A stretch of 48,475 nt of DNA from assembly GCA_030680175.1 (NCBI GenBank), contig JAUXWO010000140.1, positions 1 to 48,475 on the forward strand, written 5' to 3'. Source of the stretch: Vicinamibacterales bacterium. GTDB lineage: Bacteria > Acidobacteriota > Vicinamibacteria > Vicinamibacterales > UBA2999. Below are positions 1-48,475 of this stretch, one piece after another. A program made the translations under genes and the position numbers. The notes beneath the pieces are model-generated. The model did no database searches. It was given only the letters and a program-made list of their open reading frames with translations, and was not told where the DNA came from. Each line of letters opens with the position of its first letter. Within the stretch, counting starts at the first letter, position 1.

Positions 1-1108
1 GCCCGCGCCGCGCCGCCTCGACGCGCCGCAGCCGCCGCTGCACGCCGGCCGTGGCCAGCCGCTCGAGGGCCGTGGCCAGTTCCGTGACGTCACGGGCGCG
101 GAGCGCCACGCGGCCGGGCAGCCCCGCGAACCCGGGGCGGGCCATGGCCGCGTGCAGCCGGGACTCGATCCGCTGGAGCCGGCCCGTGATCGACGCGTCG
201 AGCCGGCCGGCGAGCCGGTCGATACGCGCGACGAACTCGTCCTTGCGGCCGACGACGATCTCGGCCGCGGCCGACGGCGTGGGCGCACGCAGGTCGGCGA
301 CGAAGTCGGCGATCGTGACGTCGGTCTCGTGGCCGACCGCCGAGATGACCGGCACGGGCGAGGCGGCGATCGCGCGCGCCACCACTTCCTCGTTGAACGC
401 CCACAGATCCTCGATCGAGCCGCCGCCGCGGCCGACGATGACCACGTCCACGCCCTCGAGCCGGGTCACGGCGCCAATGGCGCGCGCCACCTCCTGCGCC
501 GCGCCGTCGCCCTGGACGCGCGACGGCGCGATGATCACGTGCGCGTTCGGGTGGCGGCGCCGGAGCACGCGGATGATGTCGCGCAGCGCCGCGCCGTCGA
601 TGGAGGTGACGACGCCGATGCGTCGGGGGAGCGCGGGCAGCGGGCGCTTGCGGCTCTCGTCGAAGAGCCCCTCGGCCGCGAGGCGCTTCTTCAGCTGCTC
701 GAAAGCGACCTGCAGGGCGCCAAACCCCTGCGGTTCCATGTGCTCGCAGACGAGCTGATACTCGCCGCGGGGATCGTAGACGCTGATGCGGCCGCGCGCG
801 ATGACGTGCAGGCCGTCTTCGGGCTTGAAGCGGAGCAGCCGCACGGCCGACCGGAACATCACGCCCTTGATCTGGGCGCCGCTGTCCTTCAGCGTGAAGT
901 ACAGATGTCCCGTGTTCCAGATGCGGGCGCCCGACAGTTCGCCCTCCACCCACACTTCGGGGAAGCGGCCTTCCACGAGCTGGCGGAGCGCGCCCGTGAG
1001 TTCGCTCACCGACTGGACGCGCCGCACCGGTGGCGCGGGCGCGGGCGCGGCGGCCGGCGCGGGCGCGGGCTCGGGATCGTCGAAGGGCAGGCCGAAGCGG
1101 GGTGTCAC
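1..1108 (-). CDS. xseA: Exodeoxyribonuclease VII large subunit, partial (C-terminus outside window)
   Basis: This is the nuclease subunit that, with small XseB chains, degrades single-stranded DNA to acid-soluble oligonucleotides. About 369 residues are visible. An Ala/Pro-rich N-terminal linker (residues 12-30) leads into the OB-fold domain ([13 protein letters not shown]..., [20 protein letters not shown]). The catalytic region follows, with [16 protein letters not shown], the glycine-rich [19 protein letters not shown] and [20 protein letters not shown], all hallmarks of the family. The start is a GTG whose GTGA overlaps the stop of the upstream phosphodiesterase gene by 4 bp, so translation is probably coupled. 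The gene runs off the left edge, and xseB, which often follows, cannot be seen. Confidence 0.95.
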
Positions 1109-1932
1109 GGCACCGCCGCAGCGGCGGCGGCCGCCAGTTCGGTGAGCGCCCCGGTGTCGAGGCTCAGACGCGCGATCGCCTCGGCGCGGCCGGTCGTCTC
1201 GTCGGCCGTGATGACCACCGCGTGCAGTCGCGGATCGCCGGTGGCGGTCTCGAAGCGCGACGGGCGGCCCGTCAGGAAGCGCTGGATGACGGGCGCCTTG
1301 TCGACCCCGATCACGCCGTCGTGCGGACCCGTCATGCCGACATCGGTCAGGTACGCGGTGCCGCCGGGCAGCACGCGGTTGTCCGCGGTCTGCACGTGCG
1401 TGTGCGTGCCGACCACGGCCGTCACGAGGCCGTCGAGATACCAGCCCATCGCCACCTTCTCGGAGGTGGCCTCGGCGTGGACGTCCACGAAGATCACCGC
1501 CACGCCCTCGGCGCGCAGCCGCTCGGCCTCGCGGCGCGCGAGCGTGAACGGATCGTCGATCGCCGTCATGAAGACGCGGCCCATCACGTTGATGATCCCC
1601 ACGGGCACGTGCGCGCGTGTGCGCACGACGGTGACGCCGTGGCCCGGGGTGCCGGCGGGGTAGTTGGCCGGCCGCAGCAGCCGCGGCTCGCGGTCGATGT
1701 AGTCGAGCGCTTCCTTCTTGTCCCAGATGTGGTTGCCCGAGGTCATCACGTCGACGCCGTACCCGAGGATCTGATCGCCGATCTCGCGCGTGATGCCGAA
1801 GCCGGCGGCCGAATTCTCCGCGTTGGCAATCACCAGATCGATGCCGTGCGCGTGCACCAGGCCCTGCAGGCCGAGCTTCAGCATGTCGCGGCCGGGGCGT
1901 CCGAAGATGTCGCCGATGAAGAGCAGCTTCAT
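1105..1932 (-). CDS. TIGR00282/YmdB-family metallophosphoesterase (2',3'-cyclic nucleotide phosphodiesterase type)
   Basis: A 275-residue calcineurin-like phosphoesterase. Metal-binding motifs are visible in order: GDIFGRPGR at the N-terminus, [11 protein letters not shown] near residue 40, [11 protein letters not shown] near residue 70, then [10 protein letters not shown] and [10 protein letters not shown] in the second half. This spacing is typical of the TIGR00282/YmdB family, whose Bacillus member hydrolyses cyclic nucleotides and influences RNA turnover and biofilm decisions. The chosen ATG gives [14 protein letters not shown], the usual N-terminus, although the frame is open further upstream. 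It overlaps the hsp20 stop by 4 bp (ATGA) and the xseA start by 4 bp, so hsp20, this gene and xseA form a coupled unit. The substrate in this organism is unknown. Confidence 0.92.
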
Positions 1933-2387
1933 CCGAGGGTCACCGGGATCAGGTACTCGCGGCCGCGCCGGTCCTGAATCTTGGGCAGCACGATGCGCAG
2001 CTCGCCCGCGGCCAGCCGTGCCGTGGCGCCGCCGGCGTCGATGGCGGCATGGACGCGCACGGCGCGGACGAAGCGGCCGAAGTCGCGCTCGACGAGGTGA
2101 AAGCTGGCGGGCCCGTCGCCGAGGCCCGACCGCTCCTTCTCGCCCACGACGAGCACCAGACCGTCCTTGATGAGCACGCGCAGGCCGTCGGCGCTCACGC
2201 CGGGCACGTCCAGCACGAGCTCCAGGCCGCGCTCGGTTTCGAAGACGTCGAGCAGCGGCAGGCACTCGCCAGAGACGGCGTGACGCCGGTCGGGGCGCTG
2301 CCGGGCCAGATCCTCGAACAGGCGCCGGACTTCGGGCCCGATGTCACCGACGTCCGTCGACACGAGCAGGCGGGAATGGGCGGGCAT
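1929..2387 (-). CDS. Hsp20/alpha-crystallin family small heat-shock protein
   Basis: A 152-residue small heat-shock protein, an ATP-independent holdase for unfolding proteins. The alpha-crystallin domain covers roughly residues 45-150 ([20 protein letters not shown]..., then [12 protein letters not shown]) and ends with the conserved signature [11 protein letters not shown]. The ATG at 2387 gives [12 protein letters not shown]. An in-frame ATG at 2426 would add 13 residues and overlap the upstream amidohydrolase gene; I prefer the shorter form because a TACAAT hexamer (2416-2411) lies between the two starts. It is the first gene of a coupled run with the phosphodiesterase and xseA. It is distinct from the second hsp20 at 11389, which follows dnaK. 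Confidence 0.85.
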
Positions 2388-2403
2388 GGTCAGTGGCTGC
2401 GGG

Positions 2404-3729
2404 TCAGACCATTGTATCGCGGGCATCGGCGGCGAGCACCGCGACGAGCAGCACCTGCGCGCCCCGGGCGCAGTCGTCCCACGAGGTGAACTCCGCGGGC
2501 GCGTGGCTCACGCCGCCCACGCTCGGCACGAAGATCATCCCCATCGGCCCGAGGCGCGCCATCATCTGCGCGTCGTGGCCGGCGCCGCTCGGCAGCCGCA
2601 GCGCGGCCAGGCCTTCATCGCCGGCCGCGGCGATGATCGCCTCCTGCACCCGCGGGGCCGCGGCCGCCGCCGGGTTCCGCGACACCTGCCGCATCGCCAT
2701 CGTCGTGCCGGTCTCCTGCGCGATGAGATCGAGCCGCTCGCGAATCTCGTCCGCCATGAGCGCCAGCAGGTCCTCGGAGAGGTCGCGGAGTTCCACCGTG
2801 AACGTCACCTCGCCGGGAATCACGTTGGGCGCGTTCGGGACCACGTCGAGGCGGCCGACGGTGGCGACCTGCGGGCCCTGCCGGGCGGCCCCGACGGCGC
2901 GCACCGCGAGGACGCCGCGCGCGGCGGCGATCAGCGCATCCTGGCGCTGGTCCATCGGCGTCGTGCCGGCGTGGTTCGCCATGCCCGTCACCCGCACCTC
3001 GTGGCGGTGAATCGCGACGATGCCGGTCACGATGCCGATGGGCACCTTCCGCGTGTCGAGCGTGCCGCCCTGCTCGATGTGGAGTTCGAGATAGCAGTGA
3101 TGCGCGCCTGGGGCGCGCACCGCATCGCGCAGGCGTTCGGGCGCGCCGCCGATGCGCCGGAGGGCCTCGGCGCGGGTCATGCCGTTCCACGTACGCTCGA
3201 GCACGTCGTCGGGCACATCGCCGGCGACGATGCGGCTGCCCGAGAGCCCCTGCGTGAACGCGACGCCTTCCTCGTGCGCCCAGACCACGAGCTCCAGCGG
3301 GTGGCGGGTCGTCCACTTCGCGGCGGCGAGGGATTCGAGCACCTCGAGCGCGGCGAGCGTGCCGAGACTGCCGTCGAAGTTGCCGCCGTTCGGGACCGTG
3401 TCGATGTGCGATCCGAAGACGATCGGCGGCCGTGCCGGGTCGCGGCCCTCGACGCGCGCGAAGATGTTGCCGGCCGGATCGATGCGGGGCGCGAGGCCGG
3501 CGCCGCGGAGCTCGTCCATCAGCCACGCGCGCGCCGCGACATCCGCATCGGAATACGCGACCCGGCTCACGCCATCCGAGAAGGTGCCGCCGTCGGGGCG
3601 GCCGAAGGTGCTCAGCATCTCGAGCCGCGCGCGCAGACGGCCGGGCTGGATGCGGGGCGCCTGCCCGGCCACGGCCGGCGTCCACGCCGCAATCGCGGCA
3701 GACAATGCAAGAAACTGGCGGCGGGTCAT
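2404..3729 (-). CDS. Tat-exported M20-family Zn amidohydrolase (N-carbamoyl-L-amino acid hydrolase / allantoate amidohydrolase type)
   Basis: A 441-residue M20 peptidase-family hydrolase. The N-terminus [16 protein letters not shown] has a twin-Arg-like motif and hydrophobic stretch, so export by Tat is likely. Metal-site motifs are present in order: [39 protein letters not shown] and the C-terminal [12 protein letters not shown]. The lid domain carries [17 protein letters not shown]. These match the family that cleaves N-carbamoyl amino acids, ureidoglycolate or allantoate; the exact substrate cannot be read from the sequence. An in-frame GTG one codon upstream (3732) is an alternative start. 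A TAAAAT hexamer lies 7-10 bases upstream. A long GGGCACCNN tandem array separates it from the SLC13 gene. Confidence 0.9.
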
Positions 3730-3739
3730 CACAGGAGGG

Positions 3740-3745
3740 ATTTTA
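3740..3745 (-). promoter_or_regulatory. Candidate -10 element (TAAAAT) for the M20 hydrolase
   Basis: TAAAAT on the minus strand lies 10 bases before the ATG at 3729 and 7 bases before the GTG at 3732. No Shine-Dalgarno sequence stands between it and the start, so the transcript would have almost no leader. No convincing -35 hexamer is visible; that region is already part of the GC-rich repeat array. Confidence 0.4.
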
Positions 3746-3766
3746 CCAACGCCTCAAGACCCAGCG

Positions 3767-4043
3767 GCACCCAGGCACTCCGGCACCCCGGCACCTCGAG
3801 CCCCCCGTGCACTGCGGGCACCCCGGGCACCCCGGGCACCTCGGGCACCCCGGGCACCCCGGGCACCTCGGGCACCCCGGGCACCCCGGGCACCTCGGGC
3901 CCCCCGGGCACTGCGGGCACCCCGGGCACTGCGGGCACCTCGGGCACCTCGGGCCCCCCGGGCACTGCGGGCACCCCGGGCACTGCGGGCACCTCGGGCA
4001 CCTCGGGCACCTCGGGCACCTCGGGCACCCCGGGCACCTGTGC
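3767..4043. repeat. GGGCACCNN 9-mer tandem array A
   Basis: About 25 tandem 9-base units run from 3807 to 4043 with consensus GGGCAC followed by CCC, CTC, TGC or (as GGGCCCCCC) a variant. Between 3767 and 3800 the same core repeats with an 8-base period. Higher-order structure is clear: a CTC-CCC-CCC triplet of units recurs (27 bp), and a six-unit block at 3897-3950 is repeated exactly at 3951-4004 (54 bp). The array fills the gap between the 3' end of the SLC13 gene and the promoter of the M20 gene. The unit is the same family, in reverse orientation, as the array after dnaK (11043). Both strands are open, giving Gly-Thr-Pro or Pro-Gly-Val low-complexity translations that I regard as spurious. 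Confidence 0.95.
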
Positions 4044-5813
4044 CTAGAGCATCCCGACGAGGATCGGCACCGCCGTCACACCGACCACGATCTCGAGGGG
4101 GAGGCCGACGCGCCAGTAGTCGCCGAAGCGGTAGCCGCCGGGGCCGAGGATGAGCGTGTTGTTCTGGTGGCCGATGGGCGTCAGGAACGAACACGACGCG
4201 CCAATCGCCACGGCCAGCAGCAGGGGATCCGCCGACACCCCGATCGCCGTCGCCATGTTGATGGCAATCGGCGCCATCACGAGCGCCGTGGCCGCGTTGT
4301 TCATCACGTCCGAGAGGAACATCGCCAGCACGAGCAGCGTGATGATGATCACGGTGGGATCGCTGCCGACGACGGCCACGACGCCGCGCGACACGAGCTG
4401 CGCGGCGCCCGTCGTCTCGACGGCCGTGCCGATGGGGATGAGCGCGCCGAGCAGGACGATCACGGGCCAGTCGATCGCTTCGTACGCGCTGCGGGGATCG
4501 ATGATGCCGAGCAGCAGGTAGCCCGCGGTCGCCGTCGCGAGCGCCGTCGTCGGCGCCACCCACCCGGTCGCGGTCGCCGCGATCGCCGCCAGGAAGAGCG
4601 TGGCGGCCATGAACGCGCTCGGCCGGCTGCCGAGCCGCACCGCGCGATCGGCGAGCGGCGCCAGCCCGAGGGCGCTCATCGCATCTCCGACGCGCGCGCG
4701 GTTCCCCTGCAGCAGGACGACGTCGCCGGCCGCCAGCACCATCGTGCCGAGATGCGCGTGCATCGGGGTGCCGGCGCGCGCGACGGCCAGCAGGCTCACG
4801 CCGTGGCGATCGCGAAGCCGGAGCCCCTGCGCGGAGCGGCCCGCCATGCGGCTGCCCGGCAGCAGCACCGCCTCGATCAGCCCGAGGTCGTCCTCGCGCA
4901 GGTGATCGACGGTGGCCTTGCCCCCGGTGAGCGAGAGGTCCAGCTTGGCGACGAGCGGTTCGATCTCCGCCGCCGTGCCGCGCAGCAGGAGGGTGTCGCC
5001 GGAGCGGATGTGCACCCACGACGCGGGCTGCGGCCACCGGCGGTCGTCGCGCTCGAGCGCCACCACCTCCACATCGTCCGCGCGCTCCTCGAAGGCGGCG
5101 ATGCTCATATCGGAGGCGCGGCTGCCGGGCGGGACCAGGACCTCGACCACGTAGGGCGCCACGTCGAACAGATCCTCCGCCGTGCGCTGGCCGCGGCGGC
5201 CACTGGGCACCAGGCGCCAGCCGATGAGCGCGAGAAACGCCACCCCGGCCACCGCCACCGGGACGCCGACCTGCGCAAACGCGAACATGCCGAACGGCTC
5301 GCCCAGCGCATCTCCGCGCGCGCCCGCGATGACGATGTTCGGCGGGGTGCCGATGAGCGTCATCGTGCCGCCGAGCATGGTGGCAAACGAGAGGGGCATG
5401 AGCACCAGCGCCGGCGAGATGCCCGCGCGCCGGCTCACGCGGATCGCGACCGGCATGAGCAGCGCCAGCGCGCCGACGTTGTTCATGAAGGCCGAGAGCA
5501 CCGCGCCGACGAGGCAGAGCGCGCCGACGAGGACCGTGGGCCAGCGCGTGTGCGGCACGGCATACTGCGTGACGAGATCGACCACGCCCGCGTGCTGCAG
5601 GCCGCGGCTCAGCACCAGCACGAGCGCCACGGTGACGACAGCGGGGTGGCCGAAGCCGCTGAAGGCGCTCGGGCCCGGCACGAGTCCGAGGAAGATGGCG
5701 GCCACGAGCGCGGTAAACGCGACGAGGTCGTACCGCCAGCGACCCCAGATGAACAACGCGAGGATGCCGGCCATGAGGCCGAGCGTCAGCACCTGATCGA
5801 GCGTCACCGGCAT
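4044..5813 (-). CDS. SLC13/DASS-type anion permease with two TrkA-C (RCK_C) domains
   Basis: A 589-residue inner-membrane transporter. Two hydrophobic halves (residues 1-200 and 385-589) carry the family signatures [35 protein letters not shown] and, in the second half, [17 protein letters not shown] and [20 protein letters not shown]. Between them, about residues 215-380, lie two cytosolic TrkA-C-like domains ([17 protein letters not shown]... and [20 protein letters not shown]). This layout is typical of the SLC13/ArsB superfamily permeases usually annotated as sodium:sulfate or dicarboxylate symporters; the ligand cannot be assigned. A perfect TATAAT lies 13 bases upstream of the ATG. The gene ends directly at repeat array A. 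Confidence 0.9.
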
Positions 5814-5826
5814 GGGGGGTGACGTG

Positions 5827-5832
5827 ATTATA
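5827..5832 (-). promoter_or_regulatory. Candidate -10 element (TATAAT) for the SLC13 gene
   Basis: A consensus TATAAT on the minus strand lies 13 bases before the ATG at 5813, predicting a leader of about 6 bases without a Shine-Dalgarno sequence. No good -35 hexamer is seen; the upstream DNA is the GC-rich hairpin at 5840-5873. Confidence 0.5.
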
Positions 5833-5839
5833 CGGAAGG

Positions 5840-5873
5840 CGCGCGCCCTGCGGGGGACGCCGCTGGGCGCGCG
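5840..5873 (-). terminator. GC-rich hairpin after the ADOP permease gene
   Basis: CGCGCGCCC (5840-5848) and GGGCGCGCG (5865-5873) form a 9-bp perfect stem with a 16-base loop just after the ADOP stop codon. There is no T-run, so it may be a transcript-stabilising or Rho-assisted structure rather than a classical intrinsic terminator. Confidence 0.4.
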
Positions 5874-5883
5874 TCTCCGCTGA

Positions 5884-8628
5884 TCAGTCGGCGCGCAGCG
5901 CGACGGCCGGGTCGATCCGGGTAGCCTTCCGCGCCGGACCGGCGATGGCCGCGGCCGTGGTCAGCGCCAGCACGGCCAGGACGAGCGCGAACGTGAGGCC
6001 GTCGAGGGGCTCCACCCCGAACAGCAGCGTGGCCAGCAGACGGCCGAGGATCGCCGACAGCCCGAGCCCGACGGCCGCGCCGGCGGCGATCACGGGCAGC
6101 GCGCTTCCGATGACCGTGCGGCACACGTCCGCCGTGGTGGCGCCGAGCGCCCGCCGCACGGCGAAGTCGCGCGTGCGCTGCTGGACCGAGTACGCCAGCA
6201 CGCCGAAGACGCCGACCATCGCCAGCACGAGGGCCAGCCCGGCAAAGGCCATGACGAGGACCGCGCGGAAGCGGTGCCGCCCGGTCGCCGCCCACGCCAC
6301 GTCTTCGAGGGTCTGCACGTTCCGGACGCCGACGATCTGGTCCTTGTCGATGCGGCCGATGGCCGAACGCACGGACGGTGCGAGCGCTTCCGCGCGCCCG
6401 GCGGCCGGGCGCATCATCAGGAAGATGTCCCCCGGCGTGTCCTGGGCGAGGGGCACATACACCTGCACGAGGTCTTCGGTTTCGTTCGGCTGGCCCTTCA
6501 CCTGGCGGGCGACGCCGACGATCTCGCGGACCACCGCGGGGGCATCAGGCGTGGGCCGCAGCGCGACTTGCAGTCCGACAGGCGACCGTCCCTGCAGGTA
6601 GCGCCGCACGAACGCCTCGTTGACCAGGCAGACCGGCAGCCCGTCGGCGATATCCCGGCCGTCAAACCCCCGGCCGGCGACGATGGGGACTTCCAGCGTG
6701 TCGAAGTAGGTCGTGCTCACGATCTGGTAGTCGGCCGATGGCGGCTGGCTCTCGGCCGGAGGCGGGTCGCCCACGATGTCGAAGAACGACGTGCCCTCAA
6801 AGGACGGGCCGAGCGGCAAAGTGGTGGCCCAGGCGACCCCGCGCACGCCGGGAATCGCCAGGACCTCGTCGGTCACGGCCTCGTAGAACTGAAGGCGTGC
6901 GGCGTCGGTCCGATAGCGCGACGAATGTGGATCGACCACCATGGTCAACACGCGTTCCGCCCTGTATCCGGGGTCGGCGCCCTCCACGGCCAAGAGCGTG
7001 CGCAGCAGGAGCCCGGCGCCGAAGAGCAGCAGCACGGCCGTCGCAATCTGGCCGCCGACGAGGGCGCTCCGCAGGCGCGTGCCGCTGCCCGTCGTCGTGC
7101 GGCCGTTGGCCGCCAGCGCCTGCGCCGGTGCGATGCGGGTCGCCTGCCACGCCGGCGCCAGCCCGAACAGCAGCCCGACGAGCAGCGCCGCACCGGCACA
7201 GAAGGCGACCAGCCGCCGGTCGAACTGCAGGCTGACGGCCGGGGGCAGGAGCCCTTCCGGCAGGAGTGCGGGCGCCGCGTCAAGAATCGCCGCCCCGAGG
7301 CCCAGGCCGAGGACGCCTCCGAGGAAGGCGAGGACCACACTCTCGGTGACCAGCTGGCGCGCGACGCGCGCACGGTCGGCGCCGAGGGCCGTCCGCACGG
7401 CGAGCTCGCGCGTGCGCCCGGTGGCGCGCGCGAGGAGCAGGTTCGCGACATTGGCGCAGCAGATGAGGAGGACGAAGGCGACGACGCCCAGAAACAGCAT
7501 CGCCGTCTGGCGCAGCTCGCCGCCGATGAGGGCCTCGTCCATCGGTTCGAGCGTGACGCCGCGTCCCTCGTTCGTCTGCGGGAACTCGCGGGCCAGCGTG
7601 GCGGCGACGGCCGACAGGTCCGCGTCGGCCGCCTCGAGGGTGACGCCAGGCTGCAGGCGTCCGATCCCCTGGAAAAAGTACGCCCGGCGTGCCCCGGGCG
7701 GCGCCCCGTGGATCGGCGTCATGGCCCAGAGCGCGGTGCGGCCGAGCAGGTGCGCCTCGTCGGGCGCCACGCCGACGACGGTGTACAGGGTGCCGTCGAG
7801 ACGGATGTCGGTGGCCACGATGCCGGGGTCCGCGCCGAACCTGGAGCGCCAGAACCCTTCACTCAAAACCACGACGTTGGAGTCCTGGATGTCGTCGGAG
7901 GCGAGGAACGTGCGGCCGACGATCGGCCTGACGCCGAGGGCGTCGAAGAACCCGGCCGTCACCCACTGGCGTGCGACGGTCTCGGCGCCCGCGTCCGCGC
8001 CGGCCATGACCATGCTGCCCACATTGGGCGTGAACCCCGCGACGACCTCGAAGCTGCGGTTGCGCTCCTGCCAGTCCCTGAGGTTGAGGGGGGAGATGGG
8101 CGAGGTCCGCACGGCGTCGGTGCGCTCCGCGAGCATGACGAGCCGATCGGGGGCGGGGAGGGGGAGCGGACGGAGGAGGGTGGCGTCCACGAGCGCGAAG
8201 ATGGCGCTGTTGGCGCCGATGCCGAGCGCGAGGGTGATCACCGCGGCGGCGGCGAACCCGGGCTGCTTCCGCAGCATGCGGATCGCGTAGCGGAGGTCGA
8301 GTGCGAGATCGGCGAGCAGCCGCCGGCGCGGCGCGCCTGGGGTGATGGGGCGCGGCGCGTTCGCCTGACGCAGCGATCGCATGAAGAGGGCCAGCGCTTC
8401 CGGTTCGAGGAGTTCCTCGATGGCGAGGCGGCGCGCCTCGTCGGCGCCACTCCCGTCACGCCGGAGCTCCTCGTATCGTTCTTCGAGGTGTTGTGACAGC
8501 TCTTCGATGATTTCCGATTCCCTGGTCGGACTGAGGCGCAGTGACGAGAGACGCGGCCGCACGTAGCTGGCCCAGTCGTTGGCCGGCGCCGCCATGGGCG
8601 GGCCGTTGCGGGATGCGGGATCAGACAT
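5884..8628 (-). CDS. ADOP-type (acidobacterial duplicated orphan permease) MacB/FtsX-family ABC permease
   Basis: A 914-residue membrane protein containing two MacB-periplasmic/FtsX permease modules in one chain and no ATPase domain. The first 90 residues form the soluble N-terminal region of this family ([20 protein letters not shown]). The first module begins [20 protein letters not shown]...[25 protein letters not shown], and its membrane part includes [40 protein letters not shown]. The second ends with [28 protein letters not shown]. Members occur as paralogues in Acidobacteriota, usually beside a PadR gene, and are thought to work in antimicrobial or lipophile extrusion; the real substrate is unknown. 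Its ATG overlaps the padR stop by 8 bp, so the two are coupled. Confidence 0.93.
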
Positions 8629-8974
8629 GGTCGACTCCTGTGACGAGGCCCATGGCGTGCACGAACGTCTTCCACGTCTCGCGCTGGCGGGCGAGGACGC
8701 GGCCGCCCTCGGTCGTGAGGCTATAGAAACGGCGCCGCCGCTCTCCCGGCCTCTCCACCCACCGGCCCTGCAGCCATCCGCGTTCCTCCAGGCGGTAGAG
8801 GAGGGGGTAGAGGGACGCGACGTGGAACTTCAGCGTGCCGGCCGAGCGCGTCTCGATGAGCTTGCTGATCTCGTAGCCGTGGCGCGGCTGCGGCTCGACG
8901 ATCGACAGGATGATCAACTCCGCCGACCCCTTCTTGAGCTCGCGGTCGAGCATGCGCGTATCGATAGATGTCAT
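8621..8974 (-). CDS. PadR-family transcriptional regulator
   Basis: A 117-residue winged-helix regulator. The sequence [29 protein letters not shown], then [23 protein letters not shown] and [16 protein letters not shown], is the standard PadR DNA-binding domain, followed by a short C-terminal helix used for dimerisation. In Acidobacteriota this subtype sits immediately before ADOP permeases and is presumed to repress its own operon until a ligand binds. The ATG at 8974 is preferred; an in-frame ATG at 8995 would add seven residues. A dyad ATGT-N7-ACAT covers the start codon (8968-8982), which fits autorepression. The gene is divergent from dnaK. Confidence 0.92.
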
Positions 8975-8982
8975 AGCCACAT
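8968..8982. promoter_or_regulatory. Possible PadR operator overlapping the padR start codon
   Basis: ATGT (8968-8971) and ACAT (8979-8982) form a dyad with a 7-base spacer. PadR proteins typically bind ATGT-N(8-9)-ACAT-like sites, so the spacing is one short of the usual. A TATAGC hexamer on the minus strand (8990-8985) lies 10 bases before the start and could be the -10. Binding here would block both promoter and start codon. Inferred from pattern only. Confidence 0.35.
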
Positions 8983-9071
8983 ATGCTATAGGCATTGACG
9001 TAGATCTGCCAGGAAAGGTTGCTTGCTCGCCCCTGGAGTGAATATGAGTGCAGGCAGCTAAGATCATATGC

Positions 9072-9101
9072 TTGACAGTCACTCATGTCATCTCGTATAC
9101 T
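9072..9101 (+). promoter_or_regulatory. dnaK promoter (TTGACA, 18 bp, TATACT)
   Basis: TTGACA at 9072-9077 and TATACT at 9096-9101 with an 18-base spacer make the best sigma70-like promoter of the window, 42 bases before the dnaK ATG. A GGAGG at 9126-9130 is the likely ribosome binding site, with a long spacing of 13 bases. The 7-bp inverted pair ATGAGTG / CACTCAT brackets the -35 region on its left. No CIRCE element or canonical HspR (HAIR) site is present. Confidence 0.65.
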
Positions 9102-9143
9102 GCGTTCATTCGATTTACCTCGGGTGGAGGCAATAGATAAGTC

Positions 9144-11042
<1,899 letters not shown>

Positions 11043-11259
11043 GGGTGCCCAGGGTGCCCAGGGTGCCCAGGGTGCCCAGGGTGCCCAAAGTGCCCAGGGT
11101 GCCCAGGGTGCCCAAGGTGCCCGAAGTGCCCAAGGTGCCCGGGGTGCCCAAAGTGCCCGGGGTGCCCAAGGTGCCCCGGGGTGCCCGAAGTGCCCCGGGG
11201 GCCCAAAGTGCCCCGGGGTGCCCGAAGTGCCCCGGGGGCCCAAAGTGCCCAAGTGCCCC
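11043..11259. repeat. GGGTGCCCA 9-mer tandem array B (reverse orientation of array A family)
   Basis: About 24 tandem 9-base units, consensus (G/A)(A/G)GTGCCC(A/G/C), begin at the first base after the dnaK stop codon. The first five units are identical GGGTGCCCA; further along they diverge to AAGTGCCCG, AGGTGCCCC and GGGGGCCCA. Near the end a two-part block (GGGGTGCCCG, AAGTGCCCC, GGGGGCCCA, AAGTGCCCC) recurs at 11178-11214 and 11215-11250. The reverse complement of the unit is GGGCACCCT or GGGCACTTC, so this is the same family as array A. Uniform units beside dnaK and decayed ones distally suggest directional growth. Confidence 0.95.
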
Positions 11260-11263
11260 GGAG

Positions 11264-11354
11264 CCGAAAACCGAAAGCTGATCGCTGATAGCCGACAGCC
11301 GATCGCTGATTGCCGACAGCCGCTCGCTGTCTGCCGACAACCGGTCGCCGCCCG
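11264..11354. repeat. C..A..G heptamer array, copy 1
   Basis: Thirteen consecutive 7-base units follow array B almost directly: CCGAAAA, CCGAAAG, CTGATCG, CTGATAG, CCGACAG, CCGATCG, CTGATTG, CCGACAG, CCGCTCG, CTGTCTG, CCGACAA, CCGGTCG, CCGCCCG. The fixed positions are C1 and mostly A4 and G7. The same unit type occurs at 21874, 29186 and 37163. The last units merge into a 7-bp hairpin (GCCGCCC-GAG-GGGCGGC, 11346-11362) in front of the hsp20 ribosome binding site. Confidence 0.85.
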
Positions 11355-11388
11355 AGGGGCGGCGGCCGCTACTCAAGGAGCGATGATC

Positions 11389-11844
11389 ATGTCCATGGTG
11401 CGATTCGATCCGTTTCGTGATCTCGCGGTCCTGCAGGACCGCATGAACCGGCTGTTCAATGAGGCGCACAGACCCGTGCGGCGCGAGGACGAGGGGCTCG
11501 GCACGCGCGGGGCGTGGGTGCCGGCCGTTGACATCTACGAGCACGACGGCGCGCTCGTGATGAAGGCCGAGTTGCCCGACCTGCAGCGCGAGGATATCGA
11601 CGTCTCGGTCGAGAACCAGACGCTCACGCTGCGCGGGGAGCGCCGGCTCGGCAGCGAGGTGACCGAGGACAGCTTCCACCGCATCGAGCGCGCCTACGGC
11701 AGCTTCAGCCGCGCCTTCACGCTGCCGGCCACCGTCGACGCGACGAAGATCGCGGCCGAGTACAAGCAGGGCGTGCTGACCATCCGCCTGCCGTTCCGCG
11801 AGGAGGCCAAGCCGCGCAGCATCAAGGTCGAGGTGGCGGCGTAG
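11389..11844 (+). CDS. Hsp20/alpha-crystallin family chaperone
   Basis: A 151-residue small heat-shock protein. The N-terminus MSMVRFDPFRDLAVLQDRMNRLF is typical of class A bacterial Hsp20. The alpha-crystallin domain spans about residues 38-150 with VDIYEHDGALVMKAELPDLQ, the FSRAFTLPATVD segment and the signature YKQGVLTIRLPFREEAKPRSI. The start is taken as the second of three clustered ATGs because AAGGAG at 11375-11380 lies 8 bases before it; the ATG at 11383 is only 2 bases from that site. It probably acts with DnaK upstream by holding aggregating proteins for refolding. Array B and a heptamer array lie between the two genes. Confidence 0.93.
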   Translation: MSMVRFDPFRDLAVLQDRMNRLFNEAHRPVRREDEGLGTRGAWVPAVDIYEHDGALVMKAELPDLQREDIDVSVENQTLTLRGERRLGSEVTEDSFHRIERAYGSFSRAFTLPATVDATKIAAEYKQGVLTIRLPFREEAKPRSIKVEVAA

Positions 11845-11854
11845 CCGAACCTGT

Positions 11855-11860
11855 CATACT
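11855..11860 (+). promoter_or_regulatory. Candidate -10 element (CATACT), leaderless context
   Basis: CATACT ends 6 bases before the ATG at 11867, which is where transcription would be expected to start. There is no Shine-Dalgarno sequence between it and the ATG. Confidence 0.4.
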
Positions 11861-11866
11861 GCGCCG

Positions 11867-12211
11867 ATGACCACGTTCCTCCTGCACTGGGCCGTCACCG
11901 CCGCGGCGCTCGGGGTGACGGCCTACATCCTCCCCGGTGTCCATGTGGCCTCCTGGTCGGCGCTCGCGGTCGGGGCGCTCGTCCTCGGCCTCGTCAACGC
12001 CGTCGTCCGGCCGATCCTGGTGCTGCTGACGCTGCCGATTACCGTCCTGACGCTCGGGCTGTTCTACCTGATCGTCAACGGCCTGGCGTTTGGCCTGGCG
12101 GCGGCGATTGTGCCGGGATTCAGCCTCGATTCCGCGCTGTGGGCGGTGCTCGGGGCGCTGGTCGTGAGCCTGGTTTCGGGCTTCATCGGCGCCTTCGCGA
12201 AGGCCGACTGA
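11867..12211 (+). CDS. Phage holin family IV / YvlD-type membrane protein
   Basis: A 114-residue inner-membrane protein with four hydrophobic segments (about residues 5-25, 30-50, 55-78 and 88-110). The motif ALVLGLVNAVVRPILVLLTLPITVLTLGLFYLIVNGLAFGLA is the characteristic core of the holin superfamily IV (PF04020, YvlD-like). Despite the name these are usually chromosomal genes unrelated to phage lysis and their function is poorly known; YvlD of Bacillus belongs to an envelope-stress operon. It starts 22 bases after hsp20 and ends at a probable intrinsic terminator, so it may share the hsp20 transcript or be read from its own promoter. Confidence 0.85.
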   Translation: MTTFLLHWAVTAAALGVTAYILPGVHVASWSALAVGALVLGLVNAVVRPILVLLTLPITVLTLGLFYLIVNGLAFGLAAAIVPGFSLDSALWAVLGALVVSLVSGFIGAFAKAD

Positions 12212-12262
12212 GGCCGCCGGCCTGGGCCCCGCGCGGCGCCTTGCCCTGCGGCTGGCCTTTTT
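12211..12262 (+). terminator. Intrinsic terminator after the holin-like gene
   Basis: AGGCCGCCG (12211-12219) can pair with CGGC-T-GGCCT (12249-12258, one bulged T), immediately followed by TTTT to 12262. The apical part is also GC-rich. This is the only hairpin plus T-run arrangement I found, and it closes the dnaK-hsp20-holin cluster. Confidence 0.6.
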
Positions 12263-12266
12263 GAGG

Positions 12267-12272
12267 TAGACT
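12267..12272 (+). promoter_or_regulatory. Candidate -10 element (TAGACT) for rpoZ
   Basis: TAGACT ends 8 bases before the ATG at 12281 and directly follows the terminator T-run. A start site about 7 bases downstream would make the mRNA nearly leaderless. No clear -35 hexamer. Confidence 0.4.
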
Positions 12273-12280
12273 GGGACGTT

Positions 12281-12571
12281 ATGTCTGACGAGATCCTGCA
12301 CGCTGAGTCCGCCGACCCGGTCGACCCGGCCGCCACCCCCGAGCCGGACGAGGTCATCGAGTACCCGGAAGCGGTGCGTATCGAGAGCCGCTTCCTGTTC
12401 GTGGACGTGTCGGCGATGCGCGCCAAGCAGCTCCGCAAGGGCGCCCGCGTCCGTCTGGCGCCGGATGTGCCGCGCCCGCTCAAGCCGGAGCGCATGGCCA
12501 TGGAAGAGGTGCGCCACCGCCTCGTCGAGTGGGCGCTGCCCGAGTTCAAGGTCGAGATCGACCTCCGCTAG
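12281..12571 (+). CDS. rpoZ: Probable DNA-directed RNA polymerase omega subunit
   Basis: A 96-residue acidic-then-basic small protein. After an acidic N-terminus (ADPVDPAATPEPDEVIEYPE) it reads SRFLFVDVSAMRAKQLRKGARV, matching the omega pattern (N/S)RFxLVxxAAxRAxQLxxGA, and then KPERMAMEEVRHRLVEWALP, matching the conserved KPxxxAxxEIxxGxI helix. Omega wraps the beta-prime C-terminus and assists polymerase assembly. The usual gmk or coaBC neighbours are absent here, and the tail is shorter than in E. coli, so the name is tentative. It has its own candidate promoter and a hairpin after its stop. Confidence 0.6.
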   Translation: MSDEILHAESADPVDPAATPEPDEVIEYPEAVRIESRFLFVDVSAMRAKQLRKGARVRLAPDVPRPLKPERMAMEEVRHRLVEWALPEFKVEIDLR

Positions 12572-12581
12572 CCCAGGCCCA

Positions 12582-12603
12582 GGGTCCGGCCAATGCCGGA
12601 CCC
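12582..12603 (+). terminator. Perfect 9-bp hairpin after rpoZ
   Basis: GGGTCCGGC (12582-12590), loop CAAT, GCCGGACCC (12595-12603). It begins 10 bases after the rpoZ stop codon. No T-run follows, only a C-rich stretch, so termination strength is uncertain. Confidence 0.55.
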
Positions 12604-12677
12604 CGGGAACCCCCCTTTCGGTCTCCTCGTAACTCTTTCACAGAGCGGTGCCATCAGCGGCTCCGGAGGAGGCGTCC

Positions 12678-13031
12678 ATGATTGAACTCTTCGTGCTGGC
12701 CATGCTTGCCGTGGTGGGCGTGTCCGTGGCCGCTGTCATCGGCATCGCGGTGTTCGTCGTGAAGACGGTGCTCTGGCTCGTCCTGCTGCCGTTCCGCCTG
12801 CTCTTCGGCCTGATCGGCGCGGGCCTCGGCCTGGTATTCGGGGCGATTGGCCTCGTGGCCGGCGTGGCGCTGGTGCCGGTGCTGCTCGCCGGCGCGGCCG
12901 TCGTCGCGGTGATCGCCATCGTGGGCGCGCTGCTGAGCGTCCTGCTGCCGCTCATCCCATTCATCCTGCTGGGCCTGGTCGTCTGGGCGGTCTTCTTCCG
13001 AGACAAGCAGCCCGTGCTCCCCGTGGCCTGA
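12678..13031 (+). CDS. Small hypothetical membrane protein
   Basis: A 117-residue, almost entirely hydrophobic protein. It has a long N-terminal helix pair (MIELFVLAMLAVVGVSVAAVIG, then FVVKTVLWLVLLPFRLLFGLI), a Gly-rich hydrophobic middle and a last helix LIPFILLGLVVWAVFF, followed by a short polar tail with RDKQ. I do not recognise a named family; the LLPFRLLFGLIG core recalls small membrane proteins seen near stress genes, but this is a weak resemblance. The ATG at 12678 is chosen because GGAGGA (12665-12670) stands 7 bases upstream; an ATG at 12648 would add 10 residues. It ends just before a 42-bp perfect palindrome. Confidence 0.7.
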   Translation: MIELFVLAMLAVVGVSVAAVIGIAVFVVKTVLWLVLLPFRLLFGLIGAGLGLVFGAIGLVAGVALVPVLLAGAAVVAVIAIVGALLSVLLPLIPFILLGLVVWAVFFRDKQPVLPVA

Positions 13032-13055
13032 ACACGTTCACACACGGCATCACGG

Positions 13056-13145
13056 ACAAACACGAAGGACACGTCCGCCTCCGCGGCCGGAGGCCGCTAC
13101 GGCGCGGCCTCCGGCCGCGGAGGCGGACGTGTCCTTCGTGTTTGT
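13056..13145. repeat. 42-bp perfect inverted repeat between convergent genes
   Basis: The left arm (13056-13097) and right arm (13104-13145) are perfect reverse complements over 42 bases with a 6-base loop TACGGC. The outer part of each arm, ACAAACACGAAGGAC, is shared with the palindrome at 46494. The inner part, starting GTCCGCCTCCGCGGCCGG, matches the start of the 81-bp cloverleaf element at 21910 and 22015, so this element joins two modules. It lies between the small membrane protein gene (plus) and gatA (minus) and could act as a bidirectional terminator. Confidence 0.95.
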
Positions 13146-13159
13146 ACGTAGTGCTCGTC

Positions 13160-14623
13160 TCAGGGCGTCGCGGTGTGCCAGTTGGTGTCGCGCTGGTAGG
13201 CGTCGCCGGTGCGGAGCAGCGTGGCCTCGTCGAACATCCGCCCCGTCAGCTGCAGGCCGATCGGGAGCCGGTCCTCGGAGAACCCGCATGGCACGCTCAG
13301 GGCCGGCAGGCCCGCCAGGTTGGCGCTCACCGTGAAGATGTCGGCCAGGTACATCGCGAGCGGGTCGTCCGTCTTCTCGCCCAGCCGGAACGCGGGCGTG
13401 GGCGTGGTCGGCATGGCGACAAGGTCGGCGACGGCAAAGGCGCGCTCGTAGTCCTGGCGGAGGAGCGTGCGCACCTGCTGGGCCTTCAGGTAGTAGGCGT
13501 CGTAGTAGCCGGCGCTGAGCACGTAGGTGCCGAGCATGATGCGCCGTTTCACTTCGGGCCCGAACCCTTCATCACGGGTGCGTTCGTACATCTGCCGCAG
13601 CGTGTCGCCCGGCTCGAGCGGCGTGCGGTACCCGAAGCGCACGCCGTCGTAACGGGCCAGATTCGAACTCGCCTCGGCGGTGGCGATCAGGTAGTAGACC
13701 GGGATGGCGTACCGGGCGTGCGGCAGATCCACGTCCACGAGCGTGGCGCCGCGCGCCGTCAGCACCTCGAGCGAGGTGTGGAAGGCGGCCAGCACGGCCG
13801 GGGCCACGCCGTCGGCGAGGAAGGCGCGCGGCACGCCGATGCGCAGACCCTGGATGTCGCCCGTGAGCGCGCCGAGGTAGTCGGCGACGGGCTCGGCGGT
13901 GGCGGTGGCATCCTGTCCATCAGCGCCGGCGATGACGCCGAGCACGAGGGCGGCGTCCTCGACGGTGCGCGCGAACGGACCGATCTGATCGAGCGACGAG
14001 CCGTACGCGAGCAGGCCGTAGCGCGACACGCGCCCGTAGCTCGGCTTCAGCCCGGCCACACCGCAGAGCGCCGCCGGCTGGCGGATGGAGCCGCCCGTAT
14101 CGGAGCCGAGCGAGACGGGCACGAGGCCCGCCGCCACGGCGACCGCCGATCCGCCGCTCGAGCCGCCCGGCGTGCGGTCGAGCGCCCACGGGTTGCGCGT
14201 CGGGCCGAAGGCGGAGTTCTCGGTCGAGGATCCCATCCCGAACTCGTCGCAGTTGGTCTTGCCGAGGATCACGGCGCCGGCCGCCTCGAGCCGCGCGACG
14301 GCCGTGGCGTCGAACGCCGGGACGTACTGCGCGAGGATGCGCGAGCTTGCCGTCGTCCGGATGCCGCGGGTGGAGATGTTGTCCTTGATGGCGACGGGGA
14401 CGCCGTGCAGCGGCCCGGGGGCGGCGCCGGCGTCCCGCGCCGCGTCGAGCGCGTGCGCACGCGCCAGCGCGCGTTCCACGGCGACGGCGGTGAAGGCGCC
14501 GAGCGCGCCATCGCGAGCGGCCGTCGTGTCGAGGGCCTCCTGGCAGACGTCCGCGGCGCGGCGGTCGCCTCGCGCGAGGGCGTCGCGCAGCGCGCGGGCG
14601 GTGGGCGGGGGCGTGGCGCTCAT
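13160..14623 (-). CDS. gatA: Aspartyl/glutamyl-tRNA(Asn/Gln) amidotransferase subunit A
   Basis: A 487-residue amidase-signature enzyme that releases ammonia from glutamine for GatB to amidate Glu-tRNA(Gln) or Asp-tRNA(Asn). The Ser-cisSer-Lys triad is complete: Lys80 in PVAIKDN, Ser155 in [10 protein letters not shown] and Ser179 in [12 protein letters not shown], with the same spacing as known GatA proteins. The region [24 protein letters not shown] further separates GatA from other amidases. Its ATG overlaps the gatC stop by 4 bp (ATGA). gatB is not next to them, which is common outside Firmicutes. The organism therefore probably makes Gln-tRNA and/or Asn-tRNA by the indirect route. Confidence 0.97.
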
Positions 14624-14919
14624 CCGATCACCCGCGGGACCTTGAAGAGGCCGGACGCCTGCGCGGCCTCGGGAGCGTTCGCCAGCGCCTCCTCGCGCGG
14701 GAGCGTGGGGCGCGGCTCGTCCGCCCGATCGAGCGGGACGCGGTCGAGCACATGGGCGGTGGGCAACACCCCGCTGGTATCCACGGCCTGGATCTCCGCG
14801 ACGTAGCCGAGGATGTCGGCCAACTGGCGGCCAAACAGCACGACTTCATCGTCGGTCAGGTCGAGATGGGCGAGCGCGGCGACGCGGGCGACTTCCTCTG
14901 GGCTGAGCGGCACGGACAT
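14620..14919 (-). CDS. gatC: Asp/Glu-tRNA amidotransferase subunit C
   Basis: A 99-residue GatC that stabilises the GatA-GatB interface. The N-terminus [33 protein letters not shown] is characteristic, as is the C-terminal segment with [12 protein letters not shown]-type sequence ([25 protein letters not shown]). The ATG at 14919 gives the normal length, although the frame stays open upstream. A TACCAT hexamer on the minus strand lies 9 bases before the start, with no Shine-Dalgarno sequence. It is divergent from the RND efflux operon, leaving a 200-bp shared regulatory region. Confidence 0.93.
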
Positions 14920-14987
14920 GGAACGGAAATGGTACCACGCCTCGCACCTTGGCCATTTGGCGGATGGCACGGCCCAGGGGCGGACGC

Positions 14988-15008
14988 TATAGTGGGAGAT
15001 TGTCTCCC
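14988..15008 (+). promoter_or_regulatory. Candidate RND-operon promoter with palindrome GGGAGA-TTG-TCTCCC at the start site
   Basis: TATAGT (14988-14993) is followed at once by a perfect dyad GGGAGA / TCTCCC with a 3-base centre (14994-15008). The predicted start point lies within the dyad, so it could be a repressor operator or a 5'-mRNA hairpin. The leader to the ATG at 15120 would be about 120 bases. No regulator gene is adjacent and the -35 region is poor, so this is suggestive only. Confidence 0.4.
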
Positions 15009-15119
15009 CCGTCGGCGAGGTGCGCGACGGCGTGAGCACTCCGTCACCGCCGCGGCCCGCGCATCGCAGGGGCCGGCCGGCGCGTCCAACGGGGTTACGG
15101 CATTCATGGAGCAGCGGTC

Positions 15120-16271
15120 ATGCAGGCGACGTGGTTTCGGATTCGCGGGACGGTAGCAGCGGGCGCGGCGGTGCTGGGCGTGGCGCTCACGGTCGCGGCC
15201 TGCGGCGGTGGGGCAGCACCGGCGGGGCCGGGCGGGCCTCCCGGCGGATTCCCCGCGATGGGCGTCGAGGTGCTCACGCTCGAGCCGCGGTCGATCGAGC
15301 AGACGACCGAGTACATCGGCACGGTGAAGTCGCGGCGATCGACGACCATCCAGCCGCAGGCGGAGGGCTTCATCACCCGGATCGCCGTCCGATCGGGCGA
15401 CCGCGTCCGCGCCGGCGCCGTGCTCATGGAGGTGGACTCGGCCTCGCAGCAGGCCACGGTCGCGAACCTCCAGTCGCTGCGCGCCGCGCGCGAGGCCGAC
15501 GTCGCGTTTGCGCGGCAGCAGGACCAGCGGATGCGGACGCTGCTCGAGGCCGGCGCCGTCAGCGCGCGTGAGCTCGAGCAGGCCACGACGGCGCTCCAGA
15601 CGTCCGAGGCGCAGCTGCAGGCGGTGGACGCACAGATTCGCCAGCAGCAGGTGGAGCTGGCCTACCACCGCGTGACCGCCCCCACGGCCGGCGTCGTCGG
15701 CGACATCCCGGTGCGCGTCGGGGACCGCGTGACGCGCGCGACGCAGCTGACGACGGTCGACGACAACGAGGGGCTCGAGGTCTACCTGAACGTGCCGGTG
15801 GCGCTGGCCCCGGACCTGCGCGTCGGGCTGCCCGTGCGCCTCATGACCGACGGCGGCGAGGTGCTGGCGACTGAGGCCCTCACGTTCGTGGCGCCCTCGG
15901 TGGACGAGACGACCCAGACGGTGCTCGCCAAGGCGGCCATTGCCACCAACACCCCGGGCTTCCGCACCTCGCAGTACGTGCGCGCCCGCATCGTGTGGCG
16001 TGACGCGCCGGGGCTGACGGTGCCGCTTGTGTCCGTGACGCGGATCAACGGCCGCTACTTCGTGTTCGTGGCCGAGACCGCCGAGGGGCAGACCATTGCG
16101 CGCCAGCGCCCCGTGGATCTGGGTGACGTGGTCGGGAACGACTACGTGGTGCGCAGCGGCCTCAGCGCGGGTGACCGCCTCATCATCTCCGGCGTGCAGA
16201 AGATCGGCGACGGCATGCCCGTGTCGCCGCAGCCTGCCGCCGCGGCGCCCGCGGCCGGGCCGCAGCGCTAG
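15120..16271 (+). CDS. RND efflux periplasmic adaptor (membrane fusion) lipoprotein
   Basis: A 383-residue MFP/HlyD-type adaptor that links the inner-membrane RND pump to the outer-membrane channel. A lipoprotein signal peptide ends at Cys28 (LTVAAC). After a Gly/Pro-rich linker come the barrel-sandwich half (YIGTVKSRRSTTIQPQAEGFITRI), a coiled-coil hairpin about residues 105-180 (QATVANLQSLRAAREADVAF... to QIRQQQVELAYHRVTAPTAG), the beta-barrel and the membrane-proximal domain ending in LSAGDRLIISGVQKIGDGMPV. GGAG at 15108-15111 is the likely ribosome binding site. It is the first gene of a three-gene operon, AcrA-MexA type. Confidence 0.95.
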   Translation: MQATWFRIRGTVAAGAAVLGVALTVAACGGGAAPAGPGGPPGGFPAMGVEVLTLEPRSIEQTTEYIGTVKSRRSTTIQPQAEGFITRIAVRSGDRVRAGAVLMEVDSASQQATVANLQSLRAAREADVAFARQQDQRMRTLLEAGAVSARELEQATTALQTSEAQLQAVDAQIRQQQVELAYHRVTAPTAGVVGDIPVRVGDRVTRATQLTTVDDNEGLEVYLNVPVALAPDLRVGLPVRLMTDGGEVLATEALTFVAPSVDETTQTVLAKAAIATNTPGFRTSQYVRARIVWRDAPGLTVPLVSVTRINGRYFVFVAETAEGQTIARQRPVDLGDVVGNDYVVRSGLSAGDRLIISGVQKIGDGMPVSPQPAAAAPAAGPQR

Positions 16272-16286
16272 GCGCCCGGGAGCTTC

Positions 16287-19200
16287 ATGTTTACCGACAT
16301 CTTCATCCGCCGCCCCATCCTGTCCACCGTCTGCTCGCTGGTCATCATCATCGCCGGCGCGGTGGCGATTCCGACGCTGCCGATCGCGCGGTACCCGGAG
16401 CTGACGCCGCCATCGGTGACGGTGTCGGCCTTCTACACCGGCGCGAACGCCCAGGCCGTCGAGAGCGCCGTCACCACGCCGCTCGAGCAGGTCATCAACG
16501 GCGTCGAGGGGATGACCTACATCACCTCGTCGAGCACCAACAGCGGCGTCAGCAACATCACGGTGTTCTTCGACATCGACCGCGACCCCGACCTGGCGGC
16601 CGTGGACGTGCAGAACCGCGTGAACCAGGCGCTCGGCCGCATGCCGGCCGACGTGCGCAGCAACGGCATCAGCGTCACGAAGAACTCGGCGGGCTTCCTG
16701 ATGGGGCTCGGGTTCTTCTCGAAGGACGGCCGGTACGACTCGCTGTTCATCAGCAACTACCTGGACGTGTACGTGCGTGACGCCGTCAAGCGCGTGCCCG
16801 GCGTCGGCAACGTCATCATCTTCGGCGAGCGCAAGTTCGCGATGCGGCTCTGGCTCGATCCCGGACGCCTGGCCGCGCGCGGCCTGACGGCCGGCGACGT
16901 CGTCAGCGCCCTGCGTGAGCAGAACGTGCAGGTCGCCGCCGGCAGCCTCGGCGACGCGCCGATGTCGTCCGAGCAGATGTACCAGCTCTCGGTCCGCGCC
17001 ATGGGCCGCCTGTCCGAGGTGGCGCAGTTCGAGGACGTGGTCGTCAAGGCGGGCGCCGACGGCGCGCTCGTGCGGCTGAGCGACATCGGCCGCGTGGAGC
17101 TCGGCGCCGAGACCTATTCGTCGAACCTGCGGTTCCTCGGCCTCGAGGCGTCGGGCATGGGCATCCAGCTGCTGCCGAGCGCCAATGCGCTCGAGGTGGA
17201 CGCCGGGGTCCGCGCCGCGCTCGTCGCGCTCGAGCCGACGTTCCCGCCGGGCCTCGAGTACGCGATTGCGTTCGACAACGTCTCGGTCGTGCGCGAGTCG
17301 ATCGCCGAGGTGCTCAAGACGCTCGCCGAGGCGATCGGCCTCGTCATCCTGGTGATGTTCCTGTTCCTCCAGAACTGGCGGAGCACCATCATCCCGACGA
17401 TCACGATCCCCGTGTCGCTCATCGGCACCTTCGCCTTCATCAAGCTCTTCGACTTCTCGATCAACACCCTCACCCTCTTCGGCATCGTCCTCGCCACCGG
17501 CATCGTGGTGGACGATGCGATTGTGGTGATCGAGAACATCGAGCGGCACATCACGCAGTACGGGAAGAAGGCGCAGCGCGCCGCCATCGACGCGATGCGC
17601 GAGGTGTTCAGCGCGGTGATCGTCATCGGCATCGTGCTGATCGCGGTGTTCGTGCCGGTGGCGTTCTTCCCGGGCACGACCGGGCGCCTCTACCAGCAGT
17701 TCTCGCTCACCATCGCGTTCGCCGTCCTGTTGTCGGTGTTCAACGCCGTGACGCTGACGCCGGCGCTCGCGGCGCTGCTGCTCGACAAGGAGAGCCACGA
17801 GCATCGCGGGCTCTTCAAGATCTTCAACCGCGCCGTGGACGCAGGCACGGACTTCTATGTCACCGCGGTGCGGTGGGCGCTCAACCAGCGCCTCGCGATG
17901 CTCGTGCTGTTCATGGTGGGCCTGGCCGCTACGTGGTGGGTCTTCTCGGCCGTGCCCTCGGCGTTCGTGCCGGACGAGGACGAGGGCTACTTCATCACCA
18001 TCGTGCAGGCGCCGGCCGGCGCGTCGCTCGAGTACACGACCAACATCGCGAAGCAGGCCGAGCAGGTGCTGTTCGCGCAGCCGGAGATCGCGGGCGTCTT
18101 CTCGGTGATGGGCTTCAGCTTCGCGGGCGCCGCGCCGAACAACGGGCTGATCTTCACCCGGCTGACGGACTTCGACCAGCGCAGGGGACCGGATCAATCG
18201 CTGGCGGCCGTGCTCAACCGCATCCGCGGGCCCCTCTTCGGGATTCCCGGGGCGATCATCGTGCCGTTTGCGCCGCCGGCGATTCAGGGGCTCTCGGCGT
18301 TCGGCGGCTTCCAGTTCCAGGTGCTCGACCAGACGGGCGGCGACATCACGCAGCTGGCCGACGTCACCGGGCAGCTCGTCGGCGCGGGGAACCAGTCGGG
18401 CCGCGTGGCGGGGCTCTTCAGCAGCTTCACCGCCCGCGACCCGCAACTCGTCGTCGAGATCGATCGCGACCGCGCGCGCGCCCTCGGCCTGCCGCTGCGC
18501 GAGGTCACCGATGCCCTGCAGGTGTTTCTCGGGTCGCAGTACGTGAACGACTTCGACTTCAACAACCGCGCCTACCGGGTGTATGCGCAGGCGGATCAGC
18601 AGTTCCGGGCCGGGCCGGCCGACCTCGGGCAGCTCTACGCGCGCACGCAGGGCGGCGAGATGGTGGCCCTCGACTCGGTCGTCCGGCTCAGCGAGACGAC
18701 GGCGCCGCAGGTGATCAGTCACTTCAACCTGTTCCGATCGGCGGAGATCACGGGGTCGGGGGCGCCCGGCGTCAGCTCCGGCGAGGCGCTGCAGGCAATG
18801 CAGGAACTCGCGGGGGCGTCGCTGCCGCCCGGGTTCTCCTACGCCTGGGCGGGCCTCTCGCTCGAGGAGATCCAGTCGGGCAGCCAGGCGGCCTACATCT
18901 TCGCGCTCAGCGTGCTCCTCGTCTACCTCGTGCTCGCGGCGCAGTACGAGAGCTGGGTGCTGCCGTTCATCATCCTCCTCGGCGTCCCGCTCGCGGTGCT
19001 CGGCGCGTTGTCGGCACAGCTCGTGCGCGGCTTCGCCAACGACGTGTTCTGTCAGGTCGGCCTCGTGATGCTGATCGGACTGGCAGCGAAGAACTCGATC
19101 CTGATCGTCGAGTTCGCCGAGCAGTTGCGCGGCAAGGGGATGTCGATCGTCGAGGCCGCGGTGGAGTCCTCGCGCATCCGGCTCCGCCCGATTCTGATGA

Positions 19201-19418
19201 CGTCGATGGCGCTGATCCTCGGCGTGCTGCCGCTGGCGCTCGCCTCCGGCGCCGGCGCCGGCGCCCGCAACTCGGTCGGCACGGCCGTGGCCGGTGGCAT
19301 GTTCGCCTCCATGGTGCTGTCGGTCATCTTCATTCCGGTGCTCTATGTCATCATCCGTTCGCTCGCGCCCGGTGGCGGCCGCTACGCGGTGCAGGCAGAG
19401 GAGGCCGCGCATGGGTAG
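16287..19418 (+). CDS. HAE1-family RND efflux transporter (AcrB/MexB type)
   Basis: A 1043-residue proton-driven drug/hydrophobe exporter of the inner membrane. It starts MFTDIFIRRPILSTVCSLVI as in AcrB. The helix-4 proton relay is intact (LATGIVVDDAIVVIENIERH, with the Asp-Asp pair), followed by PVAFFPGTTGRLYQQFSLTIA, and the helix-10 Lys is in GLAAKNSILIVEFAEQL. Two large periplasmic loops (about residues 30-335 and 560-870) give the substrate-binding domains. GGGAG lies upstream of the ATG. The 3' end overlaps the TolC-like gene by 8 bp. Substrate range cannot be inferred. Confidence 0.97.
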   Translation: MFTDIFIRRPILSTVCSLVIIIAGAVAIPTLPIARYPELTPPSVTVSAFYTGANAQAVESAVTTPLEQVINGVEGMTYITSSSTNSGVSNITVFFDIDRDPDLAAVDVQNRVNQALGRMPADVRSNGISVTKNSAGFLMGLGFFSKDGRYDSLFISNYLDVYVRDAVKRVPGVGNVIIFGERKFAMRLWLDPGRLAARGLTAGDVVSALREQNVQVAAGSLGDAPMSSEQMYQLSVRAMGRLSEVAQFEDVVVKAGADGALVRLSDIGRVELGAETYSSNLRFLGLEASGMGIQLLPSANALEVDAGVRAALVALEPTFPPGLEYAIAFDNVSVVRESIAEVLKTLAEAIGLVILVMFLFLQNWRSTIIPTITIPVSLIGTFAFIKLFDFSINTLTLFGIVLATGIVVDDAIVVIENIERHITQYGKKAQRAAIDAMREVFSAVIVIGIVLIAVFVPVAFFPGTTGRLYQQFSLTIAFAVLLSVFNAVTLTPALAALLLDKESHEHRGLFKIFNRAVDAGTDFYVTAVRWALNQRLAMLVLFMVGLAATWWVFSAVPSAFVPDEDEGYFITIVQAPAGASLEYTTNIAKQAEQVLFAQPEIAGVFSVMGFSFAGAAPNNGLIFTRLTDFDQRRGPDQSLAAVLNRIRGPLFGIPGAIIVPFAPPAIQGLSAFGGFQFQVLDQTGGDITQLADVTGQLVGAGNQSGRVAGLFSSFTARDPQLVVEIDRDRARALGLPLREVTDALQVFLGSQYVNDFDFNNRAYRVYAQADQQFRAGPADLGQLYARTQGGEMVALDSVVRLSETTAPQVISHFNLFRSAEITGSGAPGVSSGEALQAMQELAGASLPPGFSYAWAGLSLEEIQSGSQAAYIFALSVLLVYLVLAAQYESWVLPFIILLGVPLAVLGALSAQLVRGFANDVFCQVGLVMLIGLAAKNSILIVEFAEQLRGKGMSIVEAAVESSRIRLRPILMTSMALILGVLPLALASGAGAGARNSVGTAVAGGMFASMVLSVIFIPVLYVIIRSLAPGGGRYAVQAEEAAHG

Positions 19419-20679
19419 CCTCCGACACACCCTCGGCGTGGCCGTGGCGGTCGTGGGGCTGGCGACGGCCACCGCGGTGGCGCAACCGGTGGCGCCGGTG
19501 ACGCTCGACGAGGCCGTGCGCCTCGCCGTCGAGCGCCATCCGTCCGCGCGCCAGGCTGCGACGACCATCCTGCGCGCCGAAGCCCTGCTCCAGCAGGCGC
19601 GGACGGTGGCCTGGCCCACCGTCACCGGCGGGATCGCGACAACGGTGCTCGACGGCGAGCGCGGGTTCGACGAGTTCGTCACGCAACCCCGGACGCAGAC
19701 GCTCTTCAGCGCCTCGGTCGCATACCCGGTGCTCGCGGCGTCGCGCTGGGCCGCGCGGACGCAGGCCGGGGATCAGGTACGCGTGGCGCAGTACGGCGCC
19801 GAGGAGGTGCGGCGGCAGATCGCCGTCGCCACGGCCGGGGCCTACCTCGCCGTGATCGCGCAGAAGCGCCAGGTCGACGTGAACACACGCGCCCGGGAGA
19901 CCGCGCAGGCGCACCTCGACTACGCGCGCGCCAGGCTCGAGGGTGGCGTGGGCAGCAAGCTCAACGAACTGCGCGCGGCGCAGGAGGTGGCGACGAGCGA
20001 CGTGCTGCTCGAGTCGGCGCGGCTCGGCGTCCGGCGCGCGCAGGAAGCGCTCGGCGTGCTGACGGCCACCGATGCGCCGGTCGATGCGGCAGGCGAACCG
20101 GCCTTCGAGGTGCCCGCCGCGCCGGTGGGCGAGGACTGGCTGCGCGGCCGGACCGATATCCGGCTGTTCACCGCGCAGCGCGAGGCGGCCGAGCGCGTGT
20201 TCCGCGACAGCCGCAAGGACTGGATCCCGACCGGGACCGTCTCGTTCGACCCGCAGTACGTCACGCCGGCCGGGCTCTTCCAGCCGTCGCGGACGTGGCG
20301 AGGCGTGCTCCAGTTCTCGGTGCCGCTCTTCGATGGCGGGCAGCGGCGCGCCGTCGCGCGGCAGCGCGAGGTGGCGGTCGAGGCCGCGGACCTGACGCTC
20401 GCCGAGGTGGAACTCCGGGCGCGCGCGGACCTGCGCACCGCCCGTGCGGCCGTCGAGAGCACCGAGCGCGCGGTGGCGAGCGCGCGCCTCGCCGCCCAGC
20501 ATGCCGCCGACGTCCTGCGCATCACCGATGTCGCGTTCCGTGCGGGGGCGACCACCAACATCGAGGTGATCGACGCCCAGCGCCGCGCACGCGATGCCGA
20601 CACCGCCGCCGCCCAGGCCGAGGACCGCCTGCGCCAGGCCCGGCTCGACCTGCTCGTCGCGCTCGGACGGTTCCCGTAG
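19411..20679 (+). CDS. TolC-family outer-membrane efflux protein
   Basis: A 422-residue outer-membrane channel. A signal peptide (MGSLRHTLGVAVAVVGLATATAVAQ) precedes VTLDEAVRLAVERHPSARQAATTI, the usual start of the OEP domain. Two long heptad-rich helical repeats follow, with the second beginning RLFTAQREAAERVFRDSRKDW and ending TTNIEVIDAQRRARDADTAAAQAEDRLRQARLDLLVALG. Its ATG lies inside the RND gene, overlapping 8 bp, so expression is coupled. With the adaptor and pump it completes a tripartite export system. The TAG is followed after 11 bases by the YCGGACCYG repeats. Confidence 0.94.
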   Translation: MGSLRHTLGVAVAVVGLATATAVAQPVAPVTLDEAVRLAVERHPSARQAATTILRAEALLQQARTVAWPTVTGGIATTVLDGERGFDEFVTQPRTQTLFSASVAYPVLAASRWAARTQAGDQVRVAQYGAEEVRRQIAVATAGAYLAVIAQKRQVDVNTRARETAQAHLDYARARLEGGVGSKLNELRAAQEVATSDVLLESARLGVRRAQEALGVLTATDAPVDAAGEPAFEVPAAPVGEDWLRGRTDIRLFTAQREAAERVFRDSRKDWIPTGTVSFDPQYVTPAGLFQPSRTWRGVLQFSVPLFDGGQRRAVARQREVAVEAADLTLAEVELRARADLRTARAAVESTERAVASARLAAQHAADVLRITDVAFRAGATTNIEVIDAQRRARDADTAAAQAEDRLRQARLDLLVALGRFP

Positions 20680-20690
20680 CGCCGGCCCCA

Positions 20691-20754
20691 TCGGACCTGC
20701 CGGACCTGCCGGACCTGTCCGGACCTGCCGGACCCGTCGGACCTGTCGGACCCG
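20691..20754. repeat. YCGGACCYG 9-mer array, left flank of fold-back element
   Basis: Seven 9-base units (TCGGACCTG, CCGGACCTG twice, a one-base insertion, CCGGACCTG, CCGGACCCG, TCGGACCTG, TCGGACCCG) start 11 bases after the TolC stop. The same unit in the same orientation forms the right flank at 21021. Confidence 0.9.
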
Positions 20755-20763
20755 TCAGCCCAC

Positions 20764-21008
20764 CTTCTGTGGGCTTCTGGAACTGCCGTCCTTCCGGCCG
20801 GCGGGAGCTCGCGCTCGCAACCTGCGCCTCCGTCCACTCGGGTTTCGTACTGACGCGTATCGCGCCGCGCCTACCCGGCCACGACTGACGCTGGGCCTAC
20901 GGCGCCGGCGCTCGAAACCCTCGCTCCCTCCGGTGCAGGTTGCATGCTGCCGCCCATCGCGCGACTCCAACGCCGGCCTCCAGGACGACAGTTCCAGCAC
21001 CACAGAAG
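20764..21008. repeat. 245-bp imperfect fold-back element
   Basis: The two halves are imperfect reverse complements over roughly 90-100 bases each. Matching blocks from the outside inwards are CTTCTGTGG / CCACAGAAG (ends 20764 and 21008), TGGAACTGCCGTCC against the complement of GGACGACAGTTCCA, GGCCGGCG against CGCCGGCC, GCAACCTGCGCC against GGTGCAGGTTGC, and GGGTTTCG against CGAAACCC. A transcript would fold into one long interrupted hairpin. It has no coding sense and no transposase. Confidence 0.8.
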
Positions 21009-21020
21009 CGGCGCCGCCGG

Positions 21021-21120
21021 CGGACCTGTCCGGACCTGCCGGACCTGCCGGACCTGCCGGACCTGCCGGACCCGTCGGACCTGCCGGACCCGTCGGACCT
21101 GACTGACCTGTCGGACCCGA
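21021..21120. repeat. YCGGACCYG 9-mer array, right flank of fold-back element
   Basis: About eleven 9-base units, four of them identical CCGGACCTG, then alternating CCGGACCCG and TCGGACCTG, decaying at the end to ACTGACCTG and TCGGACCCG. The array stops 7 bases before a candidate -10 (TACACT) and 20 bases before the next start codon. Confidence 0.9.
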
Positions 21121-21126
21121 CTGATC

Positions 21127-21132
21127 TACACT
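21127..21132 (+). promoter_or_regulatory. Candidate -10 element (TACACT), leaderless context
   Basis: TACACT ends 7 bases before the ATG at 21140 and directly adjoins the repeat array. No Shine-Dalgarno sequence is present. Confidence 0.4.
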
Positions 21133-21139
21133 GACGTTC

Positions 21140-21871
21140 ATGCGCTCCGGCCGTCGGCCGATTGTCGTGTGGGGGGTGACGCTGCTGGCCGTGACCCTGG
21201 TGGCCACGCGGTCGCTCGATCGCGATCAGCCGGTGCCCCCGCTCGCGCGCAGCGCCTTCACCCTCTACATCGTCGATCAAGGCGGCGCGCGTCAGCCCGT
21301 CGCGCACTACGACGGCCTCGCGTGGGCGCCGCTCTGCGAACAGGGGCTGGGGCCCCCGACGCCGGTCCAGTATCTCGGGCCGGTGCTCGCGGTCGAAGGG
21401 TCGCGTGGCTCTCCTCTTTATCCCGTCCGCCTGCTGTCGGGCGAGCCGCGCCGCTGGCAGCGCGCGCGCGACGCCGTGCAGGCCCTGACCGACGGATCGG
21501 TGGACGTGCCGGGCCGTATCCGCGAAGCCGCCGTCTACGTGCCGGTCGGCACGACCTCCGATGTCGTGTTCGTCGACCTCGTGATGCGCTCCGCCGAGCC
21601 GCAGTGGTGGGGGGTGGCCGCATCGGGGTGGGTCCACACCGATGGCGACCGCGTGTGGGTGCTGGCGCCGCGCGTCGCGCCCTTCGCCACCTACGAGGAC
21701 TTCATCGCCACGCCCCGGCTGCACCCGCTCGGCGTCGCCGACGTCGGCCACCCCGGTGAGCGCGTCTGGGTGATGCAGAACCGCGCCCCCGAACTGAGCG
21801 CCATCGAACTCGTGCGCGTCTCCGCCCGCACCGCTGAAACGTCCGTCAGCGTGGCCCACGGAGGATGCTAG
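21140..21871 (+). CDS. Hypothetical membrane-anchored or exported protein
   Basis: A 243-residue protein I do not recognise. Residues 8-24 (VVWGVTLLAVTLVATRS) are a single hydrophobic segment after Arg residues, so it is anchored in or exported through the inner membrane; the rest is soluble and beta-rich by appearance (FTLYIVDQGGARQPVAHYD, WWGVAASGWVHTDGDRVWVL). A Cys is the last residue. It lies between two repeat regions and is co-directional with the lipoprotein gene at 22110. Their shared repeat-rich surroundings suggest a lineage-specific pair, but nothing in the sequence gives a function. Confidence 0.7.
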   Translation: MRSGRRPIVVWGVTLLAVTLVATRSLDRDQPVPPLARSAFTLYIVDQGGARQPVAHYDGLAWAPLCEQGLGPPTPVQYLGPVLAVEGSRGSPLYPVRLLSGEPRRWQRARDAVQALTDGSVDVPGRIREAAVYVPVGTTSDVVFVDLVMRSAEPQWWGVAASGWVHTDGDRVWVLAPRVAPFATYEDFIATPRLHPLGVADVGHPGERVWVMQNRAPELSAIELVRVSARTAETSVSVAHGGC

Positions 21872-21909
21872 GCGGGGATCGGGGATCGGGGACCGGCTCC
21901 GCGAACTGC

Positions 21910-21990
21910 GTCCGCCTTCGCGGCCGGAGGCCGCTTCGGCGGGACCCCGCCGAAGCTCGCAGGCCCTCCCGGGCGAGCGGAGGCGGGAAC
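21910..21990. repeat. 81-bp cloverleaf-like element, copy 1
   Basis: The ends CCGCCTTCGC and GCGGAGGCGG can pair (one G-T wobble) as a closing stem. Inside are three hairpins: GCGGCC-GGA-GGCCGC, CTTCGGCGGG with CCCGCCGAAG (nearly perfect, 2-4 base loop), and GCTCGC with GCGAGC enclosing GGG/CCC. Copy 2 lies 105 bp downstream with four differences in 81 bases; one of them restores full pairing of the closing stem. The first 30 or so bases match the inner part of the palindrome at 13056. Confidence 0.85.
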
Positions 21991-22014
21991 CGCGAACCGC
22001 GAATAGCGAATAGC

Positions 22015-22095
22015 GTCCGCCTTCGCGGCCGGAGGCCGCTTCGGCGGGACCCCGCCGAAGCTCGCGGGCCTTCCCAGGCGAGCGAAGGCGGGAAC
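22015..22095. repeat. 81-bp cloverleaf-like element, copy 2
   Basis: Same layout as copy 1, with a perfect 10-bp closing stem CCGCCTTCGC / GCGAAGGCGG. It ends 14 bases before the start codon of the lipoprotein gene, so any transcript of that gene could carry the structure in its leader. Confidence 0.85.
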
Positions 22096-22109
22096 AGCGA
22101 ATAGCGAGA

Positions 22110-23306
22110 ATGCCCTCCCGCCACCGTTGCGTGTTCGGCGTGGGCGTGCTGCTGTCGGTCCTCGGGGCCGGGTGCAGCCCGGGGGCTGGGGTTCCGGATT
22201 CGCGGGGGCTCGAGGAGGCCGCGCGCGCCGTGGCTGCGGTCGAAGGCCCCGCCGCCCTCGTGCTGGACACGCCGGACCCGGCGACGCCGCAGGGGACGGC
22301 GTGGCCGCCCGGTACCGAGTTCGTGGCCCTCGAGGCCGCGCAGATCGAGCGCGTCCGCGACTCCCACACCGTCGTGGCGGCCGAGGGCCTGCGCACCGCC
22401 CTCGAATTGCGCGGCTACTGGCTGACGCCGCTCCCGGGCGTCACCGGGTGGGTACAGCTGCAAGGCCGGATGCACTGCGCGACGGTACGGACGACGTCGT
22501 GGAGTCCGCTGCCTGGGCTGGAGTACTCCGGGCGGATCGGGATCTCGATCCCGGGGGGCGCCGGCGGCGAGTTCGTGCTCATCGCAGGTGATCACGGTCC
22601 GCTCGCGCTGTCGGCAGAGGGGCCGGATGGTGGCGAGATCACGCTCGCGGTCGAACCGCTGCAGAACGCGCCGGGCACCAACATGCCCCCGGCCGACTTC
22701 TGGCTCGAACGCGGCGACCCCGGCGCCGCGCCTGCCGAGGTCGTGCGCGTGCGCCTGCCCGCCGGCGTGGAAGGCCCCCGTCTGGTGGGGATACGGTTTG
22801 GCCGCCGCGCGCCGCAGGTGCTGGCCCGGCTCGCCGGTTATGACGGGGACGTCCGCGCCCGCGTGTGCGCCGCCCCCCTCGGGGGCGACGACGGGCTGCG
22901 CGCGGAGCGGCCGTCGCTGACGATCGATCACCCGGCGTCCTTTGGCGCGGGCTGGTCTGGCGAGGGGCGCGTGGGCGCGGACACCGTGCGGTGGACGGGG
23001 CGCGAAGCCGCACTGCTCGTGCCGTCGGGCGTGTCGGGCGCCGTCCACCTCGAACTGGAGGCCCTGCCGCCGGCGCCGGCCACGGGGGCTGCGGTGGTGG
23101 CGGTCGTCAATGGCGTGGCGCTGCCGGCGCAGACGCTCGACGCCCCGCTTCGGACCTATGCCTGGGCCGTGCCCGCCGGCGTGTGGCTCGCGGGCACCAA
23201 CGAGATTCTGCTGCGCGTGTCGGAGGTGGCGCGTAACGCGGGCCCGGGCCGTCGCGACGTCGGACTCGGCGTCCGCGCGGTGCGCGTCCACCTGGCGCCG
23301 CCCTAG
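22110..23306 (+). CDS. Hypothetical lipoprotein
   Basis: A 398-residue lipoprotein of unknown function. The signal peptide ends in LSVLGAGC with Cys22 as the lipidated residue. The mature part looks like consecutive beta-domains: residues 80-200 (LRTALELRGYWLTPLPGVTGWVQL..., GEFVLIAGDHGPLALSAEG) and 280-398 (DHPASFGAGWSGEGRVGADTV..., NEILLRVSEVARNAGPGRRDVGLGVRAV). The C-terminal part recalls carbohydrate-binding jelly-roll domains, but no signature is firm. The ATG directly follows a heptamer repeat and has no ribosome binding site. It is convergent with the FKBP gene, with 12 bases between stops. Confidence 0.75.
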   Translation: MPSRHRCVFGVGVLLSVLGAGCSPGAGVPDSRGLEEAARAVAAVEGPAALVLDTPDPATPQGTAWPPGTEFVALEAAQIERVRDSHTVVAAEGLRTALELRGYWLTPLPGVTGWVQLQGRMHCATVRTTSWSPLPGLEYSGRIGISIPGGAGGEFVLIAGDHGPLALSAEGPDGGEITLAVEPLQNAPGTNMPPADFWLERGDPGAAPAEVVRVRLPAGVEGPRLVGIRFGRRAPQVLARLAGYDGDVRARVCAAPLGGDDGLRAERPSLTIDHPASFGAGWSGEGRVGADTVRWTGREAALLVPSGVSGAVHLELEALPPAPATGAAVVAVVNGVALPAQTLDAPLRTYAWAVPAGVWLAGTNEILLRVSEVARNAGPGRRDVGLGVRAVRVHLAPP

Positions 23307-23318
23307 CGCCGCGCCGCG

Positions 23319-23759
23319 CTACTGCGCGACGTCGAGCAATTCGACGTCGAAGATCAGCGTGGCGTTCGGGGGGATGACGCCGCCGCCGGCGCCGGTCGAG
23401 CCGTAGGCCAGTTCCGGTGGCAGGACGAGGCGGCGTGTGCCGCCGACGCGCATGCCGAGGATGCCCTGGTCCCATCCGCGAATCACCTGCCCGGCACCGA
23501 GGACGAACGTGAACGGCGCGCCGCCGACCGAGGTATCGAAGAGCCGCCCCTTGTTGTCTGGCGCTCCGGCCTGGTAGATCCAGCCGGCGTAGTCCACCGT
23601 GAGCCGGCGTCCCGCGGTGGCTTCGGCGCCCGTGCCCACGCGCAGGTCGGTGGCGCTGAAGGGCGCCGAACTGGTCGGCGCGGTCGGGGACTCACTGGTG
23701 CATGCGGCCGTCACGAGCAACACGGTGAGCAGGGCGAGGGTCCGGAGGGGGGCGTTCAT
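23319..23759 (-). CDS. FKBP-type peptidyl-prolyl isomerase lipoprotein
   Basis: A 146-residue periplasmic or envelope prolyl isomerase. A lipoprotein signal ends at Cys20 (LLVTAAC). The FKBP domain occupies about residues 37-146 with LTVDYAGWIYQ, GRLFDTSVGGAPFTFVLGAGQVIRGWDQGILGM, RRLVLPPELAYGSTGAGGGVIPPNATLIFDVELLDV; the active-site residues of the family (Tyr, Phe-Asp, Phe, Val-Ile, Trp, Tyr) are all present. It assists folding of exported proteins. A CATAAT hexamer on the minus strand (23778-23773) lies 13 bases before the start, giving a very short leader. Confidence 0.93.
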   Translation of the reverse strand: MNAPLRTLALLTVLLVTAACTSESPTAPTSSAPFSATDLRVGTGAEATAGRRLTVDYAGWIYQAGAPDNKGRLFDTSVGGAPFTFVLGAGQVIRGWDQGILGMRVGGTRRLVLPPELAYGSTGAGGGVIPPNATLIFDVELLDVAQ

Positions 23760-23784
23760 CTCTGTTCTGCCGATTATGCACGAA

Positions 23785-23815
23785 GGGCGGCGCGACCCCA
23801 AGAGTCGCGCCGCCC
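23785..23815 (-). terminator. Perfect 12-bp hairpin between glnN and the FKBP gene
   Basis: GGGCGGCGCGAC (23785-23796), a 7-base loop, GTCGCGCCGCCC (23804-23815). It begins 40 bases after the glnN stop and lies just ahead of the candidate -10 of the FKBP gene. Only TT follows the stem, so it may need Rho, but its position fits glnN termination. Confidence 0.6.
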
Positions 23816-23854
23816 CCGTCGTCATGTCGTCCGGGCGGGGTGCGCCCGGCGTGA

Positions 23855-26032
23855 CTACTTGATGAACAGCATCTCCCGATAGGTCGGCAGCGGCCAGATG
23901 CTGTGCGGCACGATGACCTCGAGCCGGTCGCCGAGGTCGCGCAGCTTCATGCACAGCGGAATGACCTTGTCGCGCATGTACTTCGCGTGCGCTTCGGTCG
24001 AGGGGCTCGTGTGATCGAGGGCCTTGGCCAGCAGCACGGTCGTGGCCCGGAAGCCGTCGATGAGCTTCACGAGATCGGTGAGCAGCTTCTTGCCCTCCTT
24101 GCTCGCGCCCCCGGCCTGCTTGACCGCGATCACGCTCTGCGCCACCTGCTTCTGGTAGTCGAGCGCCGCGGGCAGGATGTAGCGGTTGGCCATCAGCACC
24201 ATCAGCTGGGCTTCGATGTTGATCGTCTTGGCGTAGTTCTCGAGGTTGACCTCGTAGCGCGCGTGGAGTTCCCGCTCGCTGAGGACCTTGAACTTCGTGA
24301 ACGTCTTGATGACGTCGGGCTTGATCACCTCGGGCAGCGCCGCGACCGTCTCCTTGTGGTTCAGCAGCCCGCGGGTGGCGGCCTCCTTCTGCCAGGCGTC
24401 GGCGTAGCCGTTGCCGTTGAAGATGATCCGCTTGTGCTGTTTGACGACCTTCTTCAGCAGCGCGCCGACGGCGTCCTCGAGTCCCTGGCCCTTCGCCAGC
24501 ATGCCCTCGAGTTCGCCCGCCATGTAGTCGAGCGATTCGGTCACGGCGACGTTGAGGCACGTGGCGGGGAAGGCGACGTTCTGGTTCGACGACACGGCAC
24601 GGAACTCGAACTTGTTGCCCGTGAAGGCGAACGGCGACGTGCGGTTCCGGTCGCCGGCATCGCGCGGCAGCTGCGGCAGAACCGAGACGCCGATGTCGAG
24701 GAACCCGCCGTGCTTGGTCGTCTTGGCGCCGCCTGACTCCACCTGCTCGAAGATGTCGGTCAGCATGTCGCCGAGGAAGACGCTCAGGATCGCCGGCGGC
24801 GCCTCATTGGCCCCGAGCCGGTGGTCGTTGCCCGCGCGCGCGATCGACATGCGGAGCAGCCCCTGAAAGCGGTCCACTCCGCGGAGCACGGCCGCGCAGA
24901 AGAACAGGAACTGCATGTTGTCGTGCGGCGTGTCCCCGGGGTTCAGCAGGTTGTTGCCCAGGTCGTCGGCCATGCTCCAGTTCAGGTGCTTGCCCGAGCC
25001 GTTCACGCCCGCGAATGGCTTCTCGTGCAGCAGGCACGCCAGCCCGTACTTGCCCGCCACCCGCTTCAGCGTCTCCATCGTCATCATCTGATGATCGGTG
25101 GCGACGTTGGCGCTCTCGAAGATCGGCGCCACTTCGTACTGCGAGGGAGCGACCTCGTTGTGGCGTGTCTTGATCGGCACGCCGACCTTGTAGAGCTCGG
25201 CTTCGGCCTCGGCCATGCAGGCGAGGACGCGCTCGGGAATCGAGCCGAAGTACTGGTCCTCGAGCTCCTGGCCCTTCGGCGGGCGCGCGCCGAACAGCGT
25301 GCGGCCGGCGTTGATGAGGTCGGGGCGCGCGAAGTAGAAATTGCGATCGATCAGGAAGTACTCCTGCTCGGGACCGCACGTCGCCGTCACGCGGCTCGCC
25401 GTGGAGCCGAAGAGGCGCAGCACGCGGACGGCCTGCGTCGAGAGCGCCTCCATCGAGCGGAGCAGCGGCGTCTTCTTGTCGAGCGCCTCCCCGGTCCAGC
25501 TGACGAACGCGGTCGGGATGACGAGCGTCAGGCTGTTGCCGTTGGTGAAGAGCCACGGCGGGCTCGTCGGATCCCACGCGGTGTAGCCGCGCGCCTCGAA
25601 CGTGCTGCGCATGCCGCCCGACGGGAAGCTCGACGCGTCGGGCTCGCCCCGCACGAGTTCCTTGCCGCTGAATTCGGCCATCGCCCGCCCGTCGCCGGTC
25701 GGCGCGTAGAACGAGTCGTGCTTCTCGGCCGTGATGCCGGTCATCGGCTGGAACCAGTGCGTGTAGTGCGACGCGCCGTGTTCGATGGCCCAGTCCTTGA
25801 GCGCCGAGGCGATCGCGTCCGCCGTCGAGATGTCCAGGGGGCGGCCCTGCGTGATGGTCTCGCGCAGCGACTTGTAGACGCCCTTGGGGAGGCGTGCCTG
25901 CTGCGTCTTGTCATTGAAGACGAAGCTGCCGAAGATCTCGCCGACGCGCGCCGGCGTCGTGACCGCCCGGCCCTCGTGCATCGCCCAGTCCCGAATATTG
26001 CGGATTGCCTCGCCCAGTGCTGCGGAGCCCAT
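23855..26032 (-). CDS. glnN: Glutamine synthetase type III
   Basis: A 725-residue ATP-dependent enzyme making glutamine from glutamate and ammonia; type III enzymes are long (about 700 residues) double-ring dodecamers. Diagnostic segments are [48 protein letters not shown] with the downstream [21 protein letters not shown], and [20 protein letters not shown]. The large helical C-terminal domain ([14 protein letters not shown]..., [11 protein letters not shown]) is complete. The ATG at 26032 begins [12 protein letters not shown]; a longer in-frame start at 26098 would lie downstream of the candidate -10 and adds no conserved sequence. It provides glutamine for the GatCAB pathway among others. 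It stands alone, with an AT-richer promoter region. Confidence 0.97.
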
Positions 26033-26314
26033 CGATGTGCCGTCCCTTCTTTGCCGTGCCGCCGAGGTTGGAGGTAGTGGTGGCGCAAAGCGCGCCAATC
26101 GAAGTGCTGATTATGCACGAGTAGGACGTCACCATGCAATAAATGACTGATTTGGTGCCGATACACGTCGCATTAAATGCAAAATGCTTCCCCGGGAATG
26201 CAAATTACACACAAATATGCGAACGCATCGCTAGGCCGAATGACCAAGCTCGGCCATTGAAGGGGGCCGGCGAGCGGGGGCATAAAAGAATGTCGCTGAC
26301 GATCTACCAGGACG
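26033..26314. promoter_or_regulatory. AT-richer intergenic region with glnN promoter
   Basis: This 282-base gap is visibly less GC-rich than the rest. On the minus strand TTGCAT (26139-26134) and CATAAT (26115-26110) with an 18-base spacer make a plausible promoter, about 77 bases before glnN. The -10 neighbourhood CGTGCATAATC is identical to that of the FKBP gene (23773 region). Several direct and inverted copies of TGCAT/ATGCA lie between 26134 and 26230 and could bind a nitrogen regulator. I found no sigma54-type GG-N10-GC site. Confidence 0.5.
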
Positions 26315-27229
26315 CTAGAACGCAGGGGCGAGCGTGCGGGCGGCGCACGAGGCGGGCGGCGGCGGGGCGTTGCCGGTCAGCAAATACGGCCACAGGGCCT
26401 CGGCCATCAGGGCGTAGCCGGCATCGTTCGGGTGGAACCCGTCCGACGAGAAGTTGGCCGCCGAGTAGATGTCGCTCCGGCACAGGAGGTCGACGACGAC
26501 GACGTTCTGGGCGGTGAGGGCATTGGTGCGGTCGGTCAGCCCAACCGAGATGTACTGCAGGACCGAGCGGTTGGCCGCCGACTCCCCGACCGCGTAGGGC
26601 GCGCCGGCCAGGTTCGGCAGGTTCAGCACGACGATGCGCACATTCGGCGCGCGCTCGCGGATGCGACGGACGAGGGTCACGTAGTCGTCACCCCACTGAC
26701 GGATCTGCGCGTCGAGGTAGCCGCGAACGTCGCCGCCACCCGCCCCGGCCCGCACGGACAGCGCCAGGATATTGCTATCGTTACCGCCCGCGAAGATGGT
26801 GACCACCGAGGCGCCGGTCGCCACAAACGGCGCCTGGCGCTCGAGGAAGTTGGCCGGGACGGTCCGGCCGAGGTCGCGTCCCATCGCCTCGATCGTGGGA
26901 CTCAGGACCGCCGCGGGAATCGACAGGTTCAGCAGGCTGACGGAACCGCGTTCCTGGAGGCGGCGCCCGAGCCGCTGCACGTAACCCGTGCCGTTCGGGC
27001 ACTCGGTGAATGGCACGCACGGCACGGTCCCGCCGAACCCGATCCCGTCCGACGCGCCGATGGCGCTGTAGCCCACCGTGTCACCGGGCGACGGGCCGGT
27101 GGGGGAGTCGACGGCGCGTGAGCACCCGGCGCCGACGAGGAGCGCGCACACCAGGGTGGCGAAGGCGGCGTGCGTCCGGCAGATCGTAAGCGGCTCTCTG
27201 GTCAACGGCGGGTTCCTCGGGCGGCTCAT
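26315..27229 (-). CDS. SGNH/GDSL-family hydrolase lipoprotein
   Basis: A 304-residue esterase/lipase-like protein of the SGNH fold. After a lipoprotein signal ending at Cys36 (CALLVGAGC) the four blocks are visible: block I VGYSAIGASDGIG (nucleophile Ser in GAS), block II with Gly in LLNLSIPAAV, block III FAGGNDSN, block V SSDGFHPNDAGYALMAEAL containing the Asp-x-x-His pair. It probably cleaves an ester or acetyl group in the periplasm or outer membrane; the substrate is unknown. The ATG at 27229 fits the lipoprotein signal; TACACT (27255-27250) lies 20 bases before it. It is divergent from the gamma-glutamyltransferase-like gene. Confidence 0.88.
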   Translation of the reverse strand: MSRPRNPPLTREPLTICRTHAAFATLVCALLVGAGCSRAVDSPTGPSPGDTVGYSAIGASDGIGFGGTVPCVPFTECPNGTGYVQRLGRRLQERGSVSLLNLSIPAAVLSPTIEAMGRDLGRTVPANFLERQAPFVATGASVVTIFAGGNDSNILALSVRAGAGGGDVRGYLDAQIRQWGDDYVTLVRRIRERAPNVRIVVLNLPNLAGAPYAVGESAANRSVLQYISVGLTDRTNALTAQNVVVVDLLCRSDIYSAANFSSDGFHPNDAGYALMAEALWPYLLTGNAPPPPASCAARTLAPAF

Positions 27230-27341
27230 CCGGAGACGGCGTCGCAAGAAGTGTACCCGGACAGGCGCCGGCAAACAGTCCGGAATGGGTCACATCGGCA
27301 CCTCGCGAACGGAAATTCGTTCCAGTCTGCGGCGCGCCGGG

Positions 27342-27347
27342 TAGAAT
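27342..27347 (+). promoter_or_regulatory. Candidate -10 element (TAGAAT), leaderless context
   Basis: TAGAAT ends exactly 6 bases before the ATG at 27354, so the first transcribed base would be at or next to the start codon. No Shine-Dalgarno sequence. Confidence 0.5.
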
Positions 27348-27353
27348 CCGCCA

Positions 27354-29180
27354 ATGCGCGTTCTGGCATGGTGCCTGGCCGGCGGTCTCTCCCTCTCTGC
27401 GATGCCTCAGCAGCCCTCTGTCCCCGAGCCCACGCGGATCCCCGCCTCTGCCGAGGAGACGATGCGGCCGGAGATCCTCGGGACGCACGGCATCGTCGCC
27501 GCCGGGCGTCACTATGCGGTGGCCGCGGGGCTGCAGATGCTCGAGCGCGGCGGCAATGCCGTGGACGCGGGTGTCGCCGCCGTCTTCGCCGCGGCCGTCG
27601 TCGAGATCTCGCACTTCGGCTTCGGGGGCGAGGCGCCCACGATGATCTACGACGCGCGCACGACGCGCGTCGTCGTCATCAACGGACAGGGGCCGGCGCC
27701 GAAGGCGGCCACGCCCGCGCTCTTCGCGGCCAAAGGCAAGGTGGACGGGAACGGCCCCCTCGCCGCGACGGTGCCGGCGGTGGTGGACGCGATGGCCCTC
27801 GCGCTCGAGCAGTACGGCACGATGCGCCTCGGCGAGGTGATGGCGCCGGCGATTGCGCTCGCCGACGGCTTCCCGATGTACGAGTTCCTCCGCAACGTGC
27901 TGGTGCGCGAGCGGGCCGCGTCCGAGGCCTACGAGTGGACGGCGCGCACCTACTATCCGGAGGCGGACATCCCGGCGGTGGGCGAGATGTTCCGGCAGCC
28001 GAACCTCGCGCGCACGATGCGCGCGCTCGTGGCGGCGGAATCGGCGGCGTGGACCGCCACGGGGGATCGCGCGGCGGCAATTCGCGCGGGGCGCGACGCG
28101 TTCTACACCGGCGACATCGCGCGCCGGATGGCCGAGGCGACGCGGGCGGCGGGCGGCGTCCTGAGCGAAGACGATCTCGCGGCGTTTCGCGGGCGCGTCG
28201 AGGCGCCGGCCACGACATCGTTCCACGGCTATGACGTCTACAAGGCCGGCGTGTGGAACCAGGGGCCCGTGCTGCTCCAGACGCTCAACCTCCTCGAGGG
28301 GTTCGACCTCGCGGGCATGGGCCACAACTCGGCGGACTACATCCACACGGTGCACGAAGCGATCAAGCTCGCCTACGCGGATCGCAACGCGTACTACGGG
28401 GATCCCGACTTCGCCCGCGTGCCCGTGACCGGCCTGCTCTCGAAGGCCTACGCGGCGGAGCGCCGGGGCCTGATCGGGGCGGCGGCCTCGGCCGAGCACC
28501 GCGTCGGCGACCCGTATCCGCACGATCCCCTGCCTCCGCCGGCCCGCCGCTATGTGCCGGCCGCGCAGGGCGTGCCCTCGGGGCGTGAGCCCGGCGACAC
28601 GACGGGCATCAGCGTGGTCGACGCCGCCGGCAACCTCTTCAGCTCGACGCCGTCGTCGGGCTGGCTGCTCGGGGGCGCGTTCATCGCAGGGGACACCGGC
28701 GTGCCGATGTCGAACCGCATGCAGATCTTCGACCTCGATCCCCTGAGCCCGAACGTCCTCGTCGGGGGCAAGCGGCCGCGCACGACGCTCACGCCGACGA
28801 TCGTGCTGAAGGACGGCGTGCCGTTCCTGTCGGTGAACACGCCCGGCGGCGACAGCCAGGATCAGCAGATCCTGAACGTGCTGCTGAACCTGATGGTGTT
28901 CGACCTGCCGCTGCAGGCGGCCATCGAGCGGCCGCGGGTCAACTCGCTGCACCCGTTCAGTTCGTTTGACGATCACCGCAGCGAGCCGAACGTGCTCGAG
29001 GTGGAGGACCGGGTGCCGCCCGCGGTCAGAGAGGCGTTGACGGCGCGCGGCCACCTCCTGCGCGTCCTCGGTCCCTACGGCATGAGCACGGGGATCACGG
29101 CGGTGGGCGTACACCCCGCCACCGGGGTCCTGCGTGGCGGCGCCGATGTCCGCCGCGAGCGATACGTGATGGGGTGGTAG
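27354..29180 (+). CDS. Gamma-glutamyltransferase family protein (Ntn hydrolase)
   Basis: A 608-residue exported Ntn-hydrolase precursor of the gamma-glutamyltranspeptidase family, which self-cleaves before a Thr nucleophile and transfers or hydrolyses gamma-glutamyl groups. The large-subunit part shows HYAVAAGLQMLERGGNAVDAG, LGEVMAPAIALADGF and YIHTVHEAIKLAYADRNAYYG. The cleavage site is GDTTGISVVDAAGN, whose first or second Thr is the nucleophile. Compared with classical enzymes the His after TT (TTHxSVVD) is Gly, and the oxyanion Ser-Ser is replaced by Thr-Thr in KRPRTTLTPTIV. It therefore belongs to the GGT-like branch and may have a different substrate. A weak signal peptide begins MRVLAWCLAGG. 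Confidence 0.88.
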   Translation: MRVLAWCLAGGLSLSAMPQQPSVPEPTRIPASAEETMRPEILGTHGIVAAGRHYAVAAGLQMLERGGNAVDAGVAAVFAAAVVEISHFGFGGEAPTMIYDARTTRVVVINGQGPAPKAATPALFAAKGKVDGNGPLAATVPAVVDAMALALEQYGTMRLGEVMAPAIALADGFPMYEFLRNVLVRERAASEAYEWTARTYYPEADIPAVGEMFRQPNLARTMRALVAAESAAWTATGDRAAAIRAGRDAFYTGDIARRMAEATRAAGGVLSEDDLAAFRGRVEAPATTSFHGYDVYKAGVWNQGPVLLQTLNLLEGFDLAGMGHNSADYIHTVHEAIKLAYADRNAYYGDPDFARVPVTGLLSKAYAAERRGLIGAAASAEHRVGDPYPHDPLPPPARRYVPAAQGVPSGREPGDTTGISVVDAAGNLFSSTPSSGWLLGGAFIAGDTGVPMSNRMQIFDLDPLSPNVLVGGKRPRTTLTPTIVLKDGVPFLSVNTPGGDSQDQQILNVLLNLMVFDLPLQAAIERPRVNSLHPFSSFDDHRSEPNVLEVEDRVPPAVREALTARGHLLRVLGPYGMSTGITAVGVHPATGVLRGGADVRRERYVMGW

Positions 29181-29185
29181 TTCAA

Positions 29186-29299
29186 TAGATTGCAGATTGC
29201 AGATTGCAGATTGCAGATTGAGCCGAAAGCCGAAAGCCGAAAGCCGAGAGCCGAGAGCCGAGAGCCGAGAGCCGATCGCTGATCGCCGATCGCCGAGAG
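29186..29299. repeat. C..A..G heptamer array, copy 3
   Basis: Five ATTG-type units (TAGATTG then four CAGATTG, 29186-29220) start 5 bases after the preceding stop. After a 2-base phase shift, eleven units follow: three CCGAAAG, four CCGAGAG, CCGATCG, CTGATCG, CCGATCG, CCGAGAG (29223-29299). The second block uses the same words as the array at 11264. It ends 11 bases before the AAGGAG of the next gene. Confidence 0.95.
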
Positions 29300-29321
29300 C
29301 CACCGTTCTGAAGGAGCCCCG

Positions 29322-31031
29322 ATGACTGCTGCCCGTCCATGGGTGACGCACTACGCGCCCGAGACCAGCAAGGACATGCCGCCGCTCACGTGGCCGAATT
29401 TGGCCGCGATGGTGCGCGAGTCGGCGGCCAAGTACCACGAACTCGAGGCGTTCACGCTCATCCTGCCCAACGGCACGCGTGGGCAGTTGACGTTCGCCGA
29501 GGTCGACGAGCTGTCCGATGCCTTTGCCGTGTACCTCCGCGAGGTGGCCGGCTTCAAGGCGGGCGACCGCCTGGCGCTGCAGATGCCGAACTGCCTGGCC
29601 TATCCGGTCGCGGTGTTCGGCGCGCTCAAGGCGGGGCTGGTGATGGTCAACACCAACCCGCTCTACACCGCCACGGAGATGGCGCACCAGTTTGCCGACA
29701 GCGGCGCGACGGGGCTCGTGCTGATTGACCTGTTCGCGGACCGCGCGGTCGAGGCGTTGCCGAAGACGCAGATCACCAAGGTCGTGATTGTCAACATCGC
29801 CGACCTGCTGTCGCCGCTCAAGCGCTTCGTCGTCCGCAGCGTGCAGAGGTACGTCAGGAAGCAGATCCCCGCGATTCCCTTCGCGCACACGGGGTTCCTG
29901 GCGGCGATCGCCGCCGGGCGCGCGCGGATCCGCTCCGGCGCGGACGCCCGGCTCTACGCGGCGACCCTTGGGCCGGACGACATCGCCGCGCTGCAGTACA
30001 CCGGCGGCACGACCGGCGTCAGCAAGGGGGCCGTGCTGACGCACGGCAATCTCCTGAGCAACGTCGTGCAGAGCCTCGAGATGTGGAAGGTGCGCGCGGT
30101 CGAGCGCGAGGAGGTGATGCTCACGGCGCTCCCGCTGTACCACATCTTCGCGTTCACGGCGAACCTCATGATCTTCTTCACGCTCGGCGGCCGCAACATC
30201 CTGATCCCGAGTCCGCGGCCGCTGACGAACCTCCAGGGCGTGATGACCTCGGAACGCATCACGTGGTTCACCGGCGTCAACACCCTGTTTGCGGGGCTCA
30301 TGAACGAAGCGTGGTTCCAGGCCAAGCAGGACTGGGCGTTCAAGGGGGCGCTCGCGGGCGGGATGGCGCTCGTGCCGGCGGTCGGCGAACGGTGGGCCGC
30401 CATGACCCGCACGCCGATCTACCAGGGCTACGGTCTCACGGAGACCTCACCGGTGGTGACCCTCAACCCGTTCCACCGCGACAAGCTCGCGTCCATCGGC
30501 GTGCCGGCGCCGGGCACCGACATCCGCATCGTCGATCCGGAAGGGCACGACGTGCCGCCCGGAGAGGCGGGCGAGATCCTGGTCAAGGGACCGCAGGTGA
30601 TGCGGGAGTACTGGCAGCGGCCCGACGAGAGCGCGCGCGTGCTGAAGGACGGCTGGCTCTCGACCGGCGACATCGGCACGATGGACGACGAGGGCTACTT
30701 CTTCATCGTCGATCGCAAGAAGGACATGATTCTGGTGAGCGGGTTCAACGTGTACCCGAACGAGGTGGAGGCGGTGCTCGCCGAGCACCCCGGCGTGGGC
30801 GACGTCGCCGTGGTCGGAGCCCCCGACGAGACCACCGGCGAAGTCGTCTGCGCGTACGTCGTGCGCAAGGATGCGTCGGTGACCGCCGAGGTGCTGCAGG
30901 CGCACTGCCGGAAGTCGCTGACCAACTACAAGATCCCCAAGCACGTGCACTTCCGTGACGAGCTGCCGAAATCGCCCGTCGGCAAGGTGCTGCGGAAGGA
31001 TCTGCGGGACGACGCGCTCCGGCATCGCTGA
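29322..31031 (+). CDS. Long-chain fatty acid--CoA ligase (AMP-forming)
   Basis: A 569-residue acyl-adenylate enzyme that activates fatty acids to acyl-CoA. The ATP-binding P-loop reads LQYTGGTTGVSKGAVLTHGN, followed by ALPLYHIFAFT, the A5 motif YQGYGLTETSPVVTLNP, the A7 motif DGWLSTGDIGTMDDEGYFFIVDR and A8 KKDMILVSGFNVYPNEVE; the catalytic Lys is in LPKSPVGKVLRKDLRD. Order and length match FadD. AAGGAG 5 bases before the ATG is a good ribosome binding site. The stop overlaps the next start by one base (TGATG), so it is co-translated with the DUF457 protein. A heptamer array precedes it. Confidence 0.93.
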   Translation: MTAARPWVTHYAPETSKDMPPLTWPNLAAMVRESAAKYHELEAFTLILPNGTRGQLTFAEVDELSDAFAVYLREVAGFKAGDRLALQMPNCLAYPVAVFGALKAGLVMVNTNPLYTATEMAHQFADSGATGLVLIDLFADRAVEALPKTQITKVVIVNIADLLSPLKRFVVRSVQRYVRKQIPAIPFAHTGFLAAIAAGRARIRSGADARLYAATLGPDDIAALQYTGGTTGVSKGAVLTHGNLLSNVVQSLEMWKVRAVEREEVMLTALPLYHIFAFTANLMIFFTLGGRNILIPSPRPLTNLQGVMTSERITWFTGVNTLFAGLMNEAWFQAKQDWAFKGALAGGMALVPAVGERWAAMTRTPIYQGYGLTETSPVVTLNPFHRDKLASIGVPAPGTDIRIVDPEGHDVPPGEAGEILVKGPQVMREYWQRPDESARVLKDGWLSTGDIGTMDDEGYFFIVDRKKDMILVSGFNVYPNEVEAVLAEHPGVGDVAVVGAPDETTGEVVCAYVVRKDASVTAEVLQAHCRKSLTNYKIPKHVHFRDELPKSPVGKVLRKDLRDDALRHR

Positions 31032-31975
31032 TGGATCCGGTGTGTCACACGCTGGCCGGCGCCGCGCTCGGCGAGGCCGGACTCAAGACGCGTACGTCGC
31101 TCGGCATGGCCACGCTGCTCCTCGCGGCCAATGTGCCCGACGTGGACGTGCTGGCCTACGCCACCGACGCGCTCGCGGTGCACGTGCGGCGGGGATGGAC
31201 GCATGGGCCGATCGGCCTCGTCGTGCTGCCCCTGGCGCTGGCGGGCCTGATGTTCGCCTGGGACCGCATCGTGCGTCAGCGGCGCGCCCACGCGCCCCCG
31301 CCGGCGTCGTGGGCGGGGCTCGTGCTGCTGGCCTACATCGGGGCGCTGTCACACCCGGTGCTCGACTTCCTCAACAGCTACGGCATCCGGCTGCTGATGC
31401 CGTTCTCGGAGGAGTGGTACTACGGCGACGCGCTGTACATCGTCGACCCCTGGATGTACGTGCTGCTCGGGGGGGCAATCGTCGCCGCACGATGGCGCGC
31501 GCGTCGCGGCCACGCCCGGCCGGCGCGTGCGGCGCGCCTCGGCCTGGGGCTGGCGGCGGTCTACGTGAGTCTGATGCTGGCCTCGAATCTGGTGGCGCGA
31601 TCCGCCGTCGAGGCCGGCCTCGTGCGCGCGGGCCTGCCGCCCGAGACGCGGTTCATGGTGACGCCGGTGTGGGCGAATCCGTTCGCGCGTGAGGTGTTGA
31701 TCGACACGGGGGATCGCTACGAGAAGGGGTTCGTCTGGTTCGAGCCACGGCCGCACTTCCGCCCGGCCGGCTTTGGCCTGGCGATCAACCGCGACGATCC
31801 GGCGGTGGCCATCGCGGCCCGAACGGCGCGGGGACAGCAGTACCTGGGGTGGTCGAGGTTTCCGTTCTTCGTGGTCGAGCGGATCGGTGGCCGGACGCTC
31901 GTGCACATCAACGACGCCCGTTACGCCGGCGACGCCCAGGACGGCTGGGCTCGTGAAACCATTGCCATCGAATAG
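31031..31975 (+). CDS. YdjM-type (DUF457) membrane-bound metal-dependent hydrolase
   Basis: A 314-residue inner-membrane protein. The N-terminus MDPVCHTLAGAALGEAGLK with LAANVPDVDVLAY and HVRRGWTHGPIGLVVLPL, then LLAYIGALSHPVLDFLNSYGIRLLMPFS, shows the conserved His/Asp residues of the YdjM/DUF457 family, predicted metal-dependent hydrolases with four or five membrane segments. A periplasmic or cytosolic C-terminal half (residues 190-314) follows a last helix (GLGLAAVYVSLMLASNLVA). Function is not established; in other bacteria some members respond to DNA damage. It is coupled to the fatty acid-CoA ligase, hinting at a lipid-related role. Confidence 0.85.
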   Translation: MDPVCHTLAGAALGEAGLKTRTSLGMATLLLAANVPDVDVLAYATDALAVHVRRGWTHGPIGLVVLPLALAGLMFAWDRIVRQRRAHAPPPASWAGLVLLAYIGALSHPVLDFLNSYGIRLLMPFSEEWYYGDALYIVDPWMYVLLGGAIVAARWRARRGHARPARAARLGLGLAAVYVSLMLASNLVARSAVEAGLVRAGLPPETRFMVTPVWANPFAREVLIDTGDRYEKGFVWFEPRPHFRPAGFGLAINRDDPAVAIAARTARGQQYLGWSRFPFFVVERIGGRTLVHINDARYAGDAQDGWARETIAIE

Positions 31976-32008
31976 ACCAGGGACCCTCCCTTTGCGGATC
32001 CCGTTCTG

Positions 32009-32992
32009 ATGGGGGCGCCGAGGGCGGGGGGTCGGTTCGTCAACCAGGTGGCCAAGGCTGACCGGGGGCTGGCGCATGTCGCGCGGTGGTTCCTCACCCG
32101 GAAGGCGGCACGCTGGCCGGCGTCGGTCGCGAACACGGCGCGGCCGGATCTGCCCGAGGCGGTCGAGCCCGGGCAGGTGGCCGTCACGTTCGTCAACCAC
32201 GCCAGCTTCCTGCTGCAGACCGCGGGGCTGACCTGGCTGACGGATCCGGTGTTCGCCGAGCGCGCCAGTCCTGTCACCTGGGCGGGACCGCGCCGTGTCC
32301 GGCCCCCGGGGCTCGCCTTCGAAGACCTGCCCGAGGTGCACGTCGTCCTGCTCAGCCACAACCACTACGACCACATGGACGTGGCGGCGCTCGCCCGGCT
32401 CGACGCCCGGTTCCAGCCGCTCTTCCTCACCGGGCTCGGCAACAAGGCGGTCCTCGCACGCCTGGGCCTGCGGCGGGTCGCCGAACTCGACTGGGACGAG
32501 TCGCTCCGGATTGGCGACCAGGCGGTCGCGACGTTCACGCCCGCGCAGCACTTCTCGGCGCGGACGCCGTTCGACCGCAACCGCACCCTGTGGGGCGGCT
32601 TCTACCTCGAGGTGGAGCGGCTCCGCCTCTACTTCGCCGGCGATACCGGCTATGCGGGACACTTCCGCGACATCCGCGCGCGGCTCGGGGCGCCGCATCT
32701 CGCGCTGCTTCCCATCGGGGCGTACGAGCCCCGGTGGTTCATGGAGGTGGCGCACCTGAACCCGGAGGATGCGGTGCGGGCTCACCTCGATCTGGCCGCG
32801 AGCCACAGCCTCGGGATGCACTTCGGCACCTTCCAGCTGACCGACGAGCCGTTCGACGCCCCCGTGGAGGCGTTGCACGAGGCGCGCGGCGCCGCGGGGG
32901 TCGAGGCGGATCGCTTCGCCGTCCTCGAGGTGGGGGAGACGCGCCGCTACGCGGCCGACGGCGACCTGTTGACCGTCGTGCCGCCCGTGTAA
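32009..32992 (+). CDS. Metallo-beta-lactamase fold hydrolase, NAPE-PLD/UlaG-like
   Basis: A 327-residue cytosolic metal hydrolase. The N-terminus PRAGGRFVNQ matches the entry segment of the NAPE-PLD-like branch. Metal ligands are clear: VVLLSHNHYDHMD (HxHxDH), TFTPAQHFSARTPFDRN, LYFAGDTGYAGHFRDI and a C-terminal His in SLGMHFGTFQLTDEP. In relatives the enzyme cleaves phosphodiester lipids or acts as an L-ascorbate-6-phosphate lactonase; here a lipid phosphodiesterase is only an inference from the fold and the nearby lipid genes. The start has no obvious ribosome binding site and lies 33 bases after the DUF457 stop. Confidence 0.88.
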   Translation: MGAPRAGGRFVNQVAKADRGLAHVARWFLTRKAARWPASVANTARPDLPEAVEPGQVAVTFVNHASFLLQTAGLTWLTDPVFAERASPVTWAGPRRVRPPGLAFEDLPEVHVVLLSHNHYDHMDVAALARLDARFQPLFLTGLGNKAVLARLGLRRVAELDWDESLRIGDQAVATFTPAQHFSARTPFDRNRTLWGGFYLEVERLRLYFAGDTGYAGHFRDIRARLGAPHLALLPIGAYEPRWFMEVAHLNPEDAVRAHLDLAASHSLGMHFGTFQLTDEPFDAPVEALHEARGAAGVEADRFAVLEVGETRRYAADGDLLTVVPPV

Positions 32993-33020
32993 ACGCCCGC
33001 CGGACGGTACGCCGAGGCCT

Positions 33021-33026
33021 TACAAT
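33021..33026 (+). promoter_or_regulatory. Candidate -10 element (TACAAT), leaderless context
   Basis: TACAAT ends 6 bases before the ATG at 33033, placing the expected first transcribed base at the start codon. Confidence 0.45.
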
Positions 33027-33032
33027 GGGTGG

Positions 33033-33926
33033 ATGCGCATCCGCCTGCTCGCCGCCGTGCTCGCCCTGCTGATGGCGCCGACGCCCGCTGCCGCGTGGAG
33101 TTTCGAGGCGCATCGCTTCATCGTCGACCGCGCGATCGCGCTGCTGCCGCCGGCCCTGAAGCCGTTCTTCGAGTCGCGCCGCGCCTTCATCGTCGAGCGG
33201 TCCGTGGATCCGGATCTGTGGCGGACGGCGGGATTTCTCGCGGAGCCGCCGAATCACTTCCTCGACATGGACTGGGAGGGCTACGGGCCCTATCCCTTCG
33301 ACGCGCTGCCCCGCGACTACGACCGCGCGGTGGCGAAGTTCGGCAAGGAGACCGTGGATCGCTACGGCACGCTGCCGTGGCGCACGGCGGAGTTCCACGG
33401 CGAGCTGACGCGCGCCTTCGCGTCGGTGGCCGAGGCGCCGTACGCACTCGACAACATCGCGTTCTACTCGGCGGTGCTCGCGCACTACGTGAGCGACGCC
33501 CACGTGCCGTTCCACGCCGTGCTCAACTACGACGGCCAGCTCACCAACCAGCGGGGCGTGCACTCGCGCTTCGAGTCACAGCTCTTCGAGCGGGAACGGC
33601 CCCGCCTGACGATCGCCCCGGCCGCCCCCGTCGCTGTCACCAACGCGCGGGATGCCATCTTCGAGACGCTGCTCGTCGGCGTCACACTGACCGACGGCGT
33701 CCTCGCGGCCGACAAGGCCGCCGTCGCGGGCCGTGAGTTCTACGACGACGGCTACTTCGAGGCGTTTAAGGCCGGCGCCGGTCCGATCCTGGAGCGCCGG
33801 GTGAACGAGTCGATCTCGGCGGTCGCCGCCTTCATCATCGGCGCCTGGGAGGCGGCCGGCCGCCCCGAGGTGCCGCTCGAGACGCCGCGGCGTCCGCGCC
33901 GGATTCCCCGTCCGCCCCAGCCGTAA
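33033..33926 (+). CDS. S1/P1 nuclease / zinc-dependent phospholipase C-like secreted protein
   Basis: A 297-residue exported protein. A signal peptide (LLAAVLALLMAPTPAAA) is cut to leave Trp at the mature N-terminus (WSFEAHRFIVDRA), as in S1/P1 nucleases and bacterial zinc PLCs, where that Trp is a zinc ligand. Further ligands fit: DPDLWRT (Asp), NHFLDMD, AHYVSDAHVPFHAVLNYDGQLTN and GVHSRFESQLF with the His-x3-Glu. It is shorter than fungal nucleases. The likely substrates are phosphodiesters of nucleic acids or phospholipids, hydrolysed outside the cytoplasm. The C-terminus is Pro/Arg-rich. The neighbouring beta-lactamase-fold hydrolase may act in the same lipid turnover. Confidence 0.8.
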   Translation: MRIRLLAAVLALLMAPTPAAAWSFEAHRFIVDRAIALLPPALKPFFESRRAFIVERSVDPDLWRTAGFLAEPPNHFLDMDWEGYGPYPFDALPRDYDRAVAKFGKETVDRYGTLPWRTAEFHGELTRAFASVAEAPYALDNIAFYSAVLAHYVSDAHVPFHAVLNYDGQLTNQRGVHSRFESQLFERERPRLTIAPAAPVAVTNARDAIFETLLVGVTLTDGVLAADKAAVAGREFYDDGYFEAFKAGAGPILERRVNESISAVAAFIIGAWEAAGRPEVPLETPRRPRRIPRPPQP

Positions 33927-33961
33927 GCAACCGCCGTCCCCGATCCTTCGTCCTCTCCTGT

Positions 33962-34651
33962 ATGGAAGTGTTCCTGATTCCCGTCGGCGCCGCGCGATAC
34001 GAGCTCTACTTCGAGCCGGGCGCCGACGAGGCGATCGAGGACGAGGAGGACGGGACGTGGTTCCGCGGCCTGCGCCGTCAGTTCAGTGAGATTCTGCGCG
34101 AGGCCGAGAACGAGCGCCATCGCCGCCACCACGATGTGGCGGAACCCGTCAGCCAGGGGTGGGCGGGGCGGACGAAGCGGCGCATCCTGCGGTGGGTGGT
34201 CGAGCAGATCGCCGAGCAGCGGCTGCTGTGGCACCTGCGCCGCACCGCGTCCGTCGATGTCCAGGCGCCCTCCGATCTGGATCCGGCCCAGGCCGCCCGG
34301 ATCATCCGCGAGGGACTGCAGCGGGATGCCGACCGGCATCTGCGCTGGCTGGCGGTGCATGCGGTCGGCCTGGCGTTCGCGATCGTGCTGATCCCGATCC
34401 CGGGCCCGAACCTGATTGGCTACTACTTCACCTTCACGGTCGTGAGCCACTTCCTGTCGATGCGCGGCGCCCGGCGCGGGCTGCGCGCGGTGACCTGGCT
34501 GGTGACGCCGAATCCGGCGCTGGCCGAGCTGCGGCAGGCGCTGGAGCTCGGGCCACCGGCCCGTGAACGTCACGTGCACGACATCGCCGCGCGTCTCCGG
34601 CTGCAGCACCTCGCCACGTTCTTCGAGCGGGTGGCCGTGCCCACTGCGTGA
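33962..34651 (+). CDS. Hypothetical membrane protein, possibly K+/H+ exchange-related (PF10173-like)
   Basis: A 229-residue protein. The N-terminal half is acidic and then strongly basic with a predicted long helix (residues 35-90, TWFRGLRRQFSEILREAENER... RILRWVVEQIAEQRLLWHLRR). The motif VDVQAPSDLDPAQAARIIREGL is followed by one hydrophobic hairpin LRWLAVHAVGLAFAIVLIPI-PGPNLIGYYFTFTVVSHF. This order resembles the mitochondrial K+-H+ exchange-related family (PF10173), whose bacterial members are uncharacterised; I hold this assignment loosely. The gene ends 12 bases before lpxD and could be co-transcribed. Confidence 0.6.
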   Translation: MEVFLIPVGAARYELYFEPGADEAIEDEEDGTWFRGLRRQFSEILREAENERHRRHHDVAEPVSQGWAGRTKRRILRWVVEQIAEQRLLWHLRRTASVDVQAPSDLDPAQAARIIREGLQRDADRHLRWLAVHAVGLAFAIVLIPIPGPNLIGYYFTFTVVSHFLSMRGARRGLRAVTWLVTPNPALAELRQALELGPPARERHVHDIAARLRLQHLATFFERVAVPTA

Positions 34652-34657
34652 TATTCT
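34652..34657 (+). promoter_or_regulatory. Candidate -10 element (TATTCT), leaderless context for lpxD
   Basis: TATTCT lies directly after the previous stop codon and ends 6 bases before the GTG start of lpxD. No ribosome binding site is present. Confidence 0.4.
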
Positions 34658-34663
34658 CGACCG

Positions 34664-35701
34664 GTGACGCTCCAGGAGCTCGCGAGCCGGCTGGGATGCC
34701 GCCTCGAAGGCGACGGGCGCCTCGAGGTGGACCGGGTGGCCGGGCTCGAGCAGGCCGGTCCCGGCGACCTGACCTTTCTTGCCAATCCCAAGTACACAGG
34801 GGCGCTCGCGGCTACGCGCGCCACGGCGGTGATCGCCGCCGTGGGCGTCGACGGGGCGCCGTGCGCCGTGCTGCGGGCGGACAACCCGTATCTGACGTTC
34901 GCGCGCGCGGCGCAGGCGCTGCTGCCTGACACCCGGCCCGCGCCCGGCGTGCATCCGCTGGCCGCGGTCGCGCCGGATGCCACGATTGGCGAGGACGTGG
35001 CCATCGGCCCCTTCGTCGTCATCGGTGCGGGCGCGCGGATCGGCGACCGTGCCATCCTCCATCCCCACGTCGTGATCGGCCCGGAGGCCGAACTCGGGCC
35101 AGACTGCCTGCTGTACCCGCACGTCTCAATACGAGAGCGCTGCCGGCTGGGCGCCCGCGTCATCCTGCAGAACGGGGCGGTGGTGGGGAGCGACGGCTTC
35201 GGCTTCGCCCACCGTGAGGACGGGACGCACGAGAAGATCCCGCAGGCGGCCCTCGTGGTGATCGAAGACGACGTCGAGATCGGCGCGAACTCGACCATCG
35301 ACCGGCCGGCGGTGGGGGAGACACGCATCAAGTCGGGGACGAAGATCGACAACCTCGTCCAGATCGCGCACGGCGTGGTGCTCGGGCGCAACGTGCTGCT
35401 GGCGGCGCAGGTCGGGATCGCGGGGAGCACGGTGCTCGAGGACAACGTGATGCTCGGCGGGCAGGTCGGTGTCACCGGACACATCACCCTCGGCCGTGGC
35501 GCGATGGCGTCGGCGCAGTCGGGCGTCACCAACTCGCTCGACGCCGGCGCGTTCGTCACCGGCTATCCGGCGATTCCCAACCGCGAGTGGCGGAAGGCGT
35601 CGGTGCTGTTCCGCAAGCTGCCCGACCTGCGGAAGCGCGTGGCCGAGCTGGAAGCGCGGCTGGCCGCCCTCGAAACGGACCGCCGCGGAGGCGTGCCATA
35701 A
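34664..35701 (+). CDS. lpxD: UDP-3-O-(3-hydroxyacyl)glucosamine N-acyltransferase
   Basis: A 345-residue lipid A enzyme adding the N-linked hydroxyacyl chain to UDP-3-O-acyl-glucosamine. The N-terminal uridine-binding domain ends near residue 95 ([18 protein letters not shown]); the left-handed beta-helix of hexapeptide repeats covers residues 100-310 ([20 protein letters not shown]...). The catalytic His is in [16 protein letters not shown], and GSDGFGFA and NSTIDR are family markers. A C-terminal coiled coil ([16 protein letters not shown]) trimerises the enzyme. Translation starts at GTG. It shows the cell makes lipid A. lpxB is 3.9 kb downstream beyond two M16 peptidases; lpxA and lpxC are not in the window. 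Confidence 0.97.
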
Positions 35702-35715
35702 TCCGGACAGGTTCC

Positions 35716-37155
35716 ATGCGTCATTTCCCCACGCGCCGCCTCCTCTCGTGGCTGGTGCGCGCGGCCGGTGTGGCCGTCGCGTCTGGTACGTTCCTCGTGG
35801 CGTCCGGCCTGCCCCTCGACGCCACCGTGCGGCTCGAGGCCGCGGTGCAGGCGCCCGCCGCGGCGGCGCCGGCGCCGTCCACGGCGGCCGCGCCCCCGCC
35901 GTTCCAGTACGAGCGCGTGCAGCTGCCGAACGGGCTGACGGTGATCTATCACCAGGACCACTCCACGCCGATCGCGCACGTCCAGCTCTGGTATCACGTC
36001 GGGTCGAAGGACGAGCGCCCGGGGCGCACCGGCTTCGCGCACCTGTTCGAACACATGATGTTCAAGGGCTCGCGCAACGTCGAGCCCGAGCAGCACACCT
36101 CGATGATCTCGTCGGTGGGCGGCCGCGCCAACGCCTACACGAACGAGGACGCCACCGTGTACTGGCAGACGGTGCCGTCGCACTTCCTGCCGATGGTGCT
36201 CTGGATGGAGGCCGACCGCATGGCCACGCTGCGCGTGGACGAGCGGACGTTCATCAACGAGCGCGAGGTGGTGAAGGAAGAGCGCCGGATGCGGATCGAG
36301 AACCAGCCCTACGGCCGGCTCAACGAGATCATCTACGCGAACGCCTTCACGACGCATCCCTACCGCCATCCGGTGATCGGCAGCATGGCCGATCTCGAGT
36401 CGGCCACCATCGACGACGTCCGCGAGTTCCACCGGACGTACTACGTGCCGGCGAACGCAACGATGGTCGTAGCGGGCGACTTCGACATGGCCGAGACGCA
36501 GCAGATGGTCACGCGGTATTTCGGCCGGATTCCGAAGGCCGAACGCGAGGTCCCGCGCGACATCCCCCGCGAGCCGCCGCAGACGCGCGAGAAGCGCGTG
36601 GTGGTCGAGGAGGCGTGGCCGCTGCCGGCGGTGGTCGTCGCGCATCACATCACCTACGACGGCCACCCCGATGCCTACCCGCTGCACATCGTGTCGAAGG
36701 TGTTGTCGGATGGGCAGAGCTCCCGGATCTTCCGGCGGCTCGTCTACGACACCGGCCTGGCGCTGACGGCCTTCGGCGGTGCGAACATCATCGAGCACCC
36801 GAACCTGTTCTATGCGGTGGCCCTGGTCAATCCCGGGCAGTCGGTCGCCGAGGTCGAGCGCGCGCTGATTGCGGAGCTCGACAAGCTCAAGACCGACGGC
36901 ATCACCGAGCGTGAATTGCAGCGCGCGAAGAACCAGTTTGCGCGCGACTACATCATCGGGCGCGAATCGCTGCAGCAGAAGGCCACGCACCTGGCCCACG
37001 CCGAGGTGCTGCACGCCGACATCACGACCGCCGACGGGGAGTTCCACATCTTCCAGAACATCACCCGCGAGGACGTGCAGCGCGTCGCCAACACCTACTT
37101 CAAGCCCGAGACCCGTCTCGTGCTGCATGTGCTGCCGCGCGGCTCAGGCCAGTAG
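35716..37155 (+). CDS. M16 family zinc metallopeptidase, catalytic subunit
   Basis: A 479-residue exported M16B peptidase. A signal peptide (LLSWLVRAAGVAVASGTFLV) and Ala/Pro linker precede the catalytic domain. The inverted zinc motif is intact: FAHLFEHMMFKG, His109-x-x-Glu112-His113, with the distal Glu about 77 residues on in INEREVVKEERRM. The second half carries the RIFRRLVYDTGLA segment. M16B enzymes are clam-shell dimers that degrade unfolded peptides; here the next gene supplies a non-catalytic partner. The ATG at 35716 follows lpxD by 14 bases. The stop is followed after 7 bases by a heptamer array. Confidence 0.95.
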   Translation: MRHFPTRRLLSWLVRAAGVAVASGTFLVASGLPLDATVRLEAAVQAPAAAAPAPSTAAAPPPFQYERVQLPNGLTVIYHQDHSTPIAHVQLWYHVGSKDERPGRTGFAHLFEHMMFKGSRNVEPEQHTSMISSVGGRANAYTNEDATVYWQTVPSHFLPMVLWMEADRMATLRVDERTFINEREVVKEERRMRIENQPYGRLNEIIYANAFTTHPYRHPVIGSMADLESATIDDVREFHRTYYVPANATMVVAGDFDMAETQQMVTRYFGRIPKAEREVPRDIPREPPQTREKRVVVEEAWPLPAVVVAHHITYDGHPDAYPLHIVSKVLSDGQSSRIFRRLVYDTGLALTAFGGANIIEHPNLFYAVALVNPGQSVAEVERALIAELDKLKTDGITERELQRAKNQFARDYIIGRESLQQKATHLAHAEVLHADITTADGEFHIFQNITREDVQRVANTYFKPETRLVLHVLPRGSGQ

Positions 37156-37162
37156 GTCGAGC

Positions 37163-37270
37163 GCGAACAGCGAATTGCGAACAGCGAACAGCGAACAGCG
37201 AACAGCTGCGAATAGCGAACAGCGAATTGCGAATTGCGAACAGCGAACAGCGAATAGCGAACAGCGAATG
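37163..37270. repeat. C..A..G heptamer array, copy 4, containing the next start codon
   Basis: Fifteen 7-base units GCGAACA, GCGAATT or GCGAATA, with one 3-base insertion (GCT at 37205-37207), fill the gap between two M16 genes. The last unit is GCGAATG, and its ATG is the start codon at 37268. In phase C..A..G the units read CGAACAG, CGAATTG and CGAATAG. One reading frame is open through the whole array, but the protein before the ATG would be low complexity. Confidence 0.97.
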
Positions 37271-39565
37271 ATGACTTCCCGGACTCCGTATCTGGCGTAT
37301 GTGGCGCTGGCCCTCATGGTGGGCGGGCTGTGTGTGTCGGTGGCGTCGACGGACATCGCGGCGCAGGCCCTGCGCTGGCCCTCGGAGCGGCCGCCGCGGC
37401 CCCTCGAGGCCCGGCCCGTGAACTTCCCGCCGTACGAGATTCGCAAACTCGACAACGGCATGCAGGTGGTGCTGGTCAGCCATCACGAGCAGCCCGCCGT
37501 CAGCGTGCGGCTGCTCGTCCGGGCCGGCGCGGCGCAGGATCCGAAGGACAAGCTGGGCGTGGCGATGCTCACGGCCTCGCTGCTCGATCAAGGCACGACG
37601 ACGCGCAGTTCGGAGCAGATTGCCGACCAGATCGACTTCGTCGGGGGCATCCTCGGCGCGGGCGCCGGGACCGACCTGAGCTTCGTCAACGCGGTGGTCA
37701 TGAAGAACGACCTGCCGCTCGCGCTCGACCTGATTGCCGACCTCGTGCGCCGGCCGGCGTTCGCCGAGGACGAGGTCGAGCGTCAGCGGGCGCAGGCGCT
37801 CTCGGGGCTCACCGTCGCGGCCGAGGATCCCGGCGCCGTGGCGGCCCGGATCATCGACCGTCTCATCTACGGCTTCCATCCCTACGGGATGCCGGGCACC
37901 GGCACGGCGGCCTCGCTGGCGGCGCTCACCCGCCAGGACGTCGTGGACTTCCACGCCGCCTGGTTCGCCCCCAACAACATGGTCATCGCCATCGTCGGGG
38001 ACGTGACGGCCGACGAGGCGTTCGCGGGCGTGCGCCGTGTGTTCGCGGACTGGGCCCCGCGCGAGGTGCCGGTGTTTGCGCCGATCGAGCCGCCGCCGCC
38101 GACGCGCCGCGTCATCGTGGTCGACAAGCCCGATGCCGTGCAGACGTCGATTCGCGTGGGGCAGCTCGGGATCCCGCGCAAGCACGACGACTACGTGGCG
38201 CTCGATCAGGCGGTGCGCATCCTGGGCGGCGAGGGCGCGAACCGCGTCCAGCGGATGCTGCGGTCGGAGCGCGGGCTCACCTACGGCGCCTCGGCCGATC
38301 TCAACACCTACAAGTTCGCCGGCGGCATTGTCGCCGAGACCGAAACGCGGACCGAAGCGACGGGCGAGGCCCTGCGGCTGATGGTGGATGAGTTCAGCCG
38401 GCTCCAGCGGGAGCGCGTCTGGCCGGCGGAGCTCGAGGGCGCGCAAGCCTACATGGCGGGCAACTTCCCGCTCACGATCGAGACGCCGGACGCGATCGCG
38501 ACGCAGGTGCTCAATACGGTGTTCTACGACCTGCCGGTCAGCGAACTCGAGACCTATCGCGAGCGGGTGACGTCGGTGGGGCCGGCCGACATCCAGCGGG
38601 TGTCACGCAGCTACCTGCGGCCCGACCGCCTCGCCATCGTTCTGGTGGGCAACGCCGACAGCTTCGTGAAGGATCTGCGCGGGATCGGGTTCCCGGAGTA
38701 CGAGCGGATTCCGATCGGCGAGATCGATCTGCTGGCCGCGGATCTGCGGCGCGCGGGTGTGCCGGTGCCGGGCGGCCGGGAACCCCAGGCCGGTGGCCGC
38801 AGCCTCGCGGACCCGCGCGGCGGCGGACGGGCGCCGTGGCTCGCGGGACACCTGGCGCCGGCCGCCTACGGTGAGGGGATGGGCGTGCAGCCGGAGGGCG
38901 ACGCGCGGGCGCGCGAGCTCCTGAGGCGGGCCATCGAGGCACATGGCGGGCTCGACGCGCTCACGGCCGTGAAGGGGTTCATCGCGGACGCGGACACCGT
39001 GCTGGCCACGCCGGACGGCGAGATGCCGGCGACGACGCGCACCTATGTGGAGTACCCCGACCACGTGCGCGTCGACGCCACGATCGGCGACGTGCAGTTG
39101 TCGCAGGTGTATGCTGCCGGGCGCGGCTGGCTCCGCGATCCCGGTGGCGTACGGGACGCGCCCGCCGAGATGCTGGCCGAGTTCAAGGCGAGCGTGCGCC
39201 GCGATCTCATCGCCCTCCTCGCCGCCGCCGGCGCCGGGACCTACGACGCCTCGCTGCTGCCCGACGAGGGCTTCCAGGGACGCGTGCTGCGCGTGGTGTC
39301 CCTGTCGGCCGACGGCCAGCCGCCGCTGCGCCTGTTCCTCGACGGCGCGACCGGCCGCCTCGTCAAGCTCGCCTACGACGTGCACGCCGCCGGCCGGACG
39401 TTCACGGCGGAGGAGCGCTACGACGACTTCCGCCCGGTGGACGGCGTCGTGCTGCCGTTCAAGGCGAGCGTCCTGCGCGACGGCCTCGTGGTCGTCGCGC
39501 GCACGATCACCAACCTGCAACTCAATCCCACGTTTGGCGACGGGACGTTTGCGCGCCCGCAGTAG
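37268..39565 (+). CDS. M16 family peptidase-like protein without the zinc motif, with C-terminal extension
   Basis: A 765-residue exported protein. A signal segment (YVALALMVGGLCVSVAST) leads to an M16 fold at residues 50-490 (YEIRKLDNGMQVVLVSHHEQP, FYDLPVSELETYRERV). The HxxEH motif expected near residue 85 is absent (sequence LGVAMLTASLLDQGT), whereas the substrate-clamp SERGLTYGASADL is kept, so this is the non-catalytic partner of the preceding peptidase. Residues 495-765 are an extra domain (LLRRAIEAHGGLDALTAVKG..., RLFLDGATGRLVKLAYDV) resembling outer-membrane-lipoprotein-sorting-type beta-folds (LolA/TIGR04565-like; uncertain). Its ATG is the end of the heptamer array, with no ribosome binding site. 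Confidence 0.92.
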   Translation: MMTSRTPYLAYVALALMVGGLCVSVASTDIAAQALRWPSERPPRPLEARPVNFPPYEIRKLDNGMQVVLVSHHEQPAVSVRLLVRAGAAQDPKDKLGVAMLTASLLDQGTTTRSSEQIADQIDFVGGILGAGAGTDLSFVNAVVMKNDLPLALDLIADLVRRPAFAEDEVERQRAQALSGLTVAAEDPGAVAARIIDRLIYGFHPYGMPGTGTAASLAALTRQDVVDFHAAWFAPNNMVIAIVGDVTADEAFAGVRRVFADWAPREVPVFAPIEPPPPTRRVIVVDKPDAVQTSIRVGQLGIPRKHDDYVALDQAVRILGGEGANRVQRMLRSERGLTYGASADLNTYKFAGGIVAETETRTEATGEALRLMVDEFSRLQRERVWPAELEGAQAYMAGNFPLTIETPDAIATQVLNTVFYDLPVSELETYRERVTSVGPADIQRVSRSYLRPDRLAIVLVGNADSFVKDLRGIGFPEYERIPIGEIDLLAADLRRAGVPVPGGREPQAGGRSLADPRGGGRAPWLAGHLAPAAYGEGMGVQPEGDARARELLRRAIEAHGGLDALTAVKGFIADADTVLATPDGEMPATTRTYVEYPDHVRVDATIGDVQLSQVYAAGRGWLRDPGGVRDAPAEMLAEFKASVRRDLIALLAAAGAGTYDASLLPDEGFQGRVLRVVSLSADGQPPLRLFLDGATGRLVKLAYDVHAAGRTFTAEERYDDFRPVDGVVLPFKASVLRDGLVVVARTITNLQLNPTFGDGTFARPQ

Positions 39566-39589
39566 CGCGGCCGGCCCCGGGTCCCCCTC

Positions 39590-40729
39590 ATGACCCGCAT
39601 CATGATCTCCTGCGGCGAGCCGTCCGGCGACTTGTACGCCGGGGCGTTGACGACGGCGCTGCGCGCCGCCTGCCCGGACGTGGACGTCTTCGGGTTCGGG
39701 GGGGCGCACCTCCGCGCCGCCGGCGGACGCCTGATCGGCGACTACCACGGGCTCGCCGTGACCGGCCTCACCGAGGCCATCGGGATCATCCCGCAGTCGC
39801 TCCGGATGTTGCGGCGCCTGACTGACGCCGCGCGTGAGACGCGGCCCGACGCGCTCGTCGTCATCGACTTCCCGGACTTCAACTTCCACCTGCTGGCGAA
39901 GATCAAGCGGATGGGCGTGCCCGTCGTCTACTACGTGACGCCGCAGATCTGGGCGTGGCGGCAGGGGCGCATGAAGACGATCCAGCGCTACGTCGATCGC
40001 GCCTTGCCGATCTTCCCCTTCGAGGAGGTCCTCTATCAGCGTGCGGGCGTGGATGTGCGCTTCGTGGGCCACCCCCTCGTCGACATGGCGGTGGCCGGCA
40101 CGCCGCGCGAGGCCGTCCTCGCGGAGGCGGGCCTCGACCCGGCGCGGCCAACCGTCGCGCTGCTGCCCGGCAGCCGCGCGAACGAACTGCACCAGCTGCT
40201 GCCGGTGATCGCCGAGGCGGTGCCGCAGATCCGCGCGGCCGTGCCGGCGGTCCAGTTCCTCGTCGCGTGCGCGCCGAACCTCGACGCCGCCGCGTTTGCG
40301 CCGCTCGCGGCCCTCCTGCCGCCGGCCTCGTTCGTGACCGGCCGTGCCGACGACGTGCTGGCCGCGAGCGATGTCGTGGTGACGGCGTCGGGCACCGCCA
40401 CCGTGCAGGCGGCGCTCCACACGCGTCCGATGGTCGTGCTCTACAAGCTGTCGCCCCTGACATACGCCCTGGGGAAGCCCTTCGTGAAGGTGCAGACGTA
40501 TGCGATGGCGAACCTCGTGGCGGGGGCGCGCGTCGTGCCGGAGCTCATCCAGGACGCCTGCACACCGGAGCGCGTGGCCGCCGAGACCGTCTCGCTGTTG
40601 ACGGACCGCGACCGCTGGTCGACAATGCAGGCGCGCCTCGCCGAGACGCGCGCCAGGCTGGGGCCGCCGGGCGCGAGCGCGCGCGCCGCCGAGGCGGTGC
40701 TGGAGGTCGCCTCATGCAACCGCCACTGA
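39590..40729 (+). CDS. lpxB: Lipid-A-disaccharide synthase
   Basis: A 379-residue GT19 glycosyltransferase that condenses lipid X with UDP-diacylglucosamine to make the lipid A disaccharide at the inner membrane. Markers are ISCGEPSGDLYAGALTTAL at the N-terminus, VVIDFPDFNFHLLAKIKRMGVPVVYYVTPQIWAWRQGR, VGHPLVD, ALLPGSRANELHQLLPV and ASGTATVQAALHTRPMVVLYK followed by NLVAGARVVPELIQ. Length is normal. It starts 24 bases after the peptidase gene and overlaps the methyltransferase gene by 16 bp. Together with lpxD it frames the M16 pair, suggesting one envelope-related operon. Confidence 0.97.
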   Translation: MTRIMISCGEPSGDLYAGALTTALRAACPDVDVFGFGGAHLRAAGGRLIGDYHGLAVTGLTEAIGIIPQSLRMLRRLTDAARETRPDALVVIDFPDFNFHLLAKIKRMGVPVVYYVTPQIWAWRQGRMKTIQRYVDRALPIFPFEEVLYQRAGVDVRFVGHPLVDMAVAGTPREAVLAEAGLDPARPTVALLPGSRANELHQLLPVIAEAVPQIRAAVPAVQFLVACAPNLDAAAFAPLAALLPPASFVTGRADDVLAASDVVVTASGTATVQAALHTRPMVVLYKLSPLTYALGKPFVKVQTYAMANLVAGARVVPELIQDACTPERVAAETVSLLTDRDRWSTMQARLAETRARLGPPGASARAAEAVLEVASCNRH

Positions 40730-41457
40730 GGCTCTATACAGATCTCGCGGGCTGGTGGCCGCTGCTGTCGCCGCCCTCGGAGTACGAAGAAGAGGCCGGG
40801 GTCTACGCACAGGCGCTGATCGATGCCTGCGACGGCGAGCCGCGGACGCTGCTGGAACTGGGCAGCGGCGGCGGCAACAACGCGTCGTTCCTGAAACGGC
40901 GGTTCCAGTGCACCCTCGTCGATCCGGCGCCCGGCATGCTGGCCCACAGCCGCGTGCTCAACCCGGAGTGCGAGCACCACGAGGGTGACATGCGGACGGT
41001 GCGCCTCGGCCGCGAGTTCGATCTGGTCTTCGTGCACGACGCCGTCTGCTACATGACGACGCTCGAGGACCTGCGGCAGGCCGTCGCGACGGTGTGGGTG
41101 CATTGCCGGCCGGGCGGGGCGGCGCTCTTTGCGCCCGACTACGTGCGCGAGACCTTCGAGCCCGCGACCGATCACGGGGGCGCCGACGACGGCGTGCGCG
41201 GCCTGCGGTTCCTCGAATGGGTCTGGGACCCGAACCCCGACGATACGAGCTACACCGTGGACTACACGTACATGCTGCGCGAGGCGGACGGCATGGTGTC
41301 GGTCCATCACGACCGCCATCGCGAGGGCCTGTTTCCAATCGCTGACTGGCTGCGCGTCCTGACGGAGGCCGGCTTCGAGGCATCCACCGTGCGGTTCGTG
41401 CATTCGGAGGTGGACCGGCCGCTCGACCTGTTCGTCGGCCGCCGGCCGCGGGCCTGA
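40714..41457 (+). CDS. Class I SAM-dependent methyltransferase
   Basis: A 247-residue methyltransferase of unknown substrate. Motif I is TLLELGSGGGNNASFLKRRF, motif II LVDPAPGMLAHSR, with EGDMRTVRLGREFDLVFVHDAVCYM as the middle motifs. The N-terminus LRLYTDLAGWWPLLSPPSEYEEEA is typical of a family of small-molecule methyltransferases, and the C-terminal half has an inserted beta-region (FLEWVWDPNPDDTSYTVDYTYMLRE). Its ATG lies inside the end of lpxB (16-bp overlap), so it is translated from the same mRNA. A lipid or envelope precursor substrate is possible but not shown. Confidence 0.88.
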   Translation: MQPPLRLYTDLAGWWPLLSPPSEYEEEAGVYAQALIDACDGEPRTLLELGSGGGNNASFLKRRFQCTLVDPAPGMLAHSRVLNPECEHHEGDMRTVRLGREFDLVFVHDAVCYMTTLEDLRQAVATVWVHCRPGGAALFAPDYVRETFEPATDHGGADDGVRGLRFLEWVWDPNPDDTSYTVDYTYMLREADGMVSVHHDRHREGLFPIADWLRVLTEAGFEASTVRFVHSEVDRPLDLFVGRRPRA

Positions 41458-41482
41458 CCCCGGGCGGAGCGGCGAAGTCCGG

Positions 41483-41488
41483 TAGACT
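41483..41488 (+). promoter_or_regulatory. Candidate -10 element (TAGACT), leaderless context
   Basis: TAGACT ends 6 bases before the ATG at 41495, the first gene of the matrixin operon. No Shine-Dalgarno sequence. Confidence 0.45.
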
Positions 41489-41494
41489 GCGGGG

Positions 41495-42037
41495 ATGCAA
41501 GTCCTCCTGACGGCGTGCCTTCTCGTCGTGGCCGCGGCGCACCTCACCGCCACCACGTACCTGCCGGCGTCCTTCAACCAGATCGTCGCCGAGTCGTCCA
41601 CCATCGTCTACGGGCGCGTGGCCGGCGTCCGCGCGGCGTGGAGCGATGACCGCCGCACCATCGACTCGTTCGTCACGGTGCAGGCCGTCGACTACCTGAA
41701 GGGGGCGCGCGGCGCGACCCTGCTCTTTCGTGTGCCGGGCGGGCAGGTGGGCGACCGCGTGATGGTCATCCCCGGCGTGCCCTCGTTTCGCGAGGGCGAT
41801 CTCGTCGTGGTGTTCCTCAAGGGCGCCACGCCGGCGATTCCCCACCCGGTCGGACTCGCCCAGGGCGTCTTCCGCGTGATCCCCGATCCCCGGAGCGGGA
41901 CGCCGCTCGTCGTGCCCCCGCCGATCGTCGCGCGGGGCGGGACGGCCCGGATCGGACGCGGGGATCCCGCGCGCGGGCCGGTGCCATTCACGGCATTTGC
42001 CGCCGAGGTGCGCGGCTTCGTCGAGGGCGCGCGATGA
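41495..42037 (+). CDS. Hypothetical secreted protein, first gene of the matrixin operon
   Basis: A 180-residue exported protein with signal peptide MQVLLTACLLVVAAAHLTA. The mature part reads FNQIVAESSTIVYGRVAGVRAAW, VTVQAVDYLKGARGATLLFRVPGGQVGDRVMVIPGVPSFREGDLVVVFLKG: a small beta-barrel-like domain seen in many secreted bacterial proteins of unknown function, often beside matrixin-type proteases. No catalytic residues are evident. Its last 4 bases overlap the start of the protease gene (ATGA), so both are co-translated. A role as propeptide, inhibitor or adaptor of the protease is a guess from position. Confidence 0.78.
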   Translation: MQVLLTACLLVVAAAHLTATTYLPASFNQIVAESSTIVYGRVAGVRAAWSDDRRTIDSFVTVQAVDYLKGARGATLLFRVPGGQVGDRVMVIPGVPSFREGDLVVVFLKGATPAIPHPVGLAQGVFRVIPDPRSGTPLVVPPPIVARGGTARIGRGDPARGPVPFTAFAAEVRGFVEGAR

Positions 42038-43032
42038 GCCGCCGGCCGCTCGTCCTCGCCCTGGCGGCCATGCTGGCCCTCGGGTCGCCCTCGCCGGCCG
42101 CGGCCTATCTGAAGTTCGGCGCCCGGGTGGGCGAGACGGTCGTGGACGTGAAGTGGACGGCGGCGTCGCTGCCGTACTTCATCACCGAGCGCGGTGTCCC
42201 CGGCGTCGACGCGTTCCAGTTTCGCGATGTCGTCGCGCGGGCGTTTGCGACGTGGACCGCGGCGGAGGCCGAGACGCCGTCCTTCGCGTTCCAGGGCTTC
42301 ACCGTGGCCGCGCCCCTGTCCTCGGACGGCCGTTCGACGCTCGGGTTTCTCGACCGGCCGGATCTCGATCGCGTCCTCGGGGCCACGGTCTTTCTGCTCG
42401 ACGGGAACACCGGCGCCATCCTGGAATCCGACATCTTCTTCAACACCCGCTTCACCTGGTCCGTCGCGCCCGGCGGCGAGCCGGGCCGGGTGGATCTCGA
42501 GTCGGTCGCCACGCACGAGATCGGGCACCTGCTCGGCCTCGGCCATTCCGCGCTCGGGGAGACCGAGGTGGTCGGCGACGGGCGCCGCGTGATTGCCTCG
42601 GGCGCCGTGATGTTCCCGATCGCGTTCAGCGCCGGCAGCATCAGCGACCGCGTGCTGCAGCCGGACGATGTGGCGGGGTTGCTGCAGCTGTACCCGGCGC
42701 CGGGCGCCGTCACGCGGCTGGGCGGGGTCCGTGGGCGCGTCACGCGTGCGGGCCGCGGCCTCTTCGGCGTGCACGTCGCGGCGTTCAACCCCACGACGGG
42801 CGTCATCATCGGCGGGTTCACGCTCGGTGACGACGGCGAGTTCGTGATTGCCGGACTCGAGCCGGGGCCGTACATCCTGCGCGCCGAACCGCTCGACGAT
42901 GCGGATGTGGAGGGGTTCTTCTCGGAGCGCACGGTCGACATCGACTTCGGGGTCACCTACGCGCCGCGCCTCGTCGTGGCGCCGGCGGGCGGCACGTCGG
43001 CGCCGGTCGAGATCCAGGTGAGGCCTCGATGA
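42034..43032 (+). CDS. Matrixin-family (M10-type) metalloprotease with carboxypeptidase-regulatory-like domain
   Basis: A 332-residue exported zinc protease. After a signal peptide ending near AAAYLKFG, the catalytic domain covers residues 30-225. The metzincin motif is complete, HEIGHLLGLGHS (His161, Glu162, His165, His171), with a Met-turn in SGAVMFPIAF, and substrate-groove helices before it (FQFRDVVARAFATWTAAEAE). The tail LQPDDVAGLLQLYPAPG is typical of matrixins. Residues 230-332 form a beta-sandwich like carboxypeptidase regulatory domains (LGGVRGRVTRAGRGLFGVHVAAFNPTTG). It overlaps both neighbours by 4 bp. No autoinhibitory Cys-switch propeptide is seen. Confidence 0.92.
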   Translation: MSRRPLVLALAAMLALGSPSPAAAYLKFGARVGETVVDVKWTAASLPYFITERGVPGVDAFQFRDVVARAFATWTAAEAETPSFAFQGFTVAAPLSSDGRSTLGFLDRPDLDRVLGATVFLLDGNTGAILESDIFFNTRFTWSVAPGGEPGRVDLESVATHEIGHLLGLGHSALGETEVVGDGRRVIASGAVMFPIAFSAGSISDRVLQPDDVAGLLQLYPAPGAVTRLGGVRGRVTRAGRGLFGVHVAAFNPTTGVIIGGFTLGDDGEFVIAGLEPGPYILRAEPLDDADVEGFFSERTVDIDFGVTYAPRLVVAPAGGTSAPVEIQVRPR

Positions 43033-43733
43033 CGGCCCGGTTCCTCGCCCTGGCGCTGGCGCTCGTCGCCGTCCCCGCGGCCGACGGCGCTGCGCAGACG
43101 GGGCAGACCGCGCCGCACCTCCGGCCGGGCCGTCCGTCGATCACCGTGGGCGGCGTGGTGAGCGGCGGCTACCCGATCGGCGAGGCGGCCGCCGACCTGC
43201 GGCAGAATGTGCCCGGCACGACGTCACCGCCGCCATTCACCCTGTTCCGGACGTCCACCGAGATGAACCGGGCGCCGGGCGTGGAGGCGCGCGTCGCGTG
43301 GCCCCTGTCGGCCTCGGTGGCCGTCGAAGTGGGCGGCGCCTTCAGCCGGCCGGGCCTCACGGTCTCGATTGATGGCGATGCCGAGTCGCCGGCGGTGACC
43401 CTCGACGACTCGCGCCTCGAGCAGTATGTGATTGATGCCGCGGTCGTCTGGCAGCTGTCGCGCCTGGCGATCGGGCCGCACGCACGGCCCTACCTGTCGG
43501 TGGGCGGCGGCTACCTCCGCCAGCTCTACGACGATCGCACGCGTGTCGAGACGGGCCAGCTCTTCCACGTGGGCGCCGGGGTGCGCTACTGGCTCCGCGG
43601 CGGCCAGGGCCTCGGCCGCGGTCTGGGGCTGCGCGGCGAGGTTCGGTACCATGTGCGCCGGGAGGGCGTCGAGTTCGCCGGCCAGTCACGCCGGTATCCG
43701 GCGGCCGCGCTCTCGTTGTTCGTCGGCTTGTAG
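43029..43733 (+). CDS. Outer-membrane beta-barrel protein
   Basis: A 234-residue exported protein. A signal peptide (FLALALALVAVPAADGAAQ) is followed by alternating amphipathic strands such as PSITVGGVVSGGYPIG, APGVEARVAWPLSASVAVEVGGAFSRPGLTVSI, ARPYLSVGGGYLRQLY and LFHVGAGVRYWLRGG. It ends in LSLFVGL; the penultimate-strand pattern fits an outer-membrane barrel of about eight strands (OmpW/OmpA-like size). It is the last of three genes overlapping by 4 bp, so it probably forms a surface module with the matrixin protease, for example as anchor or outlet. Confidence 0.85.
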   Translation: MTARFLALALALVAVPAADGAAQTGQTAPHLRPGRPSITVGGVVSGGYPIGEAAADLRQNVPGTTSPPPFTLFRTSTEMNRAPGVEARVAWPLSASVAVEVGGAFSRPGLTVSIDGDAESPAVTLDDSRLEQYVIDAAVVWQLSRLAIGPHARPYLSVGGGYLRQLYDDRTRVETGQLFHVGAGVRYWLRGGQGLGRGLGLRGEVRYHVRREGVEFAGQSRRYPAAALSLFVGL

Positions 43734-43777
43734 GACGGATCCGCGGCACCGGGTGGCCGGGAACCGGTGAGCTGGGC

Positions 43778-43783
43778 TATCAT
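43778..43783 (+). promoter_or_regulatory. Candidate -10 element (TATCAT) for acnA
   Basis: TATCAT lies 32 bases before the ATG of acnA, predicting a leader of about 25 bases that contains GGAG (43800-43803), spaced 12 bases from the start. Upstream of it is a CACCGG/CCGGTG dyad (43747-43769) that could end the matrixin operon. Confidence 0.45.
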
Positions 43784-43815
43784 CAACCGTTTCACACCCG
43801 GAGACCGACGCCACC

Positions 43816-46488
43816 ATGCCAAGCCTCGATACGTTCAAGACACGCACCCCCCTGACTGCTGGGGGCCAGACGGTCGACTACTTCAGCCTCCCCGCCCTGG
43901 CGCGCGCGTTTCCGCACGTCGAACGGCTGCCGTTCTCGCTGAAGATCCTGCTCGAGAACCTGCTGCGCCGCGAGGATGGCGCGTTCGTGAAGGCCGGGGA
44001 CATCGAGGCGCTGGCCGGGTGGGACACGGCGTCGGCCGCGGCGAAGGAGATCTCCTTCATGCCGGCGCGGGTGCTCCTGCAGGATTTCACTGGCGTGCCG
44101 TGTGTCGTGGACCTCGCCGCCATGCGCGACGCGGTGGCGTCACTCGGCGGCGATCCGCAGCAGGTCAACCCGCTGCAGCCGGTCGAACTCGTCATCGACC
44201 ACTCCGTGCAGGTCGATCACTTCGGTACCGCGGGCGCCGTGGAGCTGAACGCGACGCTCGAGTATCACCGGAACCGCGAGCGCTACGTCTTCCTGCGCTG
44301 GGGACAGACGGCGCTCGACAACTTCCGCGTCGTGCCCCCCGAAACCGGCATCGTCCACCAGGTCAACATCGAGTACCTGGCCCGCGTCGTGTGCACCGAG
44401 CAGGGCGTGGCGTTCCCGGACACGCTCTTCGGGACCGACTCGCACACGACCATGGTGAACGGCCTGGGCGTGGTGGGCTGGGGCGTCGGGGGCATCGAGG
44501 CCGAGGCGGCCATGCTCGGCCAGCCGAGCTCGATGCTCATCCCCCCTGTGGTCGGCTACCGCCTGACCGGCCGCCTGCCGGAGGGCGCGACGGCCACGGA
44601 CCTCGTGCTGACGATCACCGAGGCGCTGCGCAAGCGCGGCGTGGTCGGCGCGTTCGTCGAGTTCTTCGGCCAGGGCCTCCGTCATCTGACGATCGCGGAC
44701 CGCGTCACGCTCGGGAACATGTGCCCGGAGTACGGCGCGACGGTGGCGATCTTCCCGATCGATGCGATGACGCTCGACTACCTCCGGCTGACCGGCCGGG
44801 AGGAGTCGCAGATCGCGCTGGTCGAGGCGTACGCGAAGGCGCAGGGGCTCTTCCGCACCGACGAGACGCCGGACGCGGTCTACACCGACACGCTCGAACT
44901 CGACCTCGGCACCGTCGTGCCGAGCCTCGCCGGCCCGCGGCGCCCCCAGGACCGCGTCGCGCTGACGGCCGCCAAGGCGTCGTTCGCCGGCGCGCTCGAG
45001 GAGCTGAGCAAGGGCGTGAAGACGGCCCCGAAGGGCGGCGGCACGGCCGTCGCGACGGCTACGCAGCTTGAACACGGGTCCGTCGTGATCGCCGCGATCA
45101 CGAGCTGCACGAACACCTCCAATCCGAGCGTGATGATCGGCGCCGGGCTGGTGGCGAAGAAGGCCGTGGAGCGGGGGCTCGTGAGCAAGCCCTGGGTGAA
45201 GACGAGCCTCGCACCGGGCTCGAAGGTCGTCACCGAGTACCTCAACGCCTCCGGGCTGCAGCCGTACCTCGACACGCTCGGGTTCAACCTCGTGGGCTAC
45301 GGCTGCACGACCTGCATCGGCAACAGCGGCCCGCTGCCCGACGAGGTCGCCGCCGAGGTGCGCGAGCGCGGGCTCGTCGTCGCGTCGGTGCTCTCGGGCA
45401 ACCGCAACTTCGAAGGCCGCATCCAGCAGGACGTGCGCGCCAACTACCTGGCCTCGCCGCCGCTCGTCGTGGCCTATGCGCTCGCCGGCTCGATGAACGT
45501 GGATCTGACGACAGAGCCGCTCGGCACGGATCGCGACGGCGCGCCGGTGTACCTGAAGGACATCTGGCCGACGGGGGCGGAGATCCAGGCGGCGATGCAC
45601 GGGTCGGTGACCGCCGAGGCGTTCCGATCGCAATACGCGCACGTCTTCGAGGGCGCGGAGCGCTGGCGGACCCTGCCCGTGCCGACGGGGGACCGCTTCG
45701 CGTGGGAGGCCGACTCGACCTACATCCGCAAGCCGACCTTCCTCGAGGGCATCACCGCGGAACCGGCGCCGCTCACCGACCTGACCGGCGCGCGCGCGCT
45801 CGCGGTGCTCGGCGACAGCATCACGACCGACCACATCTCGCCGGCCGGCGCCATCAAGGCCGACAGCCCGGCCGGGCGCTACCTGGTCGCGCACGGCGTG
45901 GAGCCGAAGGAGTTCAACTCGTACGGGGCACGTCGTGGCAACCACGAGGTGATGATGCGCGGGACGTTCGCCAACGTCCGCATCAAGAACAGGCTCGTGC
46001 CCAACGTCGAGGGGGGCGTGACCGTCCTGCTCCCCGGTGACGAGGTGATGAGCATCTATGACGCCGCGATGAAGTACCAGGAGGCGGGCGTCCCGCTCGT
46101 GGTCCTCGCCGGCAAGGAGTACGGGTCGGGGTCGTCACGCGACTGGGCCGCCAAGGGCACGATGCTCCTCGGCGTGAAGGCCGTGATCGCCGAGAGCTTC
46201 GAGCGCATTCATCGCAGCAACCTGGTGAACATGGGCGTGCTGCCGCTCGAGTTCCTCGCCGGCGAGACCGTGACCAGCCTCGGCCTGACCGGCCACGAGG
46301 TCTTCTCGCTCGTCGGCGCCGGCGTGGCGCTGGCGCCGCGTGCGCGCGTCACCGTGCAGGCGGCCTCGGCCGACGGCACCGTGCGGACGTTCCAGGCCAC
46401 GGCGCGGATCGACACCCCGGAGGAACTGGTCGCGTTCCGCCACGGCGGCATCCTCCCGTACGTCGTGCGGCAGCTGGCGAAGCGCTGA
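43816..46488 (+). CDS. acnA: Aconitate hydratase A
   Basis: An 890-residue [4Fe-4S] enzyme converting citrate to isocitrate in the TCA cycle; the AcnA/IRP type also can bind mRNA when the cluster is lost. Cluster ligands are Cys431 ([16 protein letters not shown]), Cys497 and Cys500 ([15 protein letters not shown]). Other markers are [47 protein letters not shown], the swivel-domain [16 protein letters not shown] and [16 protein letters not shown]. Domain order (catalytic domains 1-3, then swivel) and length are normal. A 42-base-arm palindrome begins 5 bases after the stop. Confidence 0.98.
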
Positions 46489-46493
46489 CGGCG

Positions 46494-46598
46494 CCACAAA
46501 CACGAAGGTCGCGAAGATCACGAGGACGCACGAAGGCCGTCCATGAACGTACGATGCTTCGTGCGTCTTCGTGACCCTCGTGACCTTCGTGTTTGTGG
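46494..46598. repeat. 42-base-arm inverted repeat built of CACGAAGG-type 9-mers
   Basis: The left arm (46494-46535) and the reverse complement of the right arm (46557-46598) agree at 38 of 42 positions, with 21 bases between. Each arm is itself a short tandem repeat of about 9 bases (CACGAAGGT, CGCGAAGAT, CACGAGGAC, GCACGAAGG). The outermost ACAAACACGAAGG is shared with the palindrome at 13056. It lies between acnA and queG, both plus strand, and ends 2 bases before the AGGAG of queG. Confidence 0.95.
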
Positions 46599-46610
46599 GC
46601 AGGAGCGACG

Positions 46611-47651
46611 ATGGTGACATCGGAGGCGGTCGCGGCGCACGCGCGGACGCTCGGGTTCGATCGATGCGGGGTGGCGCCGGCCACGGCACTGCCCGAGCTC
46701 GACCGGATTCACGACTGGCTCGCCCGCGGCCACGCGGGCGAGATGCGCTACCTGGCGCGCTCGGCCGGCACGCGCGCCGACATCCGCCGCTTCCTCCCCT
46801 CCGCGCAGTCCGTCATCGTCACCGCCACCCGCTACGACGCCGGGCGTCCGCCCGGGGCGGGCACGCCGGCCATTGCGCGCTACGCCCAGGGCCGGGATTA
46901 CCACCTCGTGCTGGCCGAGCGGCTGCAGCGCCTGCTCGACTGGATGCGCGAGGAGGCCGGCGCGCCCTTCGAGGCGGCGATCTTCGTCGACAAGCATCAC
47001 GTGCAGGAGCGCGTGTTCGCGGCCTACGCCGGGCTCGGATTCATCGGGAAGCATTCCCTGCTGATCGACCCCGAACTGGGATCGTGGATGCTGCTCGGCG
47101 GCCTGGCGTGTGCGCTGCCGCTCGAACCCGGGACGCCGATAGCGGATCAATGCGGCGCCTGCACCCTTTGTCTCGATGCGTGCCCGACCGGGGCGATTGT
47201 CGAGCCGCGCGAGGTGGATGCCCGCCGCTGCCTCTCGTACCTGACCATCGAACTCGAGGGCCCGATCCCCGAGCCGCTGCGCCCGTCCGTCGGCCCGCAC
47301 CTCTTCGGCTGCGACGTGTGCCAGGAGGTCTGTCCCTTCAACTTCGCGCCGGCCCCCACGACCGACCCGGCGTGGCAGCCGCAGGCCGGCCGGGACCATC
47401 CCGATCCGGTCGCCCTCTGGCAGCGTCCGGACGATGGGCTGCATGCGCTGGTGGCCGGGAGCGCGATGACGCACACGAGCCTGTCGCGGCTGCGGCGCAA
47501 TCTCGCCGTGGCGATCGGCAACACGGGTGACGCCGAGGCCATCGCCGCCCTGGACCGCCCCGGCGACGGCGTGCGCAATGCCGCCCACAGCGCGGAGGCC
47601 CCGGTCGTGCGCGACGCCGTCCGGTGGGCGAAGTCCCGTGCGCCGCGCTGA
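46611..47651 (+). CDS. queG: Epoxyqueuosine reductase
   Basis: A 346-residue cobalamin-dependent iron-sulfur enzyme that reduces epoxyqueuosine to queuosine in tRNA, the last step of the pathway. The N-terminal flavin-reductase-like domain holds the cobalamin (LGFDRCGVAPA, YHLVLAERLQRLLDWM, FVDKHHVQERVFAAYAGLGFIGKHSLLI). Two [4Fe-4S] motifs follow: CGACTLCLDACPTGAI and CDVCQEVCPFN. The C-terminal HEAT-like repeats are short (residues 290-346). The start at 46611 is chosen for AGGAG at 46601-46605 and the conserved length; the open frame continues into the palindrome. Confidence 0.95.
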   Translation: MVTSEAVAAHARTLGFDRCGVAPATALPELDRIHDWLARGHAGEMRYLARSAGTRADIRRFLPSAQSVIVTATRYDAGRPPGAGTPAIARYAQGRDYHLVLAERLQRLLDWMREEAGAPFEAAIFVDKHHVQERVFAAYAGLGFIGKHSLLIDPELGSWMLLGGLACALPLEPGTPIADQCGACTLCLDACPTGAIVEPREVDARRCLSYLTIELEGPIPEPLRPSVGPHLFGCDVCQEVCPFNFAPAPTTDPAWQPQAGRDHPDPVALWQRPDDGLHALVAGSAMTHTSLSRLRRNLAVAIGNTGDAEAIAALDRPGDGVRNAAHSAEAPVVRDAVRWAKSRAPR

Positions 47652-47653
47652 CG

Positions 47654-47659
47654 TATGAT
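47654..47659 (+). promoter_or_regulatory. Candidate -10 element (TATGAT), leaderless context
   Basis: TATGAT begins 2 bases after the queG stop and ends 6 bases before the ATG at 47666, as at the other leaderless-looking genes. Confidence 0.4.
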
Positions 47660-47665
47660 CGGGGC

Positions 47666-48232
47666 ATGTCCGAGATTGACCCCACCGACGCCGCGCTGGC
47701 GCCCGTCCTGCTCATCTCGATGCCGCAGCTCACGGACCCGAACTTCCTCCGCACGGTGGTCCTGCTCTGCGACCACGGTGAGGACGGCGCGTTCGGCCTC
47801 GTGGTCAACCGGCGGATGGAGGAGCCCGCGCACGAGGTGATTCGCCCGGATCCCCCCCTCGAGATCCGCGAGGATGTGCACCTGTACACCGGCGGGCCCG
47901 TCGAACCGTTCCGGGCCTGGGTGCTCACGGCGAGCGCCGAGGTGGATCCCGAGGCGATGCGTGTGACCGACGGGGTGTACCTGGCGGCCTCGCCCGATCT
48001 GATTCGTCAGGCCCTGCAGTCGCCCCCCGAGCCGGGCCTGCGCATCGTCGTGGGCTACGCGGGGTGGGCGCCGGGCCAGCTGGAGGTGGAGCTGGCCGAA
48101 TCGTCATGGCTCATCGCGCCCGTGCAGGCGGACCTGGTGTTCGAGACCCCCATCGACGAGATGTGGGCCACCGCCCTCCGGCGGCTGGGGGCCGACCCCG
48201 CGATGCTCCACTCCTCCTCCGGCGTGCATTAA
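47666..48232 (+). CDS. YqgE/AlgH family protein
   Basis: A 188-residue member of the UPF0301 family. The conserved sequence LAPVLLISMPQLTDPNFLRTVVLLCDHGEDGAFGLVVNR is the family signature, followed by LYTGGPVEPFRAWVL, VTDGVYLAASPDLIRQAL, GYAGWAPGQLEVELAESSWL and the C-terminal FETPIDEMWATALRRLGADP. In Pseudomonas AlgH influences alginate and virulence gene expression, but the biochemical role is not settled. The ATG at 47666 gives the usual N-terminus. It lies 14 bases after queG and may be read from the same transcript or from its own candidate -10. Confidence 0.94.
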   Translation: MSEIDPTDAALAPVLLISMPQLTDPNFLRTVVLLCDHGEDGAFGLVVNRRMEEPAHEVIRPDPPLEIREDVHLYTGGPVEPFRAWVLTASAEVDPEAMRVTDGVYLAASPDLIRQALQSPPEPGLRIVVGYAGWAPGQLEVELAESSWLIAPVQADLVFETPIDEMWATALRRLGADPAMLHSSSGVH

Positions 48233-48362
48233 TGGCGTGTATCGACGGAAGACGTACGACCGGCGCCCCTGCGTAGCCGCGATTCCTCGGGCCGCCCAAC
48301 GGACGGTCCGGGAGTGGATCGTCAACGACACCTCACTGGTGGTGCATCCCACGGGACACCGT

Positions 48363-48475
48363 ATGCAGAGATTCATCATGGCGACCATGCTCTCCACGAT
48401 GCTGGCGGCCTGCGGTGGCGGTCCGTCGGCGCCCGCCACGCCGGCCGGCGCGCCCGCGGACCCGGCGCTCGAGGC
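48363..48475 (+). CDS. Lipoprotein N-terminus, partial (runs off window)
   Basis: Only the first 37 codons are visible. They encode a clear lipoprotein signal, MQRFIMATMLSTMLAAC, with Cys17 as the lipidated residue, followed by GGGPSAPATPAGAPADPALE, a typical Gly/Pro/Ala tether. No domain is visible. The frame is open upstream to before 48233 but without a convincing earlier start. The 130 bases between yqgE and this start show no clear promoter or repeat. Confidence 0.6.
   Translation, partial: MQRFIMATMLSTMLAACGGGPSAPATPAGAPADPALE

Follow-up and report, generated by a model that had tools for sequence, protein, structure and literature searches.

Several families of short, intergenic, multi-copy repeats are known from bacteria, among them ERIC/IRU, NEMIS/Correia, RUP and YPAL. 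These MITE-like repeats give rise to stable transcripts, which are described as forming long stem-loops through pairing of their 5′ and 3′ ends (PMC2229807), and most of them have short terminal inverted repeats, several also having target-site duplications and TA termini (Table 1 of the same source). The REP/BIME/REPIN sequences offer TnpA-REP (RAYT) a strand-specific folded substrate, of which the enzyme reads unpaired bases and bulges (PMC8266576), and in Porphyromonas gingivalis the BrickBuilt MITE carries minisatellite repeats inside the element, between a leader and a tail (PMC4596501).

The fold-back element described here resembles the ERIC/NEMIS group in being short, intergenic and multi-copy, and its predicted folds likewise form a long stem-loop; it differs in that its ends are the least conserved part, whereas two families share its inner core, in which covariation is seen. 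The ends of IS-type MITEs and the terminal repeats read by a DDE transposase are conserved, whereas the ends of this element vary and its outer arms differ between loci, and the mark of an IS-derived MITE, conserved terminal inverted repeats in common with an autonomous IS, was not found. BrickBuilt is alike in combining a mobile-type element with a minisatellite, but the arrays considered here lie outside the element and are independent of it. Like the REP/BIME/REPIN sequences, the element has a strand-specific fold with conserved unpaired bases, but in place of a short palindrome it measures about 260 bp; its copy number is low, no tag tetranucleotide was found, and it is not tied to a Y1_Tnp gene, only one weak 10-base motif match being present at three Y1_Tnp loci. 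Candidate structured noncoding RNAs from comparative genomics reportedly show covarying helices around conserved unpaired motifs, and in this they are alike; the element differs from them in having several dispersed copies per genome and no gene association. No description of the element was found in the literature searched, which was mostly open access (including PMC2229807, PMC4596501, PMC8266576 and PMC4666352).

The window is a stretch of 48,475 nucleotides from a Vicinamibacterales bacterium, in which the element lies between two protein-coding genes on the plus strand. The upstream ORF (19294–20679, with an in-frame ATG at 19411) encodes a TolC-like outer membrane efflux protein, as the sequence-only reading had proposed, since the in-frame piece 19447–20676 matches Pfam OEP at 6.3e-43. 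The downstream gene, taken from the ORF list (21140–21871, 243 aa), matched no Pfam family at E 0.001, and its protein had no relatives in a search of genome contigs. Within the gap, two CGGACCYGN arrays were delimited by TRF on the plus strand, one on the left (20692–20752, 6.7 copies, score 92) and one on the right (21021–21117, 10.7 copies, score 136), both consisting of the 9-mer CGGACCTGC in the same orientation, which agrees with the earlier description of the locus. That description had also stated that no frame in the gap encodes a transposase, and judging from the ORF list alone none was seen, the ORFs listed there overlapping the repeats.

Between the two arrays lies an imperfect palindrome of about 263 bp (20755–21017; the limits, set by homology, are approximate), slightly longer than the 245 bp first given for this inverted repeat. 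Predicted folds and covariation place the selected fold on the minus strand. Either strand is predicted to fold as RNA far better than shuffled sequence, the plus strand (20752–21022) having a minimum free energy of −147.4 kcal/mol (z −7.65) and the minus strand (20755–21020) one of −162.6 (z −6.78), with none of 200 shuffles as good in either case; the minus strand folds strongly as DNA too (z −6.07). The fold is a single long rod, paired over almost its full length (83 and 86 consensus pairs). Its outer arms on the minus strand, 20770–20803 and 20971–21004, pair with each other as an inverted repeat of 79% complementarity (I1, helix 1), and the inner conserved core, on which the covariance models R1 and R2 are based, spans 20816–20944 on the same strand. 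According to the alignment A3 and its fold, two conserved unpaired bulge motifs are present on the minus strand, the first (GATGGGCGGCAGCA) at 20945–20958 and the second (GATACGCGTCAGTA in the window, GATGGGCGTCAGTA or close to it in the other copies of this genome) at 20848–20861. The inner core shows two similar unpaired bulges, together with purine-rich internal loops and a CCGUAGGC/GCCGrGUAGG loop.

When the core was searched for in its own genome (a 4.98-Mb assembly of 143 contigs), it proved to be multi-copy, with at least six full copies and one chimeric remnant; the counts from genome searches are lower bounds, 40 of 68 first-look candidates having been scored in this one. The full copies are that of the window, C25 (90% identity to the window copy) and C71, C137, C13 and C65 (82–83%). 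At a seventh place, on C11 (L011), both ends are of the C71 type and the middle is lost, a second repeat, element B, standing there instead. On C22, two outer ends are directly joined as a collapsed palindrome, which looks as if it had arisen by an internal deletion at a short shared sequence. The copies are intergenic, lying in co-directional, divergent and convergent gaps (as defined by a purpose-made gene caller) beside unrelated genes, and the element is, as a MITE would be, short, multi-copy, non-coding and intergenic. Being multi-copy at unrelated sites, with no match to the DNA search in any other of 162 genomes, the core is not the unique sequence, conserved with its flanking genes, that would have spoken against the mobile element envisaged in the sequence-only reading.

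No target-site duplication was evident by eye in the flanks of these copies, those of the window copy being repeats that would mask one, and neither an excision product nor an autonomous relative was found. With up to three mismatches, a first end pattern matched 14 places in the genome, namely ten element ends, two ends of the C22 remnant and two other sites (control, 5), while all three matches of a second end pattern were element ends (control, 1). An autonomous partner detectable by these patterns was thus rejected as a candidate, none being present among the own-genome matches. Phage and plasmid collections gave no DNA match to the element, and viral contigs gave no match to an element pattern that does match all six full copies of the genome.

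We then considered whether the 9-mer arrays belong to the element. The array-core-array arrangement had been read as one unit, a non-autonomous mobile element inserted into, or capturing, a tandem array; the mobile part of this reading agrees with the multiple copies at unrelated intergenic sites, but the unit does not hold, since the arrays form a separate family and the core is absent from all 20 further YCGGACCYG-like array loci, some of which lie inside coding sequence. Nor do the other copies share the flanking 9-mers, YCGGACCYG arrays being found beside the window copy and missing from the other five of the six full copies. C13 lies between GGTGCC-type arrays, one side of C71 adjoins a 9-mer array, and C25, C137 and C65 have no adjoining array (TRF, by the same rule as in the sample of gaps). 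Arrays of 7–9-mers are present in 41 of the 169 intergenic gaps (50 bp or longer) of a 400-kb sample of the genome, so that an array neighbourhood is close to what is ordinary for its intergenic DNA. Three of the six full copies touch a 9-mer array, compared with 14 of the 169 sampled gaps (binomial 0.009, for a class chosen after the data were seen); with any 7–9-mer array (41 of 169 gaps), the same comparison gives 0.16. Hence, the array is the setting of the window copy and not part of the element. Two further ideas about the arrays found no support: that the two halves are mutual copies through a shared 10-bp unit, CGGACCTGTC, as this unit is also present in five of the 20 other array loci (some 10-bp variant in eight of them), and that arrays are oriented with the upstream gene, which looks true in the window and failed by eye in the sample.

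Similar degenerate 7-/9-mer arrays occupy many gaps, in the window (3766–4038, 11044–11251, 29187–29301 and 37163–37268) as elsewhere (L053:7337–7984, L053:18511–18801 and L055:19495–19720); they often start a few bases past a called gene end, partly as an artefact of the gene caller, and are sometimes present as inverted pairs. The 9-mer CGGACCTGC also occurs within an apparent collagen-like (Gly-Pro-X) coding sequence (L007:1501–1640), and both of its strands encode Gly-Pro-X-type codons. At 21901–22101 of the window, two tandem multi-hairpin copies of about 105 bp have GCGAAYA heptamers around and between them, a plan like that of array-core-array.

The six full copies were aligned by MAFFT on sequence only (A3), the chimera L011 being left out of A2, A3 and later alignments. 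In the minus-strand structure, 12 of 86 pairs have changed on both sides and 96.7% of cells remain paired, and none of 500 shuffles reached the covariation score; when the structure was slid by one to three columns, there were at most 6 pairs, 8 cells and 45% paired, against the true 12, 21 and 96.7%. Most of the both-side changes lie in the outer helix (helix 1, 10 of 24 pairs), and the inner core is almost invariant among these copies. Changes on one side only gave G-U at 14 pairs and A-C at one in the minus strand (two-sided binomial 0.001, the copies not being independent), and the ratio was reversed in the structure derived from the plus strand, with G-U at one and A-C at 13 (0.002, with the same dependence between copies), which means that the wobble bias is not due to the strand used for prediction. 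The number of further pair types was unexceptional, being matched by 30 of 500 shuffles. Part of the G-U excess could stem from strand-biased deamination; C>T singletons of the minus strand fall at six paired and no unpaired positions, which, with such small numbers, argues weakly against plain deamination. In summary, the element shows the compensatory changes and the one-strand tolerance of G-U that mark a conserved structured RNA, a signal that is weaker in the outer arms of the distant relatives considered below.

By DNA search at E 1e-6, the core was found in one of 162 genomes of the order, its own. Among the 43 genomes of its family, matches longer than 43–50 bases were likewise confined to its own genome; six matches of 43–50 bases in six other genomes of the family (E 1e-4 to 1e-3) lie, as judged by eye, in apparent coding sequence and were left out, five of them being in a similar gene, which we take to be of a proton-channel type. 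R1, a covariance model that covers 130 inner positions and was made from the six own copies only, matched in five of 161 genomes, the own genome and four others, all four belonging to another family of the order (f12). Hence, a covariance model finds dispersed elements that are beyond the reach of DNA search, which reached the own genome only. The six f12 copies scored 45–71 bits, compared with 20.5 bits for the best background match (400 kb of own sequence) and 29–38 bits for the complement strand of the own copies; the second copy on G108 C326 scored 62.1 bits in the genome search and 26.7 in a local rerun with other bounds. In these f12 matches the unpaired motifs are kept and the helices change in step.

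The refined model R2 matched in eight of 193 genomes of the class, and in seven after G040 was dropped, its match (G040:C113, E 1e-5) not having been reproduced in place and giving E 0.084 nearby. The resulting 17 copies in seven genomes comprise the six own copies and 11 distant ones, in G108 (four), G107 and G109 (two each) and G110, G112 and G116 (one each), so that copy number is low throughout, at least six in the own genome and one to four in the others. Five of the distant copies had been built into R2, one more was found by R1 alone and five were newly found with R2. In the model-fitted alignment of all 17 copies, 29 of 44 pairs have changed on both sides (133 cells; none of 500 shuffles), with 26 G-U, 3 A-C and 46 other mismatched cells. 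Since the alignments A6 and A7 were fitted to the structure, their counts lean towards it (complement-strand matches of the own copies were excluded); A3 and A8 were not so fitted. A8, a structure-blind alignment of six of the 11 f12 copies that were selected as more alike, gives a long rod in which the core helices recur and 25 of 64 pairs have changed on both sides. Its inner pairs have 7 G-U against 2 A-C cells, and its outer-arm columns, where the arms are poorly alignable, 14 against 10, so that the evidence for a strand signal in the arms comes from the own copies. In 15 of the 17 copies, folding is better on the predicted strand than on its complement; in the other two it is slightly worse. 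Rfam 15 gave no match to the window at the gathering threshold, and two for 20680–21130 up to E 5, both far under the gathering scores; nine distant loci gave one tRNA only. Sequence comparison thus indicates a constant inner core with covarying helices and conserved unpaired motifs, shared across two families. The sequence-only reading overlooked this main point of the locus, namely that the core is structured, with covariation specific to one strand, and has relatives in a second family.

Each of the 11 distant copies continues beyond the limits of the model in stretches that are complementary to one another. By eye, these arms share little sequence between loci, except in the near duplicates of G108 C326 (a and b) and of G109 and G110. 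No constant protein-gene neighbour of the distant copies was seen, and no array of period 7–9 starts within 500 bp of them at the threshold used. One copy of G108 lies between a fis-like gene and groES (names taken from the translations), and at this place in G110, a member of the same genus, the aligned flanks are 22 bp apart, core and arms both being absent. Compared with that of G110, the slot in G108 has about 880 bp more, of which the element is only a part, so that G110 does not offer a clean empty site; the difference supports turnover of the element and does not fix its ends. Arms that were already present as a palindromic target were rejected on account of the 22-bp slot without arms, with the reservation that G108 does not show a clean insertion. 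In G109, a third genome of this genus, the fis-groES gap (L141, G109:C62, 1128–1457) contains two inverted 8-mer arrays of the GGAATCGG type, which could form a giant hairpin. Downstream of an apparent rpoD, two species of the genus hold the rod element (L132, G109:C380, 2773–4292; L133, G110:C5, 3852–4247), in opposite orientation and displaced by about 1.2 kb; in one of the two, a piece of an arm (53 bp) is left close to the gene.

The comparison shows an element that is multi-copy and intergenic, has no constant gene partner that we could see, keeps a strand-specific structure, has homologues in another family of the order and fills, in one species, a slot from which it is absent in another species of the same genus. 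The explanation that we hold with moderate confidence is a non-autonomous dispersed element, about 260 bp long, whose active form is a folded single strand. The strand-specific fold and the conserved unpaired motifs imply that the molecule is recognised either as RNA or as single-stranded DNA, and RNA seems the more likely of the two on this analysis, since long rods that tolerate G-U are typical of transcripts. The minus strand of the window would be copied out as a rod of about 250 nt, with an inner core conserved in sequence and an outer stem that needs only to pair. Dispersal with no linked gene suggests mobilisation in trans, and a protein, or an RNP, may read the folded strand through its unpaired motifs and copy or move the element, the outer stem serving as structure alone; transcription, enzyme and mobility are all inferred here. 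As for the window copy, either it would have inserted into a 9-mer array that was already there, or the array would have grown around it; the array itself would have no role.

Part of this evidence would also suit a multi-copy family of small-RNA genes, whose transcript has a cellular job and which was spread by ordinary duplication and by recombination between intergenic repeats. The conservation of core sequence and structure across two families, the compensatory changes and the minus-strand wobble would all be expected of such a family, and functional RNAs often have a constant core within a closing stem that varies. We nevertheless regard it as rather unlikely, since the own copies share nothing outside the rod, with no common promoter or terminator apparent from the alignment, the distribution is patchy (the own genome only among 43 of its family, and seven of 193 of the class by the model), and no constant neighbours were seen.

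It is improbable that the folded strand is instead single-stranded DNA acted upon by a transposase of the HUH (Y1) type or by a similar recombinase, as in REP/TnpA-REP, IS200/IS605 and integron attC. The minus strand folds well as DNA, as given above, the wobble asymmetry is also expected from a strand-specific fold of single-stranded DNA, TnpA-REP is an example of an enzyme that reads such hairpins on one strand (PMC8266576), and the genome has three Y1_Tnp genes; but a search around these for three motifs (end, core and bulge) gave one 10-base end match with one mismatch, a weak test as the arms vary, no conserved tetranucleotide is evident by eye beside the stem, and the element is several times the length of REPs, which measure 20–40 bp (PMC3733652). 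Of the three Y1_Tnp loci (L109, L110 and L111), the first has its gene flanked on both sides by palindromes containing AAGATCTGACCCC, and the other two have GGGGTC-type sequences near theirs; these palindromes and sequences may be the own target repeats of the Y1_Tnp genes. A plain palindromic repeat (MITE), in which intrastrand template switching (quasi-palindrome correction) keeps the arms complementary with no selection on an RNA, would account for arms that, by eye, match each other better within one copy than they match those of other copies, for the collapsed palindrome of two outer ends on C22 and for the little strand bias of the f12 outer arms, but is very improbable, as correction would give G-U no preference over A-C on one strand, which the own copies show, and would not preserve particular unpaired motifs and internal loops from one family to another.

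We suggest, only tentatively, that the element might represent mobile nucleic acids of a new class. Its structured core, specific to one strand, would stay constant while the self-complementary arms around it change freely; it would be recognised by its shape and not by end sequence, would possibly be copied through RNA, and would have spread over at least two bacterial families with no linked gene. Palindromic repeats of bacteria usually take their definition from their ends, whereas here the end sequence is disposable and it is the middle whose sequence and fold are conserved. The conservation of one strand across two families makes the reader of that folded strand a testable question.

Element B, the repeat found within the rod-element remnant (L011, 1590–1700), is a palindromic repeat of 111 bp that begins and ends with CTAG and has at least 49 matches in the genome, its loci including L069, L070, L073 and L084 (G000:C22, C139) and others. 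Tandem copies lie 107 bp apart and share a CTAG, as if element B inserts at this sequence.
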